Source: a virus. Taken from it: 64,000 nucleotides of DNA. The notes under the pieces are model-generated. The model worked only from the letters and a program-made list of their open reading frames with translations, searched no databases and had not been told where the DNA came from. The stretch covers positions 1 through 64,000 of the IMG/VR virus record IMGVR_UViG_3300025889_000092. One strand, given 5' to 3'. Shown here piece by piece: positions 1 to 64,000 of the stretch (positions within the stretch are counted from its first letter, which is position 1; every line of letters begins with the position of its first letter). The position numbers were made by a program, and so were the translations under genes.

Positions 1-186
1 CCACTGATCGTCGCCCAACCAGGCAAGACGTTTGTAAAGTGTTTCGATCTGATCGCGGGTTAGTAGACACTTCTCACCTGAAGCATCGGTGTACATGAGG
101 GGAACACCAGACACACAAGGCTTAGATTCACCCCAGGAGAGGATAGCTTCAGCCAAGAATTTGCACTCGGTTTGAGATAGTTTCAC
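1..186 (-). CDS. Small hypothetical protein, C-terminus cut by window edge
   Basis: The first 62 residues are visible and the gene runs off the left end. I do not recognise a family. The start is GTG, chosen because a strong GGAGG ribosome site lies about 8 bases upstream and the start overlaps the previous stop as GTGA, which indicates translational coupling. The visible part begins MKLSQTECKFLAEAILSWG and has an amphipathic helix near the N-terminus, followed by a segment ending WLGDDQW at the edge. It is the last visible gene of a leftward run of three small genes. Confidence 0.7.
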   Translation of the reverse strand, partial: MKLSQTECKFLAEAILSWGESKPCVSGVPLMYTDASGEKCLLTRDQIETLYKRLAWLGDDQW

Positions 187-389
187 AGTGATTTCCTCCG
201 ATTAAGTTCGTCTGCGTAGGTAAAAGCTTGGTCTTCGTAGTAACCCTCACGCACAGGATTAACCTTGCGCAAGTTAGCTGCAGCCTTCCTGCAGTCTGTG
301 ATGATGTAGCGCAGAGAATAGGTATCTAAAGTCTCTGCGTGAGATCTCCACTTAGAGAAGTCTTCCGGCGTGGCATAGTCAGGTCGCAT
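183..389 (-). CDS. Small hypothetical phage protein (68 aa)
   Basis: The protein is hydrophilic, mostly helical and rich in Arg and Asp, with no signal peptide or membrane segment and no motif I recognise. It begins MRPDYATPEDFSKW. It sits between two leftward small genes: 2 bases separate it from the gene upstream, and its stop overlaps the downstream GTG. The tight packing supports a real co-transcribed gene, probably early and accessory. No function can be assigned from sequence. Confidence 0.65.
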   Translation of the reverse strand: MRPDYATPEDFSKWRSHAETLDTYSLRYIITDCRKAAANLRKVNPVREGYYEDQAFTYADELNRRKSL

Positions 390-391
390 GA

Positions 392-709
392 TCAGATCTC
401 CCAGTAGTTGCCAAGTTCGAACTCAGCTTTGAACGCGTTAGCTATATCTTCAGCGATAATCATGCGCAGATTCTTAGGGAATGTGTTGCGCAGAGATTGT
501 GTCATCGAGCCGTGGCACATCAGGTAATCCTTAGCTGCAGGAAGTACCAAATTGCGCTCGATAAACTTAACAGCACGTTCGTAATCGTAGGTGCCCTTCT
601 TGTGAAACTTGGAGAGACATTTGCCCACTGAGTTGTAGTGAGCAGATGAAAAGTTGGTCGAGTAAAGTTCTAGCTCTACTCGAGCATCTTGATCAACAAA
701 AACAGTCAT
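392..709 (-). CDS. Hypothetical phage protein (105 aa)
   Basis: First gene of the leftward trio. I place the start at the ATG at 709 (MTVFVDQDARVELEL) because an AGGTGA ribosome site lies just upstream; a longer reading to 736 adds nine residues without a ribosome site. The middle has basic and aromatic residues (KFHKKGTYDYERAVKFIERN). The C-terminus is acidic and amphipathic, ending GNYWEI. No family recognised. The leader upstream contains hairpins and three 10-base tandem repeats that may control the trio. Confidence 0.65.
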   Translation of the reverse strand: MTVFVDQDARVELELYSTNFSSAHYNSVGKCLSKFHKKGTYDYERAVKFIERNLVLPAAKDYLMCHGSMTQSLRNTFPKNLRMIIAEDIANAFKAEFELGNYWEI

Positions 710-739
710 GAGAATCACCTGTAATTTGATAAACAAATG

Positions 740-779
740 GAGGGAAAGAATCCCTCAGTGAGCCTACAAAGCTCAGGGA
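740..779 (-). promoter_or_regulatory. Alternative hairpins in the leader of the leftward trio
   Basis: GAGGG at 740-744 can pair with CCCTC at 752-756. TGAGC at 759-763 can pair with GCTCA at 771-775, extended by TCCCT 751-755 with AGGGA 775-779. The two folds share bases 752-755, so they exclude each other. They lie 30-70 bases upstream of the start at 709 and could set translation or termination. Seen directly; the function is inferred. Confidence 0.4.
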
Positions 780-794
780 GAGAATCTAGCTCGA

Positions 795-824
795 TGATCT
801 AATTTGATCCAATGTGATCTAATT
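795..824. repeat. Three tandem 10-base repeats (TGATCtAATt)
   Basis: TGATCTAATT, TGATCCAATG and TGATCTAATT follow one another without a gap, so the sites are one helical turn apart. The array lies between the leftward trio and the structured RNA region. It resembles a cooperative operator or a short iteron set; no partner protein is identified. Confidence 0.5.
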
Positions 825-859
825 AAGAACAACCAAGCGGACAAGGTACAAACTAAAAG

Positions 860-1660
860 GCCCCTCACAGACAGAAACCGTGAGAGAAAAAGTGAAACAA
901 TTTGGCAGGCATGTAGTTAGTTACAGTGCGCAGATTGGCCTCTGACGTATAACTGACCCAGCCATCGCACGGATCGGCGCCGTGGTGATAGGTCAGTGTC
1001 CAGAGTTTGCGTACCTGCACCATAGACAGATACGCTGGACAAAAAATCTGACACGTAACTAACTACAACCGGACCAGTTGGATTGTATTTAGTTGCAACC
1101 TGACGAGGGTTACTAACATTTAGCGTCACTGGTTTGCCTTAGTTACAGACAAGATACCCGCTGACAAGTAGTTAAGAGTGCTTATCCAATGGCCTACTTA
1201 GTTCGGCTGCATTGTCCTAGCTACTTGTGCAAACTATTTGAGAACAACAGTAAGTTGATTTCGTACTAACGTCGCCGCGTTCCTACTACACTTACAGCTA
1301 TTCTGTTGTCAAGGTTCGTCAACCTAGAAGCCTTTACAGTTCCGGCGCTCGCGTTAGGTCACACCATGCCTGCCATTGCCTACACTTCAGGCGCTCCCTG
1401 GTGGGAGCCCCCTACCATCAGCGGCAGAGCGTGGGGACCTTTCGGCCGTCCCGGTTCCGTCTTCAGCTTTCGAGGTTCAATCGATCGTTATTTGATCGAT
1501 GAGCACAGCATCGCTCCGGATCGGTGCGAACGTCAACCCCTTCCAGCCGGTCTCTCAACTGGCACACAATGGCATGGGGCTCACCTAGTTACAAGAACGA
1601 AACGCACGCGCCCGCGCAAATACCACGCGGCAGGCCCGCAAGTCAAGCTTTGAAATAAAA
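860..1660. ncRNA. Probable large structured non-coding RNA
   Basis: About 800 bases have no credible gene but many perfect helices. The outer stem pairs 913-924 with 1055-1066 (12 of 12) and continues with 926-928/1052-1054 and 931-936/1045-1050. Inside it, 940-944/1001-1005, 952-958/991-997 and 968-972/980-984 are nested, followed by 1009-1013/1031-1035. Outside it: 1164-1171/1221-1228 enclosing 1187-1194/1205-1214; 1244-1250/1303-1309 enclosing 1250-1254/1291-1295 and 1268-1271/1278-1281; 1312-1316/1321-1325; 1368-1372/1388-1392; 1393-1398/1403-1408; 1480-1486/1494-1500; 1546-1551/1558-1563. The last helix has a G-U pair only if read on the plus strand, a weak hint of direction. Size, ornate fold and phage location recall the GOLLD and ROOL classes, but I recognise no consensus. 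Ends are approximate. Confidence 0.65.
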
Positions 1661-1959
1661 CGTGATAGGTCATCCCCGCTAGAACAGATGTATTAATACA
1701 GCTTCACAATACTAAATGATACATTTAACATAACTTAATGATATTTAAGGGGCAAAGATTTACCCGCAGGATATAAACTTTCCTCCCCGACATTTCTTTT
1801 TTTTCCATAAGGAGCAATTCCGCCGCGCCCGGCGAGAAGTATTTGGTTTTGTAGCGGGAAAAATGGGATGAGAGTTTTGAGTACCAACATACTAACAGCC
1901 CTGACGAAAAAAATTTCGCCGCGTGGGCATAAGCCCTAAATGTTTTACTGGTTATATAT
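1661..1959. other. AT-rich gene-free stretch beside the structured RNA
   Basis: No convincing gene. It holds a perfect palindrome TGTATTAATACA at 1689-1700, an AT-rich run from about 1705 to 1750, and a small GC hairpin (CGCCG/CGGCG) near 1822-1835. These could be promoter, operator or origin elements; nothing decides among them. Confidence 0.4.
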
Positions 1960-2157
1960 TTATCTATTTTTGCTTTCTAGGTCTTTAATTAGGTCTTTTA
2001 AAAACACCACGTAGGTACGGAGCAGGTCCGCCGCGATCAGATGTCGCGTATCCATACTCTCAAAGTAATGTTGATTATGTTTATCTACCGTATCGAGTGC
2101 CGTTTTAATCGTGCCGTTCCAAGGCGCACGCAAAGGCGTGTTCCACTCCCGTGCCAC
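1960..2157 (-). CDS. Small hypothetical protein (65 aa)
   Basis: A compact helical protein starting at GTG, with N-terminal basic and Trp residues (MAREWNTPLRAPWNGT) and a helical C-terminus ending in LKDLIKDLESKNR. I do not recognise the family and no strong ribosome site is visible. The amino-acid composition is normal, unlike the antisense reading. It is isolated between the structured RNA region and a divergent regulatory region, and could be a regulator acting on either side; that is a guess. Confidence 0.5.
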   Translation of the reverse strand: MAREWNTPLRAPWNGTIKTALDTVDKHNQHYFESMDTRHLIAADLLRTYVVFLKDLIKDLESKNR

Positions 2158-2198
2158 GGGGCGAAATCAGGGTACTTATTTATGCTAAGACGGGAAAT

Positions 2199-2257
2199 CT
2201 TATTAAAATTTTCGGCTTCAACTTTTAATAAGGAAGCCAATAAGCAGTCTTATTAAA
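2199..2257. promoter_or_regulatory. Three CTTATTAAA elements forming exclusive hairpins
   Basis: CTTATTAAAA at 2199-2208 pairs perfectly with TTTTAATAAG at 2223-2232. The latter can instead pair with CTTATTAAA at 2249-2257. GGCTTC at 2213-2218 can also pair with GAAGCC at 2233-2238. The block lies in the divergent gap between the leftward gene ending its promoter side at 2157 and the rightward gene starting at 2344, which suits an operator array or an attenuator-like switch. Confidence 0.45.
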
Positions 2258-2343
2258 GGTTCAGGCATTTATGAACATATTCAGCACAAAAAAGTTTTAC
2301 ATCTCGTGTCGCCTAGAGTTATAAGATACTTTTAAAGCACCTC

Positions 2344-2493
2344 ATGGACTCTGACACCCTAAAAAAGTGGGAAAAAGTCAAAGATGCGTTAGAAGAAGCA
2401 GGTAAAACGAACAGTCACTTCTACAAACGTGCCCTAATAATTCTGAAAACGGGTGCAGATCCTGGACCTGAAGAGTTTTTCAAGAATTTTTAG
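2344..2493 (+). CDS. Small cyanophage-type hypothetical protein (49 aa)
   Basis: An ATG start gives MDSDTLKKWEKVKDALEEAG and a C-terminus GPEEFFKNF. It is a short, charged, two-helix protein. The segment with SHFYKRALIILKTG resembles small proteins I associate with marine cyanophages, but no function is known to me. It precedes a second small rightward gene at 2557 and follows a hairpin-rich regulatory gap, so it may be the first gene of a rightward early unit. Confidence 0.65.
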   Translation: MDSDTLKKWEKVKDALEEAGKTNSHFYKRALIILKTGADPGPEEFFKNF

Positions 2494-2556
2494 GTTTTTA
2501 TGCGGCGCACTAAACCTTTTTTAGCGTCTTAGGCTGGTATAACTGGGAGCCTCCAC

Positions 2557-2871
2557 ATGCTTTCGACGAGCACCCGTCAGAGAGTTGAATTTATCTGTGA
2601 ACGAGTCGCAAAAGGTGGTGAAGTCCAGTTTAAGGACATGGAGTGGATCCAAAAATTGGCTAAGGTCAATCACTCTGTGGAGGCGATGCTTCGCCGAGCG
2701 CGACGTACAGCTATTAACGGTGATGTACCGGAGGGTAGTTTGGACGATTTTATGCAGAAAATGGATTTGGGGGATCCTGATCCGTCTAACCACCTTTCGG
2801 GACCGCAGGATCCGACCACTTTGGCGGAGTGGTTCTCTGAAAAGCGCAAATGGTTCCGTGGAGCGGAATGA
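2557..2871 (+). CDS. Hypothetical cyanophage-type protein (104 aa)
   Basis: Starts MLSTSTRQRVEFICERVAKG, continues with an amphipathic basic helix (EAMLRRARRTAING) and ends in an acidic and Trp-rich region (LGDPDPSNHL, AEWFSEKRKWFRG). No membrane segment or catalytic motif is visible. The layout is that of a small soluble protein, possibly binding nucleic acid through the basic helix; this is inference. It faces a leftward gene whose end lies 10 bases downstream. Confidence 0.75.
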   Translation: MLSTSTRQRVEFICERVAKGGEVQFKDMEWIQKLAKVNHSVEAMLRRARRTAINGDVPEGSLDDFMQKMDLGDPDPSNHLSGPQDPTTLAEWFSEKRKWFRGAE

Positions 2872-2881
2872 CTTCTTGTAC

Positions 2882-3091
2882 TTAGTTCAAAGGTTTATCT
2901 TTCAAGTCAGAAAGAGTTTTTATTATTAACTCACTTCGCTCGTCATCTGACAAGCTGTTCCACTCTGAAAGGGCGGGATCGTCTTCATCCCAAATAAAAT
3001 TTACGGTGCAAGACCCATCCTCGTGTTCTTCCGCTACTTCTATGTAAATTGAGGGCAAGTCTTTACTAGAAGTAGGATTTTTGTCAGACAT
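2882..3091 (-). CDS. Small acidic hypothetical protein (69 aa)
   Basis: A strongly acidic protein (MSDKNPTSSKDLPS at the start, then IYIEVAEEHEDGSCTVNF), with a predicted strand pair followed by a helix ending DLKDKPLN. Phage DNA mimics and small inhibitors are often acidic, but nothing specific supports such a role. It converges with the gene ending at 2871 and lies downstream of another leftward small gene. Confidence 0.65.
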   Translation of the reverse strand: MSDKNPTSSKDLPSIYIEVAEEHEDGSCTVNFIWDEDDPALSEWNSLSDDERSELIIKTLSDLKDKPLN

Positions 3092-3121
3092 AGTGGTTTT
3101 TAGTGTTTTTTTGCAATCAGC

Positions 3122-3322
3122 TTAGACACCTCGTAACTCAATTCCGCTGATCTGATCCATTAGTTTCTTCATCGTCGCTTCACCGGGGTTAGGGATATCT
3201 CCCTTCATAATCATCTCGTAAATAATACGAGCTTCTTCGCGATGCCTCAAGCGATCATCGTAGTCAGATGCAATTGTGGAATCATTTTTATCGGTGTTAA
3301 AAATTGACCCAGCGATCCGCAT
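3122..3322 (-). CDS. Small hypothetical protein (66 aa)
   Basis: Begins MRIAGSIFNTDKNDS and continues with a charged helix (DDRLRHREEARIIYEMIMKG) and a second helix (EATMKKLMDQISGIELRGV). It is likely a two-helix soluble protein; no family recognised. It forms a leftward pair with 2882-3091, 30 bases apart, and faces away from the rightward gene at 3422, so promoters for both directions should lie in 3323-3421. Confidence 0.65.
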   Translation of the reverse strand: MRIAGSIFNTDKNDSTIASDYDDRLRHREEARIIYEMIMKGDIPNPGEATMKKLMDQISGIELRGV

Positions 3323-3421
3323 TTGATGTTCCTATTGTCTGTTTAATTTTAGCTAGTTGTTTGCCGCTAAGTGTCTTACAGTGCTGCCGCTATACTAATA
3401 AATAAGAGTTGATCGCTTCTA

Positions 3422-3718
3422 ATGCTCCACCAGGGTGCTGGTTACCGTTTAGGTGCTGAACAGGAAGCCGAAGAACTGACTAAACAAGGTGTAGATTTCC
3501 TGAATAGCTACATTCAGAGCTCTTTTTCTGCTCCTACCGAGATCGCGGGCGGGATCCCCGTGGGCCAAGACCCCATTTTCCCGATGGCTCAGGATGAGTT
3601 CCGTGATTTAGTTTTGCAGCGGATCGACAGGCGTGAAGGCAATGCCCAGAAAGCTGCCGATCGATTTGGCGGTTCTTTGATCAACGCCATTCGATCCGGT
3701 CAGCTCAAAGGGGTTTAA
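3422..3718 (+). CDS. Hypothetical protein (98 aa)
   Basis: Starts MLHQGAGYRLGAEQEAEELT, with a helical N-terminal third, a Pro/Gly linker (TEIAGGIPVGQDPIFPM) and a basic C-terminal helix pair (DLVLQRIDRREGN, KAADRFGGSLINAIRSG). No motif is diagnostic. The polar helices and linker resemble the small helical virion-type proteins found further right, but this is weak. A leftward reading overlaps its stop by 14 bases. Confidence 0.7.
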   Translation: MLHQGAGYRLGAEQEAEELTKQGVDFLNSYIQSSFSAPTEIAGGIPVGQDPIFPMAQDEFRDLVLQRIDRREGNAQKAADRFGGSLINAIRSGQLKGV

Positions 3719-3935
3719 GGTTTTCTTTAACCTGTAGGAAATAAAAAGATCCCACCAGGAGCCTAGGTGAGTCCCCTATTGTCAGGGGAATCTCATAGAT
3801 GGGCATGGAAGCCGAGTTCCCCTCAGAAAAACTTGTTGCGTCTATGAGCAAATTAATAGCGCTCTCGTCTGGCTGTGAGACACCATCTTTTCCACGAGCC
3901 AGCACTGTGCGTAAAACGCCCCAATACGGTCTCAT
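3705..3935 (-). CDS. Possible small protein (76 aa), competes with 3799-3981
   Basis: A leftward reading of normal composition starting MRPYWGVLRTVLARGKDG, with a beta-rich second half (MPIYEIPLTIGDS, LLVGSFYFLQV). An AAGG lies about 8 bases before the ATG. It overlaps the stop of the gene ending at 3718 and covers the opposite-strand reading 3799-3981. Only one of the two is probably real; composition slightly favours this one, while the terminator at 4018 favours the other. Confidence 0.42.
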   Translation of the reverse strand: MRPYWGVLRTVLARGKDGVSQPDESAINLLIDATSFSEGNSASMPIYEIPLTIGDSPRLLVGSFYFLQVKENLKPL

Positions 3936-3981
3936 GTCCAGCCTTACATGGGATGAGAACGGGGAACTTGATATTAAATAA
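3799..3981 (+). CDS. Possible small protein (60 aa), competes with 3705-3935
   Basis: A rightward reading MGMEAEFPSEKLVASMSKL ending SLTWDENGELDIK, followed after 36 bases by a good terminator in the same direction. The ribosome site is weak and the middle is rich in Ser and Thr. It overlaps the opposite-strand reading 3705-3935 almost completely. Codon choice does not settle which strand is used. Confidence 0.38.
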   Translation: MGMEAEFPSEKLVASMSKLIALSSGCETPSFPRASTVRKTPQYGLMSSLTWDENGELDIK

Positions 3982-4017
3982 CCGTAATTATTTCTTAACT
4001 TCTTGTGTAGCTTAATA

Positions 4018-4043
4018 AACGGTATCTAATACTACCGTTTTCT
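4018..4043 (+). terminator. Intrinsic terminator
   Basis: AACGGTA at 4018-4024 pairs with TACCGTT at 4033-4039 and is followed by TTTTC. It would end transcription of the rightward genes before the DUF4278-like gene. Confidence 0.6.
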
Positions 4044-4046
4044 AGT

Positions 4047-4083
4047 GTAATAGTAGTCTCCTTAAGGGCATGACTACTATTAC
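4047..4083 (+). promoter_or_regulatory. 12-base inverted repeat covering a start codon
   Basis: GTAATAGTAGTC at 4047-4058 is the exact reverse complement of GACTACTATTAC at 4072-4083, with a 13-base loop. The loop carries AAGGG and the ATG of the next gene at 4070 adjoins the second arm. In RNA this would hold the start region in a hairpin; in DNA it could be an operator. Confidence 0.55.
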
Positions 4084-4234
4084 GTATCGCGGTGTACAGT
4101 ACGACCGCGAGCGCCACCATGAATTATTCAGGGACTGGTGGGCTCTGATACACCGAGCTACGCTTTGGCTCTGTTACAGGGGTATAAAGTACAGGCCCGC
4201 CACCCAAAACCACGGTGGACCTTCGGTTTTTTGA
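4070..4234 (+). CDS. DUF4278-like YRG-motif protein (54 aa)
   Basis: The protein starts MTTITYRGVQYDRERHHELF and carries a second copy of the motif, LCYRGIKYRP, near residues 35-43. Paired YRGxxY motifs are the mark of DUF4278, a family of short proteins common in cyanobacteria and their phages with no known function. The gene lies under a perfect inverted repeat that spans its start codon, so its translation may be controlled by RNA structure. A weak terminator follows at 4249. Confidence 0.7.
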   Translation: MTTITYRGVQYDRERHHELFRDWWALIHRATLWLCYRGIKYRPATQNHGGPSVF

Positions 4235-4248
4235 CCTACGCACCCCTC

Positions 4249-4274
4249 AAGGCAGCAAAAGACTGCTTTTCTTT
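4249..4274 (+). terminator. Weak terminator
   Basis: AAGGCAG at 4249-4255 pairs with CTGCTTT at 4263-4269 with one G-U pair, then TCTTT. The U run is short, so it may act as an attenuator. The remaining gap to 4357 holds an AGGAGG at about 4302 with no start codon close behind it. Confidence 0.45.
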
Positions 4275-4356
4275 GTGACTTAAGCGTTTTTACCGTTTTC
4301 AGGAGGTAATCCCGTACGCACTGTGTTATTATATGAGTGTCTCATAGTTACATCAC

Positions 4357-4692
4357 ATGAAAACCAAAGCCCCTGTTGAGCTCAAGTCTCGTCATCTACC
4401 GCTTTTTGCGCTCGCGTGGCAGTCTTGGAAGCTTTTAGACACTGGATCTCAGATCCTGATCAAAGGTTCCGTGCTTGCGCTTGCTTTTTTCCTTTGCGGC
4501 GTGGCCATTTCTAATGGACCGCTCGTAAACGAGGAGACTCGGATCCGAATGCGAGCCGAAGATGAGTGTATTGCGGAAGGTCTCAGCAACCTTGACAACG
4601 ATAGGTACAGTGTGTATCGCTTGTGTAAGGCCTATGCCCTGCGGTACGCAAGAGAAGCTGTGTCTCCTTCTGAGACAAAAATGATTTATTGA
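4357..4692 (+). CDS. Membrane-anchored hypothetical protein (111 aa)
   Basis: Residues 1-30 are basic and cytoplasm-like (MKTKAPVELKSRHLPLFALA). A hydrophobic stretch at about residues 33-52 (ILIKGSVLALAFFLCGVAIS) would form one membrane helix. The remainder is soluble and charged with three Cys (ECIAEGL, YRLCKAYALRYAREA). The likely topology is N-in with a periplasmic domain, which would suit an envelope or superinfection-exclusion protein; that role is inferred. Confidence 0.7.
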   Translation: MKTKAPVELKSRHLPLFALAWQSWKLLDTGSQILIKGSVLALAFFLCGVAISNGPLVNEETRIRMRAEDECIAEGLSNLDNDRYSVYRLCKAYALRYAREAVSPSETKMIY

Positions 4693-4726
4693 GTGTACTA
4701 GCAAATACGTTGCCCTGAGGGAGTTC

Positions 4727-4969
4727 TTGTGCTTTACTTCAGTGCGAGGACAGCCCTCTTACATCGTGTCTCAAGGCCTTCAATTTTTCACCTGCCCAGT
4801 TTGTCAAAAGTTTTTCTATCTAAAGGGGGCAAAATTACGCGTTTGGACTGCTCGAGCGGTCCGTAACCCTTCCACTCCTGGTCCTTACTGCAATTACAAG
4901 TGCTCTTCGTCGCACAACGCTGCGAAAGCAACAGCAGCACGGAAACTAAAAGACAAAGTAAAGACGTGA
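4727..4969 (+). CDS. Small zinc-finger protein (80 aa)
   Basis: Two cysteine pairs, CPVC at about residues 23-26 and YCNYKC at about 54-59, separated by a basic stretch, form a likely zinc knuckle as in small phage HNH-like or DNA-binding proteins. The C-terminus is a basic helix (AAKATAARKLKDKVKT). The start is TTG with GAGGGAG just upstream; GTG at 4742 is an alternative. The His residues needed for an HNH nuclease are missing, so I call only a zinc-binding fold. Confidence 0.6.
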   Translation: MCFTSVRGQPSYIVSQGLQFFTCPVCQKFFYLKGAKLRVWTARAVRNPSTPGPYCNYKCSSSHNAAKATAARKLKDKVKT

Positions 4970-4988
4970 GTCTTTCTTGTTTGAGTGT

Positions 4989-5022
4989 AATAGGGTCTTT
5001 CTGTAGCTAAGGACCCTATTTT
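4989..5022 (+). terminator. Terminator upstream of the tRNA pair
   Basis: AATAGGGTC at 4989-4997 pairs perfectly with GACCCTATT at 5012-5020, followed by TTG. The stem is strong and the U tract short. It separates the zinc-finger gene from the tRNA genes and could also act as a processing hairpin. Confidence 0.5.
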
Positions 5023-5036
5023 GTGTACCTTTTACT

Positions 5037-5112
5037 GCGCATCTAGCAATCTGGTGAATGCAGTCGACTCATAATCGACCTTAGGTGAGTTCAATTCTCG
5101 CGATGCGCACCA
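5037..5112 (+). tRNA. tRNA with CAU anticodon (Met or Ile2)
   Basis: A full cloverleaf: acceptor GCGCATC 5037-5043 with GATGCGC 5102-5108, anticodon stem GTCGA/TCGAC around the loop CTCATAA, a TTCAATT T-loop and an encoded CCA at 5110-5112. The CAU anticodon fits elongator tRNA-Met or the tRNA-Ile whose C34 is modified to lysidine; sequence alone does not decide. Confidence 0.9.
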
Positions 5113-5113
5113 C

Positions 5114-5197
5114 GCCTCTGTGACGGAATAGGTATACGTAACGCACTTAAAATGCGTCGCTCTTTAGGGCTTGCGAGTTCGAGTCTCGCCGGAGGCA
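5114..5197 (+). tRNA. tRNA-Leu (UAA)
   Basis: Acceptor GCCTCTG 5114-5120 pairs with CGGAGGC 5190-5196. The anticodon stem ACGCA/TGCGT surrounds the loop CTTAAAA, giving anticodon UAA. A long variable arm and GTTCGAGTC T-loop complete a class II tRNA of 84 bases. CCA is not encoded, unlike in its neighbour one base upstream. Confidence 0.92.
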
Positions 5198-5213
5198 CTT
5201 TTTATTAAAGACC

Positions 5214-5597
5214 ATGGTTTTCCCCGAAGATTTTCAACAAACGCCTTACTTGGAGTGCCCTTCTTGCGGCGAAAAACAGTTTAAGGTCATCGAAAGTCGT
5301 CTAACTGGTCAGCACCGACGACGCAGAAAGCGATGCCTCTGTGGGTATGCGCAGACTACGTATGAAGTAACTCAAGAGTATTTCAAAGACGCGGAGAATG
5401 CTTCTGCTGTTCTGGAACAGTTCCGAAAGTTACTTGGCGTTTCTTCTTTTCAAAATACGACTTTTTCGGTTGAGTCAGAAAAATCGTGTGAAGATTGTGT
5501 TCACATGCTTAGAGCAGGGTGCGCTTTCGATTTCCCTGAGGCGGGTACTTCCTACGCTTCAGAGTGCATTCACTTCGAATCGACAAACGATGACTAA
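5214..5597 (+). CDS. NrdR-like zinc-ribbon protein without ATP-cone
   Basis: Residues 14-51 match the N-terminal zinc ribbon of NrdR, the repressor of ribonucleotide reductase genes: CPSC at 15-18, VIESR, the run RRRRKRC at 35-41, then CLCG and TTYE. The second Cys pair is CxC rather than CxxC. NrdR is about 150 residues with an ATP-cone after the ribbon; here that is replaced by a short helix and a second Cys group (CEDCVHML, GCAF, SECIHF). It might bind NrdR boxes, but function is inferred. It overlaps the next start by 8 bases. Confidence 0.6.
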   Translation: MVFPEDFQQTPYLECPSCGEKQFKVIESRLTGQHRRRRKRCLCGYAQTTYEVTQEYFKDAENASAVLEQFRKLLGVSSFQNTTFSVESEKSCEDCVHMLRAGCAFDFPEAGTSYASECIHFESTNDD

Positions 5598-5889
5598 AGC
5601 AGTTCAATCCTTTGAAGTCGGTGACCGTGTGGCGGAACGACCGAAAAATTCCCTGATTCAATTTACGACCAAAGAAGGTCGTCAAAGAGCCACTGCTAAT
5701 TCGGGTCAGCGTTATGGGACCCTTGTCGAATGCGTCCTCAAGAAGAACGCTCGTAAGGATGAAATTAGGTACTGGTTAGTACTATGGGACGGCTCTAAAA
5801 CGCCTTCTTTGCACTGTCAGGGGCGTTTGTGCAGGATCGAAGAGCATGCAGCTATTGCGCATGATTACAGAGAAGGTTTAGGAATCTAG
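5590..5889 (+). CDS. Hypothetical beta-rich protein (99 aa)
   Basis: ATG at 5590 overlaps the previous stop, indicating coupling. The protein starts MTKAVQSFEVGDRVAERP and has strand patterns (RYGTLVECVLKK, IRYWLVLWDGSK) like a small SH3-type barrel, ending in a helix. Such KOW/SH3-like proteins often bind nucleic acid or protein; no family is identified. It sits between the zinc-ribbon gene and a further small gene, two bases before the latter. Confidence 0.7.
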   Translation: MTKAVQSFEVGDRVAERPKNSLIQFTTKEGRQRATANSGQRYGTLVECVLKKNARKDEIRYWLVLWDGSKTPSLHCQGRLCRIEEHAAIAHDYREGLGI

Positions 5890-5891
5890 AA

Positions 5892-6149
5892 ATGTGGGTC
5901 GCCTCTTTCTCGGATCTGCCTCTTTATATGCGCCACGTGATCAGCATGGAGCGTGTCGGCACTTGGCGGCGTTTAGGAAAGCTTGAGTATGGAAAGCACT
6001 ATTTGACTCTCGAAGAGGCTCAGAAGTTTAATTTACAAGTTACGGGGCTCAATCCTCGTATTGGTGTGAAACAACGTTTTGTCTATAACCCAGAGACACT
6101 TTTTGAGTTTTTTAAAGATAAAACCTACACCACCAGAAAGCCGCGATGA
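5892..6149 (+). CDS. Hypothetical protein (85 aa)
   Basis: Begins MWVASFSDLPLYMRHVISME, then has mixed strand and helix with many aromatics (KLEYGKHYLTLEEAQKF, ETLFEFFKDKTY) and a basic tail TTRKPR. No known motif. Its stop overlaps the ATG of the following membrane peptide, so the four genes 5590-6759 appear to be translated as one coupled set that ends with dCMP deaminase. Confidence 0.7.
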   Translation: MWVASFSDLPLYMRHVISMERVGTWRRLGKLEYGKHYLTLEEAQKFNLQVTGLNPRIGVKQRFVYNPETLFEFFKDKTYTTRKPR

Positions 6150-6319
6150 GAAGACAGTACTGGTGGGTTGTTGTTGCCCGAGCACTGGGTGATAAAGCAC
6201 ACCATAACGACCGTGTGGCCGATCATGTTGCTATTGTAAGGTTTTCAGTCTTACTTGCTTACATGATTACTAATGTTTTCATTTGTGCTGGAGTTATTCG
6301 TCATTGGAACCAACTATGA
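6146..6319 (+). CDS. Small cyanophage-type membrane protein (57 aa)
   Basis: MRRQYWWVVVARALGDKAHH begins the protein. A single hydrophobic helix (VRFSVLLAYMITNVFICAGV) covers about residues 31-50, and it ends IRHWNQL. It overlaps both neighbours (ATGA at each junction), which fixes both ends. The pattern resembles a small membrane protein I recall as widespread in marine cyanophages; function unknown. It is likely an inner-membrane peptide coupled to dCMP deaminase expression. Confidence 0.75.
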   Translation: MRRQYWWVVVARALGDKAHHNDRVADHVAIVRFSVLLAYMITNVFICAGVIRHWNQL

Positions 6320-6759
6320 GCTCTTGGGATCAACGTTTTCTTGATCTTGCGCAGCATATTGCTCAGTGGAGCAAAGACCCTTCTACTCAAGTCGGTGCTG
6401 TCGCAGTGCGCGAACGACGGGTGCTAGCTACGGGGTACAACGGATTCCCTAGAGGTATAGCCGATTTACCCGGTCGCTTGAACGACCGTAACGAGAAACT
6501 TCTTCGTACTGTCCACGCTGAGGGGAATGTTGTCGCTCAGGCTGCTCGAAATGGAGTTTCCCTGGACAGAGCGACCGTTTACGTCTGGCCGTTTATTCCC
6601 TGCAACTCCTGCTGCACGTTGCTGATCCAGGCAGGGATCAAGCGTGTGGTTGCCCCTGATATGCCTATTCCCGACCGATGGAAGCAAAGTTTTGATCTCT
6701 CTATAAAGATGTTCAAGGAAGCGAGTGTAGAACTTACATTGGTAGAAATTGAGTTTTGA
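6316..6759 (+). CDS. dCMP deaminase
   Basis: Deoxycytidylate deaminase converts dCMP to dUMP, the substrate of thymidylate synthase. The zinc site is visible: HAE at residues 67-69 with the catalytic Glu69, and PCNSC with Cys96 and Cys99. GYNGFPRGI at 40-48 matches the family's nucleotide and effector loop. At 147 residues it has normal length. The ATG at 6316 overlaps the previous stop. With ThyX at 58397 it gives the phage its own route from dCMP to dTMP. Confidence 0.9.
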   Translation: MSSWDQRFLDLAQHIAQWSKDPSTQVGAVAVRERRVLATGYNGFPRGIADLPGRLNDRNEKLLRTVHAEGNVVAQAARNGVSLDRATVYVWPFIPCNSCCTLLIQAGIKRVVAPDMPIPDRWKQSFDLSIKMFKEASVELTLVEIEF

Positions 6760-6761
6760 AA

Positions 6762-6851
6762 ATGTCCCACGAGGACACGGTCGCACTCGTATCCACAATA
6801 TGTTTAGCGCTATTTCTAGGTATCTTGTATTTGGGCGCCGGAATCAAGTAA
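6762..6851 (+). CDS. Very small single-pass membrane peptide (29 aa)
   Basis: ATG two bases after the deaminase stop gives MSHEDTVALVSTICLALF and continues as a hydrophobic helix to GAGIK. The stop TAA overlaps the next ATG (TAATG at 6849-6853), typical of coupled genes. Short membrane peptides of this type occur in phages; no function can be assigned. Confidence 0.55.
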   Translation: MSHEDTVALVSTICLALFLGILYLGAGIK

Positions 6852-7033
6852 TGGAACTTCCTTCAGTCGAAACTTTTACGCTTGAGGATGGGTGTGTCCG
6901 CGTCCAGGTAGGGGACCAATCAGGCGTGGTGAGTAGTTTTCACCTTGTTGAGCCCAAGGCCAATCAGCTTAAAGATGCTTGGATTCGAGCTCATATGATG
7001 CAGGACCCCGACTTAAGCGGAAGCGCTGTCTGA
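6851..7033 (+). CDS. Small hypothetical protein (60 aa)
   Basis: The ATG at 6851, joined to the preceding stop as TAATG, is preferred over an upstream in-frame TTG at 6749 that would cross the membrane-peptide gene. The protein starts MELPSVETFTLEDGCVRVQV with a likely beta hairpin, then a helix (KANQLKDAWIRAHMMQ). It overlaps the end of the leftward methyltransferase gene by about 20 bases, tail to tail. Confidence 0.65.
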   Translation: MELPSVETFTLEDGCVRVQVGDQSGVVSSFHLVEPKANQLKDAWIRAHMMQDPDLSGSAV

Positions 7034-7735
7034 TTTAGGTATTGCGACGTACATGTTGTCGAAGGGACGGATCTCCTTGATTTCGTACTGGGTCACGTAC
7101 AGGTAGTTAAACAGCTCTTTTTTCTTAGCTGCGAACCACTCGTCGTTGTTTGCCTCAAAAATGATGGGGACTTTTCCGCATCGGTTGAGGGTGTGTGTCG
7201 CTCCCTGCAGGGCGCTCAGTTCGTTGCCCTCGATGTCGAGCTTGATTAGGCCTACGTTCTCGAGGTGGAAACTGTCGATAGTTTTCGTTTTGACTTTTTC
7301 TTGACGGAGAACCGGTTGATGGGGTTCGCAGATGGTCGAGCCGCCGCCGTCTTCGGAAACAATCGAAAGAGTCGTGGTGGTGTTAGCTTTGGAAGGGTTA
7401 GTCAGAGCCACATTGTAAGCGTGGACATTATCCTTTTCGTTTAAAAAGATATTTCCACAGAGTTGGTTGTAGGTGCGTCGCTGCGCTTCAAAGCTGTGTA
7501 CCTCTTTAAAGCTGTCAGCTAAGAGGATTGAGTACGCGCCCATGTGAGCGCCACCGTCGATAAAGACCTTGTTTTTGTCTGCGAAGGTCTGTTTTGCCCA
7601 CTGGATGATGGGTAGTTCAGGCACGCCAACTTGGTGCATCTGACAACGACCGGAATCGTCATCGTGCATCAGGAAGGCACGGTCAGGAACGGGGACGATG
7701 AGACTCTTTTCAGGACCCCACAGATAAGTTGCCAC
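7013..7735 (-). CDS. FkbM-type methyltransferase
   Basis: SAM-dependent methyltransferase. The SAM-binding loop FIDGGAHMGAYSILLA lies at about residues 58-73, the acidic strand end SFEAQ at about 82-86, and the FkbM signature GLIKLDIEGNELSALQGA at about 164-181. FkbM enzymes methylate sugar or other hydroxyl groups. Set back to back with a glycosyltransferase at 7751, it may modify lipopolysaccharide or virion glycan. At 240 residues it is of typical length. It is leftward among rightward genes, as for a moron. Confidence 0.85.
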   Translation of the reverse strand: MATYLWGPEKSLIVPVPDRAFLMHDDDSGRCQMHQVGVPELPIIQWAKQTFADKNKVFIDGGAHMGAYSILLADSFKEVHSFEAQRRTYNQLCGNIFLNEKDNVHAYNVALTNPSKANTTTTLSIVSEDGGGSTICEPHQPVLRQEKVKTKTIDSFHLENVGLIKLDIEGNELSALQGATHTLNRCGKVPIIFEANNDEWFAAKKKELFNYLYVTQYEIKEIRPFDNMYVAIPKSDSASA

Positions 7736-7780
7736 CAGATTCCTGTGTAAGTGCTAGCATGCTACCAGCTTCAGACGAAA

Positions 7781-8548
7781 ATGACGATACCTGTTATTGG
7801 CACTGCCGTCGTTAATACGCCTTATTGGGTATACCGCTTACTATATAGCATAGATTACCCTGTAGACACCTTCGTCATCTTTAACAATAACGGTCGCGGG
7901 GAGATTACCGAGGAGCTGGATCTGCTGACCAAGGTCCCGCACAAGCACGTCAAAAAGATCGTTGTTTGCCACATGCCAGCAAACATCGGATGTTCAGGAG
8001 CGTGGAACTTGATAATCAAGTCCTATATGAATGCTCCGTATTGGGTGATCGTAAATCATGACATTATGTTCACGCCAGGCCTACTTGCGTCAATGGTCGA
8101 GCGCGTGCAGGATGCAGAAACCGGTATTGTCCATGGAGAGAATGGCAGCTGGGATTTGTTTGCGATAAAGGACTGGGTTGTACAACAGTACGGTTTGTTT
8201 GATGAGAACCTGTATCCGGCTTATTGCGAGGATATGGACTATGGGATGCGTTTTAAACATCGCGATTTGAAGCGCAACATGTCCGTCGGTAAGCCTTACT
8301 ACCACGGTGAAACTTCAGGTGATTATGCTGATGGCAGTCAGACCTGGCGTAGTGACCCGTCCTTAGCTATGGGTATCCACAGGGCGCATGAGTTGAACAA
8401 ACAGTATCTTCACGCCAAGTGGAATCCAGCGTGGCAGGCGCACGTTGAGGGGGAGGTGTACAAGACACCGTTCAATAACCCAAGTATCCCTCTCGATTAC
8501 ACCCAATATGATCTACATTTTGTTCGATCTAAAAATCTAGGTTTTTAG
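7781..8548 (+). CDS. GT-A type glycosyltransferase (family 2-like)
   Basis: Starting at 7781 the protein reads MTIPVIGTAVVNTPYWVYRL, an N-terminal Rossmann-like strand and helix; an ATG at 7751 would add ten residues without a better ribosome site. A strand ending WVIVNHDIMF is the candidate for the metal-binding Asp motif (NHD), and YCEDMDYGMRF recalls the ED acceptor motif of family 2 enzymes. It probably transfers a sugar to a cell-surface or virion glycan. The FkbM methyltransferase faces away from it 16 bases before the earlier ATG. Confidence 0.7.
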   Translation: MTIPVIGTAVVNTPYWVYRLLYSIDYPVDTFVIFNNNGRGEITEELDLLTKVPHKHVKKIVVCHMPANIGCSGAWNLIIKSYMNAPYWVIVNHDIMFTPGLLASMVERVQDAETGIVHGENGSWDLFAIKDWVVQQYGLFDENLYPAYCEDMDYGMRFKHRDLKRNMSVGKPYYHGETSGDYADGSQTWRSDPSLAMGIHRAHELNKQYLHAKWNPAWQAHVEGEVYKTPFNNPSIPLDYTQYDLHFVRSKNLGF

Positions 8549-8549
8549 A

Positions 8550-8891
8550 ATGTCCGAAGGTGGTTTCCCCTGCACTGGATGCGGCGCTTGTTGTATGGCC
8601 GTCGGGAAGGTTCTTAGCAATGTTGATTGCTTAGATAACCCTGTCCTACGAGCAGCAGTGGAAGTTTTCCCTTACAAAGCCGATGAAAACGGTGTGTGCG
8701 AGAAACTTGTTGATAATAAGTGTAGTGTTTATGACGACCGACCCATTATGTGCAATGTGACTGCTTTAGGTCAGCTGTTGGGACGGAACCCTTACGAGTT
8801 CTATTCTGAAAATATAAAATACTGCAATCAGCTTATTGATCTCTTTGGTCTCGATGAAAGTTACAAAATCACCCAAGAGGGGCTAAAGTAA
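8550..8891 (+). CDS. CxxCxxCC-type metal-cluster protein (YkgJ-like)
   Basis: CTGCGACC at residues 8-15 gives the CxxCxxCC signature, followed by GVCEKL, NKCSVYDDRPIMC and a later YCNQ. This is the pattern of the YkgJ/PF03692 family, thought to bind zinc or an iron-sulfur cluster. Such small proteins often accompany sugar-modifying or oxidoreductase genes; role unknown. It starts one base after the glycosyltransferase stop, so it may be its partner. Confidence 0.75.
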   Translation: MSEGGFPCTGCGACCMAVGKVLSNVDCLDNPVLRAAVEVFPYKADENGVCEKLVDNKCSVYDDRPIMCNVTALGQLLGRNPYEFYSENIKYCNQLIDLFGLDESYKITQEGLK

Positions 8892-8914
8892 AAAGTCAGT
8901 ATGTTGTTAGTGGG

Positions 8915-9199
8915 ATGCCTTATTATTCCTCCTACACAACGCACGGATCGCTGGTTAATAGTCTGAAAAGGCTATTGGATTCCCGAGGGATTAGCTCTTT
9001 CAAGCTCAGTAAGGTCTCGGACCTGTCGCCAACGACCACGCGGAAGATATATCTGGACGAACGTTATATACCGTCCCCAGATGTCCTTGAGCGTATTTGC
9101 TTAACTTTGAAGGTGCAACCTGGCGATATCTTGCAAATTGCACCTAAACTAGAAGCATCAGTAGGGGTATGTTCTGGTGTTCTCGCCTCAGGATTATGA
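8915..9199 (+). CDS. XRE-family transcriptional regulator
   Basis: A Cro/C1-type helix-turn-helix of 94 residues. The domain spans about 12-70: GSLVNSLKRLLDSRGIS, FKLSKVSDLSPTTTRKIY as the helix-turn-helix, and VLERICLTLKVQPGDIL as the closing helices. There is no extra effector domain. It ends in an overlap with the next gene. It may control the glycan genes before it or the virion genes after it. Confidence 0.8.
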   Translation: MPYYSSYTTHGSLVNSLKRLLDSRGISSFKLSKVSDLSPTTTRKIYLDERYIPSPDVLERICLTLKVQPGDILQIAPKLEASVGVCSGVLASGL

Positions 9200-9680
9200 A
9201 CTAGCAGCTCGGGTCCTGGGTCTTCCAGTTCCTCAGTCTGACGCGGAGCGAGCTGTGGCGGCTCCTGCTGTCCACGCTGTTTTACGTAATTACTACCGTG
9301 CTGCTGCTCCCATGCCGGGGCACGAGCCGGAAGGCCTTTATACCGGAGCTACTCGTTCCTTAAACGGGTACCCCGATAACAACAAGCCTGAAGCGCAAGA
9401 TCAACTCCAGCGTCGCATTACCGCTGGTGTCACCACTCCTGAGGATGGTGCAGAGGTTGAGGGTCTATTGGAAATCCTCCTTCAGGACCCGATGCTGATG
9501 GAGATGTTCATCGACTTCCTCGAGAGTCAGCAACGTCAGTCTCTTGAAAGCGGTGAATATTTGAGCCGCCAGCGTCCCCTTGAGTACGACATGCCTAACT
9601 ACGGCGGTCAGTATTCTGTTCTGAACGCACCTAGCTCCTCCTCCATTCCTCCCTCTGTCGAGTATCAGGCTCTGGGGTGA
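9177..9680 (+). CDS. Hypothetical phage protein (167 aa), probable virion or assembly role
   Basis: The start is GTG at 9177, overlapping the XRE stop by 23 bases. It begins MFSPQDYELAARVLGLPVP. The middle is helical and acidic (EVEGLLEILLQDPMLMEMF), and the tail is Ser/Pro/Tyr rich, ending SVEYQALG. No family recognised. It opens a rightward run (9177-12650) of Ala/Gln-rich proteins upstream of terminase, so a structural or assembly role is inferred. Confidence 0.65.
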   Translation: MFSPQDYELAARVLGLPVPQSDAERAVAAPAVHAVLRNYYRAAAPMPGHEPEGLYTGATRSLNGYPDNNKPEAQDQLQRRITAGVTTPEDGAEVEGLLEILLQDPMLMEMFIDFLESQQRQSLESGEYLSRQRPLEYDMPNYGGQYSVLNAPSSSSIPPSVEYQALG

Positions 9681-9681
9681 T

Positions 9682-9915
9682 ATGACGGAACGAGAACGAC
9701 AGCTCAAAGAACGCGACGTTCGGAAGATTGCGCCTGATTTAGACCCTACTGGTTTCCTTCAGGCCTACATTCGTTCTAATTTTCCTCAGACGGCAGTGAT
9801 GCCTTCTCCGGAACAAAGAGAGCGTGGCATCTTTAGTTCGTCGTCTGATAATTTACTACAATTAGAAAAGAAGCCTTCCTCAGGCACTTCATACGACAAT
9901 CCAGGTAGGAGCTAA
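9682..9915 (+). CDS. Hypothetical phage protein (77 aa)
   Basis: It starts MTERERQLKERDVRKIAPDL with a strongly charged helix, followed by LQAYIRSNFPQT and a disordered Ser-rich tail. It resembles the 3422 protein in having a segment of the form YI-S-F with Pro/Ala after it, possibly distant paralogy. It is packed 1 base after its upstream neighbour and overlaps the next ATG. Function unknown. Confidence 0.65.
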   Translation: MTERERQLKERDVRKIAPDLDPTGFLQAYIRSNFPQTAVMPSPEQRERGIFSSSSDNLLQLEKKPSSGTSYDNPGRS

Positions 9916-10667
9916 TGGCAAACCCCTTTCGTCGGTCTCCTATGAGCAATATCGGGGGTACTGCTGGTGACTTGAATCAGCTCGTTCAAACCCTGGTTAA
10001 TGCTTTTGGCCCTGAGGAAGCTGCAAAGATCAGTCGTAGTCCTCAGTTTGGGCAAATGCTCCAGGCTGTTGCATCTCCTAAAAACGTCGGAAGATTTGGC
10101 TTAGGTGGTTTAGCTGCAGGCGTAGGAGCTGAGCTACTCGCTCAACCTATAAGTAATGCGCTGGGAAGTATTCTTCAATCTGGTGCTGGTGCTATAAACC
10201 CGACTTCTTATCAAGCTGCTGGCATGGGCGGCTCGAGTAAGTATTTTGTTCAGCCAGAAGCTATTGCCGGGTACACCCAGTGGTACCAAAACGAGATCCC
10301 ACGCATCCGTTTATGGAACTCGACTATTGGTGCTGCAACAGGCCAGCGTTTGGAGGAACCTCCGACTCCGGAAGAGTATCGTCGCTCGTCGATTGAAGGA
10401 GCTGAGTATCAAGCTCAGACCTTTAATCAGCGTTTAATCGAACAAGAGCGGGCAAAAGCGCAAGCTGAATACGCAATGCGTGCCCTTGAGGCTGGTTATG
10501 GCTTAGAGGCGGAAAAAGTTAAGACACTTGGTGATGTGCAGCGTCAGCGAATTTCTTCTGGTTACAGCGCTGCAGGAAGTGCTCTGAATTCTGCTATCGA
10601 AAACATCCTTGCTACGAGTAAACTAGAGAATAGCCCGGTCCTTTCTGAAGTCGGAAGGGCTTTCTAG
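9915..10667 (+). CDS. Ala/Gln-rich helical protein, probable internal virion protein
   Basis: 250 residues. The N-terminal part MANPFRRSPMSNIGGTAGDL leads to a Gly/Ala segment (FGLGGLAAGVGAELLAQPI) that could insert in a membrane, and the rest is long amphipathic helix (QTFNQRLIEQERAKAQAEYA). Position upstream of terminase, and similarity in style to 10676, 11404 and 35416, suggest an ejection or internal protein. No specific family is recognised. Confidence 0.6.
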   Translation: MANPFRRSPMSNIGGTAGDLNQLVQTLVNAFGPEEAAKISRSPQFGQMLQAVASPKNVGRFGLGGLAAGVGAELLAQPISNALGSILQSGAGAINPTSYQAAGMGGSSKYFVQPEAIAGYTQWYQNEIPRIRLWNSTIGAATGQRLEEPPTPEEYRRSSIEGAEYQAQTFNQRLIEQERAKAQAEYAMRALEAGYGLEAEKVKTLGDVQRQRISSGYSAAGSALNSAIENILATSKLENSPVLSEVGRAF

Positions 10668-10675
10668 TACGAAAG

Positions 10676-11398
10676 ATGTTACCTCTCTTAGCTCCAGTTG
10701 CAATTGGTGCCGGTCTCTTCGGTCTCGGGGCAGTGCTTGGAGGCACCCAAAAACCTCGTATGGCTGGGGAAGGGCCGAGCCCTAAAGGAGAGATGCCTCC
10801 TGGGACTACTTATATAGACGCTAATGGGGAGATAAAGGTCTGGGGAGGACCTGATTACGGCCCACAAAGCGTTGCAGCGTGGGAAAAGATGACCGGCCAA
10901 CGTGCTACTGGTTTAGATCAAGCTCAAACCAAAGGTACTCTTCCTCCTGTTCAAAAAGCTCCTCCTCTTGAGGTCCCCCCTGCGCCTCCGCTTCCGCCGC
11001 CGACTAATTTCCCTGACGCTTCTGAAAAAGCTCAGCAGACTATAGATCCAAACTTACAGGCTGTTCTTGATATCCTCAAGGGTCAAACTTCATCTGAGTC
11101 GATTAACGCACTCGAGGAAGCTCGGCTTGATCGACTGCTCCGTGCTCAGCAAGCTCTCTCCGAACAGAGCTACCAGAAAGGTTTGGAGATTTCCCGCCGT
11201 CAAGCTGAACTTGAACGGCTGAGGCAGTGGGGTGCGGTTGAACAAACCCGAATCGCAGCTAATCTAGCTAATACAGGCCTTGTGGCTCAAGCTATGTCAC
11301 TTGCTGCTACGCCTAACGTCAGCGTTATGGACGCCATGACGAAGGGAACTCAGGCTGCTCTTGCTCCTTTCCAGTTTAAACTGGGTGTACGGGGTTAA
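10676..11398 (+). CDS. Hypothetical protein with N-terminal hydrophobic segment, probable virion protein
   Basis: Residues 3-24 (LLAPVAIGAGLFGLGAVLGG) are hydrophobic and Gly-rich. A Pro-rich linker at about 95-120 (PPAPPLPPPTNFPDA) precedes a long coiled helix (LLRAQQALSEQSYQKG). Membrane-active N-terminus plus helical body suits an ejection-type protein. It follows 10667 by 8 bases and is six bases before 11404. Family not recognised. Confidence 0.6.
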   Translation: MLPLLAPVAIGAGLFGLGAVLGGTQKPRMAGEGPSPKGEMPPGTTYIDANGEIKVWGGPDYGPQSVAAWEKMTGQRATGLDQAQTKGTLPPVQKAPPLEVPPAPPLPPPTNFPDASEKAQQTIDPNLQAVLDILKGQTSSESINALEEARLDRLLRAQQALSEQSYQKGLEISRRQAELERLRQWGAVEQTRIAANLANTGLVAQAMSLAATPNVSVMDAMTKGTQAALAPFQFKLGVRG

Positions 11399-11403
11399 AT
11401 AAA

Positions 11404-12123
11404 ATGGCAGTTCCGATCTTAGCAGCTGCAGTAGGTGGTTTAGCTTCCGGTTTCGCGGGAAGTCTCTTTGGCGGCGGCGGCGGCGGAGGCGGAGGCGGTG
11501 GAGGCGGTGGCGGGGCTGCCAGCCCTGATTACGGCGGTCAAGCTGCACTTTACCTTGCACAGCTGAGTCCTTATAACACTCGGCTCACGACTGCAGCTCA
11601 AGAGCTTTCCACCATGCAAGCTCCTTATTTAGGGGGTATTGCAGCTCAGCAACAGGTTTTGGGTCAAGGTCAGTACGACATCTTTGACGCCGCTAAGCAA
11701 AAAGATCTCGCTGAGTCGAATCTTCGTTTAGGTATCGCGCAGGCTTACTCGTTAGGTGCTGCTGATACTCTCCTCAAAGACGCTCAAAACCGGCAGACGC
11801 TTGAGCTGATGGGTGCTCAAACCCAGTCGGACATCGCTAAAGCGTATGCAAATGCTGCTTACGGTTTGCAAAATTCAATTCTGTCTGGCGAGCAAGCTCT
11901 GCAGCAGCCCACTGCGACTGGTTTAGCAAGTGCTGGTCTTAGCGCTCTTCAGTCGAAGAACCAGTTAGCTCAGAATCTGGCGACTACTAACCTCAACCTG
12001 CGCTCCATGGAAGCTGACACGCAAAACAAACTTGCGTTGCTCCGTGGCGATGTTGAAGGTAAATTAGCGCTTAAGCGTTTCGAAGCCGGATTAGCGGGAG
12101 CTACTCACGGCGCTCTTGCATGA
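11404..12123 (+). CDS. Helical protein with polyglycine tract, probable virion protein
   Basis: After a short hydrophobic N-terminus (ILAAAVGGLASGFAGSLF) there is a run of about 15 glycines at roughly residues 23-37, encoded by GGC/GGA/GGT triplets near 11469-11513. The rest is Gln/Ala/Leu-rich helix (AQELSTMQAP, KDLAESNLRLGIAQAYS). The overall shape matches its neighbours. The repeat could change length by slippage. It overlaps the next ATG by 4 bases. Confidence 0.6.
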   Translation: MAVPILAAAVGGLASGFAGSLFGGGGGGGGGGGGGGGAASPDYGGQAALYLAQLSPYNTRLTTAAQELSTMQAPYLGGIAAQQQVLGQGQYDIFDAAKQKDLAESNLRLGIAQAYSLGAADTLLKDAQNRQTLELMGAQTQSDIAKAYANAAYGLQNSILSGEQALQQPTATGLASAGLSALQSKNQLAQNLATTNLNLRSMEADTQNKLALLRGDVEGKLALKRFEAGLAGATHGALA

Positions 12124-12650
12124 TTAAATCGACAATTGGTGACTCGACCACGGTTGCTTCCTGGTTGGCTTCGCTCGAAAAGTCGCAGAAGGACGCGTTC
12201 GTTTTCTACGCGAAGAACTCGACCAGCGACGTTGAAGCGTATATGTACGCCCGGTTCCTTACACCGGGTTATGCAGGAAGCATCGCAGACCTTACAGCGT
12301 GGGTTCAGGAGAAGTACCCGAAGAGCGACCTTCGCAAGGTACTCCTTCGTGAAATCGACGATCTTCAGGTCGATATTAAAAATATTCGGGATATGACGCT
12401 AACAGGCATGTTGGATCATGCCACGGCAGCAACCAAAATTTCTGCGTTACAGAAGGAACTTCGCTCGCACATCCAAACCGTTCGTCAGATCAGTGACGGT
12501 CTAGATCGTCGAGGTCTTTTGCTGGCGGGAGCTGACCGCTGTCTCCGTGAGTTGGTTAACACGTTTGACGGCCAGCCCGCTATCCAGGCTTTGCTCGAAG
12601 ATTCGTCGCTTCTTGTCTGGTCGACTTTGGAGCGGGAAGAGAAGTCTTAA
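12120..12650 (+). CDS. Hypothetical helical protein (176 aa), possible small terminase candidate
   Basis: Starts MIKSTIGDSTTVASWLASLE. The N-terminal half has short helices with aromatic residues (AFVFYAKNSTSDVEAYMYA), the central part is a long coiled helix (LLREIDDLQVDIKNIRDM), then LLLAGADRCLRELVNTF. Helical proteins of this size just before a large terminase can be small terminases, but I see no clear helix-turn-helix, so this is only a possibility. It converges with the leftward glycan pair. Confidence 0.6.
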   Translation: MIKSTIGDSTTVASWLASLEKSQKDAFVFYAKNSTSDVEAYMYARFLTPGYAGSIADLTAWVQEKYPKSDLRKVLLREIDDLQVDIKNIRDMTLTGMLDHATAATKISALQKELRSHIQTVRQISDGLDRRGLLLAGADRCLRELVNTFDGQPAIQALLEDSSLLVWSTLEREEKS

Positions 12651-13729
12651 TCGACTTCCTTAAGTTTGCTAGTGATGGACCTCAGCGGGCACCTGAAGAT
12701 GCCGTTGAACGCATCATTAACACCGAGTGCCATCACGAGTTGCTGGTCCTCGACGTAGGCACCAAAAGGAAGGATACATGCCGGTTGGAACGAAACCGGA
12801 TGACCGTATTCGTTTGTCCAACAGATAAGTCGATCGTGCAGGGAACCGGAGAAGAGAGGTTCCGGGATCGTGTGGGTGATCCGGGTGAAGTCTTTATCAA
12901 TGACGTAAGCACTGAGGTGGTAAAGGAGGTAATGATTTCCATCCTGCTTTCGAGCCATATGCTTCCAGTGATAAAACACCAGATACCCTGAGCCGATATC
13001 GATCGGGGGAAGCGAGTTGAAGGTAGCGGTGTCCCCAGTGACGGAATTTAAAACATCACTATTGATCTCAATAGCTTTGCTTTTTTCGCACTCGATGAGG
13101 AGAGGGCGAGTCGAATAGAGACAACGGAGTTCATCATGGTGCGAGAAGAAGCACCAGTTTTTCTCCGTTTTATCTTTTTCGTGATTACCCCCGATGGGAG
13201 GGATCGTTGCGCTTACCGCTTCGAGCTCCTCGTTGATGTGACAAACAATGACCTTGGGTTTGTCGAAGAAGCGCAGACCACCCTTTTCGTACTTACTTGC
13301 GTAAGTCGAAGCGACGAACTGTACATACATCTCCCCGTCGGGACCTTCGAAAAGTCGAGGATCTTCGTAGCTCAGACGGTGTTTTCCAGGACGCAGAAGC
13401 TTTGTCCCGAGAATCGTGTTGTCCTCAGCCAGCACACCGATGTAAATATCCGTGGGCTGATTGTTGAGATAGAAGTACTTCATGTCCCAGCGGAAACCAA
13501 ATGCTTCCGGTTGGGAGCGCCACGCGATGTACGTAGTCCCCTTGTGCCGAAGAATGCTGGGACTGAAGTTCGCGACGGAATGCTCAGGGTTGCCCCGAGT
13601 AATTCGCGTAAAGCGACCGTTTAGTTTCTCAGCCTGTGCGTAGACATCAGGGATACCTTCGACATCCTTTTTAATAGGATGGAGCACATAGCTGTGCTTA
13701 TGGTAGTAACGAAGATGCTGCATGATCAC
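12647..13729 (-). CDS. Beta-propeller glycosidase/phosphorylase-like protein (GH130/GH43-like)
   Basis: 360 residues with repeated blade-like strands. NFSPSILRHKGTTYIAWRS, YEDPRLFEGPDGEMYVQF, KNWCFFSHHDELRCLYS, GSGYLVFYHWKHM and FQPACILPFGAYVEDQ match the style of five-bladed propellers of GH130 and related families, which act on mannosides. The EDPR motif is typical. Its GTG start overlaps the stop of the glycosyltransferase upstream (GTGA), so the two form one leftward glycan operon between structural genes. Confidence 0.6.
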   Translation of the reverse strand: MIMQHLRYYHKHSYVLHPIKKDVEGIPDVYAQAEKLNGRFTRITRGNPEHSVANFSPSILRHKGTTYIAWRSQPEAFGFRWDMKYFYLNNQPTDIYIGVLAEDNTILGTKLLRPGKHRLSYEDPRLFEGPDGEMYVQFVASTYASKYEKGGLRFFDKPKVIVCHINEELEAVSATIPPIGGNHEKDKTEKNWCFFSHHDELRCLYSTRPLLIECEKSKAIEINSDVLNSVTGDTATFNSLPPIDIGSGYLVFYHWKHMARKQDGNHYLLYHLSAYVIDKDFTRITHTIPEPLFSGSLHDRLICWTNEYGHPVSFQPACILPFGAYVEDQQLVMALGVNDAFNGIFRCPLRSITSKLKEVD

Positions 13730-14898
13730 TTAGTGAGGTCAACAACGGCTTGGGAGAAACCTGCTGCCACCGATTCCCATCGATACTCAGGTCGTTGGGT
13801 CACGGCGAAGCAAGCATCGGCTACTTCTGCGTAAAGAGCCTTGTCGGCATAAAGCTGGGAGAGAAGGTTCGCAGCGTGGCTCGTATTAATCAAGCCACGT
13901 TCAACACTAAGGTCTTTATCAATAATCCAGGTTGCTACATCGATCAGCATGCCAGCACCGTCCCACAAATCCATGCAGGAGGTGTGACACGGTTGAACTT
14001 GAGGTTTGCGGCAAGCTGCATGCTCAAACGCAACTAGACCCCAACCTTCACCATTAGTGGTATTAAGTCCAACGTCAGCTGCGTTGTAGATCTTGTTCAG
14101 TAGCTCATCCGGAGGAGCCGCGATGTAGTTGATATCCGTAGAGGTCAACACCAAACGGTTGGTTGGATCAAGCCCACGGAGCTTCATCTCCCTTTCGAAC
14201 AAGGGGATAATTTCCCAACCCATGTCCTTAGCCCCCATATGGAGGTAGAGCATGGTGTCAGGTTTGTCTTGCGCAAACTCCGCGAAGGCTTTGATCGTCA
14301 GGTCGATCTGTTTGCGAGGCTGGTTCCTATTTGCGTTCAGGACAATGAACTTGTCCAAAGGCAGGCTTAACGCTTTCCGCGCTTCCTCCCTTGGCATGGG
14401 ATTGAACTTGGATAGGTCAACCCCATGTGGGAGAACGCCCATGCGACTAGGAGAGATACCATGTGAAAGGATGCGGTTTGCTTGTTGTACGGTAAATGTA
14501 ATAGCTAGGTCCCAATGGGGGATATGCCGAAGCATTTCGTTAGGATAGCGCTCGCTGTCCGTGGGGAAGTACGCCACGAACTTAAAGTTGTTTTTCTCTT
14601 TCAGGAAATGGATTCGTTCCCACACCTGATTAACGACCCAAATGTCGTTTAGACAGATAAAAACGTCAGGTTTTTCCTTGTTAAAGATCTCGACTAATCG
14701 AGGTAGACCGAACCGATCCGCACAGTGCAGGTTCGAGGCAGGGTAGATCTTGTAGTCATACTCGTGAGGATCACCGTTGTAGTTGATGCCTATAACAGCA
14801 ACTTCGTGCTCCTTACTTAGGTGGGCCAGGACACTATGTGTTACACGACCAAATCCAGTGTTGGAACAAGCGTCTCCGTACCAAAGGATTTTTGCCAC
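13726..14898 (-). CDS. GT4-family glycosyltransferase
   Basis: 390 residues with a two-domain GT-B pattern. The N-terminal domain starts MAKILWYGDACSNTGFGRVT and includes KPDVFICLNDIWVVN. The C-terminal domain has FIVLNANRNQPRKQIDLTIK and the donor-site motif NGEGWGLVAFEHAACRKPQV with the E-x7-E-like acidic residues. It transfers a nucleotide-activated sugar to an unknown acceptor. It is the promoter-proximal gene of a leftward pair with 12647, divergent from terminase 52 bases away. Confidence 0.82.
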   Translation of the reverse strand: MAKILWYGDACSNTGFGRVTHSVLAHLSKEHEVAVIGINYNGDPHEYDYKIYPASNLHCADRFGLPRLVEIFNKEKPDVFICLNDIWVVNQVWERIHFLKEKNNFKFVAYFPTDSERYPNEMLRHIPHWDLAITFTVQQANRILSHGISPSRMGVLPHGVDLSKFNPMPREEARKALSLPLDKFIVLNANRNQPRKQIDLTIKAFAEFAQDKPDTMLYLHMGAKDMGWEIIPLFEREMKLRGLDPTNRLVLTSTDINYIAAPPDELLNKIYNAADVGLNTTNGEGWGLVAFEHAACRKPQVQPCHTSCMDLWDGAGMLIDVATWIIDKDLSVERGLINTSHAANLLSQLYADKALYAEVADACFAVTQRPEYRWESVAAGFSQAVVDLTK

Positions 14899-14950
14899 TC
14901 TGACTTGAATCGAGATAGAGTTAATATAGCAATAGTGTCAACTTAGTGAT

Positions 14951-16471
14951 ATGCCTAGCCGTGAAACATTTGCCTACAGACGCGGTGCGCAAATGCGTGC
15001 GGTTCGTGCAACTGAGCAAACTACAGATGCACTAGATTCTATCTATGGTAGAGCGTCTAATGACTTCCATACGTTCTGTACTATTTTAGATAAAGCCCCA
15101 GCAAAGCACATGCTGGAGTGGCACCAGCACTTGATTACAGGGGAGTCCAATAAGTACCTACTAGATATTGCTGGCCCCAACTTGGACATTCTGGCTCCTC
15201 GTGGCAGTGCGAAGTCCACCGTCCTAAACCTGTTTACCGCGTGGATTATCGGTCGTCACACCACAGCTAAGCGACCGCTTCAGATCATTTATTGCTCGTA
15301 CAACATCGCGACTGCCATTCCGAAAAGTCGGATTATTAAGCAGATCATCGACTCTCCCGAGTACCGCAAGGTCTTCCCGCGTGTTCAGCTCAGGTCGGGT
15401 ATGCAATCGGATATCGGTTGGTCAATCGACTTTGATTACGCTGGTATCCCACGCCTGGGTGACGAGGAATTCACCCTTCGTGCCGCTGGTCTGAGGGGCT
15501 CGATTACGTCGAAACGCGCCCACCTCGTGATCGTGGATGACCCTATTAAGTCGAGTGCGGACATCAAAAACCCCGCGATTCGGGAGGAGATGAACACTAA
15601 CTGGTCCTCCGTTATCAGCCCGATTATCTTTGAAGGTGGTCGAGCTATTTGCCTGGGAACCCGATTCCACCCCTTGGACATCCATAAGACAATGTTCGCT
15701 CCTGAGAAGGGTTGGAAGCAGGTCACACAGGAAGCAATCACTTACGGGGACCACGGTGAGCCTGTCAGCTACTGGCCTGAGCAGTGGTCCTCTAAGTACC
15801 TCCTGCAGCAGAAGGAACTGGATCCCGTCGCGTTTGCGTATCAGTACCAGCAACAACCCGTGATGACCACGGACCTTGTGGTCTCCCCAGATCTCCTTGT
15901 TAAGGGTGAGGTTGTTACTGAGTTCGATACGTTGGCGCTGGGCATCGACCTTTCGGCGAGTAAAAACGAGACCAGCGACTACACCGCTTTTGTATTGGGT
16001 GGTCGTCTTAAGGACAAGTACTACATCATCGATTCCCACCAGTGCCGTTCGATCGGGAACCTGGAGAAGATCGACATGCTCTGCGACATGCTCCTGGAGT
16101 GGGGGATCCTGCAGAACTCAGACGGGATCTTCCTTCCAACGTATTCGACCATAACGTTGGTTGTTGAATCCGTCGCGTATCAAGCCTCTCTGGCAGCTGA
16201 CCTTCGACGGGTGCTGATCAACGAACGGGAATTAACAAACCTTCACATCCACGAGGTCAAGGGTTTCCGAGGGGACAAGATTGCCCGCTTCAGGGGAACA
16301 CTTGGTCTGCTTGAAAATAAGAAGGTGACGTTTAATAAATACCGTAAGTTCGATGCTCTGTTTGATCAGTTGATCAACGTAGGTGCTACAGCGCACGATG
16401 ATATGCTGGATGCCTACACATGGCTTGTGACGTATCTGCAAAGAAGAGGAAATTTTTCAATCGAGTACTGA
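14951..16471 (+). CDS. terL: Terminase large subunit
   Basis: The DNA-packaging motor and nuclease. The ATPase domain has Walker A LAPRGSAKST at about residues 82-91 and Walker B LVIVDDP at about 191-197. The RNase H-like nuclease domain starts GIDLSASKNETSD near 331 with its first metal Asp, and ends with AHDDMLDAY near 481-489. At 506 residues the length is normal. It stands alone between a divergent glycan operon and a glycosyltransferase gene. Confidence 0.92.
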   Translation: MPSRETFAYRRGAQMRAVRATEQTTDALDSIYGRASNDFHTFCTILDKAPAKHMLEWHQHLITGESNKYLLDIAGPNLDILAPRGSAKSTVLNLFTAWIIGRHTTAKRPLQIIYCSYNIATAIPKSRIIKQIIDSPEYRKVFPRVQLRSGMQSDIGWSIDFDYAGIPRLGDEEFTLRAAGLRGSITSKRAHLVIVDDPIKSSADIKNPAIREEMNTNWSSVISPIIFEGGRAICLGTRFHPLDIHKTMFAPEKGWKQVTQEAITYGDHGEPVSYWPEQWSSKYLLQQKELDPVAFAYQYQQQPVMTTDLVVSPDLLVKGEVVTEFDTLALGIDLSASKNETSDYTAFVLGGRLKDKYYIIDSHQCRSIGNLEKIDMLCDMLLEWGILQNSDGIFLPTYSTITLVVESVAYQASLAADLRRVLINERELTNLHIHEVKGFRGDKIARFRGTLGLLENKKVTFNKYRKFDALFDQLINVGATAHDDMLDAYTWLVTYLQRRGNFSIEY

Positions 16472-16506
16472 TTTTTACCGTGGGGGTACGTAAAGTCAAA
16501 AGGGTT

Positions 16507-16520
16507 TCTCGGGTATCCGA
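16507..16520 (+). promoter_or_regulatory. Hairpin upstream of a glycosyltransferase start
   Basis: CTCGG gtat CCGAG forms a 5-bp hairpin six bases before the ATG at 16527. It takes the place where a ribosome site would be, and may control translation or mark an insertion junction. Confidence 0.35.
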
Positions 16521-16526
16521 GCCGGT

Positions 16527-17402
16527 ATGACGGAAAAAATTTGGGTTGCCATAACGGCTCATAAGCCTATGTCACGGCTTAATAGTCTTATTGATGTGTT
16601 AAACGAATATTTGAAGTTTCCGTTCGATTTTGCTGTTAAGATTTACATTGACTACGACAGCCAAAATGATGTTGAGCTGCTCGAAAGTGTTCTTGAGCCG
16701 TACAAAAAGTTAAACGTTCAAGTAGTTGTAGCCGCGCCAAATTACGAAAATTGGTATCTAACTTGGGCGCATAAAACTGACTTAGCCCTAGAAATTCTCA
16801 ATAGACGCGCAGATTTTTATATTTATCAAGAAAACGATATGGTTCTCACTCTTGAGAACTTTTTGTATTGGCGTAAGTGGAAACCGGTTTTAGAGCGTCG
16901 AGGACTGGAACCAGGGTTTATTCGTTATGAAAACTTTGACTCCAAGCGCATCCCCTTCGACAACCATCACGTTTTTTCTTTAACAAAGGAAACCCCCAAC
17001 GTCTGGTACGACATCGGATTCACAGTCCCGAAGATTCTCGTCGTGGATTACGACGTTGATTTCTTTGTGCAAGTGTCGAACCCGTATTACGGGGCGATGA
17101 TTCTGAATCAAGCTGACGGGGAGAAATACATCCGCTCAGATAGCTTCGACCCAGAAAAGAGTTACGGCAAAGTCGGTATTCGTAACTGGCCTATCGCAGA
17201 CAGAAGCTCAATGGGTCTCGCGTTTGAAGACGTTCCTGCGGGATTAGAGCATCGACGTTGTGTTCCAGTAGTGAAAGAAAATGGTGCTTACGTTCCCCAC
17301 GATGCTGGGCTTATTCTTCATGACGACTCACGGTATGCTCCTGAATTAGCTCTAAAACCTGAAGGGGTCATAGACTGCAAAGAGATGTTTACGTTGGATT
17401 AA
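16527..17402 (+). CDS. Putative glycosyltransferase, GT-A-like fold
   Basis: The N-terminus MTEKIWVAITAHKPMSRLNS, then VKIYIDYDSQNDVELL and FYIYQENDMVLTLENFLYW give a GT-A-like nucleotide-sugar fold, with ENDM as the likely metal-binding motif. The later region is rich in aromatics (HHVFSLTKETPNVWYDIGF). 291 residues, close to family-2 enzymes in size though not a clear member. It is between terminase and small genes, with its own upstream hairpin, and is probably a moron that modifies surface glycans. Confidence 0.6.
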   Translation: MTEKIWVAITAHKPMSRLNSLIDVLNEYLKFPFDFAVKIYIDYDSQNDVELLESVLEPYKKLNVQVVVAAPNYENWYLTWAHKTDLALEILNRRADFYIYQENDMVLTLENFLYWRKWKPVLERRGLEPGFIRYENFDSKRIPFDNHHVFSLTKETPNVWYDIGFTVPKILVVDYDVDFFVQVSNPYYGAMILNQADGEKYIRSDSFDPEKSYGKVGIRNWPIADRSSMGLAFEDVPAGLEHRRCVPVVKENGAYVPHDAGLILHDDSRYAPELALKPEGVIDCKEMFTLD

Positions 17403-17405
17403 AAA

Positions 17406-17555
17406 GTGAGACCCCGTGGGGCTGAATATGTTGAAGTGTGCTACTACCTAGATAACCGCCATATCTGCCAAATTGTCCGACGAGAAGATGCTTATAGACT
17501 GCGTAAATATGTTGAAGGTCGAAATGGAACAATCTACAGATTTGACCCAAGGTGA
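17406..17555 (+). CDS. Possible small basic protein (49 aa) overlapping the DUF3310 gene
   Basis: A GTG at 17406, four bases after the previous stop, opens a frame reading VRPRGAEYVEVCYYLDNRHI and ending TIYRFDPR. The composition, with strands then a basic helix, is protein-like, and it fills an otherwise empty gap. It overlaps the next gene by 32 bases if that gene starts at 17524. No family known. Confidence 0.45.
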   Translation: MRPRGAEYVEVCYYLDNRHICQIVRREDAYRLRKYVEGRNGTIYRFDPR

Positions 17556-17760
17556 AAATCCTGTTAAGCCGAACTACTACAGACGAAATGGTCTGGAGTG
17601 TTATGACGTTCAGAAGGCGTCAATGGGCTTGGTGAAGTACCAGGGGTACCTAGAGGGCTGTGCCCAGAAATACCTATGGAGATGGGAGCAGAAAAACGGT
17701 AAACAAGATCTAGAAAAAGCTGTGGAATACTTGGCTAAACTTATAGAGACACTCGATTAA
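17524..17760 (+). CDS. DUF3310 protein (nucleotide kinase-like family of phages)
   Basis: The core with NYYRRNGLECYDVQ, YLEGCAQKYLWRWEQKNG and DLEKAVEYLAKLI matches DUF3310, a common small phage family in which the Tyr/Cys and KYLWR positions are conserved. I choose ATG 17524 because AAGG lies about 6 bases upstream; 17488 (ATG) and 17473 (TTG) are earlier choices in the same frame. Function is not established; it is often near replication or nucleotide genes but here lies within the head region. Confidence 0.75.
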   Translation: MEQSTDLTQGENPVKPNYYRRNGLECYDVQKASMGLVKYQGYLEGCAQKYLWRWEQKNGKQDLEKAVEYLAKLIETLD

Positions 17761-17762
17761 TT

Positions 17763-18047
17763 ATGGACATCAGAGCTTTTGGGTCTATTTACGGGCAGAC
17801 GGCTGCTCTCCCTTACGCAAGTGGTTTCGGCTGGGAACCCGCTACAGGTCGTGTTGATTTTCCCTCTTGTAGAGCAATCTTTATCGAAGCAAAATCTACT
17901 TCAGGTAAAGACACCTTATCGGTCGAGCTTTCCGATGCTCCGGGCCAAGTCTCCACGGCTATTAACCTAGAAGGTAATACTCTTGTTCCTATTTCCTGTA
18001 CTGCTCTCATTAGCGGCACCGTTCAGGGTGTTTTTGTCTTGTTCTAA
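17763..18047 (+). CDS. Hypothetical beta-rich protein (94 aa), probable virion component
   Basis: Starts MDIRAFGSIYGQTAALPYAS, then has alternating strands (VDFPSCRAIFIEAKS, DTLSVELSDAPG, CTALISGTVQGVFVLF). There is no charged catalytic motif. The all-beta pattern, and similarity in style to the 49126 protein, suggests a small decoration or fibre-linked protein. Packed 2 bases after DUF3310 and overlapping the following ATG by one base. Confidence 0.65.
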   Translation: MDIRAFGSIYGQTAALPYASGFGWEPATGRVDFPSCRAIFIEAKSTSGKDTLSVELSDAPGQVSTAINLEGNTLVPISCTALISGTVQGVFVLF

Positions 18048-18271
18048 TGGCTGACATCGCTAAGAAAAAAGATCCCGAGAAGTGGGCTAGAGCGAAAGCT
18101 AAAGCCCGTAAAAAACTTGGGGGTCATAGTGCGCGAGCTATGCAGCTTGCGACTAAGTACTACAAGGAAATGGGAGGTAAATATGAAGGTAAAAAATCAA
18201 GTGATAACAGACTCTCTAAATGGTCTAAAGAAGATTGGCAAACTAGAGAGGAGTATGAAAAGGACAAATGA
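18047..18271 (+). CDS. DUF5872-like small basic protein
   Basis: A very basic N-terminus (KKKDPEKWARAKAKARKKLG) leads to GGHSARAMQLATKYYKEMGG and NRLSKWSKEDWQTREEY. This agrees with DUF5872, small basic proteins found in phages and large viruses. A basic, Trp-containing protein of this type may bind DNA or pack in the virion; that is inference. It is one of four overlapping small genes before a glycosyltransferase. Confidence 0.65.
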   Translation: MADIAKKKDPEKWARAKAKARKKLGGHSARAMQLATKYYKEMGGKYEGKKSSDNRLSKWSKEDWQTREEYEKDK

Positions 18272-18378
18272 ACGAGGATGATTTAGAAGAACTTAATGAG
18301 CGAGTCAAGGAGATGAAGATCTCGGTTCTCTTTGAAGAACCTTGCCCCCTTTACGAAGAAGACGAGTCGGATGGCTGA
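18268..18378 (+). CDS. Small acidic peptide (36 aa)
   Basis: The ATG overlaps the stop of the basic protein (ATGA) and the end overlaps the next start. It reads MNEDDLEELNERVKEMKISV and ends EEDESDG. The acidic character contrasts with the two basic neighbours and could pair with them by charge. It is supported mainly by junction structure. Confidence 0.5.
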   Translation: MNEDDLEELNERVKEMKISVLFEEPCPLYEEDESDG

Positions 18379-18586
18379 TTTAGCACGCGAAAAAGGTAGG
18401 ACTGAGCGCTACCTACCCAAAGCAGCGTGGGCAGCACTCTCAAAAGAGGAGCGTCGCGCAACGGACGATAAGAAAAAAGAGGCTACACAAGGCGACAAAC
18501 CTGTAAATACCCGTGTGCCCAACACGGAGAAAGCAAAAGCAGCACGTCGACGTGCAAGCAAGTATCTTAGTAATAAGGAAAAATAA
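18371..18586 (+). CDS. Small basic phage protein (71 aa)
   Basis: MADLAREKGRTERYLPKAAW begins the protein from the ATG at 18371, which overlaps the acidic peptide; a TTG at 18332 would add residues without support. The rest is Lys/Arg-rich (EERRATDDKKKEATQG, KAKAARRRASKYLSN). Proteins with RYLPKxAW and AARRRASKYL patterns occur in many large phages, with unknown function, perhaps as packaged basic proteins. Confidence 0.65.
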   Translation: MADLAREKGRTERYLPKAAWAALSKEERRATDDKKKEATQGDKPVNTRVPNTEKAKAARRRASKYLSNKEK

Positions 18587-18590
18587 CCCT

Positions 18591-18911
18591 ATGGATTATT
18601 TCGCTAGAAATTCAAATTATTTCACTAACGCTCTCAACGCACAGGAGCGAGCTGCTCGCGCACAGACGATGGCGCAGCAGTCTGATATGGCTTCGGATCA
18701 ATATAGTTCGCAGTTCGACCAACTGGCGTCTCAAGGTCCGGTCCCTCCTCAATACGGCTTTTACGGGGTGGAGGATGACGGCGAGAACCACACTGGAACC
18801 ATCCCTTTGGATATCAAAGAGGACCTGCTAAATCGAGCTAAAGCTAAAAAACGAGAAAGTAACGGCTCTTTAAGGCTGCTTGCCGGTGGCGGTATCTTCC
18901 AGGGGAGTTAG
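18591..18911 (+). CDS. Hypothetical protein (106 aa), probable structural accessory
   Basis: MDYFARNSNYFTNALNAQER starts a Gln/Ala-rich helical N-terminus, followed by a polar region and a C-terminal KEDLLNRAKAKKRESNG. The ATG at 18591 is preferred to an upstream start at 18513, which would lie deep in the previous gene; AAGGA lies 13 bases upstream. Family not recognised. The same helical style occurs in nearby head genes. Confidence 0.6.
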   Translation: MDYFARNSNYFTNALNAQERAARAQTMAQQSDMASDQYSSQFDQLASQGPVPPQYGFYGVEDDGENHTGTIPLDIKEDLLNRAKAKKRESNGSLRLLAGGGIFQGS

Positions 18912-18916
18912 TATGC

Positions 18917-18945
18917 TGTCAGCTTCATAGGCTGACATGCTTTTT
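18917..18945 (+). terminator. Terminator-like hairpin overlapping a start codon
   Basis: TGTCAGC at 18917-18923 pairs with GCTGACA at 18931-18937, and TGCTTTTTG follows. The final A of the stem is the A of the next ATG at 18937. The element could end upstream transcription or hide the start of the glycosyltransferase gene. Confidence 0.5.
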
Positions 18946-19782
18946 GATTGTTTTATGTATTTCGACGAAGCGGAGCTTTTAGAGCTTCGAGTCGAGATGC
19001 TTAAGGATGTTGTAGACGGTTTCATAATCACTGACGCAGACAGGACGTTTAAGGGTGATAAGAAGTCGTTTTCCTGCGTGGAGACGATTAGAAAATTAGG
19101 TCTGCCTGAGGACCGAATTCAGGTTCTTCACTGTGAGCTGCCCACCCCGGAAACTCACCCAAATCCATGGGTTCGGGAATACGCCCAGCGTGACGCCCTT
19201 GGGGTTGGTATGCGTATGTGTCCTCCTGATTCAGTGTTTTTCTTTAGTGATGTAGATGAGATCCCTAAACCTTCGGCTCTGCTTGAAGCAATTGAGCTAG
19301 CCGAAGATAACCCGGATCGGTGCGTCCGCCTCTCGATGCCTATGTTTTACGGGCGAGGGGATCTCCGCGTGATGGATCCGAACGGCGATCCAAGTAAGCC
19401 CCCGACAAATTGGACGTGCGGAACGGTCGTTTTATTCGAGCACCTCGTCGAAACACCGTCCCAGATTCGCATGAAGGACAATGGTCTCGTTCACGGAGAC
19501 TGTGATGCCGGGTGGCACTTTTCCTGGATGGGTGATGCTGCTCGAATGAAGCGCAAGCTGACTTCCTTCTCCCATTGTTACGACGTTATTCCTAACGCAC
19601 ACGCTCCCGCTGATAGCCAGGAAATGCTTGATTTCCTGGATTCTTATAAGGCGTCCGCTGGGGGTACTGATCCTTTAGGTCGTTGTGACCACATTTTGAC
19701 CGCGTACCCTCATGACCTATTACCCGAAGAGGTGTTTAAACTAGAGAGAGTAAAGAAGTACCTCCTTCCTAACCATGTCTGA
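18937..19782 (+). CDS. GT17-like glycosyltransferase
   Basis: MLFDCFMYFDEAELLELRVE, the DVVDGFIITDADRTFKGD segment, PWVREYAQRDAL and FFFSDVDEIPKPSAL match the GT17 family (N-acetylglucosaminyltransferase III-like), which in bacteria and phages is thought to act on surface polysaccharides. SDVDEIP at about residues 103-109 is the metal and nucleotide-sugar motif. 281 residues is complete. It is one of several glycan genes between head genes, preceded by a hairpin at its own start. Confidence 0.82.
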   Translation: MLFDCFMYFDEAELLELRVEMLKDVVDGFIITDADRTFKGDKKSFSCVETIRKLGLPEDRIQVLHCELPTPETHPNPWVREYAQRDALGVGMRMCPPDSVFFFSDVDEIPKPSALLEAIELAEDNPDRCVRLSMPMFYGRGDLRVMDPNGDPSKPPTNWTCGTVVLFEHLVETPSQIRMKDNGLVHGDCDAGWHFSWMGDAARMKRKLTSFSHCYDVIPNAHAPADSQEMLDFLDSYKASAGGTDPLGRCDHILTAYPHDLLPEEVFKLERVKKYLLPNHV

Positions 19783-19930
19783 CAAAATGCCTGAGGCTCT
19801 TCGTAAGCATTTTGAAAAGAAGGGTGAGAGCGGAGAGGAGGGAGGTAAAATGAAGAAACGGGGTGAAGCTCTCCGCAAAGCTAAGAAGGCAAAGTCCAAG
19901 CGTGAAGCTGAAAAAGAAGCTAAGCGCTGA
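19775..19930 (+). CDS. Small basic protein (51 aa), prohead-core-like
   Basis: It overlaps the glycosyltransferase stop by 8 bases and lies just before the portal gene. MSDKMPEALRKHFEKKGES begins an otherwise Lys/Glu-rich helix (KRGEALRKAKKAKSKREAEK). Short highly charged proteins in this place may act as a prohead core or nucleic-acid packing component; no proof. Family not named. Confidence 0.6.
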   Translation: MSDKMPEALRKHFEKKGESGEEGGKMKKRGEALRKAKKAKSKREAEKEAKR

Positions 19931-19955
19931 TTCTTTTTAATAAATTGGGGTACTA

Positions 19956-22202
19956 ATGGCGGACACACTCGGCGTTAAGCAACGCTTCAATGAAATCGTA
20001 GAGGCCGCCCGGAACCAGACCAAAGGGAAACAGGCGGCCACGATGGTCGTTTTGAGTCATCTTCAGCAAATGACGCTGTTGATGATCAAGAAAGGACTGT
20101 TTTTTTACTGTGAGCAGGATACTTTCCGTTCCCGAGCCAAGTTTATAAACAGTCTTTTAGAACTAAATAAAATCGACATCCGATTTCCGTCGATTATTAG
20201 GAACTTTTTAGTTGACGGATGCGGTCTTTTTTACTTCCGCCCCGACCCCAAGCTTAAATATCAGATTTATTTCTTCCCGAAGGATCAATACCGTGTTTTT
20301 CATGACGTAAATGGGAATATAAATGAAGTCGTAATCATTTACAGCTACAACGTACGTAACTCGACGCTAGGCCTGCCGTCCGATTCGTACGGTTTAAACA
20401 AAAGATACGTTCGAATCTCTATTACTGAAGACACAATCTCTGAATATGAGGCGAATACAGAGCTCAGCTTCGAGTTAGAGCCCGGAGCGATCATTTCTCC
20501 GAAGAGTGCTAAGCCAAACACGCTTGGTTTTATACCTGCAGTTGAGGTTTTAAATAAACCCAATGCCAGTGGCACCGAAGGGGAGGGTGAATTCGACCCC
20601 TTCATGGAGCAAATTGTGCTTCATGACGAAATGATGCGTAATATCGCCAAAAATATTGAATTTTTTGGCAATCCGACGCTTATCAGCTCTCGTCCCCGGT
20701 CTGATCTGGTCGAAGCAGCAGATGCTGATCGGACTTTCCGCCCCACGATCAGCAGTCAAAGCGGTTTTGGCGGTCGAGACACTCCTTCAACCCGTGTTTC
20801 GGAGCCTTTTGGCGCAAATTCGTCTCTTGGCGGTCTCCGAGTCCCTCGTGTAATCGCAAACGTCGAACCGAGCGACCGTGTGGGCTACATGTCTCCCGAC
20901 CCGATCAACGGGGACATGAATCGTTACGCATTGTTACTGCGTGAGGAGATTCGGACTGCTTTAGGCGGTGTTGATGAACTTTCTGTCTCGGCAGGTGCCA
21001 CCGCGACGGAAATTAAGAGCTTGATGGGTCGCGCACAAGCGACTGCACTCCGTAAGAACAAGAGTTTCCTCACTTACGGCTTCTGTAAGTTGCTCGAGAT
21101 GATTATTTATCATCAAGAGCAGGTCTTCCGAGAGAGTTTTGTTGCCGTCACTGGTTTAAAAGCTCCTAAATCACCTGAAGAGAAGACACTCGAAACTGAG
21201 AAAGAGTATTCGCAAGCTCTTAACAAGTTCGAGTCGACTGTCGATCTCGCCATTCAAGATGCACTGAACAGCAACCAGCTGCCACCGGGTGTCTTTGGCC
21301 TTCCGCCTGACGGAGCTCGCGAAGTTTCTTATCGCTTCCAGGGTGATGTTTATGAGGATACGGCGTATGACATTAACCAGAAATCTATCGTCGTTCGTAA
21401 CCTGCAAGAGCTAGGCGTGGACAGCGTTGAGGCTCTTAAATATCTTTTCCCTGATAAGACAGACGCAGAACGTTCTGAGATGTTGAAGGGGTTCCCTTTC
21501 CGAATGGTTCAACAAACACAGAGCGCATTCTCACAATTTTTAGTATTATTAACTCAGATGTTGCAAACGCCACATCCTTTATCACCGGATCAGCCTCTCG
21601 GGGCAGACCCGCGTCTAAACCTAACGCCCCTGTTATACAGGACGTTTGACCACCTTGCGCAAGAACTGACTTACTCGGGCAGCTATGAGCCAGCAGATCC
21701 CAGCTTCGACCCCGAGCCCGGTCTCCCCGGCGGTAGCGGCCCCTCAGGCGGCGCCCTCGGACCAGGGCTCAACCGCCTACCCGCAGTGGGTGGCCTCTAC
21801 CCAGGGGGTGCCTTCGGCAACTACAGCCCAAGCGCCGTCGCCGGTAACACCCCCTTCGGCCCCTTCTACCAGCAGCCAGTCCAACCAGTATCCGTCAACG
21901 TCCTCCCCGTCGAACCCGTGGGAAGCGGCGATGAGCAGCTTGGAGCGGGTGGTCTCCCGTATCTCTCCGTCCCCCAGCCAGGCAGCACAGTATCCGCAGT
22001 ACCAAACGGCGGCGCTGGATACTCAACAGCTCAGTCAGAATTTACAGGCCCAGCCTTGGCAAACCCAGGCCGCCTCGGATCCGCTGACCTTATCCAACAA
22101 CGGATATACAACCCAGACTTCTTATCCGACTTCTACGGCGCAACAACCGCAAGCCCAAAACCAAACTCCGGTTCTAAGCGAGGCAAGCGCAGCCGTAGTT
22201 AA
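19956..22202 (+). CDS. Portal protein with long C-terminal tail overlapping the next gene
   Basis: The dodecameric DNA gate of the head. 748 residues. The N-terminal half has the mixed alpha/beta portal pattern (FPSIIRNFLVDGCGLFYF, IYFFPKDQYRVFHDVNG, FIPAVEVLNKP), then long helices (REEIRTALGG, MGRAQATALRKNKSFLTYG, KLLEMIIYHQEQVFRES). The recognisable portion ends near residue 576. Residues 577-748 are a low-complexity Gly/Pro/Ser tail ending SKRGKRSRS, and 172 of them are encoded over the start of the scaffold-like gene in another frame. Size suggests a podovirus-type portal. Confidence 0.85.
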   Translation: MADTLGVKQRFNEIVEAARNQTKGKQAATMVVLSHLQQMTLLMIKKGLFFYCEQDTFRSRAKFINSLLELNKIDIRFPSIIRNFLVDGCGLFYFRPDPKLKYQIYFFPKDQYRVFHDVNGNINEVVIIYSYNVRNSTLGLPSDSYGLNKRYVRISITEDTISEYEANTELSFELEPGAIISPKSAKPNTLGFIPAVEVLNKPNASGTEGEGEFDPFMEQIVLHDEMMRNIAKNIEFFGNPTLISSRPRSDLVEAADADRTFRPTISSQSGFGGRDTPSTRVSEPFGANSSLGGLRVPRVIANVEPSDRVGYMSPDPINGDMNRYALLLREEIRTALGGVDELSVSAGATATEIKSLMGRAQATALRKNKSFLTYGFCKLLEMIIYHQEQVFRESFVAVTGLKAPKSPEEKTLETEKEYSQALNKFESTVDLAIQDALNSNQLPPGVFGLPPDGAREVSYRFQGDVYEDTAYDINQKSIVVRNLQELGVDSVEALKYLFPDKTDAERSEMLKGFPFRMVQQTQSAFSQFLVLLTQMLQTPHPLSPDQPLGADPRLNLTPLLYRTFDHLAQELTYSGSYEPADPSFDPEPGLPGGSGPSGGALGPGLNRLPAVGGLYPGGAFGNYSPSAVAGNTPFGPFYQQPVQPVSVNVLPVEPVGSGDEQLGAGGLPYLSVPQPGSTVSAVPNGGAGYSTAQSEFTGPALANPGRLGSADLIQQRIYNPDFLSDFYGATTASPKPNSGSKRGKRSRS

Positions 22203-22617
22203 CCACTTCGGTATCGAAGCTCCTGCGGTTCTCAATCAGTACGCCACCACGCTGGAAGATGCTCTGATCCAGCAGGATCAAGCTCTGAACGCAATCGGTG
22301 CCCGTTCTCAGGCCATGGAAACGATCCTTACGGATCCCGATCACCTGGCTGATTACACCAACCGCTTCTTCACCGAAGTCTACCCCGTGGACATCGAAGC
22401 TCCTTCCCAGCCTCCCACGCAGTATCAGCCTCAGTACGATCAGATGCCTGCTGTCCCCGCAGCTTCTAGCTCTGCTTCTCGTCCCGCTGATCCTGACACC
22501 CAGTGGCAAGGCTTCAGCCAGACCATGAATCAGTCTCCTGATCAGGCTTGGCGTTATCTGTCTCAGATGTCTCCTGAAGCAATCCGTAGCAAGCTTCTCT
22601 TTATGGATGCTGGCTGA
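21685..22617 (+). CDS. Scaffold-like head assembly protein
   Basis: 310 residues. The N-terminal 173 are disordered and Pro/Ser/Gln-rich (MSQQIPASTPSPVSPAVA) and overlap the portal tail in a different frame for 518 bases. The C-terminal part is helical (PAVLNQYATTLEDALIQQDQ, HLADYTNRFFTEVY, DQAWRYLSQMSPEAI). Disordered-then-helical proteins between portal and major capsid genes are typical scaffolds; identification rests on position and composition. A UUCG-loop terminator follows 29 bases after its stop. Confidence 0.65.
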   Translation: MSQQIPASTPSPVSPAVAAPQAAPSDQGSTAYPQWVASTQGVPSATTAQAPSPVTPPSAPSTSSQSNQYPSTSSPSNPWEAAMSSLERVVSRISPSPSQAAQYPQYQTAALDTQQLSQNLQAQPWQTQAASDPLTLSNNGYTTQTSYPTSTAQQPQAQNQTPVLSEASAAVVNHFGIEAPAVLNQYATTLEDALIQQDQALNAIGARSQAMETILTDPDHLADYTNRFFTEVYPVDIEAPSQPPTQYQPQYDQMPAVPAASSSASRPADPDTQWQGFSQTMNQSPDQAWRYLSQMSPEAIRSKLLFMDAG

Positions 22618-22645
22618 TCTGCCGAGACTACCATTGTGCAAGTTG

Positions 22646-22670
22646 AACCCTCCTTCGGGAGGGTTTTTTA
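22646..22670 (+). terminator. Strong intrinsic terminator with UUCG loop
   Basis: AACCCTCC, loop TTCG, GGAGGGTT and a run of Ts. This ends the portal and scaffold transcript, so the capsid genes that follow need their own promoter. Confidence 0.9.
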
Positions 22671-22700
22671 TTTAAACTAAAAACTAAAGAGACTCTTGCT

Positions 22701-22871
22701 ATGCCTTTTAGCAGCGAAGCTCAGCGTCGTAAGTTTTACGCGATGGCAGAGCGCGGTGAAATCTCTGAGGATAAAGTTCGTGAGTACGAAAAAGAAACTC
22801 ACGGTAATCTTCCTGAGAGGGTGAAAGCGAAAAAGAAGGCTAAGAAGTACACTGAATCTAAGAGCTCTTAA
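22701..22871 (+). CDS. Small charged protein (56 aa), capsid-unit start
   Basis: MPFSSEAQRRKFYAMAERGE begins a helical protein ending in a Lys-rich tail (ERVKAKKKAKKYTESKSS). The QRRKFYAMAERG segment resembles a widespread short phage family of unknown function. It is the first gene after the 22646 terminator and is followed 4 bases later by 22876, so it opens the capsid transcription unit. Confidence 0.65.
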   Translation: MPFSSEAQRRKFYAMAERGEISEDKVREYEKETHGNLPERVKAKKKAKKYTESKSS

Positions 22872-22875
22872 TTCA

Positions 22876-23052
22876 ATGCCTAATCCAATTGGTCGTAAGC
22901 GTATTCCCTCTGCTTCTTCAGAGGTGGATACCCTGAAAAAGGAGCTGGAAGCACTCAAAGCTATGTACGTTCAAGACATGGCCAACATCAGTGCTGACAT
23001 TCAAACCCTGGGTAACCAATCGCAGCCTGCTGATTCCCAACCAGCAAGCTGA
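22876..23052 (+). CDS. Small coiled-coil protein (58 aa)
   Basis: Starts MPNPIGRKRIPSASSEVDTL, then a coiled helix (LKKELEALKAMYVQDMANIS) and a polar tail. A short basic N-terminus plus coiled coil could form oligomers on DNA or capsid. Family not recognised. It precedes a two-stem hairpin at the start of the next gene. Confidence 0.62.
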   Translation: MPNPIGRKRIPSASSEVDTLKKELEALKAMYVQDMANISADIQTLGNQSQPADSQPAS

Positions 23053-23073
23053 GAATTTTTAAAAACTTATAAT

Positions 23074-23107
23074 GGGTATAGCTGATCCACAAATGTGGTC
23101 TATACCC
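23074..23107 (+). promoter_or_regulatory. Two-stem hairpin holding a GTG start codon
   Basis: GGGTATAG at 23074-23081 pairs perfectly with CTATACCC at 23100-23107. Inside, CCAC 23087-23090 pairs with GTGG 23095-23098. The GTG start at 23095 is therefore in the inner stem, and no ribosome site is seen before it. It could be a translational switch or a processing site. Confidence 0.55.
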
Positions 23108-23844
23108 CTCTTTCTAATTACAGATACGATTCGGGACCACATCGGATACAGAGCGGTCCTAATAGGGAAGCGTATCAAGTTGTAAGCTCTGGAATTGTAG
23201 ATCTCGGGGCGGATTACGGTGTAGTTGTTCCTGGCCCCCCTAATAGTGGTATATACAGCACCGACGCGTGGCGGGCAGTACCAGCCGCTGTTTCTGGTTA
23301 TTGGACTGATTACCAACACGTTGACTATCAACCAAGCGGTACTTTTTTAAGTGCTTACGAAGGTTATAGACCTCTTGGGTTCAGCACGATAGCCAATGCA
23401 AAAGTTCAGACTTCTTACGGACCCGAGTGGGGTGTAAGAGGCACGGGCAAGTACACGTATTTTGGTGGAACTGCGCCGGACAACCAGGCTTACAACCCAT
23501 ATAACACTCCGGAAGGAAATACAGCCGCTCAAGGGCACACGGGAGGTCAGTCTCTACAGCAGCGTTATGCCACGACGCTTTTAACAAATCCAACGAACGA
23601 CACTTCCGGAAGCAGAGCCTCGTGGGTTTACCATCCTCCTGTTTACTGTCAAACATTTACGGAGGTTTCAAGAAGTGAAACTCCTGGTCTGATGTCTACT
23701 GATTTGAGGTACGTGTATAGAGGTAGAGCAGGTAATTACGTCTCTAACTTTGCTTCTATCTACCATCAACTTCCGGAGGGTGTTCGTTCAATTGTGCGTA
23801 CCTACAGTCCTACAGTTAACTCAAGTAATCAAAAAACTAATTAA
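23095..23844 (+). CDS. Hypothetical structural protein upstream of major capsid
   Basis: 249 residues, rich in Tyr, Gly, Ser and Asn, with little charge and strand-like segments (VVSSGIVDLGADYGVVVP, SGIYSTDAWRAVPAAVSGYW). The only start in the frame after a stop is GTG 23095. Placement between scaffold and capsid genes and an all-beta composition suit a capsid decoration or completion protein. No family recognised. Confidence 0.6.
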   Translation: MVYTPLSNYRYDSGPHRIQSGPNREAYQVVSSGIVDLGADYGVVVPGPPNSGIYSTDAWRAVPAAVSGYWTDYQHVDYQPSGTFLSAYEGYRPLGFSTIANAKVQTSYGPEWGVRGTGKYTYFGGTAPDNQAYNPYNTPEGNTAAQGHTGGQSLQQRYATTLLTNPTNDTSGSRASWVYHPPVYCQTFTEVSRSETPGLMSTDLRYVYRGRAGNYVSNFASIYHQLPEGVRSIVRTYSPTVNSSNQKTN

Positions 23845-23924
23845 CGCTAAAAACGCGACAGTCACTGTGTTGTCAGGCTTTCAAGTAGTTATATTTAGTA
23901 AGTAGTTCTTCGGGAGTTGACGCT

Positions 23925-25040
23925 TTGTTCGTCGACAATGATTTTCCGAAGCTGCTCGGTGCGGAATTATACCGTCCCCATCCTGCGTACGTCGTAGAGA
24001 TGGCCGCTGAGCCGGTCGTTGTTCACGATTTCTCGAAACAACCCGGTCAGACCGTTCAGCTCGATCGTTACCGTTTCTGGGGCAATCCCGGCTCGAAAGA
24101 GTCTCGGGAGCGCACCGCTGAGCAGACCATTGGTACTGCTAATAGCCGGAACATCGTCAAGGACAAAGTGCTCGTGACTCTTCGCGAGTACACCGGTCCT
24201 GCCGATCCGAGTGACCCCACTCAGCCCAGCACCTTCAAGATTGCTCGCGAGACACTGATCACCGCGCAGCGTCTTCTGCTGGACACCGGCAACCTGACTG
24301 CTTTCCACCAGTCCATCGGTTCTCTGACCCTGCTCGACGACTATCGTCGTTGGCGCGATCGGGTGTTCATCAACGAACTCCTGAAAGCTGTCTCTAAAGG
24401 TCAAGCCTCCGATAGCCAAGGTGGTTACTACTACCCCGGCGATCTCGCCGTCGGTAGTCTGACCTACGCGAACGCTGAACAAGCTAAGTTCGACGTTAAG
24501 GACGACCTGCTGCGCGTGGTCAAGAGCCTGCGCAAGCGTAACGTTCCTACCTACCAGGACGGTTTCTATCGCTGCGTTTGCGATCCGACCTTCCTGATGC
24601 ACCTGCGTCAGAACAGCGACTTCCGTGAAGTTGCTCGTTATCCCGGCAACGGTCAGATCAACCCCCTCATGTCCGCGATGCAGCCCAACGCTGCCATCTA
24701 CATGGGTCAGGGCTTTGGTCAAGCCACCTTCGTGGCTGGCGAGCCGATCATGCCGACCGGTTTCGTGTTCGAGGGCGTTCGCTTCTTCGAATCCACGAAC
24801 ATGCCTTCTCAAAATGCGTCCGCGACCATCGGTGGTTCCGCGTCTTCTTACGAGACCGCCATCGGTATGTTCTTCGGACCCCAGTCTGTTGGTGTGGGTA
24901 TTGGCGGTAACAACGCCCAAGTCCTGCTCAACAACAATGACGACTTCAGCCGTTTCATCATGATGATTTGGAGCCTGTACGCAGGTTTCGAACTCCTGAA
25001 TGCTGATTTCGCCACCATCGCTTACTCCTTTAACGCCTGA
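23925..25040 (+). CDS. Major capsid protein, N4gp56/P22-like HK97 fold candidate
   Basis: 371 residues. It begins with TTG, the only start in the frame near the N-terminus, with GGGAG about 8 bases upstream. Segments VVVHDFSKQPGQTVQLDRY, TLITAQRLLLDTGN, EQAKFDVKDDLLRVVKSL, TFVAGEPIMPTGFVFEGVRF and SYETAIGMFFGPQSVGVGIG give the E-loop, spine helix and P-domain order of N4gp56-like coats. Biased, efficient codons also mark an abundant protein. It is followed by a further abundant gene with a perfect ribosome site. Confidence 0.78.
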   Translation: MFVDNDFPKLLGAELYRPHPAYVVEMAAEPVVVHDFSKQPGQTVQLDRYRFWGNPGSKESRERTAEQTIGTANSRNIVKDKVLVTLREYTGPADPSDPTQPSTFKIARETLITAQRLLLDTGNLTAFHQSIGSLTLLDDYRRWRDRVFINELLKAVSKGQASDSQGGYYYPGDLAVGSLTYANAEQAKFDVKDDLLRVVKSLRKRNVPTYQDGFYRCVCDPTFLMHLRQNSDFREVARYPGNGQINPLMSAMQPNAAIYMGQGFGQATFVAGEPIMPTGFVFEGVRFFESTNMPSQNASATIGGSASSYETAIGMFFGPQSVGVGIGGNNAQVLLNNNDDFSRFIMMIWSLYAGFELLNADFATIAYSFNA

Positions 25041-25054
25041 GGAGGTAACTAACG

Positions 25055-25927
25055 ATGGCTATTAATCCTAACCAGCTCTCAGTTGCCAAGATCTATCCTG
25101 GTAACTACACGAATGTTCTTCGTTACTGGCACGAAGAAAAGTCCGTTACTTATCTGAATGAGAACGGCACCAGCGAGACTCTCGCCAACCAACCTGTTGG
25201 CGGTCCCGTTGGCGTGGTCTTCCGTCCCGGTTGGATCGCTCAACAAGCCGTTGGCTACGTTGACCTGTCCTACCAGGCCGCTGGCACCACCAACCAGCTC
25301 GACTACTACGCTCAAGCGTATTCGTCTGGTCTGAATGGCGCTAACGCCGCTTTCGTTAACGGCAGCGTCATTATTCCTTCTCCCGACTACCACAAGGATG
25401 TTCGGGCAGACATCACCAACGGTATCACTGTGCCTTCCGGCGCTTATGTGTACCGCGCTTCTATCCGTCTGGACGGTGGCGATGTGGTGTCGAGCGGTGT
25501 GGGCGGCGCTTCCGCAACTCCCACCCTGGGTCTTGGCCCCGCCCTGGGCGTTGGTCTGACCTCTGCTCCTACCCCCAGTGGCTTCTTCGCCACCGTGGTT
25601 GGTTCGAACAGCCGCATTGAGAACGGTTCGTTCAGCTCCAGCAACGCCTGGAACTCTGCGAACATGCACGCCGTTAAGGCAGACACCACTTACAAACTGT
25701 GGACTGTCGGCAACCTCGGCGGTGTTGCTGCTTCCGGTCTGGCTCAAGCCTCCGGTGTGTACGACGCTCGTGCCACCAACGGCAAGCTCAACGGCAAGGA
25801 CAAAGCCCTCGCTATCTGCGAAGTGTGCTGGTTGGTTCCCGATCAGCCCCCCGAGCGTAGCGACCTGGCTCTGCAGCCCGGCGGTGTGGTTGAGTCCAGC
25901 ATCTACACCAGCACTGTCCCTCAGTGA
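25055..25927 (+). CDS. Second abundant structural protein, probable capsid decoration or vertex protein
   Basis: 290 residues, beta-rich and low in charge, starting MAINPNQLSVAKIYPGNYTN. The strong site AGGAGGTAACTAACG before ATG is the best ribosome site I see in the window, so it is highly expressed. A Gly/Pro-rich loop (GGASATPTLGLGPALG) sits near the centre. It lies between the major capsid gene and a UUCG-loop terminator. Exact role not known. Confidence 0.7.
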   Translation: MAINPNQLSVAKIYPGNYTNVLRYWHEEKSVTYLNENGTSETLANQPVGGPVGVVFRPGWIAQQAVGYVDLSYQAAGTTNQLDYYAQAYSSGLNGANAAFVNGSVIIPSPDYHKDVRADITNGITVPSGAYVYRASIRLDGGDVVSSGVGGASATPTLGLGPALGVGLTSAPTPSGFFATVVGSNSRIENGSFSSSNAWNSANMHAVKADTTYKLWTVGNLGGVAASGLAQASGVYDARATNGKLNGKDKALAICEVCWLVPDQPPERSDLALQPGGVVESSIYTSTVPQ

Positions 25928-25953
25928 TACACTGACACAGCGAAACCACGGCG

Positions 25954-25979
25954 ACCCCCTCTTCGGAGGGGGTTTTTTC
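25954..25979 (+). terminator. Strong intrinsic terminator with UUCG loop
   Basis: ACCCCCTC, loop TTCG, GAGGGGGT, then six Ts. It closes the capsid unit that began after the similar terminator at 22646. Confidence 0.92.
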
Positions 25980-25988
25980 TTGGAAGAA

Positions 25989-26156
25989 CTACTCGGTTTC
26001 GATCTCTGTAAAGGGGTCAGTTTCTATATAGGTTTCAGTCTCTATATAGGTTTTCAGTGTTTCGAGAGCTTGCTGAAGAAGCTGTTCCTCTTCGGGAGTC
26101 AGTTCAGAAACTTCTGAATCGTTTTCGGAAGGCTCGGAAGAGGCGAAAGAAACCAT
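25989..26156 (-). CDS. Small acidic protein with tandem ETYIETD repeat (55 aa)
   Basis: Read leftward: MVSFASSEPSENDSEVSEL, then EEEQLLQQALETLKTYIE and a doubled TYIET segment produced by a direct repeat near 26018-26057. It is very acidic. Two bases after the next leftward gene's stop, it forms a leftward pair with 26159. It might be an assembly chaperone or an inhibitor; no family match. Confidence 0.6.
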   Translation of the reverse strand: MVSFASSEPSENDSEVSELTPEEEQLLQQALETLKTYIETETYIETDPFTEIETE

Positions 26157-26158
26157 AG

Positions 26159-26677
26159 TTATTGTTGACCCAACCGCTGGCGCAGCTGCTCAAACCTTTT
26201 GTTTACGTCCAAAGAGTAACTCGTGTCACTGGTCTGTGGGTCAACGCGATCGACAATTGAGCGTGCGTGAGCTTCGCTATTGATGTAGTCCGCCACTCGG
26301 GCTGCAGCTTCGAGTGCTGCCGGATCTTGCCAGAACTGCCCCATTGCAATAGACGGAGCCATCCCGCTTAAGACTCTTGGGTCGGTGCCTCGTGTGATTG
26401 GAGCTCCCCAAGTTTTGCTGGGTTTGTTCTCGGGGTTGACTTTGCGTTCCCTCGCTGCTATCGCTCGGAGAACTTCAGGCCCTACGTTGGTTACTCCGAA
26501 GGGATCCACGACGTTGGTGACCATTCCTGTAACACCGACAGGAATAGAACGAGCTAAAGCTTTAGGAGCACTAAAGCCAGCTTCTCGTTGGTCGCGATAC
26601 TCTAAAGATGTGTTGTAGATATCACCTAGGAAAGGCAGCGCTCGAAGGATCTGACCAGCGAACCTAGGAATCGGCAT
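26159..26677 (-). CDS. Hypothetical protein (172 aa), possible virion-linked
   Basis: Starts MPIPRFAGQILRALPFLGDI with an amphipathic N-terminal helix, then basic and Gly/Pro-rich parts (ALARSIPVGVTGMVTNVVD) and a C-terminal helix (LDVNKRFEQLRQRLGQQ). The N-terminus could touch membranes. Composition resembles internal virion proteins such as 35416, but it is on the other strand. No known domain. Confidence 0.62.
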   Translation of the reverse strand: MPIPRFAGQILRALPFLGDIYNTSLEYRDQREAGFSAPKALARSIPVGVTGMVTNVVDPFGVTNVGPEVLRAIAARERKVNPENKPSKTWGAPITRGTDPRVLSGMAPSIAMGQFWQDPAALEAAARVADYINSEAHARSIVDRVDPQTSDTSYSLDVNKRFEQLRQRLGQQ

Positions 26678-26733
26678 TTTAATAACGTGCTCTATTGACA
26701 GTTTAATGTAAACTTATCCCAGATTCTGTTCAC

Positions 26734-27171
26734 ATGATGACGGTCACCCAGTCGAAAGAATTTACTTACACTCCTAATGGAGTCAAAATCGAAATTCTTA
26801 GCGAGCACGACGAGGGTGAGTACAAAATGGTTCGGTCCCTGACTACAGGGAAAGTCTTTTTTGCTCACAAGAATCAAATCGCTGAGATCCTTAAAGAGGA
26901 AGATGAGGGGGAAAAACCCGTTAAGCAGCGCCGTGGGCGTCAGATTGTTAAGCCAGAGGTACCTGCTTACAACCGAGTCAACATCAACTCGGCAACTCCC
27001 CAGCTGCTGACTCAGGTTCTGAAAGGCGTTGGACTTAAAACTGCCACTGAGATCAAGGAACTTCAGCAGTCGATGCCCGGCGAGCGCTTCACCAAACTGG
27101 ATCAGCTGCGGTCCATCACCCGTGTGGATTGGGATTCTGTTTTGGAAGGCGACACTGTTTATGTCGAGTGA
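26734..27171 (+). CDS. Helix-hairpin-helix protein (ComEA-like)
   Basis: The first 65 residues are beta-like (EFTYTPNGVKIEILSEHDEG, VFFAHKNQIAEILKE). From about residue 78, VNINSATPQLLTQVLKGVG, LKTATEIKELQQSMPGE and LDQLRSI match the paired helix-hairpin-helix that binds DNA backbone in ComEA-type proteins. It probably binds nucleic acid at packaging or within the virion. A second ATG follows the first immediately. It is divergent from the pair at 25989-26677. Confidence 0.75.
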   Translation: MMTVTQSKEFTYTPNGVKIEILSEHDEGEYKMVRSLTTGKVFFAHKNQIAEILKEEDEGEKPVKQRRGRQIVKPEVPAYNRVNINSATPQLLTQVLKGVGLKTATEIKELQQSMPGERFTKLDQLRSITRVDWDSVLEGDTVYVE

Positions 27172-27194
27172 GACGAATTTTTAACGATTAAATA

Positions 27195-27219
27195 AAGCGA
27201 TAGAATACGTTTATCGCTT
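27195..27219 (+). promoter_or_regulatory. 8-bp hairpin in gene leader
   Basis: AAGCGATA at 27195-27202 pairs with TATCGCTT at 27212-27219. It is 11 bases before the GTG start at 27231, with no U run, so it is probably a leader or processing hairpin rather than a terminator. Confidence 0.4.
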
Positions 27220-27230
27220 GTAGTTAGATC

Positions 27231-27851
27231 GTGGCGCAGTTATCTCCACAAGAACTTGAGCAGATTCAAAGTTATCTGGCTCAACAGGGAGTTGTATTCC
27301 AACCGGATACTACTGACGCCACTAAACGTGAGGTTGTATATGCTGCGATAAATCAGTTATCCAGAAACCCTGCGCAGGTTTTTGGTTACAGATTAGATGA
27401 TTTTAACTTCAGTCGCGTAGCATATCACCTCGGCTATAACATCGCTACAGTTCCTGCGGGCGATTATGCCCGTTTGATGGAAGCTTGCAACAGCGTCCCC
27501 AGCGAGTTTTACTACGACAAAATCGTTCAGCAAATTGAGCGTTGTGAAGAAGCTGAGCGTTTAACTGAACTTGCAACCGGTCGCGCCACGAGTCGTCAGG
27601 AGCTGATTCAAGGTGACGTGAGTCGCTCCATCAACATTCAAGACAAACGCGAGACCGCGAAAATCTGGCGGGAGAACTACTTATATGAGTGCGATCGTCT
27701 TGCCCACATGCTTTATATTCCTAACTATCGAGACCCCGTGGCAGCTCGGTACCGCTTTGAAAGGAGCGGCGGAGAGTTTATCCAAGCTATACCTGGACCT
27801 CCTGATACTTCCAGGGCAGATAGGTTATGGTTTAACGCAAATTGGCGATAA
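27231..27851 (+). CDS. Hypothetical structural protein (206 aa), connector candidate
   Basis: MAQLSPQELEQIQSYLAQQG starts a mainly helical protein with many Tyr and Arg residues (QQIERCEEAERLTEL, RENYLYECDRLAHMLYIPNY). The start is GTG. Helical proteins of about 200 residues after the capsid genes are often head-completion or connector proteins, which is my best guess. No family is recognised. Confidence 0.6.
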   Translation: MAQLSPQELEQIQSYLAQQGVVFQPDTTDATKREVVYAAINQLSRNPAQVFGYRLDDFNFSRVAYHLGYNIATVPAGDYARLMEACNSVPSEFYYDKIVQQIERCEEAERLTELATGRATSRQELIQGDVSRSINIQDKRETAKIWRENYLYECDRLAHMLYIPNYRDPVAARYRFERSGGEFIQAIPGPPDTSRADRLWFNANWR

Positions 27852-27887
27852 AAGCTATAGTAGTTCTAGGAACTAGATCCATTTGTA

Positions 27888-29489
27888 ATGGCTGGGAAGC
27901 AAGGGTTTTTTAAGGACCTTGAGTCTATTCGTCAGGCTGTAACTACTTACGGTCCTCAGTTTTTAATGGGTCTGGGTGATGCAGGCGAAGCCATAATTCG
28001 AAGAGTTGGCCAGCAAGGTGGTCTCACTCAACCCGCAGCTCGGCAAGTCAGGCCTCCCGCCGCAAGACCGATCCCTACTCGAGCTGTCGAGTCCACTCAA
28101 CTCCGTCTTCCCTTAACATCTCGAGAGAGCGGCAGATTTGTCTCTCCCTACGGGCCAAAAATTGACCCTGCGGATATCGATGCTCGGTTGGCGGTGCAGA
28201 ATCGTCCAAGCATCATGGACGTTCCTGCCGTCCCACGTCGCTCTGTGCCTGTCCAAGGGCAGACGCAAATGAGCGTCTTCAGCGCTCCTGAGCCTGCGTT
28301 CAAGACAACCCCTATGCAGGGACCCGTTTCGCGAACTGCCCAGGATCTGTACGCTAATGATCCTGGCACTTATCGCGCAATCGATGAGTTAGCACAACGT
28401 GCTTCGACCTATTACGGCAAGCCCGTAACTGTTGACGATCTTGTCTCAGAGCGCGGCACCTTGATTCTTCAAGATCTGCAACGAGGTCAGGCTTTAGCTC
28501 CTCGTACTCCCGGAGGCATGATCCCTCGTGGTCCTGGAGGAGCTGTCATGGAAGGCACCCCCGGCGGACGCATCACCCAATATCAGAGGGGTGCCATGAC
28601 AAAGGATATGGGTGATGCTGGACGAGCATACCAAGGCGAACCCATCATCGATGTCGACGTTCGTGAGATCCAGAACGCTGCAGGCGGTCTCCGTACTCTT
28701 GACCTCAAAAAAATCGCTGCGCTGAGCGCGTTGGCAGGTCTGGGCGGGGTAGGCCTCGCTTCTCGACAGGGTCAACCCGATTTTGTTCCTGCCGATCGAC
28801 GGAGCGCTATTGAAGGAGCTTTTGATCGGGAGCCTGATGTCGACGCAGATCGTTCCGGTCGCTATGTCGGAGAAAACTTCCCCGGCCCTGGGGCGGCTGC
28901 TGGACTGAATCAAGGAGCCGTCACGATTGGAGCTGGTTCGATCCCGATTGTCACTTCTCGAGGTCGTGCTCGTGACGAAGCCCTCAACGAAGCGATGCAG
29001 AATATTCAGCGACCCTCCGGTTTGACCAAACAACAAGCTGATTTGGCTCGTTATTACCAGCAACGCGAGGCGTACGCTCAGCACCCCACCACTAAGGCTC
29101 AGATTCTTGCAGATTTTGCAGCCCTTGGGGAGCGCTACGCTCAAGCTGATATGGCAGCGTGGGCTAGTAAAAACCCTGAGTTGGCTTACGAACTGACTCA
29201 GAAAATGAAGGGCAAACTGCCTAGCCAGCAAATGCCTCAAGCTCAGCAGATTGGCGCACCCACCGCTGAGATCGGTTCAGACGCTGGCCGGACTCTTGCA
29301 GGCAATGTCGATATGGCTGGGCAGGTCGCAGTAACGGACGCTATGGCTAATGCTGGTGCCCGAGACCTTCAACAAGCAACTACTCCCCGCATGCCTGTTC
29401 AGATCGGTAACCCCGGTCCTTATCCAGTTGGGACCGGCAACCCCGGCTACAACATGTACGGGTACCCCTTAATTAATCCCTACAACTGA
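27888..29489 (+). CDS. Large internal virion-type protein with membrane segment
   Basis: 533 residues, rich in Gly, Pro, Arg and Gln. A hydrophobic segment at about residues 266-285 (LKKIAALSALAGLGGVGLAS) could insert in a membrane. The C-terminal helices (SGLTKQQADLARYYQQRE, ADFAALGERYAQADMAAWAS) are long and polar. Membrane segment plus disordered flanks is the style of DNA-ejection proteins. It abuts the next ATG directly. Confidence 0.62.
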   Translation: MAGKQGFFKDLESIRQAVTTYGPQFLMGLGDAGEAIIRRVGQQGGLTQPAARQVRPPAARPIPTRAVESTQLRLPLTSRESGRFVSPYGPKIDPADIDARLAVQNRPSIMDVPAVPRRSVPVQGQTQMSVFSAPEPAFKTTPMQGPVSRTAQDLYANDPGTYRAIDELAQRASTYYGKPVTVDDLVSERGTLILQDLQRGQALAPRTPGGMIPRGPGGAVMEGTPGGRITQYQRGAMTKDMGDAGRAYQGEPIIDVDVREIQNAAGGLRTLDLKKIAALSALAGLGGVGLASRQGQPDFVPADRRSAIEGAFDREPDVDADRSGRYVGENFPGPGAAAGLNQGAVTIGAGSIPIVTSRGRARDEALNEAMQNIQRPSGLTKQQADLARYYQQREAYAQHPTTKAQILADFAALGERYAQADMAAWASKNPELAYELTQKMKGKLPSQQMPQAQQIGAPTAEIGSDAGRTLAGNVDMAGQVAVTDAMANAGARDLQQATTPRMPVQIGNPGPYPVGTGNPGYNMYGYPLINPYN

Positions 29490-29896
29490 TGCCTTACCAA
29501 GATATCCCAGGGTACGACCAGTATCCTTCTAGCGTTTCTCCGAAGGTTGTTCCCGACTCTTCGTATTGGGGTGGGGACCCCACTTTCACTAACCCCTCCT
29601 GGGGAAATCCAACACCATACAACTTTAAAAGTAACTTCCAGCAACCTTCTATCTGGGACGCTCTGAAACAAGGCCTGTATGAAGGATTAACTCGAGGCAT
29701 ATCTGGAGGCCTCGGTACCGATCCTTATGGTCGAAATCCTTTCTCCGGGTATGTTCCGGAAGCTGGCCGCATGGCCGGAGACAACCAACGGGCTATTGGC
29801 GCTCTTCCTGATATCCTTAAATACGATGTCCAGCGTTTGCTAAACCCGAAACTGCAGGTACGTCCTACCTCGATTTATTCTGGTTTCCTTCGCTAA
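29489..29896 (+). CDS. Hypothetical Pro/Tyr/Gly-rich protein (135 aa)
   Basis: MPYQDIPGYDQYPSSVSPKV opens a disordered N-terminus, followed by a short helix (IWDALKQGLYEGLTRGISGG) and a basic tail (DVQRLLNPKLQVRPTS). It directly follows the putative internal protein with a one-base overlap and is likely a cognate small virion protein. No family known. Confidence 0.6.
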   Translation: MPYQDIPGYDQYPSSVSPKVVPDSSYWGGDPTFTNPSWGNPTPYNFKSNFQQPSIWDALKQGLYEGLTRGISGGLGTDPYGRNPFSGYVPEAGRMAGDNQRAIGALPDILKYDVQRLLNPKLQVRPTSIYSGFLR

Positions 29897-29953
29897 TACT
29901 CTTAGCGAAATTTACGGTAACATACAGTAAGACCGGTCAATTAAGAGAAAACT

Positions 29954-30508
29954 GTGGCGTCTACTTCGACTAATAAGCAGCCCTGTCTGATTGACCGCCC
30001 ATTCCTTCGCGGCGCACGGATCACCAGTTCCACTGGTACCTGTGATCCCACGAACCCTAATCTGACTGACTTAATCCAGCTAGTCCGAGTCGGTGATCTT
30101 CCTTCTGAAGACGCCGCTCTTGTTGAAGATATTACGATCGTCAGCAACGAAGATTATCCCGACAACTCTGGTATTCGGACCTGTGATATTGGTCTGTATG
30201 TGTATGCCCCCAACCAGTCTGCTCCCTCCACCTCAGCTGGTCTGATGGTCGGTCGGGTCGAGGTTGGTTTAAGTGGTGCAACTTTCGGTTACCCTCAGCA
30301 GATTCAACTCTTCGCTGTTAACGCCCCCGTCCCCGCTGTGGGTGACACTGCCCTTCTGACCCCTATTCAGATTGGTAAAGGCGAAGGTCTTTACCTTGAA
30401 AAAGGTTATATCTTGTGTGCGGGTTACATTGGTAATGGCCCGACCTCTGTTAGCGGTGGCCTTAGTCCTTCCGGCATCACGATCTGGGCGCAGGGCGGCT
30501 TCTATTAA
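29954..30508 (+). CDS. Beta-rich structural protein (184 aa)
   Basis: The start is GTG (MASTSTNKQPCLIDRPFLRG). Strand-like segments (VEDITIVSNEDYPD, TCDIGLYVYAPNQ, PQQIQLFAVNAPVP, LYLEKGYILCAGYIGNG) and few charged residues indicate an all-beta virion protein, perhaps a head spike or tail component. It ends two bases before the next GTG start. No specific family recognised. Confidence 0.65.
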   Translation: MASTSTNKQPCLIDRPFLRGARITSSTGTCDPTNPNLTDLIQLVRVGDLPSEDAALVEDITIVSNEDYPDNSGIRTCDIGLYVYAPNQSAPSTSAGLMVGRVEVGLSGATFGYPQQIQLFAVNAPVPAVGDTALLTPIQIGKGEGLYLEKGYILCAGYIGNGPTSVSGGLSPSGITIWAQGGFY

Positions 30509-30510
30509 TC

Positions 30511-32046
30511 GTGGGACGGACAAAGAGACCAGACGATTTTGGTTTCAAGTCTTTTAACAAAACTGATAGTTTCAAAGCCCCAAAAACCATAAGGGGCTCT
30601 GACAACCCTAAGGAGCTTCTTGAAGTCTTACCCTTCAAGAGGCGCTTCCGACCGCCGACGCAATCGAAGGAAAGATTTCTTCAAAGTGATTACGATTATG
30701 CGTCGCTCTGGTGCCGCTGGAGGCGTGGTTACGAGCTTGCGATGTACTCGCAGCAAGCTTATGACGGACTGAATTATTCATTCAAGTACTACCCAGTCGG
30801 AACTCCAGGGGTGGGAGTTTTCCTTCCTGGGGCTTGTTTTATGTACCCCACGACCCGCTCCGACATGCGGATGTGGATGGTTGGAGTTCGTCCTAGAGAC
30901 TCATTTAACTTCTTGAGTTTCGGTTACGCAATTGAGTCCGTAACCGCTTATAACTCCACCACCTACGCAGTCAAACTGAACACCCGTTTCGGAGCGCCCA
31001 TATCCTTCTTCACGGGAGAAGTTGTCTCTAACAGGTTTAATTCAGATGGTTCTGAAAAAGCTTACGGGTACAACAATTACACAGTCACCGCCGTGGGATT
31101 CGATGGCGTCCCACTTCCGCCAGCTTACGCGCCAATTTTTAATACCCTTTTTATCTCGGTAGCTCAGGCAAATAGCTGGTCAGTTGTTGACCGAAATACT
31201 TTGGCTGCTCCAGCCAGTGGTCCGCCAGCTGTAGGCGAATACTTTGCCACTGAGATGAGAGCTCAGTGTACGTGCCCCGACTTCTTGAATCGTGAAGGGT
31301 ACAACCTTTGGAATTCAAACCTTAAAAACCGCTATCCCACTTCAAGCATCTGGAACGTTGATCCTGCAACGTATGACGCCGGTCCAGACGCTTCTGTACG
31401 TCCTTTACCAAGCCCCGATGATCCTGGCTACACACGAACGTTTGGCTTTATTTATCTGAATCAGATTTACAACATCCCTGAGTACCAGTACAACAACACT
31501 TACTCAGACCCAAATCTTTACTACTACCAACCCAAGTGGTGTAAGCACATCTACGCCGCTATGTGGGATATGTACCTGAAGTATGGGCAGCAAGAATCAA
31601 CGTCTCAGTGGATTCTTCATCAGCCGAACGACGAGCCGATGAATGAGTACTACCGGGAACGATTCGAAATCGATTTGAAAAAACAAACTGACTTCCTAAA
31701 GAGGGAAAAAGACCTCGTTTGGTGGCAGCGTTACAGCCCCCAGATTAATGGAATGCCTAACCGCATGATGCAGCCGGATATGTACAACATGATGGGTAAG
31801 ACCCTGAACTCTGGCGATCTGGATTCGTTAAATACGCTTGTAGCTACATCATTCGAAATGTTTACGTTTGATGAATATAATCCGTTTGATCCTGTTGAGC
31901 TTCAAAATCTTGATGTATACGATGGGGGAACGTATGCTTATGGCTCACCCGTCCTTTCCCCTGTCAACATCCTTGACGGCTCCGTGTACGCCAATGGAAC
32001 TCAGGGACCTGTAACCTCCTATGCCCTTAACGGGGGTATTTACTAA
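30511..32046 (+). CDS. Large structural protein with SWIM-like zinc motif
   Basis: 511 residues, start GTG. Aromatic-rich throughout. CTCPDF at about 250-255 and WCKHIYAAMWDMY at about 344-356 reproduce the CxC...CxH order of a SWIM zinc finger, but about 85 residues separate the two halves, longer than usual. SWIM domains bind DNA or protein. Because it sits between beta-rich virion genes, I infer a large structural protein with a metal site; a DNA-contacting neck role is possible. Confidence 0.6.
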   Translation: MGRTKRPDDFGFKSFNKTDSFKAPKTIRGSDNPKELLEVLPFKRRFRPPTQSKERFLQSDYDYASLWCRWRRGYELAMYSQQAYDGLNYSFKYYPVGTPGVGVFLPGACFMYPTTRSDMRMWMVGVRPRDSFNFLSFGYAIESVTAYNSTTYAVKLNTRFGAPISFFTGEVVSNRFNSDGSEKAYGYNNYTVTAVGFDGVPLPPAYAPIFNTLFISVAQANSWSVVDRNTLAAPASGPPAVGEYFATEMRAQCTCPDFLNREGYNLWNSNLKNRYPTSSIWNVDPATYDAGPDASVRPLPSPDDPGYTRTFGFIYLNQIYNIPEYQYNNTYSDPNLYYYQPKWCKHIYAAMWDMYLKYGQQESTSQWILHQPNDEPMNEYYRERFEIDLKKQTDFLKREKDLVWWQRYSPQINGMPNRMMQPDMYNMMGKTLNSGDLDSLNTLVATSFEMFTFDEYNPFDPVELQNLDVYDGGTYAYGSPVLSPVNILDGSVYANGTQGPVTSYALNGGIY

Positions 32047-32660
32047 TGACATCAACACCTGTTGTCTTTCTTTTAAAGCGTTCGGGTATTTCTTCCGACC
32101 GTCCCAGCGGTACGATCCTGCAAGCAGGTGAACCTGCTATGTGTTTTGGCGGGGCAGATCCCGGCCTTTATTTTGAAGATTCGGCTGGAGATGTCCGTAA
32201 GATCGGGCCTTCGGCTTATGGTACGACTGCGCCTAACTCAACTCCCGCAGGTCTCGCTGGCAACTCCGTAGGGGAACTTTGGACGGATAGCAGCGGACCG
32301 AATTATTACTTAAAAGTTTGGACTGGAGGAGCGTGGCAGAAGGTTGGTGCTGGTTTTGCTGACAGCAGTACCACGGCGGGTTCTGCCACAACTGCGAATA
32401 CAGCTAATTTTGCTTCCGCTTCTGCGATTGCGTCTGGAGCAATAGTCGCGTCCGGGGCAATAGTCGCATCCGGAGCAATCGTTGCGTCTGGAGCAATTTT
32501 GGCTTCAGGAGCTGTTCAGACCTGTGCGATTGTCATCAGCGGTTTACCCGCTGTAGCCACAAGCCTCTCCGGCTCCCTTGTTTACCAAATCCAAAGCTCT
32601 GGTACAACGCCCAGCGGTCTGTTTGTTCGGGTACTAGACGGTTGGGCGTTTACTAACTAA
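32046..32660 (+). CDS. Fibre-type protein with ASGAIV repeats
   Basis: 204 residues. The N-terminal part reads like a phage fibre head-binding domain (GTILQAGEPAMCFGGADPGL, NSVGELWTDSSGPNYYLKVW). Residues 129-158 hold five hexapeptide copies of the ASGAIV type. The end is another short strand region. Repeats of this type form trimeric fibres. The ATG overlaps the previous stop by one base, and the same repeat style occurs in fibre genes at 42638 and 48686. Confidence 0.68.
   Translation: MTSTPVVFLLKRSGISSDRPSGTILQAGEPAMCFGGADPGLYFEDSAGDVRKIGPSAYGTTAPNSTPAGLAGNSVGELWTDSSGPNYYLKVWTGGAWQKVGAGFADSSTTAGSATTANTANFASASAIASGAIVASGAIVASGAIVASGAILASGAVQTCAIVISGLPAVATSLSGSLVYQIQSSGTTPSGLFVRVLDGWAFTN
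32430..32519 (+). repeat. Five 18-base tandem repeats coding ASGAIV
   Basis: Units at 32430, 32448, 32466, 32484 and 32502, each close to GCGTCTGGAGCAATAGTC. They lie within the fibre-type gene and keep its frame. Confidence 0.8.
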
Positions 32661-33193
32661 CCCCGAAGCGTGGCTTTTAGGAACCAAGCCGCTTTGAACG
32701 ACGCTCCGACATATTCGGCTAGGTAGTTCTCGATGTCAGGAGCGTCTACTTCTTTTGCGACTTTTTGCATATCCTTAGCCATCATTCCAGCTTTCTCGAG
32801 GTTGTTCAGGTAGGTCGTCAGCATGTCCCGCATTTCGTAGGACTTGACGTGCTTAAAGGATTTGTACGCCTGCTGCAGACCGCGAGCACACATCGGCATA
32901 AAAAAGTCTAAGGTCCGCACGAACTCCGACAGAGCGTCGAACTGCTCGATGTGGAGTTCGTACTGACCCTTTAAGTACTCGTGGATAGGCAGGAAAATAG
33001 GACCTTCAATGTTTAAGTGGATTAAATGTGATTGGGTGTACAACTGGTTTGTATACGAAGCAAGGCCCACGAGCTGAGAAGAAAGCTCCTCAACCGTAGG
33101 CCTAGCCACCATCTCGGGAACTTCGGTGACGATTGTCTCTACCTGTTCGACTACAGGAATCGGACGATCAGCAAAAGTTTCCGAGTAAGTCAT
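32657..33193 (-). CDS. Dps-like ferritin-fold protein
   Basis: 178 residues with a four-helix pattern. The second segment aligns with the Dps ferroxidase region: IHLNIEGPIFLPIHEYL, then KGQYELHIEQFDALSE. Relative to E. coli Dps this keeps His51, His63, Asp78 and Glu82, while Asp67 is replaced by Lys. Dps oxidises iron with peroxide and coats DNA. An acidic N-terminal tail of about 40 residues (PVVEQVETIVTEVPEMV) lacks the Lys-rich DNA-binding tail of E. coli. It is one base after a regulator gene on the same strand. Confidence 0.72.
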   Translation of the reverse strand: MTYSETFADRPIPVVEQVETIVTEVPEMVARPTVEELSSQLVGLASYTNQLYTQSHLIHLNIEGPIFLPIHEYLKGQYELHIEQFDALSEFVRTLDFFMPMCARGLQQAYKSFKHVKSYEMRDMLTTYLNNLEKAGMMAKDMQKVAKEVDAPDIENYLAEYVGASFKAAWFLKATLRG

Positions 33194-33194
33194 A

Positions 33195-33464
33195 TCAGAA
33201 AGGGCAAGCTGCGGTGCTCAGCTGTTGAACTTCCTCTTCCACTTTAACTGTAGAAGAACTACGAAGATACTCTTCAAGAGCGTTACGGTTTACGCGATAA
33301 AGAGACTTTGCGCCGTTGGGCTGAAGATTCACGTACACGGACTTAGGCCAGCCACCGGGTTGGTTAGCTTCAGACAAAGCGATGCGCTTCCGCACAAAAC
33401 CAGAACTGCAGTTCAGAAGTTCAGCCGTTTCCGCGATAGTAAGAAGAGTCTTACTTTCCGACAT
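33195..33464 (-). CDS. Excisionase/MerR-type helix-turn-helix regulator
   Basis: 89 residues. LLTIAETAELLNCSSGFVRK at about 7-26 is a typical HTH_17 winged-helix start, followed by the wing (VYVNLQPNGAKSLYRVNR) and NALEEYLRS. It is immediately upstream of the Dps-like gene on the same strand, so it probably controls or is co-expressed with it. No integrase is nearby, so an excisionase role is unlikely. Confidence 0.72.
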   Translation of the reverse strand: MSESKTLLTIAETAELLNCSSGFVRKRIALSEANQPGGWPKSVYVNLQPNGAKSLYRVNRNALEEYLRSSSTVKVEEEVQQLSTAACPF

Positions 33465-33583
33465 TGTATATGCGGGAAATGAGTTACGGCTCTATGTTAC
33501 ATACGTTTCTTGTGTGCGCAACACAAGCTTCTTCTACCTCACAACTTCTTTATTATTCGGATGCTACTATTAAGGTGAGACTC

Positions 33584-33838
33584 GTGACCAACATGATTCG
33601 ACTTGCCGGAGAAGTCTTTAAGTCATACAACAAACCAAAAAGAGACATCCAGGGAGGTAAACAGTTCGCTGTGGCCGCTAAAGAAGATGGTGAAGTTCGG
33701 TTAGTTCGTTTTGGAGATGCGAATATGGAAAACAAAAGTGACGACCCCGAACGCCGCAAGAACTTTAGAGCACGTCATAATTGTGATGAGCCCAAGAGTA
33801 AATTAACAGCTGGATATTGGAGCTGTAAGGCTTGGTAA
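33584..33838 (+). CDS. Cyanophage/large-virus conserved small protein (84 aa)
   Basis: I choose GTG 33584 because AAGGTGAG lies 5 bases before it; ATG 33593 is three codons later. The C-terminal part has DDPERRKNFRARHNCDEPKS and GYWSCKAW, a pattern I recall from many marine phages and algal viruses, where the function is unknown; Cys and His might bind metal. The start region is KSYNKPKRDIQGGKQFAVAA. Confidence 0.7.
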   Translation: MTNMIRLAGEVFKSYNKPKRDIQGGKQFAVAAKEDGEVRLVRFGDANMENKSDDPERRKNFRARHNCDEPKSKLTAGYWSCKAW

Positions 33839-33923
33839 ACCGATTACTTAATAAAAGCTGTAAGTCATAAGCCCAACGAAAATTTCCGCTAGAGGTAGAC
33901 TTTAAATATGCAGCTCTCTAACT

Positions 33924-34175
33924 ATGGGCTCCCGGAAGTCCGATGACGCTCAGAACGTCTCGTGCGGCTTAACTTTAGAAGACGAATTCGTTTTAACACG
34001 AATACGAGTCAAAGCTCACTCACTCAAGAATAAAGAAAGAGATCAGTATCTTTGGGAGACCGTTTTTAAGTTAGTTTGTCGCGAAAGAGCTTATAAGACG
34101 GTAATGAATGAAGTAGGAATCGCTGTGGACACTAACATGGATCTTTTTGATGATGTTCTTGAAGACCAAGATTAA
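33924..34175 (+). CDS. NblA-like phycobilisome degradation protein
   Basis: 83 residues. From residue 15, GLTLEDEFVLTRIRVKAHSL and DQYLWETVFKLVCRERAYKT form two helices in the order of NblA: LTLExxF near the start, a central turn, then a helix with E/R and YK before a hydrophobic end. NblA binds phycobiliproteins and Clp to promote antenna breakdown. Extra residues at both ends make it longer than the usual near-60. Marine and freshwater cyanophages are known to carry nblA. Without alignment this stays a candidate. Confidence 0.52.
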   Translation: MGSRKSDDAQNVSCGLTLEDEFVLTRIRVKAHSLKNKERDQYLWETVFKLVCRERAYKTVMNEVGIAVDTNMDLFDDVLEDQD

Positions 34176-34217
34176 TTGAGTTTAAACTATAAGTAAGTAA
34201 CCGAAGTACGCGTAGCA

Positions 34218-35345
34218 ATGAGCGAACGGCAGATACTCGAGCAGTTTCGTTCGACTCCTGAAGGCCAACGTCTGCTTCAGGCTATCCGTTTTGCTGAGGG
34301 GACCTCTGGACCTCAGGGGTACCGCACCATGTTTGGTGGCGGCACATTTTCAGATCTAAGTAGGCACCCAGATCGAGTTATATCCGCTGGCGGTTACAAC
34401 AGTGCAGCTGCTGGCGCATACCAATTTATGCCTGGGACATGGAATCAACAGGCATCGAAGCTTGGGCTGTCGAGTTTTGGTCCTTACGAGCAAGATATAG
34501 CCGCTCTTGGTTTAGCTAGAGATCGGTTGATGCCTCTTGGAGGTTTATCAGTCTTAAAGACGGAGGGTTTAAGTCCGCGTGTATCAGCCGCACTTGCTCC
34601 TGAATGGGCGTCCTTCCCGACTCTTTCAGGTAAAAGCTATTACGGTCAGCCTGTAAAATCTCTTCAACAGATTCAAAGTGTGTATGGCGGTGAGGTTCGG
34701 AACGCCGCAGCTCCTGGTTCTCCAGCTGCAGCACCGGCTCAAAGAGACTTCAAGTCTGAAATGGCCGGTATTCTGTTCAAATATTTAGGTAATCGCAATC
34801 AAGCTTCTGATCCCTACTCCACTTTGATAAGTTCAAACGCAACTGCAGACTTATTAGAGCAAGAAGGGACTCTCGAAGCTCTTGAGAAAGCTGACGAACT
34901 ACGCTCAGCGGGACTTATGAAGGCTTTTGAAAGTTCCTCTACTTCAGACGATTACTCAAAACTAGCTTCAGATTTACTTTCGGTTGTCCAGCAACGAGAG
35001 CTTGGTCAAGCAACGGCTAGCTCCACATCGCCTGGTTCACTTAGTGTAGTTCAATACATCACAGGTGATCCTCAACATCCAAACTTTGTGTCCGACCACG
35101 GTGGTTCTAATTATCACGACCATTTGGAATTTCCTACGGTCGAGCAAGCAAGAGTTGCTGCCGCAAAGTTAAACCAGGCTGGAATTAAAACCACGGAACT
35201 TAAAGGTATCAACCCCGTGGGACAACACACAGCCGGGTCGGCCCACTATCGCGGCGTGGCCTTTGACGTTCCTGGGGCACAAGTTCCAGTTGGCCAGGAA
35301 AGGCAGCTTTCTTCTCGGGTCAGGAACGTTCTTGGTTTCGGGTAA
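34218..35345 (+). CDS. Lambda R-like (GH104) lytic enzyme with C-terminal peptidase-like domain
   Basis: 375 residues. FAEGTSGPQGYRTMFGGGTF with Glu27, then HPDRVISAGGYNSAAAGAYQ, FMPGTWNQQASKLGLSSF and PYEQDIAALGL match lambda endolysin-type transglycosylases, which cut glycan strands. The C-terminal 110 residues contain SDHGGSNYHDHLEF and HTAGSAHYRGVAFDVPGAQ, with His and Asp spacing like M15/VanY metallopeptidases. Being among virion genes, it is probably a virion-associated lysin used at entry. It is distinct from the endolysin at 56020. Confidence 0.72.
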   Translation: MSERQILEQFRSTPEGQRLLQAIRFAEGTSGPQGYRTMFGGGTFSDLSRHPDRVISAGGYNSAAAGAYQFMPGTWNQQASKLGLSSFGPYEQDIAALGLARDRLMPLGGLSVLKTEGLSPRVSAALAPEWASFPTLSGKSYYGQPVKSLQQIQSVYGGEVRNAAAPGSPAAAPAQRDFKSEMAGILFKYLGNRNQASDPYSTLISSNATADLLEQEGTLEALEKADELRSAGLMKAFESSSTSDDYSKLASDLLSVVQQRELGQATASSTSPGSLSVVQYITGDPQHPNFVSDHGGSNYHDHLEFPTVEQARVAAAKLNQAGIKTTELKGINPVGQHTAGSAHYRGVAFDVPGAQVPVGQERQLSSRVRNVLGFG

Positions 35346-35415
35346 TTTCTTAGATGAGTTCGATTGATGTCTAAAACATCTACTAAACTAGAATGAAGAA
35401 AGATTAGAGCTAAAA

Positions 35416-36057
35416 ATGTCCGTTCCGCCAATTGACTGGGGCAAAGTTTTAACACCCGCCGCGACCAGTCTTGGCACAGGGCTTGGCGGATTTCTCGGAG
35501 GCAAACTTGGACAGGCTGTTGGCCTGACTCCTACCAGCTATCAAAGTGGGGTCACCCAAACAGCGATCAACGATCAAATAGAAAATATCAAAAAGTTAAC
35601 CGAAGAAATCCAAGCTCGCGCTGAGTACTATCGCGGTTTGGGTGAGCAGGCAACCGCAGACCTCGGAAAGATTTCAGGGATTTCAATTCCTGAGTACCGC
35701 ACATCGGCGCTTGATCAATTTAATCAAGGTGTGGCCGCTGAACGAGCCCTGGGTCAAAGCACCCTGCAAAATTACGACCCCAATCTCTTACGTTCTGCAG
35801 CCGGTGGACGTTTTCGGTCTGCGCTCTCCTCTTCGGCTGATGACTACCGAAGGGCTATCGGATCTTTAAGTAGCGAAGGATCCCAACGCTTTTTAACCGC
35901 AGCAACCGCTGTTCCCGTAGCAGCATTCAAGTCGATAGCCGACGATCGAGATTTCAATAATCTCCTCAATCCGGAATTCATGTCTCAAGCCACGAACCCC
36001 ATGACCGTTAGTATGGATCTAACTAAATACAAGCCCTACATGACATATAATGTCTGA
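35416..36057 (+). CDS. Helical virion-type protein (213 aa)
   Basis: Starts MSVPPIDWGKVLTPAATSLG with a Gly-rich hydrophobic segment (GTGLGGFLGGKLGQAVG), followed by helices (NIKKLTEEIQARAEYYRGL) and a Ser/Ala-rich body. The layout repeats that of 9915 and 11404: a Gly/Ala segment plus helical body. I infer a virion or ejection protein. It overlaps the next ATG by 8 bases. Confidence 0.6.
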   Translation: MSVPPIDWGKVLTPAATSLGTGLGGFLGGKLGQAVGLTPTSYQSGVTQTAINDQIENIKKLTEEIQARAEYYRGLGEQATADLGKISGISIPEYRTSALDQFNQGVAAERALGQSTLQNYDPNLLRSAAGGRFRSALSSSADDYRRAIGSLSSEGSQRFLTAATAVPVAAFKSIADDRDFNNLLNPEFMSQATNPMTVSMDLTKYKPYMTYNV

Positions 36058-36355
36058 TCAGATTAGGGAACTTCCTCACGAAAGGAAACTTAGGTTTCAT
36101 GGTGAGGCAGGTTTTGCTAAACATACTTATAGATTTCGCTCTAGACCCGACATCCGGTTTGCTGGAAAAGTTTGGTCTGAGAGTGAATTAGATAGGAGTC
36201 GTCGTCTAGCTCGCACACGCGACACTCGAAAGATGACGGAAACCCCCGTGGGACCAGGGTTTGGTACTAGAGATAATGTCGAGCCGGATAACACACCTGC
36301 ATCGGTTGAGTTTCTCAACAAAAAACTCGACCAAATGAGCTATAAAGATCGATAA
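36050..36355 (+). CDS. Hypothetical basic protein (101 aa)
   Basis: MSDQIRELPHERKLRFHGEA, then HTYRFRSRPDIRFAGKV and RSRRLARTRDTRKMTE give a strongly Arg-rich, poorly ordered protein, with a short C-terminal helix (VEFLNKKLDQMSYKDR). It could bind DNA in the head. It converges with a leftward methyltransferase-like gene, whose end overlaps it by 41 bases. Confidence 0.6.
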   Translation: MSDQIRELPHERKLRFHGEAGFAKHTYRFRSRPDIRFAGKVWSESELDRSRRLARTRDTRKMTETPVGPGFGTRDNVEPDNTPASVEFLNKKLDQMSYKDR

Positions 36356-36893
36356 AATCTCCGATCCTCTTGTCTGTATTTAAGGAAGATGGAAAGTAAT
36401 ACACAAAACCAAAACATCTTGTTCTACCAAGTTTTGGTAAACCTGGAGCATCTATAAACAGCTCAGGTCTTTCTTTTGCGATACACAAAGGAAGGTCTAA
36501 ACCTATTTTCTGAGTAGTCAAAAGAGCTACTTCGGAAGAAGTTAAAAATACGATTGCTTCGTCAAACTCGTTTTTTCTATATTTGGACAGGCAAGTTTCT
36601 AACCAAACTCGCTGAGCAGATCTATGAAATCTTTTTCTCTTTTTAAATATGTAAGGATCTTTTGGTTGTTCGTCATTATTTAGAAAATCGCGTGGGGGAT
36701 AGAGGTAAACAGACTTACCTTTCCAATTCTGTCTAAGTCCGTCTGTTTCTCGGGTAAAAAATCTATTGGCATTTATAAGCGTATTTGCTCGTTCACTTGA
36801 TGCGGGATCGAGATCGATTTCACCTCCGAAAAAGGAAGTCGTCAAACCTATGAGTTCCGGAGGTGAAACAAAATCAATCTGAGCTAGCGGCAT
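36315..36893 (-). CDS. Phage Dam-like protein with altered catalytic motif
   Basis: 192 residues resembling the phage T1-type N6-adenine methyltransferase family: DFVSPPELIG, IDLDPASSERANTLINA, RFFTRETDGLRQNWKGK occur in order. The catalytic [DN]PP[YF] position reads YPPR (SVYLYPPRDFLNN). A loss of the first acidic or Asn residue and the aromatic suggests lost or changed methylation. The remainder (EAIVFLTSSEVALL, CFGFVYYFPS) keeps the fold. Head of the leftward group's terminal part. Confidence 0.62.
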   Translation of the reverse strand: MPLAQIDFVSPPELIGLTTSFFGGEIDLDPASSERANTLINANRFFTRETDGLRQNWKGKSVYLYPPRDFLNNDEQPKDPYIFKKRKRFHRSAQRVWLETCLSKYRKNEFDEAIVFLTSSEVALLTTQKIGLDLPLCIAKERPELFIDAPGLPKLGRTRCFGFVYYFPSSLNTDKRIGDFIDLYSSFGRVFC

Positions 36894-37296
36894 CAGAGGT
36901 TTTATTCAAAAGTTCGTCAGCGGCATCGAGATCAATTAGGTGGACACTCATGCCTTTCTGATCGACCATAACAACGATAGGTTTATTGTTATCGCCTTCC
37001 TTGTCGACTACTGAAAGAAGTTTACGTAAAAATGCTGCGAGATCTTCATCCATTATCTCCTCAGCCAGTGCGATATCCGTTTGGATATCAGTGACGCTCA
37101 TGTATTGACTGTAGTCAGGGTTAGAAGGATTAAAAAATAAGGCTCCTTTACCCTCAGCTTTTTTAAACTCATCGTAGAGCGTAACAATATCACCGATAAT
37201 CATTTTCACGGTGTTGAGCGCGATTCGATTTTGAACCTCGCTCTTACCAAACAATTTCTTGGCTAAGCCAGAAGCAGTGTTCTTGAAACTACCCAT
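36874..37296 (-). CDS. Hypothetical protein (140 aa)
   Basis: MGSFKNTASGLAKKLFGKSE, a basic start, then helices (LNTVKMIIGDIVTLYDEFKK, LAEEIMDEDLAAFLRKLLSV) and a strand pair (KPIVVMVDQKGMSVHLIDLD). No family recognised. Its start overlaps the end of the helix-turn-helix gene at 37289 and its end overlaps the Dam-like gene, so all three are one coupled leftward set. Confidence 0.62.
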   Translation of the reverse strand: MGSFKNTASGLAKKLFGKSEVQNRIALNTVKMIIGDIVTLYDEFKKAEGKGALFFNPSNPDYSQYMSVTDIQTDIALAEEIMDEDLAAFLRKLLSVVDKEGDNNKPIVVMVDQKGMSVHLIDLDAADELLNKTSDAASSD

Positions 37297-37606
37297 TGCA
37301 ATACCCTGAGAAAGAATTCCATGCGTCGCTTAGCACTTTAGCTGAATCAAAAAGAAAATTTGAGATGTTGGTTTCCGCCGGGTCTAATTTGCAGTAATGC
37401 CTACCCTCAACCAGACCGGACTCCCCTTTTGATGTAATACCTTGGTAAACGAGTTTATCTATGACAACAGGTTGCACACCAAGACGCGCAGCTACTGTTT
37501 TTTTGTTTACGAACGCTGTGGTGACCCCGCCAGACGAAGAGTTGGCAATGATCATCAAACTTGCGTCAATGTTCCTCAAAATTTGAAGTAAATCTTTGGT
37601 CAACAT
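37289..37606 (-). CDS. Helix-turn-helix protein (105 aa)
   Basis: I place the start at ATG 37606 (MLTKDLLQILRNIDASLMII). A GTG at 37675 would cross the hairpins of the leader. TAFVNKKTVAARLGVQPVVI is a helix-turn-helix, followed by a wing-like part (GESGLVEGRHYCKLDPAE). It is likely a DNA-binding regulator of the leftward cluster, and its own leader is highly structured. Confidence 0.6.
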   Translation of the reverse strand: MLTKDLLQILRNIDASLMIIANSSSGGVTTAFVNKKTVAARLGVQPVVIDKLVYQGITSKGESGLVEGRHYCKLDPAETNISNFLFDSAKVLSDAWNSFSGYCNG

Positions 37607-37620
37607 GTTTAAGATTGTTA

Positions 37621-37735
37621 AAAAATGAGGGGCTGCCCCGGCACCTGATATCAGGCACAGGGGTTCAGTTACCACGATCAGGAAATGGCGAAAACTGATC
37701 GTACCCCGGAGGTTACTGGCACAGGGCCATTCTTA
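37621..37735 (-). promoter_or_regulatory. Structured leader with palindrome and terminator-like hairpin
   Basis: ACGATCAG 37674-37681 pairs with CTGATCGT 37695-37702. CCTGATATCAGG 37644-37655 is a perfect palindrome. GGGG/CCCC at 37629-37639, read leftward, precedes a run of five Ts (37621-37625), giving a terminator-like end just before ATG 37606. CCTGTGCC also occurs twice. This fits an attenuated leader or overlapping operators for the regulator gene. Confidence 0.5.
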
Positions 37736-37755
37736 CAAGTACCAGCGATGTAATT

Positions 37756-38178
37756 TTAGGGTTGTTTAAGCCAATCTGAGTCAGATAAGTCGCTGAGTTT
37801 AGTGTTTTTTCGATTAAAACCAGAGCGAACGGTCTTTGAAATAGCCGGTTGCTCGAATCTTGACCTTAGATGTGCTGGATTTACGCAGCCGATAGTTCCG
37901 CATATCCTTTTTACGCAGAAATTACCGATATCTGCTTTATAAAACCCATAAAAAATGTTTTCTATATTTATTTTTTTACCTTGTATTGTTATCGTTTTAT
38001 ACTCTGTCTTCCAGCACTTACACATATCCCTGTTTTGAAGGGTTAATTGTGTAAAAAGTGCCCTGAGGTCAGGAGAAATTTGATTCAGATCGGGTTCTGA
38101 AGCTCCCTCGTTTATTGACTCGAGGCACTGTTGGCAGACTGTATCGGTGTTTAAGTGATCTTTGTTCCTTAAACACAT
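37756..38178 (-). CDS. HNH-like protein (140 aa)
   Basis: The C-terminal half has FCVKRICGTIGCVNPAHLRS, the CxxxxC-NPxHL pattern of HNH_3-like homing nucleases, and an N-terminal Cys pair (CQQCLES). The upstream catalytic His and Asp are not clear, so it might be a nuclease-derived DNA-binding protein. It is leftward, 3 bases after the next gene's stop, and shares the CVNPxH motif with the 38822 gene, so the two may be related. Confidence 0.5.
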   Translation of the reverse strand: MCLRNKDHLNTDTVCQQCLESINEGASEPDLNQISPDLRALFTQLTLQNRDMCKCWKTEYKTITIQGKKINIENIFYGFYKADIGNFCVKRICGTIGCVNPAHLRSRFEQPAISKTVRSGFNRKNTKLSDLSDSDWLKQP

Positions 38179-38181
38179 GAC

Positions 38182-38607
38182 TCAAAGATCATTGAGTATG
38201 CACTCAAGTTTAGGAACGAAATCACTAGGTTCCTCAACCAGAAGCTCGACAAGATCTTTAAGTTTTCCCTTCAAATCAGGGCTTTCCTTAGGGTCGTTCA
38301 AGATCCCCCAGTACTTGTAGGCGTTGAGCAGATAAAGGTGCGTTTGCTTAGCTCGGAGAGCCTGGGTTTTCCATTTTTCAAAGTCAAAACTGCTTTGATG
38401 TCGGCTACTACCGGTCTTAAGTTCAAGCTCTCGAATTTCAATTTGAAGCTCAATGTCCCGAATCGTGTATTCGATAGAAGAGATCTTGGCTTTGCACTCA
38501 GCGATGTTGTTGGGTTCCTCGGAATCGGAATAAATCCAGGGAGGAAGATTGTCGATGATGTACTTCTTATCCCAGAGACAGGGTTTTTGTTCCGGCGTGG
38601 AAATCAT
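38182..38607 (-). CDS. Coiled-coil hypothetical protein (141 aa)
   Basis: MISTPEQKPCLWDKKYIIDN begins the protein. A long coiled region follows (IEYTIRDIELQIEIRELELK), then helix (LRAKQTHLYLLNAYKYWGIL) and an acidic end. No domain recognised. It overlaps the winged-helix gene (ATGA), so it is likely co-translated with it and may be a partner. Confidence 0.6.
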   Translation of the reverse strand: MISTPEQKPCLWDKKYIIDNLPPWIYSDSEEPNNIAECKAKISSIEYTIRDIELQIEIRELELKTGSSRHQSSFDFEKWKTQALRAKQTHLYLLNAYKYWGILNDPKESPDLKGKLKDLVELLVEEPSDFVPKLECILNDL

Positions 38608-38825
38608 GAGCTCAAAATGGAGTGAATTAATGCGTTGTAATTGCCGTCGATCACATAAAGAACATGTGACTCAAAGCTTACCCTAACGATCAGCTTGTAC
38701 TTTCTTAGCTGTTTTAAGTCCCGTAAGAGTTTTTGTTTTGACAGTCCTAACTCATCGAGGATTTCTTTAAGGGATAACGGCTGCCGACATAGTAACAGAT
38801 AAATTAAATTCGAGTGATGGCTCAC
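38604..38825 (-). CDS. Winged-helix DNA-binding protein (73 aa)
   Basis: GTG at 38825 overlaps the previous stop as GTGA, which I prefer to an ATG at 38936 that would overlap the neighbour by 115 bases. The protein reads MSHHSNLIYLLLCRQPLSLK, EILDELGLSKQKLLRDLKQL and RKYKLIVRVSFESHVLYVID: helix, helix-turn-helix and beta wing as in MarR/ArsR-type regulators. Probably a transcription regulator of the leftward cluster. Confidence 0.68.
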   Translation of the reverse strand: MSHHSNLIYLLLCRQPLSLKEILDELGLSKQKLLRDLKQLRKYKLIVRVSFESHVLYVIDGNYNALIHSILSS

Positions 38826-39526
38826 ACAAGCACTGATTTTTTTAAATTCGTAATTGTTCGTAGAGAAAGCTGACAATTGTACTTCGCTTCGAGGAGCAGT
38901 TGAATCGTCTTGTTTGAAAACTTCTTGGTAAGCCATAGACGAACATCCTCCTTCATTTGAGGGGTAACTTTGGTTGCGGGACTCAGGGTCCGCATCATGT
39001 GATACGGATTGACACAGTCTTCACATCCGCAGGTTGGCAGCACCTTGTCCCTGGTCGCCAACTCAATGTCATAAAACTTTGAGAAAACGAATCTTCTCGG
39101 GCGCATGATCGTCCCATCCCTGTCGACAAGACGTTGAAACTGCTTAGGAAGAAACAAGTGGTCCTGAGCGTTTACGCGAATCCTGTTTTGGGCCAGCCAA
39201 GCGGAAACCTGATCGGAGGGGCTTCTGGCGTCTCGGTCTTCTTGGATGCAGGTCGGGCATGCGAAGCGCCCGGAAACCCTGTGGGAACGCGCCAGGTCTT
39301 CAGTGGCTACCCATTCAGGGTCTGAGCGACCGCACGAGCAAGTCAGCCGGGCATACGAACCGAAGTCTTCAACGGTGTAAGCGTCGAGCTTGTACGTGTT
39401 TTCTGGGTCTCCGTCGGGTTTTTGGGCTGTTAAAGGCGTCTGAACGACAAGTCCAAAGACGGAAACCAACACAGGGTTGGTCACGATGTGATCTGGATTG
39501 ACATGTTGATCACAGAAGGATAGCAC
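38822..39526 (-). CDS. Cys-rich HNH-like protein with C-terminal helices (234 aa)
   Basis: The N-terminal half has a probable zinc ribbon (RLTCSCGR, FACPTCIQ). PTCGCEDCVNPYHMMR at about residues 165-180 is HNH_3-like, and the C-terminal part (QMKEDVRLWLTKKFSNKTIQ, QLSLRTITNLKKSVLV) resembles a helix-turn-helix. I infer a homing-nuclease-type or nuclease-derived regulator. First gene of the leftward unit, start GTG. Confidence 0.55.
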   Translation of the reverse strand: MLSFCDQHVNPDHIVTNPVLVSVFGLVVQTPLTAQKPDGDPENTYKLDAYTVEDFGSYARLTCSCGRSDPEWVATEDLARSHRVSGRFACPTCIQEDRDARSPSDQVSAWLAQNRIRVNAQDHLFLPKQFQRLVDRDGTIMRPRRFVFSKFYDIELATRDKVLPTCGCEDCVNPYHMMRTLSPATKVTPQMKEDVRLWLTKKFSNKTIQLLLEAKYNCQLSLRTITNLKKSVLV

Positions 39527-39562
39527 GGTCCGCTTTGCCCTTGGACTTAGTTTTTCTATTCA

Positions 39563-39841
39563 ATGGTTTTCTTAACGAAATTTGCGTGTCGCTTGTGTCT
39601 CACTCGGTCTGAGCCCCATAGCTACCGCAAAAAGACGGAACTTTTGTTTTTGCTCATAGTATTATATAAATTAATTTTAAATACGTTTACAGAATCCAAT
39701 TCTAAGGAACTTCTCGTTAAGCCCCGGTTCCACAGAACTTTTTTTGCTGCGAAGGGTAAGCGAGGGAAGCACCGTGGTAACACGATCTACAGATTTTCTT
39801 TGGCAAACAGGTATTATGGAATCATTAAGCACTCTGGCTGA
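39563..39841 (+). CDS. Possible small basic protein (92 aa)
   Basis: MVFLTKFACRLCLTRSEPHS contains CRLC and a later basic region (HRTFFAAKGKRGKHRGNTIY). The middle is hydrophobic (LLFLLIVLYKLIL), which could be a membrane helix. It ends 6 bases before a better-supported small gene. Coding is plausible but the AT-rich centre may instead hold the promoter for the next gene. Confidence 0.42.
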   Translation: MVFLTKFACRLCLTRSEPHSYRKKTELLFLLIVLYKLILNTFTESNSKELLVKPRFHRTFFAAKGKRGKHRGNTIYRFSLANRYYGIIKHSG

Positions 39842-39847
39842 GCCCCA

Positions 39848-40003
39848 ATGGTTACCGTGCATCCTGCAACCTCGGAGTCTCCTGAAGTCGAGTATTGGCA
39901 AGAGTGTCGGCGACGTGCTCAAGAGCTGAACATCCCCGCCTGGCAGCTTGCGGAGTCTGAGTGGCATCACGAGCTACTAGACAACTCCAAGCGCAATCAA
40001 TAA
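39848..40003 (+). CDS. Small acidic/aromatic protein (51 aa)
   Basis: MVTVHPATSESPEVEYWQEC leads to RRRAQELNIPAWQLAESEWH, an amphipathic helix with Trp residues. Composition is typical of short phage proteins and quite unlike chance translation. It lies between the uncertain 39563 gene and the sigma-like regulator. No family is known to me. Confidence 0.6.
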   Translation: MVTVHPATSESPEVEYWQECRRRAQELNIPAWQLAESEWHHELLDNSKRNQ

Positions 40004-40031
40004 CATCTAGGGGATTTCACATGAACTTCTC

Positions 40032-40376
40032 GTGAAGACCGAGCACTCTGAAGAATTGTTTCAAGATCGTTTTGTTCAGATGTACGAGATGTACCTCGAT
40101 GGGGACTCGTACGAAAAGATCGGGAAGCGTTTCAAGCTCAGTAGAGAGCGTGTTCGTCAGATACTTAAAAACCGGAGCTCAGAGGACGAATACGAACAAA
40201 TAAGAAAAAGAATCTTGAGCAAACGTGTAAACACTTGGCAAGTTAAAGAAATAGCTAACCTCATTAAAACGGGTCATTCCTGTCGTCAGATCGCTGAAGT
40301 TTTAGGTTGCAGCGTTGACTGTGTTAAACGGATTTCGTCGAAGTACAAATTTCAAGAGTTACGAAAAGTAAGCTAA
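40032..40376 (+). CDS. Sigma70 region-4-like double helix-turn-helix protein
   Basis: 114 residues. YLDGDSYEKIGKRFKLSRER followed by VRQILKNR at about residues 21-48 is the sigma70 region 4 signature (SRERVRQI). A second helix-turn-helix, TGHSCRQIAEVLGCSVDCVK, follows at about 81-100. Sigma region 2 and the core-binding parts are missing, so it is not a full sigma factor. It may bind the -35 element or appropriate host polymerase. Upstream of the fibre cassette, which it might control. The start is GTG. Confidence 0.7.
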   Translation: MKTEHSEELFQDRFVQMYEMYLDGDSYEKIGKRFKLSRERVRQILKNRSSEDEYEQIRKRILSKRVNTWQVKEIANLIKTGHSCRQIAEVLGCSVDCVKRISSKYKFQELRKVS

Positions 40377-40416
40377 TATTTAGTAAGGAGGGCCGTATTT
40401 ACAAAGAGCATAATAG

Positions 40417-41250
40417 ATGCCCGCGTGCCCGCATTATCCCAGTCGACACAGTTTACACACTCCTAATTTTGGAGGCGCTATTGCAGCGCTTGTAGAATGT
40501 ATCAATACGATTAGCGGCGTGGGAACTACATCCTTTACGATTGACCCCTCGGGTTACGCCGCGAATTTCGAGGGTTTAGTTCAGGTTATTGAGGATTTGA
40601 ACTTCACCATGAGCGGTATTACCGCTGGAGGTGGAGGAGGCTCTTATAACGCAGGTTCTGGTTTATATCTAACAGGTGGCGACACCTTTAACGTTAACTT
40701 TGAAACTGTTTACCAGGAAGTTGTTTCTGGTCACTTCTTTGCTGAAGCTGATCTCGCTGTAACTTTCAGCGGTAACAATGTCGTTTATAGCGGCAGCCAA
40801 GGCGGCGGCGGTGGCGGCGGAGGAGGAGGCGCAACTGTCGGAACCAGTCCTGGTGTTGGCTTTACCGACGGTTCGCTTTGGTTTGATACTAATGAAGGCC
40901 GTCTCTTCGTTTACGCGTCTGGCGCTTCGGTCTCCGACCCAGATTGGTACCAAACTAACGCTGAAGCTCTTGCCTACAAGTCTGAAGAACCACCTTCCGG
41001 CGCTGGTTACAACGCGCCGCCGCGTGATGGCTCACTGTGGTTTAACACTTTAATAGGTAACCTGTTTGTATACGATGCCGTTTCGAGTGGGTGGTATGAA
41101 GCTGGTCCTTCTCGATCTTTCGCTTACGGTGCTGCTGCTCCCGCTCCCACTGTTGAAGGAGCAGGTTGGTTGGATTCGACTGTTAATCGTTTGAAGATCT
41201 GGAACGGAACCTCTTGGGCAGATATTGATATTGACGGAGGTGTCGTTTAA
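40417..41250 (+). CDS. Fibre-type protein with Gly tracts (277 aa)
   Basis: The N-terminus (FGGAIAALVECINTISGVG) is short and hydrophobic. Two Gly-rich linkers follow, one of about 10 residues near 130, then three repeated modules of the form GSLWFDTNEGRLFVYASG, GSLWFNTLIGNLFVYDAVS and GAGWLDSTVNRLKIWNGTSW. Each is a small beta unit typical of virion-fibre proteins. It opens the fibre cassette and overlaps the next start by one base. Confidence 0.7.
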   Translation: MPACPHYPSRHSLHTPNFGGAIAALVECINTISGVGTTSFTIDPSGYAANFEGLVQVIEDLNFTMSGITAGGGGGSYNAGSGLYLTGGDTFNVNFETVYQEVVSGHFFAEADLAVTFSGNNVVYSGSQGGGGGGGGGGATVGTSPGVGFTDGSLWFDTNEGRLFVYASGASVSDPDWYQTNAEALAYKSEEPPSGAGYNAPPRDGSLWFNTLIGNLFVYDAVSSGWYEAGPSRSFAYGAAAPAPTVEGAGWLDSTVNRLKIWNGTSWADIDIDGGVV

Positions 41251-41954
41251 TGGCTAATTATCAACGTTTAAAGCGGACTACTTCTACTGTCCAAACAGGC
41301 GATCCTGCTGTTGGAGAGCTGATTGTTAATACTCCCTCCGGTTATGTATATACGACTAGGGATGATGGTGCTCTTGTTTTACTAAATAACGGCATTCCTG
41401 GTCCGATTGGCCCGAGCGGCGTGGTCGGGCCGTCCGGTGCAGTCGGTCCTAGCGGCGTTATAGGTCCAAGTGGAGCCATCGGACCTGCAGGTAGTGGACT
41501 CATACCGTATTACGGCTCTTTTTACAGCAATGCAAACCAGACAAACGCATCTGGTACTGCTGTAAATCATATGACGTACAACAATACAGCTGAGGTTAAC
41601 GGAGTTTCCGTTGCTTCTGGCTATATTGTCCAGGTAGCTAATTCGGGTGTTTATAACGTCAAATTCACCGCTCAGATCCAGAAGTCGAATGCCAGTTCCG
41701 AAGATATACAGATTTGGATTGCGAAAAATAACGTCAATGTTGCTGACTCCAACACGAGTTTGACGATACAGGGGTCAAACAACCGAATCGTTGCAGCGTG
41801 GGGTTGGTTTATTGCTTTAGATCGTAACGAACATGTGGACCTCCGTTGGCATTCAACAGATACTTCAATGTTCTTATTAGCTTCTGGCGCTAATAATTTA
41901 CCTACAAGACCCGCTATTCCTTCTGTTAGTTTAACAGTTAATAGAGTTGGTTGA
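41250..41954 (+). CDS. Collagen-like and C1q-like fibre protein (234 aa)
   Basis: Residues 50-88 hold GP/GPS triplets (GPSGVVGPSGAVGPSGV) that form a collagen-like trimer stem. The C-terminal 130 residues, with VANSGVYNVKFTAQIQKSNA, IQIWIAKNNVNVADSNTS and SVSLTVNRVG, read as a C1q/TNF-type jelly-roll, a known receptor-binding head in phage fibres. It follows the 40417 protein and probably joins the same fibre. Confidence 0.75.
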   Translation: MANYQRLKRTTSTVQTGDPAVGELIVNTPSGYVYTTRDDGALVLLNNGIPGPIGPSGVVGPSGAVGPSGVIGPSGAIGPAGSGLIPYYGSFYSNANQTNASGTAVNHMTYNNTAEVNGVSVASGYIVQVANSGVYNVKFTAQIQKSNASSEDIQIWIAKNNVNVADSNTSLTIQGSNNRIVAAWGWFIALDRNEHVDLRWHSTDTSMFLLASGANNLPTRPAIPSVSLTVNRVG

Positions 41955-41998
41955 CACGCACGGTTTGACCCGTATACTTGGTCCGCTTCACCCTCCTT

Positions 41999-42121
41999 AT
42001 GGCCAAACCCAAGTCCACTCTTAACAAAATTGAGTCCAAGCCTAAGAAGACCCGTCAAGGAGACGGTCAGCACTCAAAGGCTTCTCATGGAAGGAAAAAA
42101 TATCGCGGACAGGGAAAATAA
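41999..42121 (+). CDS. Small basic KYRGQGK protein (40 aa)
   Basis: MAKPKSTLNKIESKPKKTRQ then GDGQHSKASHGRKKYRGQGK. Highly basic short proteins ending KYRGQG(K/R) recur in cyanophages and large algal viruses, function unknown. It lies 44 bases after a fibre gene and 31 before the next, and is probably a packaged or DNA-binding peptide. Confidence 0.65.
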   Translation: MAKPKSTLNKIESKPKKTRQGDGQHSKASHGRKKYRGQGK

Positions 42122-42152
42122 AAGTAGAATTAAAATAGTAAATACCCCGTAA

Positions 42153-42638
42153 ATGTCTTTTGCCACATTTTTGGCGGGGGAGACTTTAAGCCCCGGCGAT
42201 CCCGTTGCTCTCACAAGTGGTGGAGTCGTTTATAAGTGCTGTGCTGTCGACCCCAACACCCACTTTTTAGCTGGTGTTTGTTTAGAAAGCGGCACAGCTA
42301 ACGGTCAAGTCCGCGTGGGAACGGATAACGCCGGGAGCATTTATTCTGGTTTGACTCCAGGTTATCCCTATTATGTTGGTTTAGCTTCGGGTACTTTAGT
42401 TAATAGTTACGATCAATTTATTACCGATTTGGGTAACACTGGATATGGAAGTGCAGTACTTAATTACGTTGGTCGAGCTATTACTAGTTCGCGCATTTCT
42501 GTTGAGCGTTCCAATCCAATTACTATTACAAATCCGACAGCGGGAAGTTTCTTACTAGAGTCTTCTGTCAGTATTGTGACCCCATTTTTCATTCTTCAAG
42601 AAGATGGGTCTAAAATTACCTTAGAAGGTGCTTCCTAA
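42153..42638 (+). CDS. Beta-rich virion protein (161 aa), paralogue of 47493
   Basis: AGETLSPGDPVALTSGGVVY and LTPGYPYYVGLASGTLVNSY give a small beta domain like capsid-decoration or fibre-linked domains. The 47493 protein shows the same order (GEDLLQGDFVYV, IPGEYYYLSKYSGQVTRF), so the two are probable paralogues. It overlaps the following ATG by one base. Exact role not known. Confidence 0.65.
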   Translation: MSFATFLAGETLSPGDPVALTSGGVVYKCCAVDPNTHFLAGVCLESGTANGQVRVGTDNAGSIYSGLTPGYPYYVGLASGTLVNSYDQFITDLGNTGYGSAVLNYVGRAITSSRISVERSNPITITNPTAGSFLLESSVSIVTPFFILQEDGSKITLEGAS

Positions 42639-43390
42639 TGGCTAACGAGAAGATTTCGCAATTTACACCACTAACTACGTTAGCCAGTGGTGACTATTTA
42701 CCTATTATCGACATTTCTGAACCCGCTGCTGCGGATCAGAACAAACGAGTTGGCATTGATATTCTTGACGGTCGGTATTATGCCGCAGCTAGTGGGGATG
42801 CCGCACTAACCTTAGCTGTTTCCGCTCAAGCTTCAGGTAACGCCGCACTTGTTGATGCAGCAGTTGCGTCTGTTGCTCTCGCTTCCGGTAACGCCGCACT
42901 TGTTGATGCAGCAGTTGCGTCTGTTGCTCTCGCTTCCGGTAACGCTGCTCTTGTAGATGCTGCTACCGCTCAAGCTTCAGGTAACGCAGCTTTAACTGAC
43001 CTTAGCGGCAAGTACGACAAGACCGGTGGTCCTATCTCGGGTCCCGTAACCGTTCAGTCTCAGTCGATCGGTACGATCTCGACCTCGACTGTCTCTGGTG
43101 TCATATTCCTCGATTTCGGCAGCGGTAATAATTTTGATATCACCCTTAACGACGCTAACAACACTCTGGCGGCTCCTACCAGCGCCAGTGGCGGTCAGAC
43201 TGGTCAGATCGTTATCCGCCAAGACGGCGGGGGGAGTCGATTACTAAGTTACAGCGGCGGTTGGCAGTTTACCGGCGGTTCAGCACCTACCCTTTCGACT
43301 GCTGCTGGGTCTACCGATGCACTTACTTATTACTGCGCATCTTCTTCGGGCTTCTTAGCTATTCTTACCGCAAACTTCCAGGGAGTTTGA
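42638..43390 (+). CDS. Fibre protein with ASGNAAL repeats (250 aa)
   Basis: N-terminal ISQFTPLTTLASGDYLPIID is a common phage fibre opening. Residues 58-123 hold repeats of the ASGNAALVDAAVASVAL type, encoded by 51-base DNA units. The C-terminal part is beta (VSGVIFLDFGSGNNFDITL, GQIVIRQDGGGSRLLSYSGG). Probably a trimeric shaft with a terminal domain. Repeats are shared with 48686. Confidence 0.75.
   Translation: MANEKISQFTPLTTLASGDYLPIIDISEPAAADQNKRVGIDILDGRYYAAASGDAALTLAVSAQASGNAALVDAAVASVALASGNAALVDAAVASVALASGNAALVDAATAQASGNAALTDLSGKYDKTGGPISGPVTVQSQSIGTISTSTVSGVIFLDFGSGNNFDITLNDANNTLAAPTSASGGQTGQIVIRQDGGGSRLLSYSGGWQFTGGSAPTLSTAAGSTDALTYYCASSSGFLAILTANFQGV
42836..43000 (+). repeat. 51-base tandem repeats in a fibre gene
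   Basis: Units start at 42836, 42887 and 42938, with a shorter unit at 42980. The first two are nearly identical for the full 51 bases and code 17 residues each. Such repeats can change copy number. Confidence 0.85.
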
Positions 43391-43393
43391 TAG

Positions 43394-45856
43394 ATGGCTT
43401 TAGGTTCTAAGCTCGCTCCCTTTTTTGGCGCTGCTGGAGCTGCCGGAGCTGGTGGCTACGAGATCGAACGTTCGCTGCGGTTCAACTCATCGGATAGCGC
43501 ATCGCTTACGAAAACTTTTAACGCAACTGGCAGTCAAACTACCTATGCATTTTCTTTTTGGCTAAAGAAGACCAACAACAGTAGTATTTACCAAAACATC
43601 CTTATTGACAACGATTCAAGCAGCTCTCAGATAAGAATAAACGATACTACTGGTGGATTTGAGTTGCGCTTTGCTGCTGCAGGAGCCAGTGCCGCTTTAA
43701 CAACAAATAGAAAGTTTAGAGACCCTTCTGCGTGGTATCACATTGTCTGCGTCTACGACTCCACCAATGCAACGTCTAGCAACAGGATGCGAATCTATGT
43801 CAATGGCGTGCGTGAGACTAGCTTTTTAGGCGAGACACAACCGACACAAAACTTAGCTAGCGCGTTCATAACTAATGGGCACACATACACACTAGGTTAT
43901 TTTGCCGCAAACACGGCTATCGACGGGTATTTAGCTGAGGTCAACTACCTGGATGGTCTCACCCCCGGCACTGCTACAGACGATGCCAACGGTTCTGTCA
44001 CGGGTATTCCCAACGCCCAGTACCTGACGGACTTCGGGGAGTTTGACGCCACCACTGGCGTGTGGAACCCCATCGAATATACCGGCAGCTATGGCACCAA
44101 CGGCTTCCACCTGGATTTTGCGGATAACTCTTCTGCCGCTGCACTGGGCTACGACGCCGCTGGTTCTAATGATTGGACCGTCAACAATCTGAGTGTGACG
44201 GCTGGTGCAGGTAACGACTCCCTGCGCGACTCGCCCACGAACGGCGACCCGGCGAATGACACCGGACTTGGCGGAGAAGTGCCGGGGAACTATTGCACTT
44301 GGAATCCTATTGCATCTAACTCTATTTATTTTGCTACACTTTCCAACGGCAATTTAGATGCTGCAGCTAGCGGTAATGCGCGAATAGCATTTGGAACTAT
44401 TGCTATTCCTTCATCCGGAAAGTGGTATTTTGAGGTTACAACCACTGGAAGCCCAAGCTATCCATATATCGGTGTTGCAAGTTATGGCGATACAAGCACC
44501 GCCTACCCCCAGGACAACATTTTTCCAAGTGTCACCTATTACGGCACGGACGGCACAAAAGATGTAGACGGAACTTATAGTGCTTATGGCGCTACATACA
44601 GCAACGCAACCATTGGCGTAGCCGTCAATGTTGACTCGTCTCAAGTCACTTTCTATAAAGACGGCGTTTCTCAAGGAGCAATCTCCAAAGCGGTTGTTGG
44701 AGCGTTTCCTTTTGTAAGCACTGCGGGCGGCAGCGGAACGTTTATAGCAAACTTCGGCCAACGCGCCTTCGCCTACAGCGCCCCCAGCGGCTTCAAGGCG
44801 CTATGCACAGCCAACCTTCCGACGCCGACCATTGCAGACGGCAGCACCGCGATGGATGTGGCGCTTTATACGGGTAATGGAACGTCTGTCACGGTCGCGG
44901 ATCTAGCTTTTAGTCCTGATTTTGTTTGGTTGAAAGGTCGTTCAGACCCGGACAGACATGGTTTGTATGACACTGTGCGTGGAGCTACCAAGCGCCTTCA
45001 GTCTTCGGAGACCAATGCAGAGGATACGCAAAACGGGGTAACTGCTTTTAATTCTGATGGTTTTGTTGTCGGAAATTACGCCGAAACGAATGGAAGTGGT
45101 AGGACGTATGTCGGCTGGACCTGGGACGCCGGCACGAGCAACGCAACCAACACCAGCGGCACAATAACCAGCACCGTCCGCGCTAACATCTCGGCGGGAT
45201 TCTCGATTGTTACCCTAAGTTATTCGGAATTATCAGGTGCTGTAACCGTTGGGCATGGGTTAGGCGTGGCGCCAAAGATGATCATTGTCAAACGCAGAAA
45301 TACCACCGGGAATTGGTATGTCGCTCATACTGGGCTTACGAATATGAGTGGCTACTACCTACTTCTAGAGTCCACAGCGGCTCAAGGTGCTGCAAGCTGG
45401 GGAAGCGCGCCAACTTCCACTGTTTTTGGGATGAGTGACAACATATTTGGAACTGGAGATTACGTCGCCTACTGCTTCGCCCCAGTCGCGGGCTACAGCG
45501 CCTTCGGCAGCTACACCGGCAACGGCAGCGCAACTGACGGTCCGTTTGTTTATACCGGGTTTAGACCAAGGTGGGTGATGATTAAGGGTTATGTTGGCGG
45601 TCAAGGTAGTTCCTCTCAGTGGTTAATTATTGACACTTCAAGAGATACCTATAATGTTGCTGGCAATAAGCTTGCAGCTAATTTATCTGATCTAGAAAAC
45701 TCCGCAAACGTTGGTACAGTTACGCAGAATACTTTAGACATATTAAGTAACGGGTTTAAGCCAAGAACTTCAAACGGAAGCAGTAACGACGGTACCACTT
45801 CGTATGTGTGGGCAGCTTTCGCCGAAAACCCCTTCAAGTACACCCGTGCGCGATAG
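43394..45856 (+). CDS. Large LamG/SPRY-like tail fibre protein (820 aa)
   Basis: N-terminal 200 residues form a LamG/concanavalin-like domain (YAFSFWLKKTNNSSIYQNIL, WYHIVCVYDSTNATSSNRM, YLAEVNYLDG). Middle part: SPRY-like (GKWYFEVTTTGSPSYPYIGV, SSQVTFYKDGVSQGAIS). C-terminal: repeated phage-fibre domain (SPDFVWLKGRSDPDRHGLYD, GYSAFGSYTGNGSATDGP). All are ligand-binding folds, so this is a leading receptor-binding candidate. It has normal length for a large multidomain fibre. Confidence 0.78.
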   Translation: MALGSKLAPFFGAAGAAGAGGYEIERSLRFNSSDSASLTKTFNATGSQTTYAFSFWLKKTNNSSIYQNILIDNDSSSSQIRINDTTGGFELRFAAAGASAALTTNRKFRDPSAWYHIVCVYDSTNATSSNRMRIYVNGVRETSFLGETQPTQNLASAFITNGHTYTLGYFAANTAIDGYLAEVNYLDGLTPGTATDDANGSVTGIPNAQYLTDFGEFDATTGVWNPIEYTGSYGTNGFHLDFADNSSAAALGYDAAGSNDWTVNNLSVTAGAGNDSLRDSPTNGDPANDTGLGGEVPGNYCTWNPIASNSIYFATLSNGNLDAAASGNARIAFGTIAIPSSGKWYFEVTTTGSPSYPYIGVASYGDTSTAYPQDNIFPSVTYYGTDGTKDVDGTYSAYGATYSNATIGVAVNVDSSQVTFYKDGVSQGAISKAVVGAFPFVSTAGGSGTFIANFGQRAFAYSAPSGFKALCTANLPTPTIADGSTAMDVALYTGNGTSVTVADLAFSPDFVWLKGRSDPDRHGLYDTVRGATKRLQSSETNAEDTQNGVTAFNSDGFVVGNYAETNGSGRTYVGWTWDAGTSNATNTSGTITSTVRANISAGFSIVTLSYSELSGAVTVGHGLGVAPKMIIVKRRNTTGNWYVAHTGLTNMSGYYLLLESTAAQGAASWGSAPTSTVFGMSDNIFGTGDYVAYCFAPVAGYSAFGSYTGNGSATDGPFVYTGFRPRWVMIKGYVGGQGSSSQWLIIDTSRDTYNVAGNKLAANLSDLENSANVGTVTQNTLDILSNGFKPRTSNGSSNDGTTSYVWAAFAENPFKYTRAR

Positions 45857-45927
45857 AGAAACTAATAAAGTCGGCATTTGCTCTACCGTCGACTTAACGG
45901 TTAGAATTTAAAAAAATCCTCGCGTCG

Positions 45928-46503
45928 ATGTTTGTCTTAAACGGAAAACCGTTAGCCCTCGATAGGCCGTTTGAGGCAAACGGTACCCTTTATCCTGCTA
46001 ATTGGCTGAGGTTATCTTCAACCGCAGCTCGTGAAGCCATTGGTATTACTTGGGTTCCGGACCCTCCTTCTTACGACCAACGTTTTTACTGGGGATATAC
46101 AGCTAGCGGTACGTTGATCCCTAAAGATCATGACCAACTGGTCACCCAGTGGACCGACACGACGCGTCAGGCGGCAAATAGCTACCTCACTCCGACTGAC
46201 TGGATGGTCATTCGTGAGGCTGACAACGGCACCGTGGTACCCAGTGGCCTTAAGGCTTGGCGTCAGGATATCCGCTACGCCTGCGAAGGCAAGGTGACTA
46301 TGCTGTCATTGACCACCGATACTTTCGGACTGGCTGAGTACGTCACTTACGTAAGTCCCTCTGGCGGTGCTCCTTCTGATTACAACTATTGGCCCCGTGA
46401 TCCCAGTTCTACTCCTATTTTTATTAGCGACTCTGCTTCTGACGGGCTGGAGCCTCTTATCGATGTCGAAACTGCAGGACCAATTAGCGGAGAAGCAGTT
46501 TGA
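45928..46503 (+). CDS. Fibre assembly-like protein (DUF4376-type)
   Basis: 191 residues. MFVLNGKPLALDRPFEANGT and TQWTDTTRQAANSYLTPTDW, then MVIREADNGTVVPSGLKAWR show the LTPTDWMVIR and ADNG pattern common to phage fibre-assembly or fibre-end proteins. It follows the long fibre, so it may fold or cap it. It converges with the exostosin-like gene. Confidence 0.65.
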   Translation: MFVLNGKPLALDRPFEANGTLYPANWLRLSSTAAREAIGITWVPDPPSYDQRFYWGYTASGTLIPKDHDQLVTQWTDTTRQAANSYLTPTDWMVIREADNGTVVPSGLKAWRQDIRYACEGKVTMLSLTTDTFGLAEYVTYVSPSGGAPSDYNYWPRDPSSTPIFISDSASDGLEPLIDVETAGPISGEAV

Positions 46504-46512
46504 TAGTTTGCG

Positions 46513-47391
46513 TTAAATTCGCGTTATCAAGGTTCTGAACTTAGAGCGCCAGTCCTGTTTCCATTGGTTCCAGAACGAGATGCACTTTTCCTGCATCTCC
46601 GAGGAACCTTCTTTTTTTATACGCTTTACAACATCTGCCCAGTCGTTTTCAATAACAAACGGTATTTTTTCGGTACCAAAAAACACTGCGTGCCAGTAAG
46701 AGGGTTCCACTTTTATTTGCTCTGTGTGTTTTAGAGTAATAGGTATCGCGCCTGCTTCTAGTGCCTCGTATATACGGAAGCTGTCCATACTATCCTGACC
46801 CTGGGGGCACAAGGCAAACTTAGAGTTATTAAGTAGTTCTCTGTACTCTTCAGTACTCAAACCATCCGCAGCGTTAAAGCCGCTGCAAAAATGTGTCTTG
46901 AAGTTTGTGCTGTAACTTTTTAATTGTTCGACGGCGCTTCTACGCATGTCGTCATGCAAACTACCGGCAAAGCACCAGTCGTATTTTCGATCCTCGAACT
47001 TTTTAATTTCAGTACTGCACTCACTAAAACCCTTCTTGTAGCCAAGACCGAACACAGTCAGTTTTGGATGCCTGTGGTAGAACGGATGGAAATAGTTACG
47101 CGCAACGAAAGCACAGTTGGGATCATGGAGGTACTCCATTGGCTCTCTCAGATTTTCATCAGATAGCAGTATCACTCCGTAGCGTTTCCCGTTTTGTCGT
47201 AAAGCGTCTAAATAAGCTCGATAGTTTACGGCGTGATTACATACAACAACACAGTCTTCTAAAGGAGGTAGGTTATCAAACGTGTTAGTGACGATTACCT
47301 CAACTTCTGCATCTTTAAATAGCTCTGAGAGCCAGTCGTACTCCCATTTATCCAGGTTGACATCAAACCAAATGACTTTTGTTCTTGTCAT
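46513..47391 (-). CDS. Exostosin-like (GT47-type) glycosyltransferase
   Basis: 292 residues. The C-terminal donor region has FALCPQGQDSMDSFRIYEAL followed by EAGAIPITL, the exostosin pattern; YDWCFAGSLHDDMRRSAV is the preceding Rossmann start. N-terminal half starts MTRTKVIWFDVNLDKWEYDW. It probably transfers a sugar to a surface glycan. Leftward gene inserted in the rightward fibre cassette, as for a moron. Confidence 0.75.
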   Translation of the reverse strand: MTRTKVIWFDVNLDKWEYDWLSELFKDAEVEVIVTNTFDNLPPLEDCVVVCNHAVNYRAYLDALRQNGKRYGVILLSDENLREPMEYLHDPNCAFVARNYFHPFYHRHPKLTVFGLGYKKGFSECSTEIKKFEDRKYDWCFAGSLHDDMRRSAVEQLKSYSTNFKTHFCSGFNAADGLSTEEYRELLNNSKFALCPQGQDSMDSFRIYEALEAGAIPITLKHTEQIKVEPSYWHAVFFGTEKIPFVIENDWADVVKRIKKEGSSEMQEKCISFWNQWKQDWRSKFRTLITRI

Positions 47392-47492
47392 ACGTCGATT
47401 TTAATGCTTGGCTAGTTTAAACCAAAGTCCGTAGCCGCCAACAAAAAACTTAGGTGGTAGACTTAAAAATATAACCCTGCCGACAGGGATAA

Positions 47493-48002
47493 ATGACAGA
47501 CCGGGCGATTTTTAATCGGAAGTACACTTCCTTTACTTCTGGCAGTACGTCTGTCTTTCTCGTTAACGGAGCTGGGGTTACCACCCAGTTGTCTCCTACC
47601 GAGGACTTTACTGCTGGTGAAGATTTACTTCAAGGCGATTTTGTTTACGTAAGCGGCGTTTCTGTCTTTAAAGCAAGCGCCCTCAGCGGTCTTGCAGCTA
47701 CTAACTACGCTGCAATTGGCGCAACTGCGGCAGCGGCTTCTATTGGTGGCACCGTTTCCGTTAATTTAGACAGCATTGTTGTCCTGGGTGATGCCAACAT
47801 TACGGCTGATTCCGCGCTTATTCCTGGTGAGTACTATTATCTTTCTAAGTATTCAGGGCAAGTTACAAGGTTCTCCACGGCGTCGGGTACTATTTCAAAC
47901 TCCGGTACCCTCCAGTATCAGGTCGTCGCCCCCGTGGGACAAGCCTTAAGCACTTCGGAGCTCGAGGTTGAGATTCAGCCCGTTACCATCATTTTTGATT
48001 AA
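47493..48002 (+). CDS. Beta-rich virion protein (169 aa), paralogue of 42153
   Basis: It starts MTDRAIFNRKYTSFTSGSTS and continues with strands (AGEDLLQGDFVYVSGVSVF, GTVSVNLDSIVVLGDANI, IPGEYYYLSKYSGQVTRF). Composition and order match 42153, so a duplicated fibre-linked domain is likely. A CCCTG/CAGGG hairpin lies just before the start. It overlaps the leftward oxygenase gene's stop by 4 bases. Confidence 0.62.
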   Translation: MTDRAIFNRKYTSFTSGSTSVFLVNGAGVTTQLSPTEDFTAGEDLLQGDFVYVSGVSVFKASALSGLAATNYAAIGATAAAASIGGTVSVNLDSIVVLGDANITADSALIPGEYYYLSKYSGQVTRFSTASGTISNSGTLQYQVVAPVGQALSTSELEVEIQPVTIIFD

Positions 48003-48634
48003 TAGTTCTCACTTAGTGTTTTTATAAGAGTGTTCAGAAGCATTCGGGAGTCATTGTCTTCTCCCGTAGCCGTGTTTTTATCGAACTCAAGTTCTTGATT
48101 AAACGTGTAGTGAAGAAAAATTTGCTTGACCCACTTTTGCTGGCATTTTTCTCGCCAGTGTGGCAGCTCCATACCCATGTAGATGATTCCGTCACCTATT
48201 TCAGGTTTACCTGAATACGTGACTTCCTGCTGTTTGTTCTCGAAAAATATCTCCCAGGGTTGACTCTTATCGTGCATATCCAAGCATATAGAGATACTTA
48301 ACTCACATTCAGGTCTGTCTATATGTTTTTTTAAGTCTTGAAATTTATAGTATTTTCTGTAAAACCCGTATGTGCTGTAAATACTTTCTAATTCTAGTTT
48401 ATTTTTAAGTTTTTCGAGAACTATACTGTTTGCTATTTTTGTTCCTACTGAGTTGTAGACTTCTCTGGAACCTTCAACTTGATTAGAGTTTGTTTTTACT
48501 GCTTTTAGTATATCTAACTCAGTTTGTATGCTGAGGTACTTACAAAGATCATAATCAAGAATGTTTTTTACTAGACAGCACCTGTTACTAGAGAAGTCTT
48601 TGATATTTTCAGATATTTGTGTGATGCCTGCCAT
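47999..48634 (-). CDS. Probable 2OG-Fe(II) oxygenase
   Basis: 211 residues. The iron-binding facial triad is suggested by KKHIDRPECELSISICLD (HxD) and a distal His in GDGIIYMGMELPHWREK, on the usual double-stranded beta-helix strands. The enzyme would couple 2-oxoglutarate to hydroxylation of an unknown protein, sugar or lipid. The gene is AT-rich compared with its fibre-gene neighbours, suggesting separate origin. Confidence 0.6.
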   Translation of the reverse strand: MAGITQISENIKDFSSNRCCLVKNILDYDLCKYLSIQTELDILKAVKTNSNQVEGSREVYNSVGTKIANSIVLEKLKNKLELESIYSTYGFYRKYYKFQDLKKHIDRPECELSISICLDMHDKSQPWEIFFENKQQEVTYSGKPEIGDGIIYMGMELPHWREKCQQKWVKQIFLHYTFNQELEFDKNTATGEDNDSRMLLNTLIKTLSENY

Positions 48635-48685
48635 AATCTTTTTAAGTAGATTTATAATGTAGCTACACAGGAGATTAGCGGCAAA

Positions 48686-49084
48686 GTGACGTTAAGAAAA
48701 CCCCTCGTCATTATTAGTGGTTTATCTTCTCAGTTGCCTCCTGGCGACACCATCGAAGGGGCCGCTGTTTCAAGCACTGCAACAGCAGGCAGCGGCCTTT
48801 CTGGAGGGGGCGCGGTCGGAAGCGACTTTAGATATGACGTAGTTCTAGCGGCGAGTGCAAGCGGACTGATCTTTACTCCTGGCGCAAGCGGCCTAGGTAT
48901 TGACGGTTCGGCAATTGCGTCCGGCAATGCTGCGCTTAGCCTCGGCAATACCGCTTTATCCTCAGGTAACGCAGCCCTTGTGGACGCTTCGACCGCCCAA
49001 GCATCGGGTAATGCCGCATTGGCTGCGGTAGCAACTAAACCGACGACCGCTTCTGTCGTTGGTTTGATTATTGCTCTCGGCTAA
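48686..49084 (+). CDS. Fibre-type protein with ASGNAAL repeats (132 aa)
   Basis: Starting GTG, the protein has MTLRKPLVIISGLSSQLPPG, then ATAGSGLSGGGAVGSDFRYD and ASGNAALSLGNTALSSGNAA repeats as in 42638. It lacks a clear C-terminal domain, so it may be a short fibre stem or a module kept for recombination with the longer fibre gene. Confidence 0.62.
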   Translation: MTLRKPLVIISGLSSQLPPGDTIEGAAVSSTATAGSGLSGGGAVGSDFRYDVVLAASASGLIFTPGASGLGIDGSAIASGNAALSLGNTALSSGNAALVDASTAQASGNAALAAVATKPTTASVVGLIIALG

Positions 49085-49125
49085 TTGTTCTGAAGCTGCT
49101 ATAATTTTTGTAAGGAGGCCACATC

Positions 49126-49449
49126 ATGTCAGCTTTTGTCGCTTCGGGTGTTGACTTACCTGGAACGGAGCCTTTAACCGTCTTAAGGAACGCCAACTAC
49201 GATCAAGTAGTTCTTAGTATTCTTGGGGCAAATACTGGCGCTAGTCCCGTTAACTTAGATCTTACTGTTTCCGGTTCTACTACCGGTTACAAATATCTTT
49301 TTAAGAATAATCAGGTCGCTGCCGGTAACTCGACAGATTACGTCGCAAATAAATATATACTTCCCTCGGGCTGTGAGCTTCAAAGTCGTGCTTCTGCAAG
49401 CGGCACAGTTACTATGTTTACGAGCTCGTATTTGGTCGATTACCCCTAA
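49126..49449 (+). CDS. Small beta protein (107 aa), fibre-linked
   Basis: AAGGAGG lies 8 bases before the ATG, a strong site. MSAFVASGVDLPGTEPLTVL, YDQVVLSILGANTGASPVNL and KYLFKNNQVAAGNSTDYVAN give an all-beta fold, typical of phage decoration or tail-tip proteins. The overlap with the next ATG is one base. No specific family. Confidence 0.68.
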   Translation: MSAFVASGVDLPGTEPLTVLRNANYDQVVLSILGANTGASPVNLDLTVSGSTTGYKYLFKNNQVAAGNSTDYVANKYILPSGCELQSRASASGTVTMFTSSYLVDYP

Positions 49450-50540
49450 TGTCTAACCGTTGGGAACGCGGTCAATCACCGCCGTATACGCTTTCTCGGC
49501 TTACGACCGGGGGCACTGTAATTGCGAGTAGCACCGCTCTCGAGAGTTCCCAAACGGGTAATTCTCAACTTTCTATTGCCGGTCAAATTGTTCCTTATTT
49601 CAACTCTGTTTTCCATCAAGGTGACGGTGAAGCGGCTGTCTCTGGTTATGTTACCCCTAGTGGCCAAACTTTAAGCCGCACTAATTACGCAGCGCTATAC
49701 GGACGCATTTCGACTACTTGGGGAGTAGGGGACGGAGTCAATACCTTTAATGTTCCCAAAGTTGATGGCGGCGTAAGTTTGCAATGCGCTACAGCTCCTT
49801 CAGTTCCTAAACCTGTCGGTACTGTTTCTTCTGGCACCTTCCCGGTTCATACTCATAACATTCTTATAGCGCCTAGTCCTGCATACAATTGCCCCTATAT
49901 ACCTAATTTTGGCGGCCCTAATGGGTTCGATCCGACTGGAAACAACGAAATTTACCCCTCGACTAGAACCGTTAATCCTATTCCCGTCAGCAACCCGAAC
50001 CCACTATCAATAAATGCAAACTCCCGCATGATCGGGACCCTTTCGGCTACCGCACTGGCTGTTCAGGATTCTAATGTTCTTCCGATAGGAACGATCATTG
50101 GTTACATAGGTACGTCTACTAACTGGGATAATACTGTTTACCCTTGGCTTCTTTGCGACGGTTCCGCGTATCAACGCGCTGATTATCCAGCTCTTTATGC
50201 ACTGTGGGGAACTACGTTCGGCTCCTCTTCATCTACAAATTTTTTAGTTCCTAATTTACAAGGAAGATTTATATACCACGGTAACCAGTACACTGGTCAG
50301 TATGAAAGTTTGTCAATTAATCCATCTACGATATTTCAAAATATTGGCGAGATGATGCCCCAGCATATTCACGCTCTCAGTAGCCCTCGTAGTATTGCAG
50401 CTAACGATACTCGACAGAAAAACCCAGCTAGCACTGGTTCTGACGGTGCCCCTGTGCTTGTTAGTACCGTAAGCACTGGACCGGGAACCCAGTCTGTACC
50501 CGGTAATGCTTCTGTTCTTTGGCTGGTGAAGGCGTCATGA
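49449..50540 (+). CDS. Tail collar domain protein (two copies, 363 aa)
   Basis: Two tail-collar units are visible: FHQGDGEAAVSGYVTPSGQT with YAALYGRISTTWGVGDGVN, and IGTIIGYIGTSTNWDNTVYP with LCDGSAYQRADYPALYALWG and FLVPNLQGRFIYHG. The family (PF07484) forms the collar or tip of phage fibres, with His in the FPVHTHNI and QHIHAL metal-binding regions. Coupled to the next gene by overlap (ATGA). Confidence 0.82.
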   Translation: MSNRWERGQSPPYTLSRLTTGGTVIASSTALESSQTGNSQLSIAGQIVPYFNSVFHQGDGEAAVSGYVTPSGQTLSRTNYAALYGRISTTWGVGDGVNTFNVPKVDGGVSLQCATAPSVPKPVGTVSSGTFPVHTHNILIAPSPAYNCPYIPNFGGPNGFDPTGNNEIYPSTRTVNPIPVSNPNPLSINANSRMIGTLSATALAVQDSNVLPIGTIIGYIGTSTNWDNTVYPWLLCDGSAYQRADYPALYALWGTTFGSSSSTNFLVPNLQGRFIYHGNQYTGQYESLSINPSTIFQNIGEMMPQHIHALSSPRSIAANDTRQKNPASTGSDGAPVLVSTVSTGPGTQSVPGNASVLWLVKAS

Positions 50541-51076
50541 TTATTGGAGCCCTTATTACAGTTGCCTGGGACACAGGCGGCAACATTTTTACCGATGCTT
50601 TGGGTCGATTGTGGAAACGACCTGACGGGTCTTCTCTTTTAATTGCGGATTATCCTGATCTCTATGCCGTTATTGGAACTCGTTATGGTAGCGCTACAGC
50701 TTTAGATTTTAAGCTCCCTAATTTCACCACACGTTTTGTACGTGGCTGGGATCCAGCAGCATCAATTGATGTTGATGCCGCATCAAGGACGATTCCTGGC
50801 CCAGGAGCCACAAGTGCGGACGCTGGTACTGTACAACCTGAGATCGTACGGACACACTCTCACTATGGTTTTGATGCGGGTCGGTTTGTTAGGACTGACA
50901 TTCCCGGCACCTGGGCCGACCCAGGAGCCGTTAATGTATATGGTTCAGGACCCAATTTTCCGAGTCCTACAACCGCTACAACTATTAGCGGGTATACAAC
51001 CAACCGTGTGAATTACACCCCTGACGGCTTCAAGCCTTATCATATGGTTGTAGACTTCTTAATCAGAATAAAGTAA
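50537..51076 (+). CDS. Tail collar domain protein (179 aa)
   Basis: The ATG at 50537 overlaps the previous stop. LWKRPDGSSLLIADYPDLYA, VIGTRYGSATALDFKLPNFT, TRFVRGWDPAASIDVDAAS and RTHSHYGFDAG form one collar unit like those in 49449, so the two genes are likely paralogous parts of the same structure. Confidence 0.78.
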   Translation: MIIGALITVAWDTGGNIFTDALGRLWKRPDGSSLLIADYPDLYAVIGTRYGSATALDFKLPNFTTRFVRGWDPAASIDVDAASRTIPGPGATSADAGTVQPEIVRTHSHYGFDAGRFVRTDIPGTWADPGAVNVYGSGPNFPSPTTATTISGYTTNRVNYTPDGFKPYHMVVDFLIRIK

Positions 51077-51603
51077 TGACTACTTTTTTCCGCAAAGGAG
51101 AGCAACCGAGTCCTCTTCCGGATGTCTATACCGATGATTCCGGCACAAGCTATACCAACCTCTATAGCTTATCCGAGGCACAGCTTAATTTATTAGGTTT
51201 TTATAAGGGCGCTGATGCACCTATTTTGAGTGATTTATTCCACTCTTTTGCCGAGTGGAGTTTACAAGATGAACAGTGGGAAATTCGTGATCGTATTTAT
51301 GACGATCGTTTGAATATTTTTACCGGCATGATTAACGATCACGTTAATCAGTGGCGTAAAATTATGCGTACATTTGAACTTCAAGTACTTACAGGGGATT
51401 ATGAAACCGAAGCAGATCTCCAAAAGCTTAAAGATTCTATTACCTGGGTTAAACAAAAAATAGTTTCTTTAGAAAACATAACGTACAGGAACTGGCAGGA
51501 ACCCAGCGTGGCTGGCTTTGCTTCTGACCAGGACTATAATCCAGAAGCATTCAACTTCATGGATAATGAGCCTGAACCCTCCTTCAGTAGAGTTGGAAGC
51601 TGA
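51076..51603 (+). CDS. Hypothetical protein (175 aa), collar-linked
   Basis: MTTFFRKGEQPSPLPDVYTD opens a helical protein with a fibre-like N-terminal part, then RDRIYDDRLNIFTGMINDHV and LQKLKDSITWVKQKIVSLEN as long helices. It overlaps the collar gene by one base and the next gene by 38 bases. A chaperone or connector is possible. No family recognised. Confidence 0.62.
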   Translation: MTTFFRKGEQPSPLPDVYTDDSGTSYTNLYSLSEAQLNLLGFYKGADAPILSDLFHSFAEWSLQDEQWEIRDRIYDDRLNIFTGMINDHVNQWRKIMRTFELQVLTGDYETEADLQKLKDSITWVKQKIVSLENITYRNWQEPSVAGFASDQDYNPEAFNFMDNEPEPSFSRVGS

Positions 51604-52192
51604 GCTTGAGGAGCTTTACGAAGCATTTATAAATTCTTATTTTTTTTCTGACGGTAAAGACAATTTCTTAGGTTATAGGAGTATGGATGTGGCTCCGTTT
51701 GTCTTGGAGCCACGTTCTTCTTTTTTACTTGAAATTCCTATAAAGTGCCCGATTTTATCTAATTTTTTGCAGGTCTATAAAAACCGCTATATGTGGTTTC
51801 AAGGGTCGTCTTGCGAACGTATTACTGCTGAGGACAGAAAGAGCTCGAAGTATAAACCTTTTTGGACAATTCTTGATAATTTTTTTGAAGATTCGGCTAG
51901 GCAGTATCAACGTTTTTATAATTTACCTGATTTATACGGGATGTTTGAAACCTTTGACGTTTGTTCCACAGCTCAATCTCTAAATTTTACCTTTAATGGC
52001 ATAATTGATAACTATAAAATTGCCTGTTTAGTTAATTTCGGGAGTAGTGATCTATCTAACGTATTTATTAATTATCCCGACGTACAAATTAAGTCCAATT
52101 TTTTATACTTATTTCCTTCTTCTTTTACACACAGTTTAAGCTCTAGTTTTTGTGCTGAAGAGATTTTTACATTATTAGGAGGGTTCGCATGA
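51566..52192 (+). CDS. Hypothetical protein (208 aa), AT-rich gene
   Basis: I choose ATG 51566 (MSLNPPSVELEAELEELYEA), as an earlier 51518 start would lie deeper in the previous gene. The protein is aromatic-rich with predicted beta strands (FVLEPRSSFLLEIPIK, FLYLFPSSFTHSLSS). The FPSSFTHSL end is reminiscent of the distal His strand of 2OG oxygenases, but no HxD is seen. Start of an AT-rich block running to about 53831. Confidence 0.55.
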   Translation: MSLNPPSVELEAELEELYEAFINSYFFSDGKDNFLGYRSMDVAPFVLEPRSSFLLEIPIKCPILSNFLQVYKNRYMWFQGSSCERITAEDRKSSKYKPFWTILDNFFEDSARQYQRFYNLPDLYGMFETFDVCSTAQSLNFTFNGIIDNYKIACLVNFGSSDLSNVFINYPDVQIKSNFLYLFPSSFTHSLSSSFCAEEIFTLLGGFA

Positions 52193-52803
52193 AAAGTTTA
52201 AATTTGACTCGATTAAAACAAGCCCCTAATTTAAAATCCTACATTCGCTATTCTGAAAACTTTTGTTCGCTACATTTTTGTGAAAAATTAATTAAAGAAA
52301 GTAAGCACAGACGAGATAATCACTCTGTCGTGGGAGGGAATGTAAAAAACACAAATATTCGTGATGCATGCGACATTAGTTTTTCCTTTGAAGATCCTCT
52401 ACGGAATGAACTTGAACAGTACTTTACTGAACAGATGCTGGCTTATGTAGAAGCTTATGAGTTTACGGCTTTGAACACCGATCAACTTTTTCCAGAAATT
52501 TGTATTGTATCGTATAACAATCAGAGGGGCTACATACCTCATGTAGACGCTAATAGACCTTTTAACGAAAAAAAACAAACTCGTTTTATAAGTATTGTTG
52601 CGTACTTTAATGATGACTACACAGGAGGCGATGTTTATTTTCCAAATATCGGTGTTTCTTTTAAACCTAAACAGGGTTCTTGTTTAATTTTTCCGAGTGA
52701 CGACCTCTTTGTTCACGGAGTGAAACCTGTGAGGGGGTTTAAACTTATATCACCTTGTTGGTTTCACAGTAAAGTTACTGGTATCAATCCATTCGGCTTT
52801 TGA
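52189..52803 (+). CDS. 2OG-Fe(II) oxygenase (prolyl-hydroxylase-like)
   Basis: 204 residues. The iron triad is visible: HVDANRP (HxD) at about residues 118-124 and the distal His in DDLFVHGVKPVRGFKL at about 170-185, with Arg for 2-oxoglutarate near GFKL. FISIVAYFNDDYTGGDVYFP supplies the core strands. It may hydroxylate a fibre or host protein. The start overlaps the stop of 51566 by 4 bases. Confidence 0.78.
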   Translation: MKSLNLTRLKQAPNLKSYIRYSENFCSLHFCEKLIKESKHRRDNHSVVGGNVKNTNIRDACDISFSFEDPLRNELEQYFTEQMLAYVEAYEFTALNTDQLFPEICIVSYNNQRGYIPHVDANRPFNEKKQTRFISIVAYFNDDYTGGDVYFPNIGVSFKPKQGSCLIFPSDDLFVHGVKPVRGFKLISPCWFHSKVTGINPFGF

Positions 52804-53268
52804 GCAGAACTTAAGTTCAAACATAAGTATATTTTGCGGCGTATCAGGCTTTAATTTTAAACCTTTTTTACATAAGATTAAGTCTCCTGCAGAGTACTGT
52901 ATTGCTGCGTCGTCTTCAAGATTATTATCTATTACTATAGTTGCTTTACTTGTTTCGCATTTAGTTCTGGTTCTTAGAATTACAAATCCGGTGTAATCGT
53001 ATTCTGCCTCCAATACTGCAGCTTTACAGTGCGTAAGTTTATTGATTTTTACAGTAGTTTCTGTTAAAGAATATATATTCATAGACGCAATGTTTGACAC
53101 TATATTTTTCTCTTCTTCTGTTAGGTCTAAGTCGTCTTTTCTAAGAGATATAAATTGACACAATTGCCTATCTAGTAGACGGTTGTACGTAATATAAGGT
53201 TCGGATTCGAGCTTATCGAATTCGAGCTCCGAGCTTACAAACGGAATACAAGCTCCCGACCAGGGCAT
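52750..53268 (-). CDS. Hypothetical protein (172 aa)
   Basis: Read leftward: MPWSGACIPFVSSELEFDKL, helical middle (RKDDLDLTEEEKNIVSNIAS), then strands (AVLEAEYDYTGFVILRTRTK). C-terminal KPDTPQNILMFELKFCSK. It is in an AT-rich block and its 3' end overlaps that of the oxygenase by 54 bases. No clear iron-binding triad is seen. Family unknown. Confidence 0.58.
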   Translation of the reverse strand: MPWSGACIPFVSSELEFDKLESEPYITYNRLLDRQLCQFISLRKDDLDLTEEEKNIVSNIASMNIYSLTETTVKINKLTHCKAAVLEAEYDYTGFVILRTRTKCETSKATIVIDNNLEDDAAIQYSAGDLILCKKGLKLKPDTPQNILMFELKFCSKAEWIDTSNFTVKPTR

Positions 53269-53285
53269 CTGTTCTTAGTTGCACT

Positions 53286-53831
53286 ATGGAAATTCTAACC
53301 TTAGGTACTCAAAAAATAGGACATCAAAATTTAACTATTGAGGAGAGCGACGCTCTTTTGAGCTTGTGCTTAAATGACGAGGACCAGTGGGACAACAGCC
53401 CTTTTCTTGCGGGGGTAGTTACTTCGCAAATAGCCCTTAGTGATTGTGACGCTATTTTGTCTCTCCTGAAGAATAAGATAAGCGTTTATGCGCGTTCCCA
53501 AGGAATGCCTTTAACTTTTTCTTTAAAAAAATGCTGGTATAACGTTATGAGACCAGGGGATTTTAATCCCCTGCACGATCACTCGGGTGATCTCTCTTTT
53601 ATAGTTACTTTTGAAGCTTCACAGGAGCTCCGTGAAGAGCAAAAACAAAACGATCACCCAGGACAGCTGTGGTTTTACGCACCTTCTTTTTATGGCACGA
53701 TTGTAGGGCTAAAAGCTTCGACTGAAGGATCAAATTTTTACATATTTAACTCGACATTGGATCATGCTGTATACCCCTTTAGAAGCGAGACCTTACGTTA
53801 TTCTTTAGCAGGTAATTTAGTCTTTAATTAG
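53286..53831 (+). CDS. 2OG-Fe(II) oxygenase-like protein (181 aa)
   Basis: NVMRPGDFNPLHDHSGDLSF gives the HxD/H iron-binding start on a cupin-like strand, and NFYIFNSTLDHAVYPFRSET supplies the distal His, followed by Arg and LRYSLAGNL. This is the layout of the phage-common 2OG oxygenase PF13759-type proteins. Substrate unknown. It is divergent from the leftward gene at 52750, with 17 bases between. Confidence 0.72.
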   Translation: MEILTLGTQKIGHQNLTIEESDALLSLCLNDEDQWDNSPFLAGVVTSQIALSDCDAILSLLKNKISVYARSQGMPLTFSLKKCWYNVMRPGDFNPLHDHSGDLSFIVTFEASQELREEQKQNDHPGQLWFYAPSFYGTIVGLKASTEGSNFYIFNSTLDHAVYPFRSETLRYSLAGNLVFN

Positions 53832-53889
53832 CGTTTTTCTCATTTAAATTTTCGCGACTAAACTTAATTGGATTTTATGACTTACCTCG

Positions 53890-54231
53890 TTGGACCTCAA
53901 GCACTTTACTTTAGATCTTATTGGTGCTGATAAAACCTTGTTAGATGATGAGGACTATATACGTTCAATCTTAAAAAAAGCAATCGGAAAAGCCAACGCT
54001 TCACTTATACAGTTACGAAGCCATAAATTCGATCCTCAAGGTCTCACTGCTTTTGCGATTCTTGCAGAATCTCACGTATCTATACACACATGGCCCGAAA
54101 TTAATTTTGCCGCCGTGGACTTTTTTACTTGCGGAGAGCACACCAAACCAGAGGAAGCGTGTGAGTATATTTCATCAGCATTGAAAGCTAAGTCGCACAG
54201 TATATTCTTTGTCGAAAGATTTTCTCCATAA
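53890..54231 (+). CDS. speD: S-adenosylmethionine decarboxylase
   Basis: Makes decarboxylated SAM for spermidine synthesis. The cleavage site ESHVSIHTWPE lies at residues 60-70, where Ser61 would become the pyruvoyl group, and VDFFTCG with Cys81 follows. The length (113 residues) fits the small bacterial class. The start is TTG, the only one after an in-frame stop at 53878-53880, with no clear ribosome site. speD is a known cyanophage auxiliary metabolic gene. Confidence 0.9.
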   Translation: MDLKHFTLDLIGADKTLLDDEDYIRSILKKAIGKANASLIQLRSHKFDPQGLTAFAILAESHVSIHTWPEINFAAVDFFTCGEHTKPEEACEYISSALKAKSHSIFFVERFSP

Positions 54232-54289
54232 TTCCTTCTTATTTACGTATTGCATCTGACTAAAATAAAATAAACTTGCGCACAGATTT

Positions 54290-54721
54290 GTGAGCGAGTC
54301 TGATTTAGTCTTTAACCTTCAGTGTCTCCAGAGACGTACTGCAAGGAAACGTTTCCGTAAAGATATTCTCGACGCTTGGAATAATTTTTGCGCCTATTGC
54401 GGTTCAGATCGCGCTTACACCCTCGATCATATAGTACCAAGGGCCAAGGGCGGTTCGACCAAGCGAGGTAATCTGCTTGCATGCTGCCCTACCTGTAACC
54501 TTCAAAAGTCCGACACCGAGTGGCTCCTCTGGTTTAGATCGCAGACTTTTTGGGATCACGAACGTGAGCTCACTATCTGGAACTGGCTGAGCTACAACCA
54601 CGAAAGTAATATTGCTGCTCGCGAATACGAAGAAGCGTGCCGAGAGCCCTTAAAACTCCCGGCACACGACGAGATTGAAGAGGAATCAACGCTTAGCGAG
54701 CTTGGAGATGATGCCAGCTAA
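54290..54721 (+). CDS. HNH endonuclease
   Basis: 143 residues, start GTG. CAYCGSDRAYTLDHIVPRAK followed by GGSTKRGNLLACCPTCNLQK is a complete HNH with the zinc Cys pairs CxxC and CPTC and the catalytic DHI. N-terminal KRFRKDILDAWNNF is a basic helix. It could be a homing nuclease or a packaging-linked nuclease. Its 3' end overlaps the leftward holin-like gene by 36 bases. Confidence 0.85.
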   Translation: MSESDLVFNLQCLQRRTARKRFRKDILDAWNNFCAYCGSDRAYTLDHIVPRAKGGSTKRGNLLACCPTCNLQKSDTEWLLWFRSQTFWDHERELTIWNWLSYNHESNIAAREYEEACREPLKLPAHDEIEEESTLSELGDDAS

Positions 54722-54874
54722 CATCTCGATGATTCGATAGTACTTAGCGACAGCCTCGTCGTCCTTGGGGGTAGGAGTCAAGTTCACGATGGTGAGTGCG
54801 AGTGCATGCACCGCAAACATGATCGCGAGGATTTGTTGAGCGTGGGCAATAAATTGATCCATGGTGTCTAACAC
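54686..54874 (-). CDS. Holin-like membrane protein (62 aa)
   Basis: MLDTMDQFIAHAQQILAIMF and AVHALALTIVNLTPTPKDDE give a hydrophobic helix followed by a Pro turn, then YYRIIEMLAGIISKLAKR, a second amphipathic helix ending in a basic tail. This is the layout of small holins that open the membrane for endolysin. It lies upstream of two further leftward genes and near the endolysin at 56020, though on the other strand. Confidence 0.6.
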   Translation of the reverse strand: MLDTMDQFIAHAQQILAIMFAVHALALTIVNLTPTPKDDEAVAKYYRIIEMLAGIISKLAKR

Positions 54875-54883
54875 CTTCTGGAT

Positions 54884-55207
54884 TTAGTTTAAAGGATCCC
54901 GTTTGAAATTACTTTTTATTTCTATCGCTCCACCTAGAAGTTCTTGTGCCTTGGATCCGTCTGGCTCGTGCTCGACTACTAAGAATTTGGGAAGCTCTTG
55001 TCCCTCCCAGTACTTTTTTAGCTGTTCTGCTTCTCTATCTACATCTTTTAAAGTAAGCTCGACCTTCCAAAGTATCCAGTCGTGCCTACAGTAGTTTAAA
55101 ACCATCCTTACAATTTTATTGTTTTTTATGCTCTTAAATTTATTTCTTAAAGTATATAAAACTTCGTACAATAAAGCGAACCAGATGTTGTACTCAGAAT
55201 TTTCCAT
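54884..55207 (-). CDS. Hypothetical protein (107 aa)
   Basis: MENSEYNIWFALLYEVLYTL starts with an amphipathic, aromatic helix, then basic (RNKFKSIKNNKIVRMVLNYC) and charged helical parts (LKDVDREAEQLKKYWEGQEL). No known domain. It overlaps the start of the 55194 gene by 14 bases and is 9 bases from the holin-like gene. Confidence 0.55.
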   Translation of the reverse strand: MENSEYNIWFALLYEVLYTLRNKFKSIKNNKIVRMVLNYCRHDWILWKVELTLKDVDREAEQLKKYWEGQELPKFLVVEHEPDGSKAQELLGGAIEIKSNFKRDPLN

Positions 55208-55463
55208 TTACTTTACTCATTATTAGTTGATCTAGTTTGTCATCAATATGATTTAATCGATCTTTGATTTCACTTAATCCTGTATTTAAGTCGTTCTTAG
55301 AAGCGTAAGTTAAGGGGATTGCGTTTATATCCTGTTCAATACAGTCTATTCTTCTATTTATGTTTTTAAATCTGTCGTTTAGAACGCCCTGACGCTGTTG
55401 GTGAGACCACGTCATAAGCCCAATAGCCGTTGCCAGAATAGCTACTACAGCTTCAGCACCCAC
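55194..55463 (-). CDS. Membrane-anchored coiled-coil protein (89 aa), spanin or antiholin-like
   Basis: MGAEAVVAILATAIGLMTWS is a membrane anchor. The remainder is coiled coil (NDRFKNINRRIDCIEQDINA, DRLNHIDDKLDQLIMSKVNG). This suits a small inner-membrane spanin-like or holin-antagonist protein. First gene of the three-gene leftward lysis set; the gap to 55557 is divergent and should hold promoters both ways. Confidence 0.6.
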   Translation of the reverse strand: MGAEAVVAILATAIGLMTWSHQQRQGVLNDRFKNINRRIDCIEQDINAIPLTYASKNDLNTGLSEIKDRLNHIDDKLDQLIMSKVNGKF

Positions 55464-55556
55464 AGTCGTTTTGTCTCTCTTGTAATTTTAATAGAGCCCA
55501 TAACTAATCAGTAGGAATTTTTCGTTTAAACTAAAGATATCTAACAGCCGCACATC

Positions 55557-55955
55557 ATGGCACAAACTACTTTTAACCGTGAATTAGGTGCTGCGCCTGC
55601 GGGTATAAGTCGGTTTGGGCAGGTTCGCACTGAGGATGGTTTGAACGTAACTGTTGATAGCTACCGAGCTTTTGCTGGTGATGGTAAATATCCCCTCTCG
55701 GATGTTTACACCATCACTTACGGCGCAACTGGAACTGCCACTTTCCTCTTGGACGCGGAAGCTTTCGGTGTGACGGGCTTTACCATCGTGGGCTCTGATG
55801 GCGTTTCTGACGGTTCATATACCGCTCCGAAAACCAGCCGTCGCCAAAGTGGCGGGGTGGGCATCTCGGCTTCTTCCGGCGATACAGCAACTCTTTATGT
55901 GCATCGCTCCGACCGTAGTGCATCTGAGTATCGCATGACCATGTTGGTCGCTTAA
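55557..55955 (+). CDS. Beta-rich virion protein (132 aa)
   Basis: MAQTTFNRELGAAPAGISRF, then strands (NVTVDSYRAFAGDGKYP, VYTITYGATGTATFLLDAE, ATLYVHRSDRSASEYRMTML) and few charges. The pattern is of a small virion component such as a head fibre or decoration protein. It is alone between the leftward lysis genes and the endolysin gene. Family not recognised. Confidence 0.62.
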   Translation: MAQTTFNRELGAAPAGISRFGQVRTEDGLNVTVDSYRAFAGDGKYPLSDVYTITYGATGTATFLLDAEAFGVTGFTIVGSDGVSDGSYTAPKTSRRQSGGVGISASSGDTATLYVHRSDRSASEYRMTMLVA

Positions 55956-56019
55956 TTTATAAAGTTTTCACCCATTTTTGATCGGTTTTTGCCAAAGTAA
56001 TTGAGGTTAAAGCCGATCA

Positions 56020-57252
56020 ATGGGGCTCTCGCAGCGCGGACTTGATTTAATAAAACACTTCGAAGGTTTGCGCCTTACTGCTTATAAATGCAGTGCGGGT
56101 GTCGACACGATCGGTTACGGACACACTGGTCCTGACGTTAAACCGGGCTTACGGATTACGCAGGAAGAAGCAGAAAAATTGCTGTGGAAGGACACCGAGA
56201 GCGCACAGCAAGCTGTAAATAGTTTCGTAAATATTAGATTAAATCAGAATGAGTACGATGCTTTAGTTTCCTTCGTTTTCAACGTAGGCCCTAGTGCGTT
56301 TGTAAGCAGCACACTCCTCAGACTTTTAAATTCGGGTGCGGAGCGTAATATCGTTGCGGGCGAGTTTGCGCGATGGGTTAAAGCCGGTGGCGATAAAGCA
56401 GTTCCAGGACTGGTTAGGAGACGCCAGAAAGAAAAGGAGCTATTTTTGGAACAAATTAAACACCCTCTCTTGGGCAAGTCCATCCTGGCCAATAGGGACA
56501 CTTGGTTGAAACGCCAACCGATTGACTCTGGCAAGCTTCCGGCTGAGCAAAAACTCTTTGTGCCGAAAGGTGCTGCCTGGCAGTGGACTGAGATTCGTAT
56601 GTACGCTGGTGAGGCTCATCAAAGAGTCTTCCTGCAACAGCAACCAGATAAAGAATGGTGGTTTTATCCTGATCACTGGAAAATAATTAATGATGCGTCT
56701 ACGGAAACAGAGGTAACAGCCCCCTCTAAAGATATAAAACTTGATGTTCCCTATTACTCTCAGCGAGATAATTACAGAGATGCCAACCGCACCTGTTTTT
56801 CCAGCAGTTGTGCGATGTTGCTTAGCGGGCTGGACAAAAATGCCATCCGTAATGACGACGACTACATACGTGAAGTTTTTAAATTAGGGGACACTACAGA
56901 TGCTTCAGTACAAATAGAAACCTTAGCTCATTTTGGAGTCGAGGCTAAATTCCTTACCTCAGGCAATTGGTCTAGCGTCGAGGATCAGCTCAAAAAAGGC
57001 GTACCTGTTCCTATTGGCATTCTTCATCACGGTTCCGTCAGTAACCCCAGCGGCGGAGGGCACTGGATCTGCGTGGTCGGCATCACTGCCGATCGCTCAA
57101 AATTATTAGTTCACGATCCTTGGGGTGAGCTTGACCTTGTTTCAGGGTCCTATGTGAGCCAGAACGGCAAATACAAGCTCTATTCGAAGAAAAATCTCGG
57201 TCCTCGATGGATGGTCGAGGGAGAGGGGTCGGGTTGGCTCATAAAAGCTTGA
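56020..57252 (+). CDS. Bifunctional endolysin: GH24 lysozyme and C39-like peptidase
   Basis: 410 residues. Residues 1-145 are a GH24 lysozyme: FEGLRLTAYKCSAGVDTIGY carries the E-8aa-C-5aa-T triad (Glu15, Cys24, Thr30) of the P1/P21 type, without the export signal of those phages. Then an SH3-like part (WQWTEIRMYAGEAHQRVFLQ) and a C39-like domain with the catalytic Cys in TCFSSSCAM, His in GGGHWICVVG and Asp in HDPWGE. It would cut glycan and peptide bonds of peptidoglycan. Confidence 0.85.
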   Translation: MGLSQRGLDLIKHFEGLRLTAYKCSAGVDTIGYGHTGPDVKPGLRITQEEAEKLLWKDTESAQQAVNSFVNIRLNQNEYDALVSFVFNVGPSAFVSSTLLRLLNSGAERNIVAGEFARWVKAGGDKAVPGLVRRRQKEKELFLEQIKHPLLGKSILANRDTWLKRQPIDSGKLPAEQKLFVPKGAAWQWTEIRMYAGEAHQRVFLQQQPDKEWWFYPDHWKIINDASTETEVTAPSKDIKLDVPYYSQRDNYRDANRTCFSSSCAMLLSGLDKNAIRNDDDYIREVFKLGDTTDASVQIETLAHFGVEAKFLTSGNWSSVEDQLKKGVPVPIGILHHGSVSNPSGGGHWICVVGITADRSKLLVHDPWGELDLVSGSYVSQNGKYKLYSKKNLGPRWMVEGEGSGWLIKA

Positions 57253-57287
57253 ATCTGCCTTAAAATCATTTTCCCAGCCTTGCTCCG

Positions 57288-57524
57288 ATGGCGTTCAATT
57301 TAGAGGACATCCTTCTCACATGGGACACCCAGTGGGAACAAGACAAAGCTGATTTCTTAGAGGAACTTTATGAGTTTTATTCCCCCGCAGACCACTGCTA
57401 TACAGGGCTGTTTCAAAAATACCAGAAAGACCTTTGTCTATTTATACGGGATTGGCATCGGCTGCCTCCCGAAGATCTGCGATTTGGTAAGCCGTGGCTA
57501 TTCCCTGTACCTACAATTATTTAA
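57288..57524 (+). CDS. Hypothetical acidic protein (78 aa)
   Basis: MAFNLEDILLTWDTQWEQDK, then ADFLEELYEFYSPADHCYTG and DLCLFIRDWHRLPPEDLRFG. Helical, Trp- and Asp-rich. No family recognised. It follows the endolysin by 35 bases and precedes an HNH-like gene, so it may be the start of a small-gene run that ends with ThyX. Confidence 0.65.
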   Translation: MAFNLEDILLTWDTQWEQDKADFLEELYEFYSPADHCYTGLFQKYQKDLCLFIRDWHRLPPEDLRFGKPWLFPVPTII

Positions 57525-57538
57525 GAAGAAGTAACGCA

Positions 57539-57763
57539 ATGTCTGCTCGGGATTACAGAAAGGAATACGATGATTATCAAGGTAAACCTGAGCAGATAAA
57601 GCGTCGCTCGGCTCGCAACAAAGCTCGACGCCACCTAGAAAAACAAGGTCGTGTCAGTAAGGGGGACGGAAAGGAAGTAGATCACAAAGATCACAATCCC
57701 CTAAATAATAGTGCTGCTAATATAAGAGTAAGATCCCGTTCTGCTAACCGGAGCGATCAATAG
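57539..57763 (+). CDS. Small HNH-like nuclease (74 aa)
   Basis: ATG 57539 gives MSARDYRKEYDDYQGKPEQI; an upstream 57494 start is inside the previous gene. KEVDHKDHNPLNNSAANIRV has the DH-x2-HNPLNN-type HNH core with downstream Asn and RSRSANR. Lys/Arg-rich N-terminus may contact DNA. Small HNH proteins of this shape occur in many phages. The overlap with the following GTG is one base. Confidence 0.72.
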   Translation: MSARDYRKEYDDYQGKPEQIKRRSARNKARRHLEKQGRVSKGDGKEVDHKDHNPLNNSAANIRVRSRSANRSDQ

Positions 57764-58266
57764 TGGCAATTATCCCTGGTTCTGACGCTTCCGGTAAGAC
57801 ACCAGAAGGTCTTACTCAAGGTCTTCAGTTCCCTCCTGGTCTGGGTGGGTACAACCGTCAGCCCGGTCTCGGCATCCGGCGAGCAATGATGCTCGATAAC
57901 GGTAACCGGATTGCCTCTCAGCTCGAACACGATCGAGGAGTTTACGTTCGCCCTCCCGTTGGCCCCGTGGAGTATGCGGAGGGAAACATTAAAAAAAGCA
58001 CTGAGCTGACTGGTGTTGCGGGGTATAACCAGCGGGCAATCCCTTTAAAGGACAGTGCTGATGACATGAGTCAGATGGAGTATCTCAGTGCTCTTCGTCA
58101 AGCTGATCCCGCTCAGCGCCTCCGCATGCAGCAGGGTCTTTTAATGTCTAAGCAGAATTTCCTGAACACTCCGACTGTTCAGGCTGAGTATCCGTCCATG
58201 AGCAGCAACATGGTCGATAACCTCATGATGCTGGCCAAAGCCAAACTCTCCGCGAAAAAATCGTGA
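57763..58266 (+). CDS. Hypothetical phage protein (167 aa)
   Basis: Start GTG. MAIIPGSDASGKTPEGLTQG, Pro/Gly-rich, then helices (RRAMMLDNGNRIASQLEHD, MEYLSALRQADPAQRLRMQQ) and a helical end (SNMVDNLMMLAKAKLSAKK). No domain recognised. Composition is close to the virion-type helical proteins. Its stop overlaps the next GTG. Confidence 0.62.
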   Translation: MAIIPGSDASGKTPEGLTQGLQFPPGLGGYNRQPGLGIRRAMMLDNGNRIASQLEHDRGVYVRPPVGPVEYAEGNIKKSTELTGVAGYNQRAIPLKDSADDMSQMEYLSALRQADPAQRLRMQQGLLMSKQNFLNTPTVQAEYPSMSSNMVDNLMMLAKAKLSAKKS

Positions 58267-58394
58267 CCGACAACGACTTCCCTATCCGGATGGCTGGGCA
58301 GCGTTTAGGACTTGAAGCCTATAAGCTCTCTGGTCTGACCCCCACTGAAATTACCCGTAGACTGCGGTACCAAGAAGCATTCCCCAGAACCTGA
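58263..58394 (+). CDS. Small basic protein (43 aa) preceding ThyX
   Basis: GTG overlaps the previous stop as GTGA; the frame reads VTDNDFPIRMAGQRLGLEAY and TPTEITRRLRYQEAFPRT. The EITRRL segment could be a small helix-turn-helix fragment. It ends two bases before the ThyX start, so it is probably translated together with it. No family recognised. Confidence 0.5.
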   Translation: MTDNDFPIRMAGQRLGLEAYKLSGLTPTEITRRLRYQEAFPRT

Positions 58395-58396
58395 GC

Positions 58397-59113
58397 GTGG
58401 CTTTATCTGATCAGCACAAGGTACAGCTCGATTGGATCACACCCGAACCTGAGAGGGTTCTTGCTAAACATGCTCGGGTATCAACCAAGAACCCTGAGCG
58501 TGAAGAGTACTTAAAGCTTCTTCAGTACTGTTTAAAGCACGGCCACGTAAGTGTCTTTGAACAGGTTTGCGCTTCATTTGAGATTATTACGACTCGTAGT
58601 ATCTCTCCGCAGATACTCAGGCACCGTTCCTTCTGCTTCCAAGAGGCGAGTCAACGGTACTGCAATCCATTAGAGGTTCTCGAAGAAGAGACCTCCCATA
58701 TAGATGCTTTTGAACTACGCGGTCAGGACATTAAAAACAGGCAAAACAGCATCGTCTATACGGACGGGGACATCGAGGAGAAGTTCAGGGGTCGTATCCA
58801 GGACGTTGTATCTGAAATCAATAGTCTTTACCGGGACCTCGTTGCTGCTGGGGTGGCACGGGAATGCGCTCGAAACATTCTTCCTCTCGGCACTCCTACA
58901 AAACTCCATATGCAAGGCAACCTCAGGAATTGGTTGTTTTATGTCGGTCTGAGGAGCGCTCCAGGTACTCAGAAGGAACATAAATTCATCTCCAGCTTGA
59001 TCGGACGGGAACTACAGCTACAGATGCCGGACCTGATCCAAGCGGTAATTGAAGCTGCAGAAGGTGACGAGAGCCTTGGCTTGCGTGGGTGGAAATTTAT
59101 CCATAACACATAA
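58397..59113 (+). CDS. thyX: FAD-dependent thymidylate synthase
   Basis: 238 residues, start GTG. The ThyX signature RHR-x7-S is present: RHR at 75-77, then SFCFQEA, then S85 and QRY. N-terminal VLAKHARVSTKNP and C-terminal HKFISSLIGREL fit the family. The enzyme methylates dUMP to dTMP using methylenetetrahydrofolate and FADH2. With dCMP deaminase at 6316 it supplies phage thymidine. A terminator follows directly. Confidence 0.92.
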   Translation: MALSDQHKVQLDWITPEPERVLAKHARVSTKNPEREEYLKLLQYCLKHGHVSVFEQVCASFEIITTRSISPQILRHRSFCFQEASQRYCNPLEVLEEETSHIDAFELRGQDIKNRQNSIVYTDGDIEEKFRGRIQDVVSEINSLYRDLVAAGVARECARNILPLGTPTKLHMQGNLRNWLFYVGLRSAPGTQKEHKFISSLIGRELQLQMPDLIQAVIEAAEGDESLGLRGWKFIHNT

Positions 59114-59119
59114 AGCGAA

Positions 59120-59149
59120 ACCGGGGCTTGAATTAGGCCCCGGTCTTTT
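59120..59149 (+). terminator. Terminator after ThyX, possibly bidirectional
   Basis: ACCGGGGC at 59120-59127 pairs with GCCCCGGT at 59137-59144, then CTTTTC. Placed between the rightward ThyX gene and the leftward block, it may also serve the other strand. Confidence 0.75.
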
Positions 59150-59168
59150 CGCCTCACGCGTTTCTTAA

Positions 59169-59792
59169 CTATAAGAGATTTCCCCAAGGGTTTTCAGTTG
59201 TTTTATCTTTTCTTAAGGATGTCTGTGCGTTGCTCGTAGCTTGGTCTTTACCTGAGTTTGCTCCTACCTGAGTTTGCATTCTTATCATGTTTTGAAACGC
59301 CACAACAGTTTGCTTCAACTTTGCGTTTTCCCTTAAGGCCTCATCCGTTTGCTGATCAGCCCATTGCGCTGCACGCATTGTCAACGTATCAATTACGTTT
59401 TGAGGGTGAGGGAAAGAAAAAACATCCCCGTTCTCGTTCGGGATTTGCTTACCCCCTTGCTGCGCGGCAAGGGCAACAAGGAAGTTAGTTGCTTTTTCAA
59501 GAGTTATATCAGCGTGGTAACCCAGCTGAACGGGAGATACTATCCCTTTATTGCTCTCGTATAAAACCGTAAAGACCTTACCAACTTTGAAGGCTTCTTC
59601 AGTTTTTTTGTTTTTGGCAATCCTTCGTTCCAGTGCCAGATGAGCACCCACCATCACACCCCCTGTAGCCGCTAGCGCAGGCGCGTAAAACTTTGGGGCA
59701 ATCGCGGCGGCAGCTGCTGCTCCCGCAACTCCCAGAGCCATCAGAGGGGCGACATACGCTGTCCATGGTTCAATCGCTGGATTTCGGGTCAT
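59169..59792 (-). CDS. Hypothetical membrane-linked protein (207 aa)
   Basis: ATG 59792 (MTRNPAIEPWTAYVAPLMAL) avoids a long overlap with the primase-helicase gene, whose end overlaps it by 23 bases. Two hydrophobic segments (VAPLMALGVAGAAAAAAIAP and APALAATGGVMVGAHLALE) could be membrane helices or a helical hairpin. The rest is soluble helix, ending SLRKDKTTENPWGNLL. It may link replication to the membrane; that is inference. Confidence 0.6.
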   Translation of the reverse strand: MTRNPAIEPWTAYVAPLMALGVAGAAAAAAIAPKFYAPALAATGGVMVGAHLALERRIAKNKKTEEAFKVGKVFTVLYESNKGIVSPVQLGYHADITLEKATNFLVALAAQQGGKQIPNENGDVFSFPHPQNVIDTLTMRAAQWADQQTDEALRENAKLKQTVVAFQNMIRMQTQVGANSGKDQATSNAQTSLRKDKTTENPWGNLL

Positions 59793-62556
59793 GTTCTTCG
59801 AAGGCTTTTTGCCAGTGAGGGTCTGCTGGGTTTGATGCCCACTCAACAGGGCTGGGCAGCCGGTTAGTTCCGGCACAAGCTCTGTCAGTGGAGGGGTCGA
59901 ACGGCTTCAATTTTAGGCCTGTGAATACCGCTTTACCATCAATGAAGCGGGGCTCAACTCCGGAGACTTTAAGGACATTCCTTATCGTTTCTTTTAAACG
60001 ATCGACAAAGCGTGGTTTGGCCGAGTGTTTGTAACCGTTCGACTTACAGAAGTTGACGTAAGAGGAGTAGAGCTCCGAGTATGCGTTTTTAACAAATAAA
60101 CCTCGTTCCGACTCGTCGGTGCTGGGACGAAAAGCACCCATACCAATAACGCTTTGACTGTTGGGTGCGTACATAGTGCATTCAGCAAGCCACGCAACAT
60201 AAGGGTTATTGAAGATCAACGCCTCGAGGTTAGTCGAGTTCAACGTAGGCACATGCTTAACTGGATTCGCAAGCACGTCACGCATCACGTCAAAAGGTAG
60301 CGAGAGTGCCCAGCTGACTACGCCCGATAGCTCCGGCGCCAGTTCCCCATCCACCCGATCAGCGTGGACATTCAAGAGGTCACGCCGTTTTGAGGCAGGC
60401 ACTACCTTGTCCATAATTATCGTCAGTCGACGACGCTCGAGACCGCTGCTGATATCGCTACTGCTGATGTGCTCGTTCGAAGCGATGCAGACTAGAACTT
60501 CGGGTTTGAAGTTGATTACCTCTTTCCCGTATTTCCGTTCTGCGCGAAGAGTGTCTGATGCGGAGGTGATCTTCTTAAGGACATCGAGACGCTTGTTGAA
60601 GTTAGCCTCGTCAGTGAGCAGGAGGAGGCGTTTTCCTATGAGGTTATGACACTCAAATTTGTTCGTCTCAATGATCTCGAGGTTGCTTGTGTGCGTTCCA
60701 GAAAAGCCAGCGAGGGCAATAAGCATCTGCTGCAGCGTGGACTTACCTGTACCGCCAGGACCGACAAGGTGTAGAAAGCGTTCGCCCGTTGTATAACCTG
60801 TAAGAAGAGCTCTGCAGAAAGCTTGAATAATTATTACTTTGTCCTTTCCGACTGAGGATTCAAGCCAGCTTAAAAAGTTGGGACACTTGGCTTTGTCGTT
60901 GTAGTCAAAGGAAAGCTTCGTTCTGAGGTACAGAGTTTTATCGTTGCCTGGAGTGAACTCAAGGTTCTGAGATTTAAGAACACCGTTTTTGAAGGGGATG
61001 AATTCCCTGTTCTTACTCCAGATGGAGACTCGTCCACCGCTGACAGATTTAAGGAGCTTGGCTTTTAGGATGTGAAATACTGAGCCTACAGTCGCAGAGT
61101 TGTAACGCTGCAGAACACCAGCAGCAACAAAGGTATCGAGTGTCTTAACGATGCGCCTCTTAATGTGTTGTTCGTCTTGTATGTACCACACGCCTTCTTC
61201 TTTATCGTATGTAAAGAACTCGTCTAAAGAGGAATCAAATAAAAAATCCTCTCCATAGTTGTTTACAATAATATCCGCAACATCATTTTCAGAGAAGTTT
61301 TTCGTATCTTTCTGCAGTTTTATCAGCTGCGTGGGGCTCTTGGGAGTAGAGTCCATGGTTTCCGGGTCCTCTGGTGTTGTTTTTGTTGTTTTTGTGTGTT
61401 GGGGTTTTTGACCCCTTTCAAACTCAAGCGTCAGGATCGAGCTGACAGGCTTTGGTTTCTGCTTACTAAGCTCGCTCTTCAACTCCTCAGGACATTTGTC
61501 GTCGAAGATTTTCTTGTTGAAGTACTTGAGTTTTTTCCATACGGCGGTCTCACCGTCCTCTGATGCGATGACCAGAGCAGGTTTCAGCTCACCGCTGTCG
61601 GAGACGCTGTTCAGGATCCGATCAAACTTTCCATCGAGTAGAGGGCTGTAGTCGTATATATTCTCGAATACAAGCTGTGCGGTTGTCAAGGGGTCGATAA
61701 GTACCGCAATATCCCTCTCGTTTAGCCAGTTGCACCAACCGATGATCTCCTTAAAAGCCATGGCCATGGCAAAGGAGCGGTCCTCTACGGAAGATCCGTT
61801 AAGGATTTCTCTGACTGAATTACTTAAAAGTTTTTCTAGATTTATACCTTCTTCTGAGATTGTCGCTTTTAGATAATCAAAACCGGAGCCCTTGCTCGTT
61901 TGCTCCTTAGGAAGCTTTAAAAAATATCTATATGCCTCGTTAATTTTTTCGGAGGGAATGTAGTTTTCACTTACGTAAAAAAGTTCTTCGTTTGGGGCGT
62001 CACCTTTTGTCCCGTAAAAAAGGTTCGGCACCGTCGTGGCCCTGATGTCTGACCCCGGAATTTGCCCTGAGAGATGGCGAGTAAACCATTGGTAAAAATC
62101 GGTATCGATAATTGGTGTTTCAAGCCCGAAGACTAAACGGAATCGGGGCCAATCTTGTGAGTAGCTTGGTGACCTATATGCAAAGGAGCAGTACTTTTTA
62201 ACTATTTCAAGTTCAAGTGACTCAGCTTCTGAAAGTTCTTGCTTTTGTATTTTGTTTCCGTCTTTATCCTTACCGTCATCTTGGTTATCAATATCGATAA
62301 TAATCAAGCCCGCTTTTATACATTCTGTCGCGTCTTTCGAGCGTCTTCCATTAAGAAGGTGCCACGCGCAAAGACCCTGTCCCTCCGCAACATAGTCAGC
62401 GATATCTTTTATAGCTTTATTTTCACTAATCCAGTTTTCGTTAAATGCCTTAAAGTTTCCACCCGGCATGATCTTGCCGGTTTTCTTGCTCACATGCTTT
62501 TTTACCTCTTCGTTCCGGCTGTAAAAAAACTGCATCGGTCCCCTCAGTCCTGCCAT
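59770..62556 (-). CDS. Primase-helicase (AEP-like primase with D5-type SF3 helicase)
   Basis: 928 residues. The N-terminal third has LIIIDIDNQDD at about 83-93, the acidic pair of archaeo-eukaryotic primases, and WPRFRLVFGLETP and RATTVPNLFYG later. The helicase part has Walker A LVGPGGTGKSTLQQML near 600 and LLLLTDEANFNKR near 645, then ERKYGKEVINFKPEVLVCIA: superfamily 3 of the phage D5/P4 type. It would unwind and prime phage DNA. Confidence 0.85.
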   Translation of the reverse strand: MAGLRGPMQFFYSRNEEVKKHVSKKTGKIMPGGNFKAFNENWISENKAIKDIADYVAEGQGLCAWHLLNGRRSKDATECIKAGLIIIDIDNQDDGKDKDGNKIQKQELSEAESLELEIVKKYCSFAYRSPSYSQDWPRFRLVFGLETPIIDTDFYQWFTRHLSGQIPGSDIRATTVPNLFYGTKGDAPNEELFYVSENYIPSEKINEAYRYFLKLPKEQTSKGSGFDYLKATISEEGINLEKLLSNSVREILNGSSVEDRSFAMAMAFKEIIGWCNWLNERDIAVLIDPLTTAQLVFENIYDYSPLLDGKFDRILNSVSDSGELKPALVIASEDGETAVWKKLKYFNKKIFDDKCPEELKSELSKQKPKPVSSILTLEFERGQKPQHTKTTKTTPEDPETMDSTPKSPTQLIKLQKDTKNFSENDVADIIVNNYGEDFLFDSSLDEFFTYDKEEGVWYIQDEQHIKRRIVKTLDTFVAAGVLQRYNSATVGSVFHILKAKLLKSVSGGRVSIWSKNREFIPFKNGVLKSQNLEFTPGNDKTLYLRTKLSFDYNDKAKCPNFLSWLESSVGKDKVIIIQAFCRALLTGYTTGERFLHLVGPGGTGKSTLQQMLIALAGFSGTHTSNLEIIETNKFECHNLIGKRLLLLTDEANFNKRLDVLKKITSASDTLRAERKYGKEVINFKPEVLVCIASNEHISSSDISSGLERRRLTIIMDKVVPASKRRDLLNVHADRVDGELAPELSGVVSWALSLPFDVMRDVLANPVKHVPTLNSTNLEALIFNNPYVAWLAECTMYAPNSQSVIGMGAFRPSTDESERGLFVKNAYSELYSSYVNFCKSNGYKHSAKPRFVDRLKETIRNVLKVSGVEPRFIDGKAVFTGLKLKPFDPSTDRACAGTNRLPSPVEWASNPADPHWQKAFEEHDPKSSD

Positions 62557-62595
62557 TTTGGCACGACTCCAGCACCGTGGCTACGGAAAGCAAGC

Positions 62596-63375
62596 TTAAG
62601 TCGCCTTAAGGTCTTCGTAAAATTTTCGTACGATCTGGAGCCACTGCTCTTCATTCTTTTCTACTTCCTTCTGCCCGAATGTGAATACTTGAACTGAGTA
62701 ACCAGGGACGGCAGTAGAAACAATAATTTGGGTTTTATTGATCTTTATGCCTAAGCAACTCTCTGCAGCAATTTTATAAGCAGCGAGTTGCAATTGTGTC
62801 TTTTTAAGTTTAAATACTCCTGAGATGAGTGCTTTTTTAGTTTTTTCGTCTATTCCCGCATTTGCTTTGGGGAACCTGGCACTGTAAGGTCCGTTCGACG
62901 TTTTGAAGTCGCCTAGGATTATCTCACCGTTTGTGTCCTTATAAATTATATCGCAGCATCCTGCCCATCCTTCTTTAGTCTTTTCATCGAAATAGTGAAT
63001 TCTGCCTACACCATCCTCACCTACGTAGCGCGACCACTGAGGTTGGTTGTAGGGTTTTTCGCTCCACAGTACTTTTCCTCCTTCGAGAAGGTCATCGAGT
63101 CTTTCTGGCATGTCTACCCAGTACGGCTCGTACTCTCTGGGCGGACGAACGTCAAAACCACGAATGTAATTCTCAACAGCGTTGTGGATCCACGTCCCAC
63201 GCTCTGCCGCCTTATCGGCAGCTCCGGGGTTTAACAGATTCCAATGGGCCAACTTTTTACGCGTTTCCTCTGTCTGTGTGGCAGAGAGAATACTTGTTAC
63301 GGAAGCTAGCGGAACAGGAACTCCGGAGCAGTTGTAGTGCCTTAAGCCGTTAAGGGTTAATCGTGTTTGGGACAC
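62596..63375 (-). CDS. PD-(D/E)XK nuclease, Cas4/RecB-like exonuclease
   Basis: 259 residues. RGTWIHNAVENYIRG supplies the N-terminal His. GCCDIIYKDTNGEIILGDFK gives the D...[DE]xK core, with Asp, Asp and Lys, and KKTQLQLAAYKIAAE is the QxxxY motif of RecB-family nucleases. The protein probably processes DNA ends in replication or recombination. It is upstream of the primase-helicase on the same strand. Confidence 0.78.
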   Translation of the reverse strand: MSQTRLTLNGLRHYNCSGVPVPLASVTSILSATQTEETRKKLAHWNLLNPGAADKAAERGTWIHNAVENYIRGFDVRPPREYEPYWVDMPERLDDLLEGGKVLWSEKPYNQPQWSRYVGEDGVGRIHYFDEKTKEGWAGCCDIIYKDTNGEIILGDFKTSNGPYSARFPKANAGIDEKTKKALISGVFKLKKTQLQLAAYKIAAESCLGIKINKTQIIVSTAVPGYSVQVFTFGQKEVEKNEEQWLQIVRKFYEDLKAT

Positions 63376-63413
63376 AAACCTGTGTCAAATTAACCCAAGT
63401 TTAGTGTCTTTAT

Positions 63414-63776
63414 TCAGAATTTCATAGACACTGACCTCCGAGTATCGGGTTCGTCGTCATCATCATTTTCGTCTATATCATCTGAATATTCTTCATCTTC
63501 CTCTGTTTCAATAAAGAATTCAGATTTTTGATACTCAAACTCTTTTGATCGAGCATTGAGCTCCTCCGACAGACACATACCTGCGCAGTAGCTTTCGTTG
63601 ACAATGTCGGCACATTCTTCGGCAGTACGTGTCTGCCCTTCGGGGGACACACATTCCTGAAGGAGCTGAGTCGACACGAGGAGAGCGCAGACCTTGTCGA
63701 GTTTTTCGTTGACCGCATGAAGTTGCTCTACCACAGAGCGCTGGAAGTCTTCAAACTTCTGAGATTTAGATTTCAT
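63414..63776 (-). CDS. Acidic coiled-coil protein (120 aa)
   Basis: MKSKSQKFEDFQRSVVEQLH and AVNEKLDKVCALLVSTQLLQ form a coiled N-terminus, then Cys residues (TAEECADIVNESYCAGMCLS), and a very acidic C-terminus (EEYSDDIDENDDDDEPD). Very acidic tails occur in DNA mimics and single-strand-binding proteins, but no OB fold is apparent. Its ATG overlaps the upstream stop. Confidence 0.6.
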   Translation of the reverse strand: MKSKSQKFEDFQRSVVEQLHAVNEKLDKVCALLVSTQLLQECVSPEGQTRTAEECADIVNESYCAGMCLSEELNARSKEFEYQKSEFFIETEEDEEYSDDIDENDDDDEPDTRRSVSMKF

Positions 63777-64000
63777 AGGGGTAAGGAAGGAAGCTGATCA
63801 ACGCGGTCCCAATTTAATCCGAAAGAGATCTGTGTGTTATCCCGCCATTTATCGGGGTGCTGGAAGAGGAACCAGCAACTTGTAACGGAGTCTTTAGTTG
63901 ATCCAATAGCACGAAATTTAGGCCGTGGGCTCAAAACAACCATATTGGACATCCTATGCTTCAGGAGAAAGTTCCTGCGTTTAGCGACAGGTTCGATAAA
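63773..64000 (-). CDS. C-terminus of probable DNA methyltransferase, cut by window edge
   Basis: 75 codons are visible. The part SNMVVLSPRPKFRAIGSTKD and SVTSCWFLFQHPDKWRDNTQ matches the C-terminal style of phage methyltransferase-type proteins, where RPxF and a later WF(L/V) segment are usual. The catalytic region would be beyond 64000. The stop overlaps the ATG of the acidic protein. Family call is tentative. Confidence 0.5.
   Translation of the reverse strand, partial: FIEPVAKRRNFLLKHRMSNMVVLSPRPKFRAIGSTKDSVTSCWFLFQHPDKWRDNTQISFGLNWDRVDQLPSLPL

Follow-up and report, generated by a model that had tools for sequence, protein, structure and literature searches.

Lambda nut and HK022 put are phage antitermination leaders of less than 100 nt. 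When placed before a long noncoding RNA, a boxA improves the processivity of RNA polymerase; PMC7862264 states this for rRNA and gives it as reported for CRISPR arrays, citing Stringer et al. 2020 as having reported boxA in CRISPR leaders. For the boxA of the cyanobacterial 16S-23S rRNA spacer, the complement of a published Synechococcus/Prochlorococcus primer reads GAACCTTGACAACTGCATAG (PMC9769826), and in another cyanobacterium the boxA is GAACCTTGAAAA and the D4 element CTGCATA (PMC8461337). Cyanobacteria natively lack Rho (PMC5100998). GOLLD (RF02032) and ROOL (RF03087) are large and ornate RNAs of phages, the former also of lakes. The feature studied here, located in IMG/VR record IMGVR_UViG_3300025889_000092, represents a cyanophage leader RNA of a new class, which carries rRNA-type boxA elements and is absent from Rfam 15. 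The record has 81,807 bases, and the window, by which we mean the whole stretch of DNA that was analysed, is a 64-kb part of it.

Like the rRNA spacer, the phage leader is a long structured noncoding transcript with a near-identical boxA and D4, but it carries no rRNA or tRNA, its two boxA copies lie around a new folded module, and a hairpin that starts at the D4 part is followed by a terminator-like switch and genes. What it shares with nut and put is an RNA signal that is found close to the beginning of a phage operon, ahead of the genes and on their strand, and that is proposed to alter the host RNA polymerase. In the phage leader, a conserved terminator-like hairpin lies between this signal and the genes. 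It differs from nut and put in its length of about 1 kb, its rRNA-type boxA, a host without Rho, and in that no boxB-N pair was identified, the partner homologues sought being NusB and NusG only. CRISPR leaders, in the account cited above, likewise have a host boxA upstream of a long noncoding transcript that is not rRNA, in their case a CRISPR array and not a phage leader.

The TerL of the record shares 53% identity with the TerL of S-EIV1, a phage of freshwater Synechococcus, with all other matches being far weaker; the virus is thus an S-EIV1-like freshwater cyanophage, in line with the cyanophage origin that the initial annotation of this DNA had assumed. A direct blastn search of annotated phages with the region gave no match. 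Most genes to the left of the leader and at the far end of the record are on the minus strand, and the far-end genes, named by eye, include DNA polymerase A and a primase/helicase-like protein, among others. The S-EIV1 record is circular, and if the present record is likewise a permuted circle, the minus-strand block would, judging from the strand layout, measure about 23 kb. The leader occupies the long gap between this block and a divergent plus-strand gene, and forms the noncoding start of the leftward gene block; this block contains replication genes and is probably early. In many relatives a different gene (MTELTIKTNNQ...) stands first after the leader. The conserved feature begins at a promoter-like block near 1837 and ends with a terminator-like hairpin at 756-740, giving a leader RNA of about 1,060 nt on the minus strand (Table 1); the interval of 860-1660 proposed earlier is indeed structured, but it covers only part of this span. 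The plus strand also holds two tRNA genes, Met and Leu-TAA, at 5037-5198; they lie 3 kb away from the leader, beyond the divergence point.

Table 1. Coordinates of the leader elements and flanking genes in the window.
Feature	Position	Strand	Remarks
First gene downstream of leader	392-709	minus	105 aa, family unknown
Terminator-like hairpin GAGGGATTCTTTCCCTC	740-756	minus	weak U-tract; ~30-45 nt before first start codon
Antiterminator-like hairpin	748-786	minus	covarying upper stem, alignment A5
Terminator-like hairpin	861-887	minus	window only, not conserved in relatives
Multibranched 3' domain	899-1087	minus	alignment A2
Hairpin directly after boxA2 core	1241-1304	minus	last part of the boxA2 motif serves as 5' strand
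boxA2 GAACCTTGACAACAGAATAG	1317-1298	minus	18/20 identical to picocyanobacterial rRNA-spacer boxA (PMC9769826)
Covarying module including both boxA copies	1298-1482	minus	alignment A3/A4, model R1
boxA1 (GAACCTCGAAAGCTGAAGAC)	1459-1478	minus	mostly paired with CUAGG just before boxA2
Promoter-like (or origin-like) block	1780-1920	minus	in relatives TTCTCGCC, ~25 nt, TATATATAAAAAAAAGGG
Divergent gene, opposite side	2557-2871	plus	phrog_507, function unknown

Relatives were collected from IMG/VR using the gene at 392-709 as bait, which yielded 17 and then 26 related loci, and further loci were fetched with DNA patterns taken from conserved nodes. Since several loci belong to the same contig, this amounts to approximately 40 distinct related viral contigs that bear the region in the same place. 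About half of the matches to one pattern, CTG..TGCAGGTACGC, had hardly any further similarity, or none, and were discarded as chance matches (L168, L171, L172, L174, L175, L177 and L178). In the relatives, the leader RNA is on the same strand as, and directly upstream of, the same genes, and each record holds one copy.

The stretch 850-1670 folded better than all 20 dinucleotide shuffles on both strands, with z-scores of -2.70 (plus) and -3.21 (minus). The helices reported in the initial annotation are real, including the outer stem that was said to enclose two hairpins: perfect 13-bp arms (912-924/1055-1067) form the core of an 18-pair helix that is kept in 8 relatives, and both inner hairpins are conserved in relatives too. 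On the minus strand, the outer helix of this 3' domain pairs approximately 1069-1047 with 930-910, and encloses two hairpins, one at about 1043-1008 and a covarying one at 998-952. The A2 alignment of the domain (8 sequences) has 44 pairs with 93.2% of the cells paired, and 12 of these pairs changed on both sides, compared to 5.9 in shuffles, none of 500 of which reached 12. For the module between the boxA copies (A3, 21 sequences), 95.4% of the cells in 36 pairs were paired, and 16 pairs changed on both sides versus 6.0 in shuffles (0/500 reached 16); the A3 members were selected because they match the central node exactly, which makes the conservation of the node, though not that of its flanks, a consequence of the selection. 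The hairpin before the first gene (A5, 23 sequences) showed 53 double-change cells against 15 in shuffles, and a covariation score of 0.391 against 0.134. These shuffle statistics ignore the relatedness of the sequences. Slid controls, which retain kinship, left 20-58% of the cells paired over the three alignments, and 20-42% in A2 and A3 compared to the 93.2% and 95.4% of their true registers, a comparison in which the true registers are favoured because both structures were predicted on the same alignments.

To which strand the RNA belongs follows from the wobble pairs. In the minus-strand sense, the three alignments contain 160 G-U and 24 A-C pair cells, and the latter would be G-U if the plus strand were the RNA. 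The RNA therefore has the minus-strand sense and points towards the genes that come after it; this rules out the plus strand, which had been favoured before on account of a single G-U pair. The only open frame to speak for a protein-coding stretch, 115 codons at 1306-1653 on the plus strand, is broken by frame-shifting indels relative to the window in 19 of 20 relatives, which agrees with the earlier impression that the region is not gene-like. As the covariation also exceeds every shuffle and slid control, a coding or chance-folded stretch, to which we give next to no credence overall, is refuted for the aligned parts. The region is a structured noncoding RNA, with covariation above controls on one strand.

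Searching the 64-kb window with Rfam at the gathering threshold returned two tRNAs only, without any match to the GOLLD, ROOL, HEARO or OLE models, and a permissive search of 700-2400, with E-values up to 5, gave nothing relevant; none was found in five relatives either. Thus, of the proposal that this is an ornate noncoding RNA of the GOLLD or ROOL type or of a new class, the new class stands, given the covariation and the absence from Rfam 15, and the GOLLD or ROOL type finds no support. A divergent member of either family would fit the size, ornate folding and phage origin, but in view of these searches we regard it as very improbable. GOLLD is similar as a large ornate RNA of phages and lakes; the leader differs from it, besides the lack of an Rfam match, in its conserved position and an end that resembles an expression switch. 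A covariance model (R1) built from alignment A4 matched the window at 1298-1481 and recovered L045, L046, L003 and L004 with E-values of 3e-9 to 2e-4, none of which was in the model and all of which had been found via the neighbouring gene. S-EIV1 showed neither an R1 match nor, around the corresponding region, a strict boxA, and six Synechococcus and Prochlorococcus genomes gave no R1 match in a search that had no positive control.

The motif GAACCTTGACAA is found again in nearly all relatives on the sense strand, and hardly ever on the opposite one. Comparison with published sequences identified it as the boxA that serves antitermination in the 16S-23S rRNA spacer of cyanobacteria, and in 54 of the 81 genomic copies of the host motif that were examined, the 3' end of a 16S gene lies no more than 1.5 kb upstream. 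The best site in the window, boxA2, has 2 mismatches and is the only site with 3 or fewer in 64 kb, compared to 0 in 100 shuffles. Related DNA, 43 kb in total and mostly noncoding, held 9 sites with at most 4 mismatches on the sense strand and 0 on the antisense strand, against 0.05 in shuffles. By sequence match, then, this is an rRNA-type boxA, beyond chance and on the transcribed strand. A boxA that is nearly an exact copy of that of the host would also suit a decoy, i.e. an abundant early RNA that titrates NusB-S10 off the host rRNA genes and thereby shuts down host rRNA synthesis. We consider this unlikely, since the single copy, the fixed cis position and the downstream terminator-like hairpin suggest action in cis.

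Nearly all contigs found with the node pattern have one boxA approximately 56 nt before the node and another approximately 95 nt after it. In the predicted helix between boxA1 and CUAGG the variable base covaries (AU 14, GU 3, UA 3), and the window copy has one mismatch. The predicted unpaired fraction was 0.42-0.88 for boxA2 in the 21 sequences, versus 0.15-0.39 for boxA1 where it was measured. The hairpin that follows boxA2 is present in relatives with stem sequences that differ between members, and the domains 3' of boxA2 differ between otherwise close members in a mosaic-like manner.

At the other end of the leader, 41 sequences retain the promoter-like block, in which the stretch from TTCTCGCC to the A-run is nearly free of indels, and the window carries TTATGG instead of TATATA in this block. 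Judging from these sequences, we infer a promoter region, with a proposed transcript start near 1805; a simple sigma-70 scan gave no promoter at the conserved block. The position at the divergence point of two gene blocks and the conserved AT-rich block would also fit a DNA replication origin region, in which the transcript primes replication and the RNA structure serves priming, but this would leave the boxA copies and the hairpin switch at the gene junction unexplained, and we find it quite improbable.

In 14 of the 18 relatives tested, the junction with the first gene contains the element GAGGGAUUC-N-CCCUC and, after it, a run rich in U, and terminator-like matches at the junction numbered 16 in sense and 6 in antisense orientation, against 1.2 in shuffles. 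The U-tract of the last hairpin is absent in some relatives. The hairpin at 748-786 uses the GAGGGA strand of this terminator-like hairpin, so that the two compete, and from their sequences the hairpins at 786-740 look like a terminator/antiterminator pair. One relative (L193:1137-1228) has a second junction element, GAGGGATTC/CCCTC, approximately 940 nt further downstream, thus the element may serve several genes.

On balance, the explanation that we favour is that the RNA is a 5' leader of rRNA-type antitermination, in which host Nus factors carry RNA polymerase through. Conserved structure, strand and boxA sequence are well supported, as are synteny and the terminator-like and competing hairpins. 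The steps beyond these, namely binding of Nus factors and read-through, together with their order and the early timing, are proposed as follows. The rRNA-type boxA elements would emerge during transcription and be bound by the host NusB-S10 (NusE) complex, which would stay with the polymerase and make it processive. The domain between the boxA copies would fold such that boxA1 is hidden by its CUAGG pairing and boxA2 is left exposed. The modified polymerase would then copy the large folded 3' domain, pass the terminator-like hairpin or hairpins and enter the gene block, with the competing hairpins making the last of these switchable. Neither a NusB nor a NusG homologue was found in the record, hence host factors would be used. 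In favour of such a leader we count the near-host boxA2, the fixed two-boxA layout, the predicted open boxA2 and paired boxA1, the co-directional synteny, the competing junction hairpins and the single copy per record. Against it we count the weak or missing U-tracts, S-EIV1 without an R1 match, the elaborate 3' domain, which boxA alone does not explain, and the lack of Rho in the host, which takes away the classical benefit of boxA; the gain would probably be passage of intrinsic terminators and pauses, or correct RNA folding, rather than protection from Rho. These findings suggest that the phage borrows the host rRNA transcription machinery to express its own genes, and that cyanophages with Rho-less hosts use the host rRNA boxA system for gene expression. 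The new conserved phage RNA class combines strong covariation with a concrete molecular hypothesis.

It is possible, though in our judgement doubtful, that the RNA stands alone as an ornate ROOL-like RNA that ends at the 756-740 hairpin, uses boxA for full transcription and folding, and functions in trans as a scaffold, cage or means of sequestration. Its ornate covarying domains exceed the needs of a simple antiterminator, there is a terminator-like hairpin at its end, and a boxA adjoins the 5' end of some ROOL copies (see below). However, it always lies directly upstream of, and co-directional with, the same genes, the competing hairpins resemble a read-through switch, and the domains after boxA2 vary between members, unlike one conserved trans-acting fold. 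The two readings, stand-alone RNA and antitermination leader, are not mutually exclusive.

Host-type boxA patterns matched at least 120 viral contigs, and 69 of the 80 sites examined lie outside a long open frame. In one contig (L268:7503-8093), a ROOL RNA has its start within the boxA motif, and bases downstream of the core are able to pair with the 3' end of this ROOL, an arrangement that, by analogy, resembles an rRNA processing stem. Among 20 Rfam-confirmed ROOL copies with readable 5' ends (ROOL-pattern loci and L268), a boxA-like core was located between -70 and +25 nt of the model start in 7, some of them near-duplicates (L268, L347, L336, L330, L331, L333 and L341), with an expected 0.04 per copy; many other ROOL copies have a TATAAT-like sequence at the 5' end instead. 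The initial annotation's alternative of a ROOL analogue therefore retains some merit through this boxA core, although membership does not, in the absence of a model match. Both RNAs are ornate phage RNAs in which, for the ROOL subset, a boxA at the 5' edge is followed by a closing helix, but this helix closes a 60-nt hairpin in the leader and the whole RNA in L268, and the leader precedes the early gene block whereas ROOL lies in a tRNA island. Comparing ROOL DNA with phage and plasmid records gave matches of approximately 50 nt upstream only, or none, and a search of 58 genomes around a Lachnospiraceae genome found no ROOL. No GOLLD was found in 40 boxA-bearing viral contigs, a search that had no positive control, and the literature searched contained no paper naming both ROOL RNA and boxA. 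Three phage contigs showed weak partial OLE RNA matches just above the gathering score (L333:10084-10167, L337:2050-2137 and L341:507-590), inside large tRNA arrays that also hold ROOL.

The boxA at some ROOL 5' ends is a new clue to the purpose and making of giant phage RNAs. We tentatively propose, without leaning on it, that phages commonly treat giant RNAs as honorary rRNA, whereby a host-type boxA and a closing helix would let the host rRNA complex make and fold them. If true, this would cover the new cyanophage class, the ROOL subset and the leaders of T7-like cyanophages, and tie ROOL-like RNAs to a host pathway. Three cultured T7-like cyanophages have a boxA in noncoding DNA ahead of a block of small genes: S-TIP37 (L350, on WH8109), at 459 with 2 mismatches and the first gene at 761; S-CBP3 (L349, on CB0101), at 330 with 3 mismatches and the first annotated gene at 412; and KBS-P-1A (L351:2586, on WH7803), with 3 mismatches between genes ending at 23483 and starting at 24080. 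With boxA copies before first genes of cultured phages, the use of the host boxA system for cyanophage gene expression is testable now. The first 4 kb of Syn5 and P-SSP7 contained no host-type boxA.

Other boxA-bearing sequences were noted along the way. In a group of marine viral contigs (L217, L224, L225, L226, L236, L238, L246, L252, L255, L257, L259, L266, L273, L291 and others), boxA is followed by a long conserved noncoding stretch that is probably structured, and this group likely represents one more undescribed family of phage RNAs, related to the leaders of the T7-like phages. A third group (L214, L219, L234, L256, L270, L281, L285 and L286), for which no annotated phage relatives were found, shows GCGAACCTTGAAAACCGAATAG, then a GC-rich hairpin and then an open reading frame approximately 150-200 nt after boxA. 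Finally, several bacterial genomes (L049, L063, L066, L072, L104, L105 and L108) carry an rRNA-type boxA away from a 16S end, and these are perhaps CRISPR leaders.
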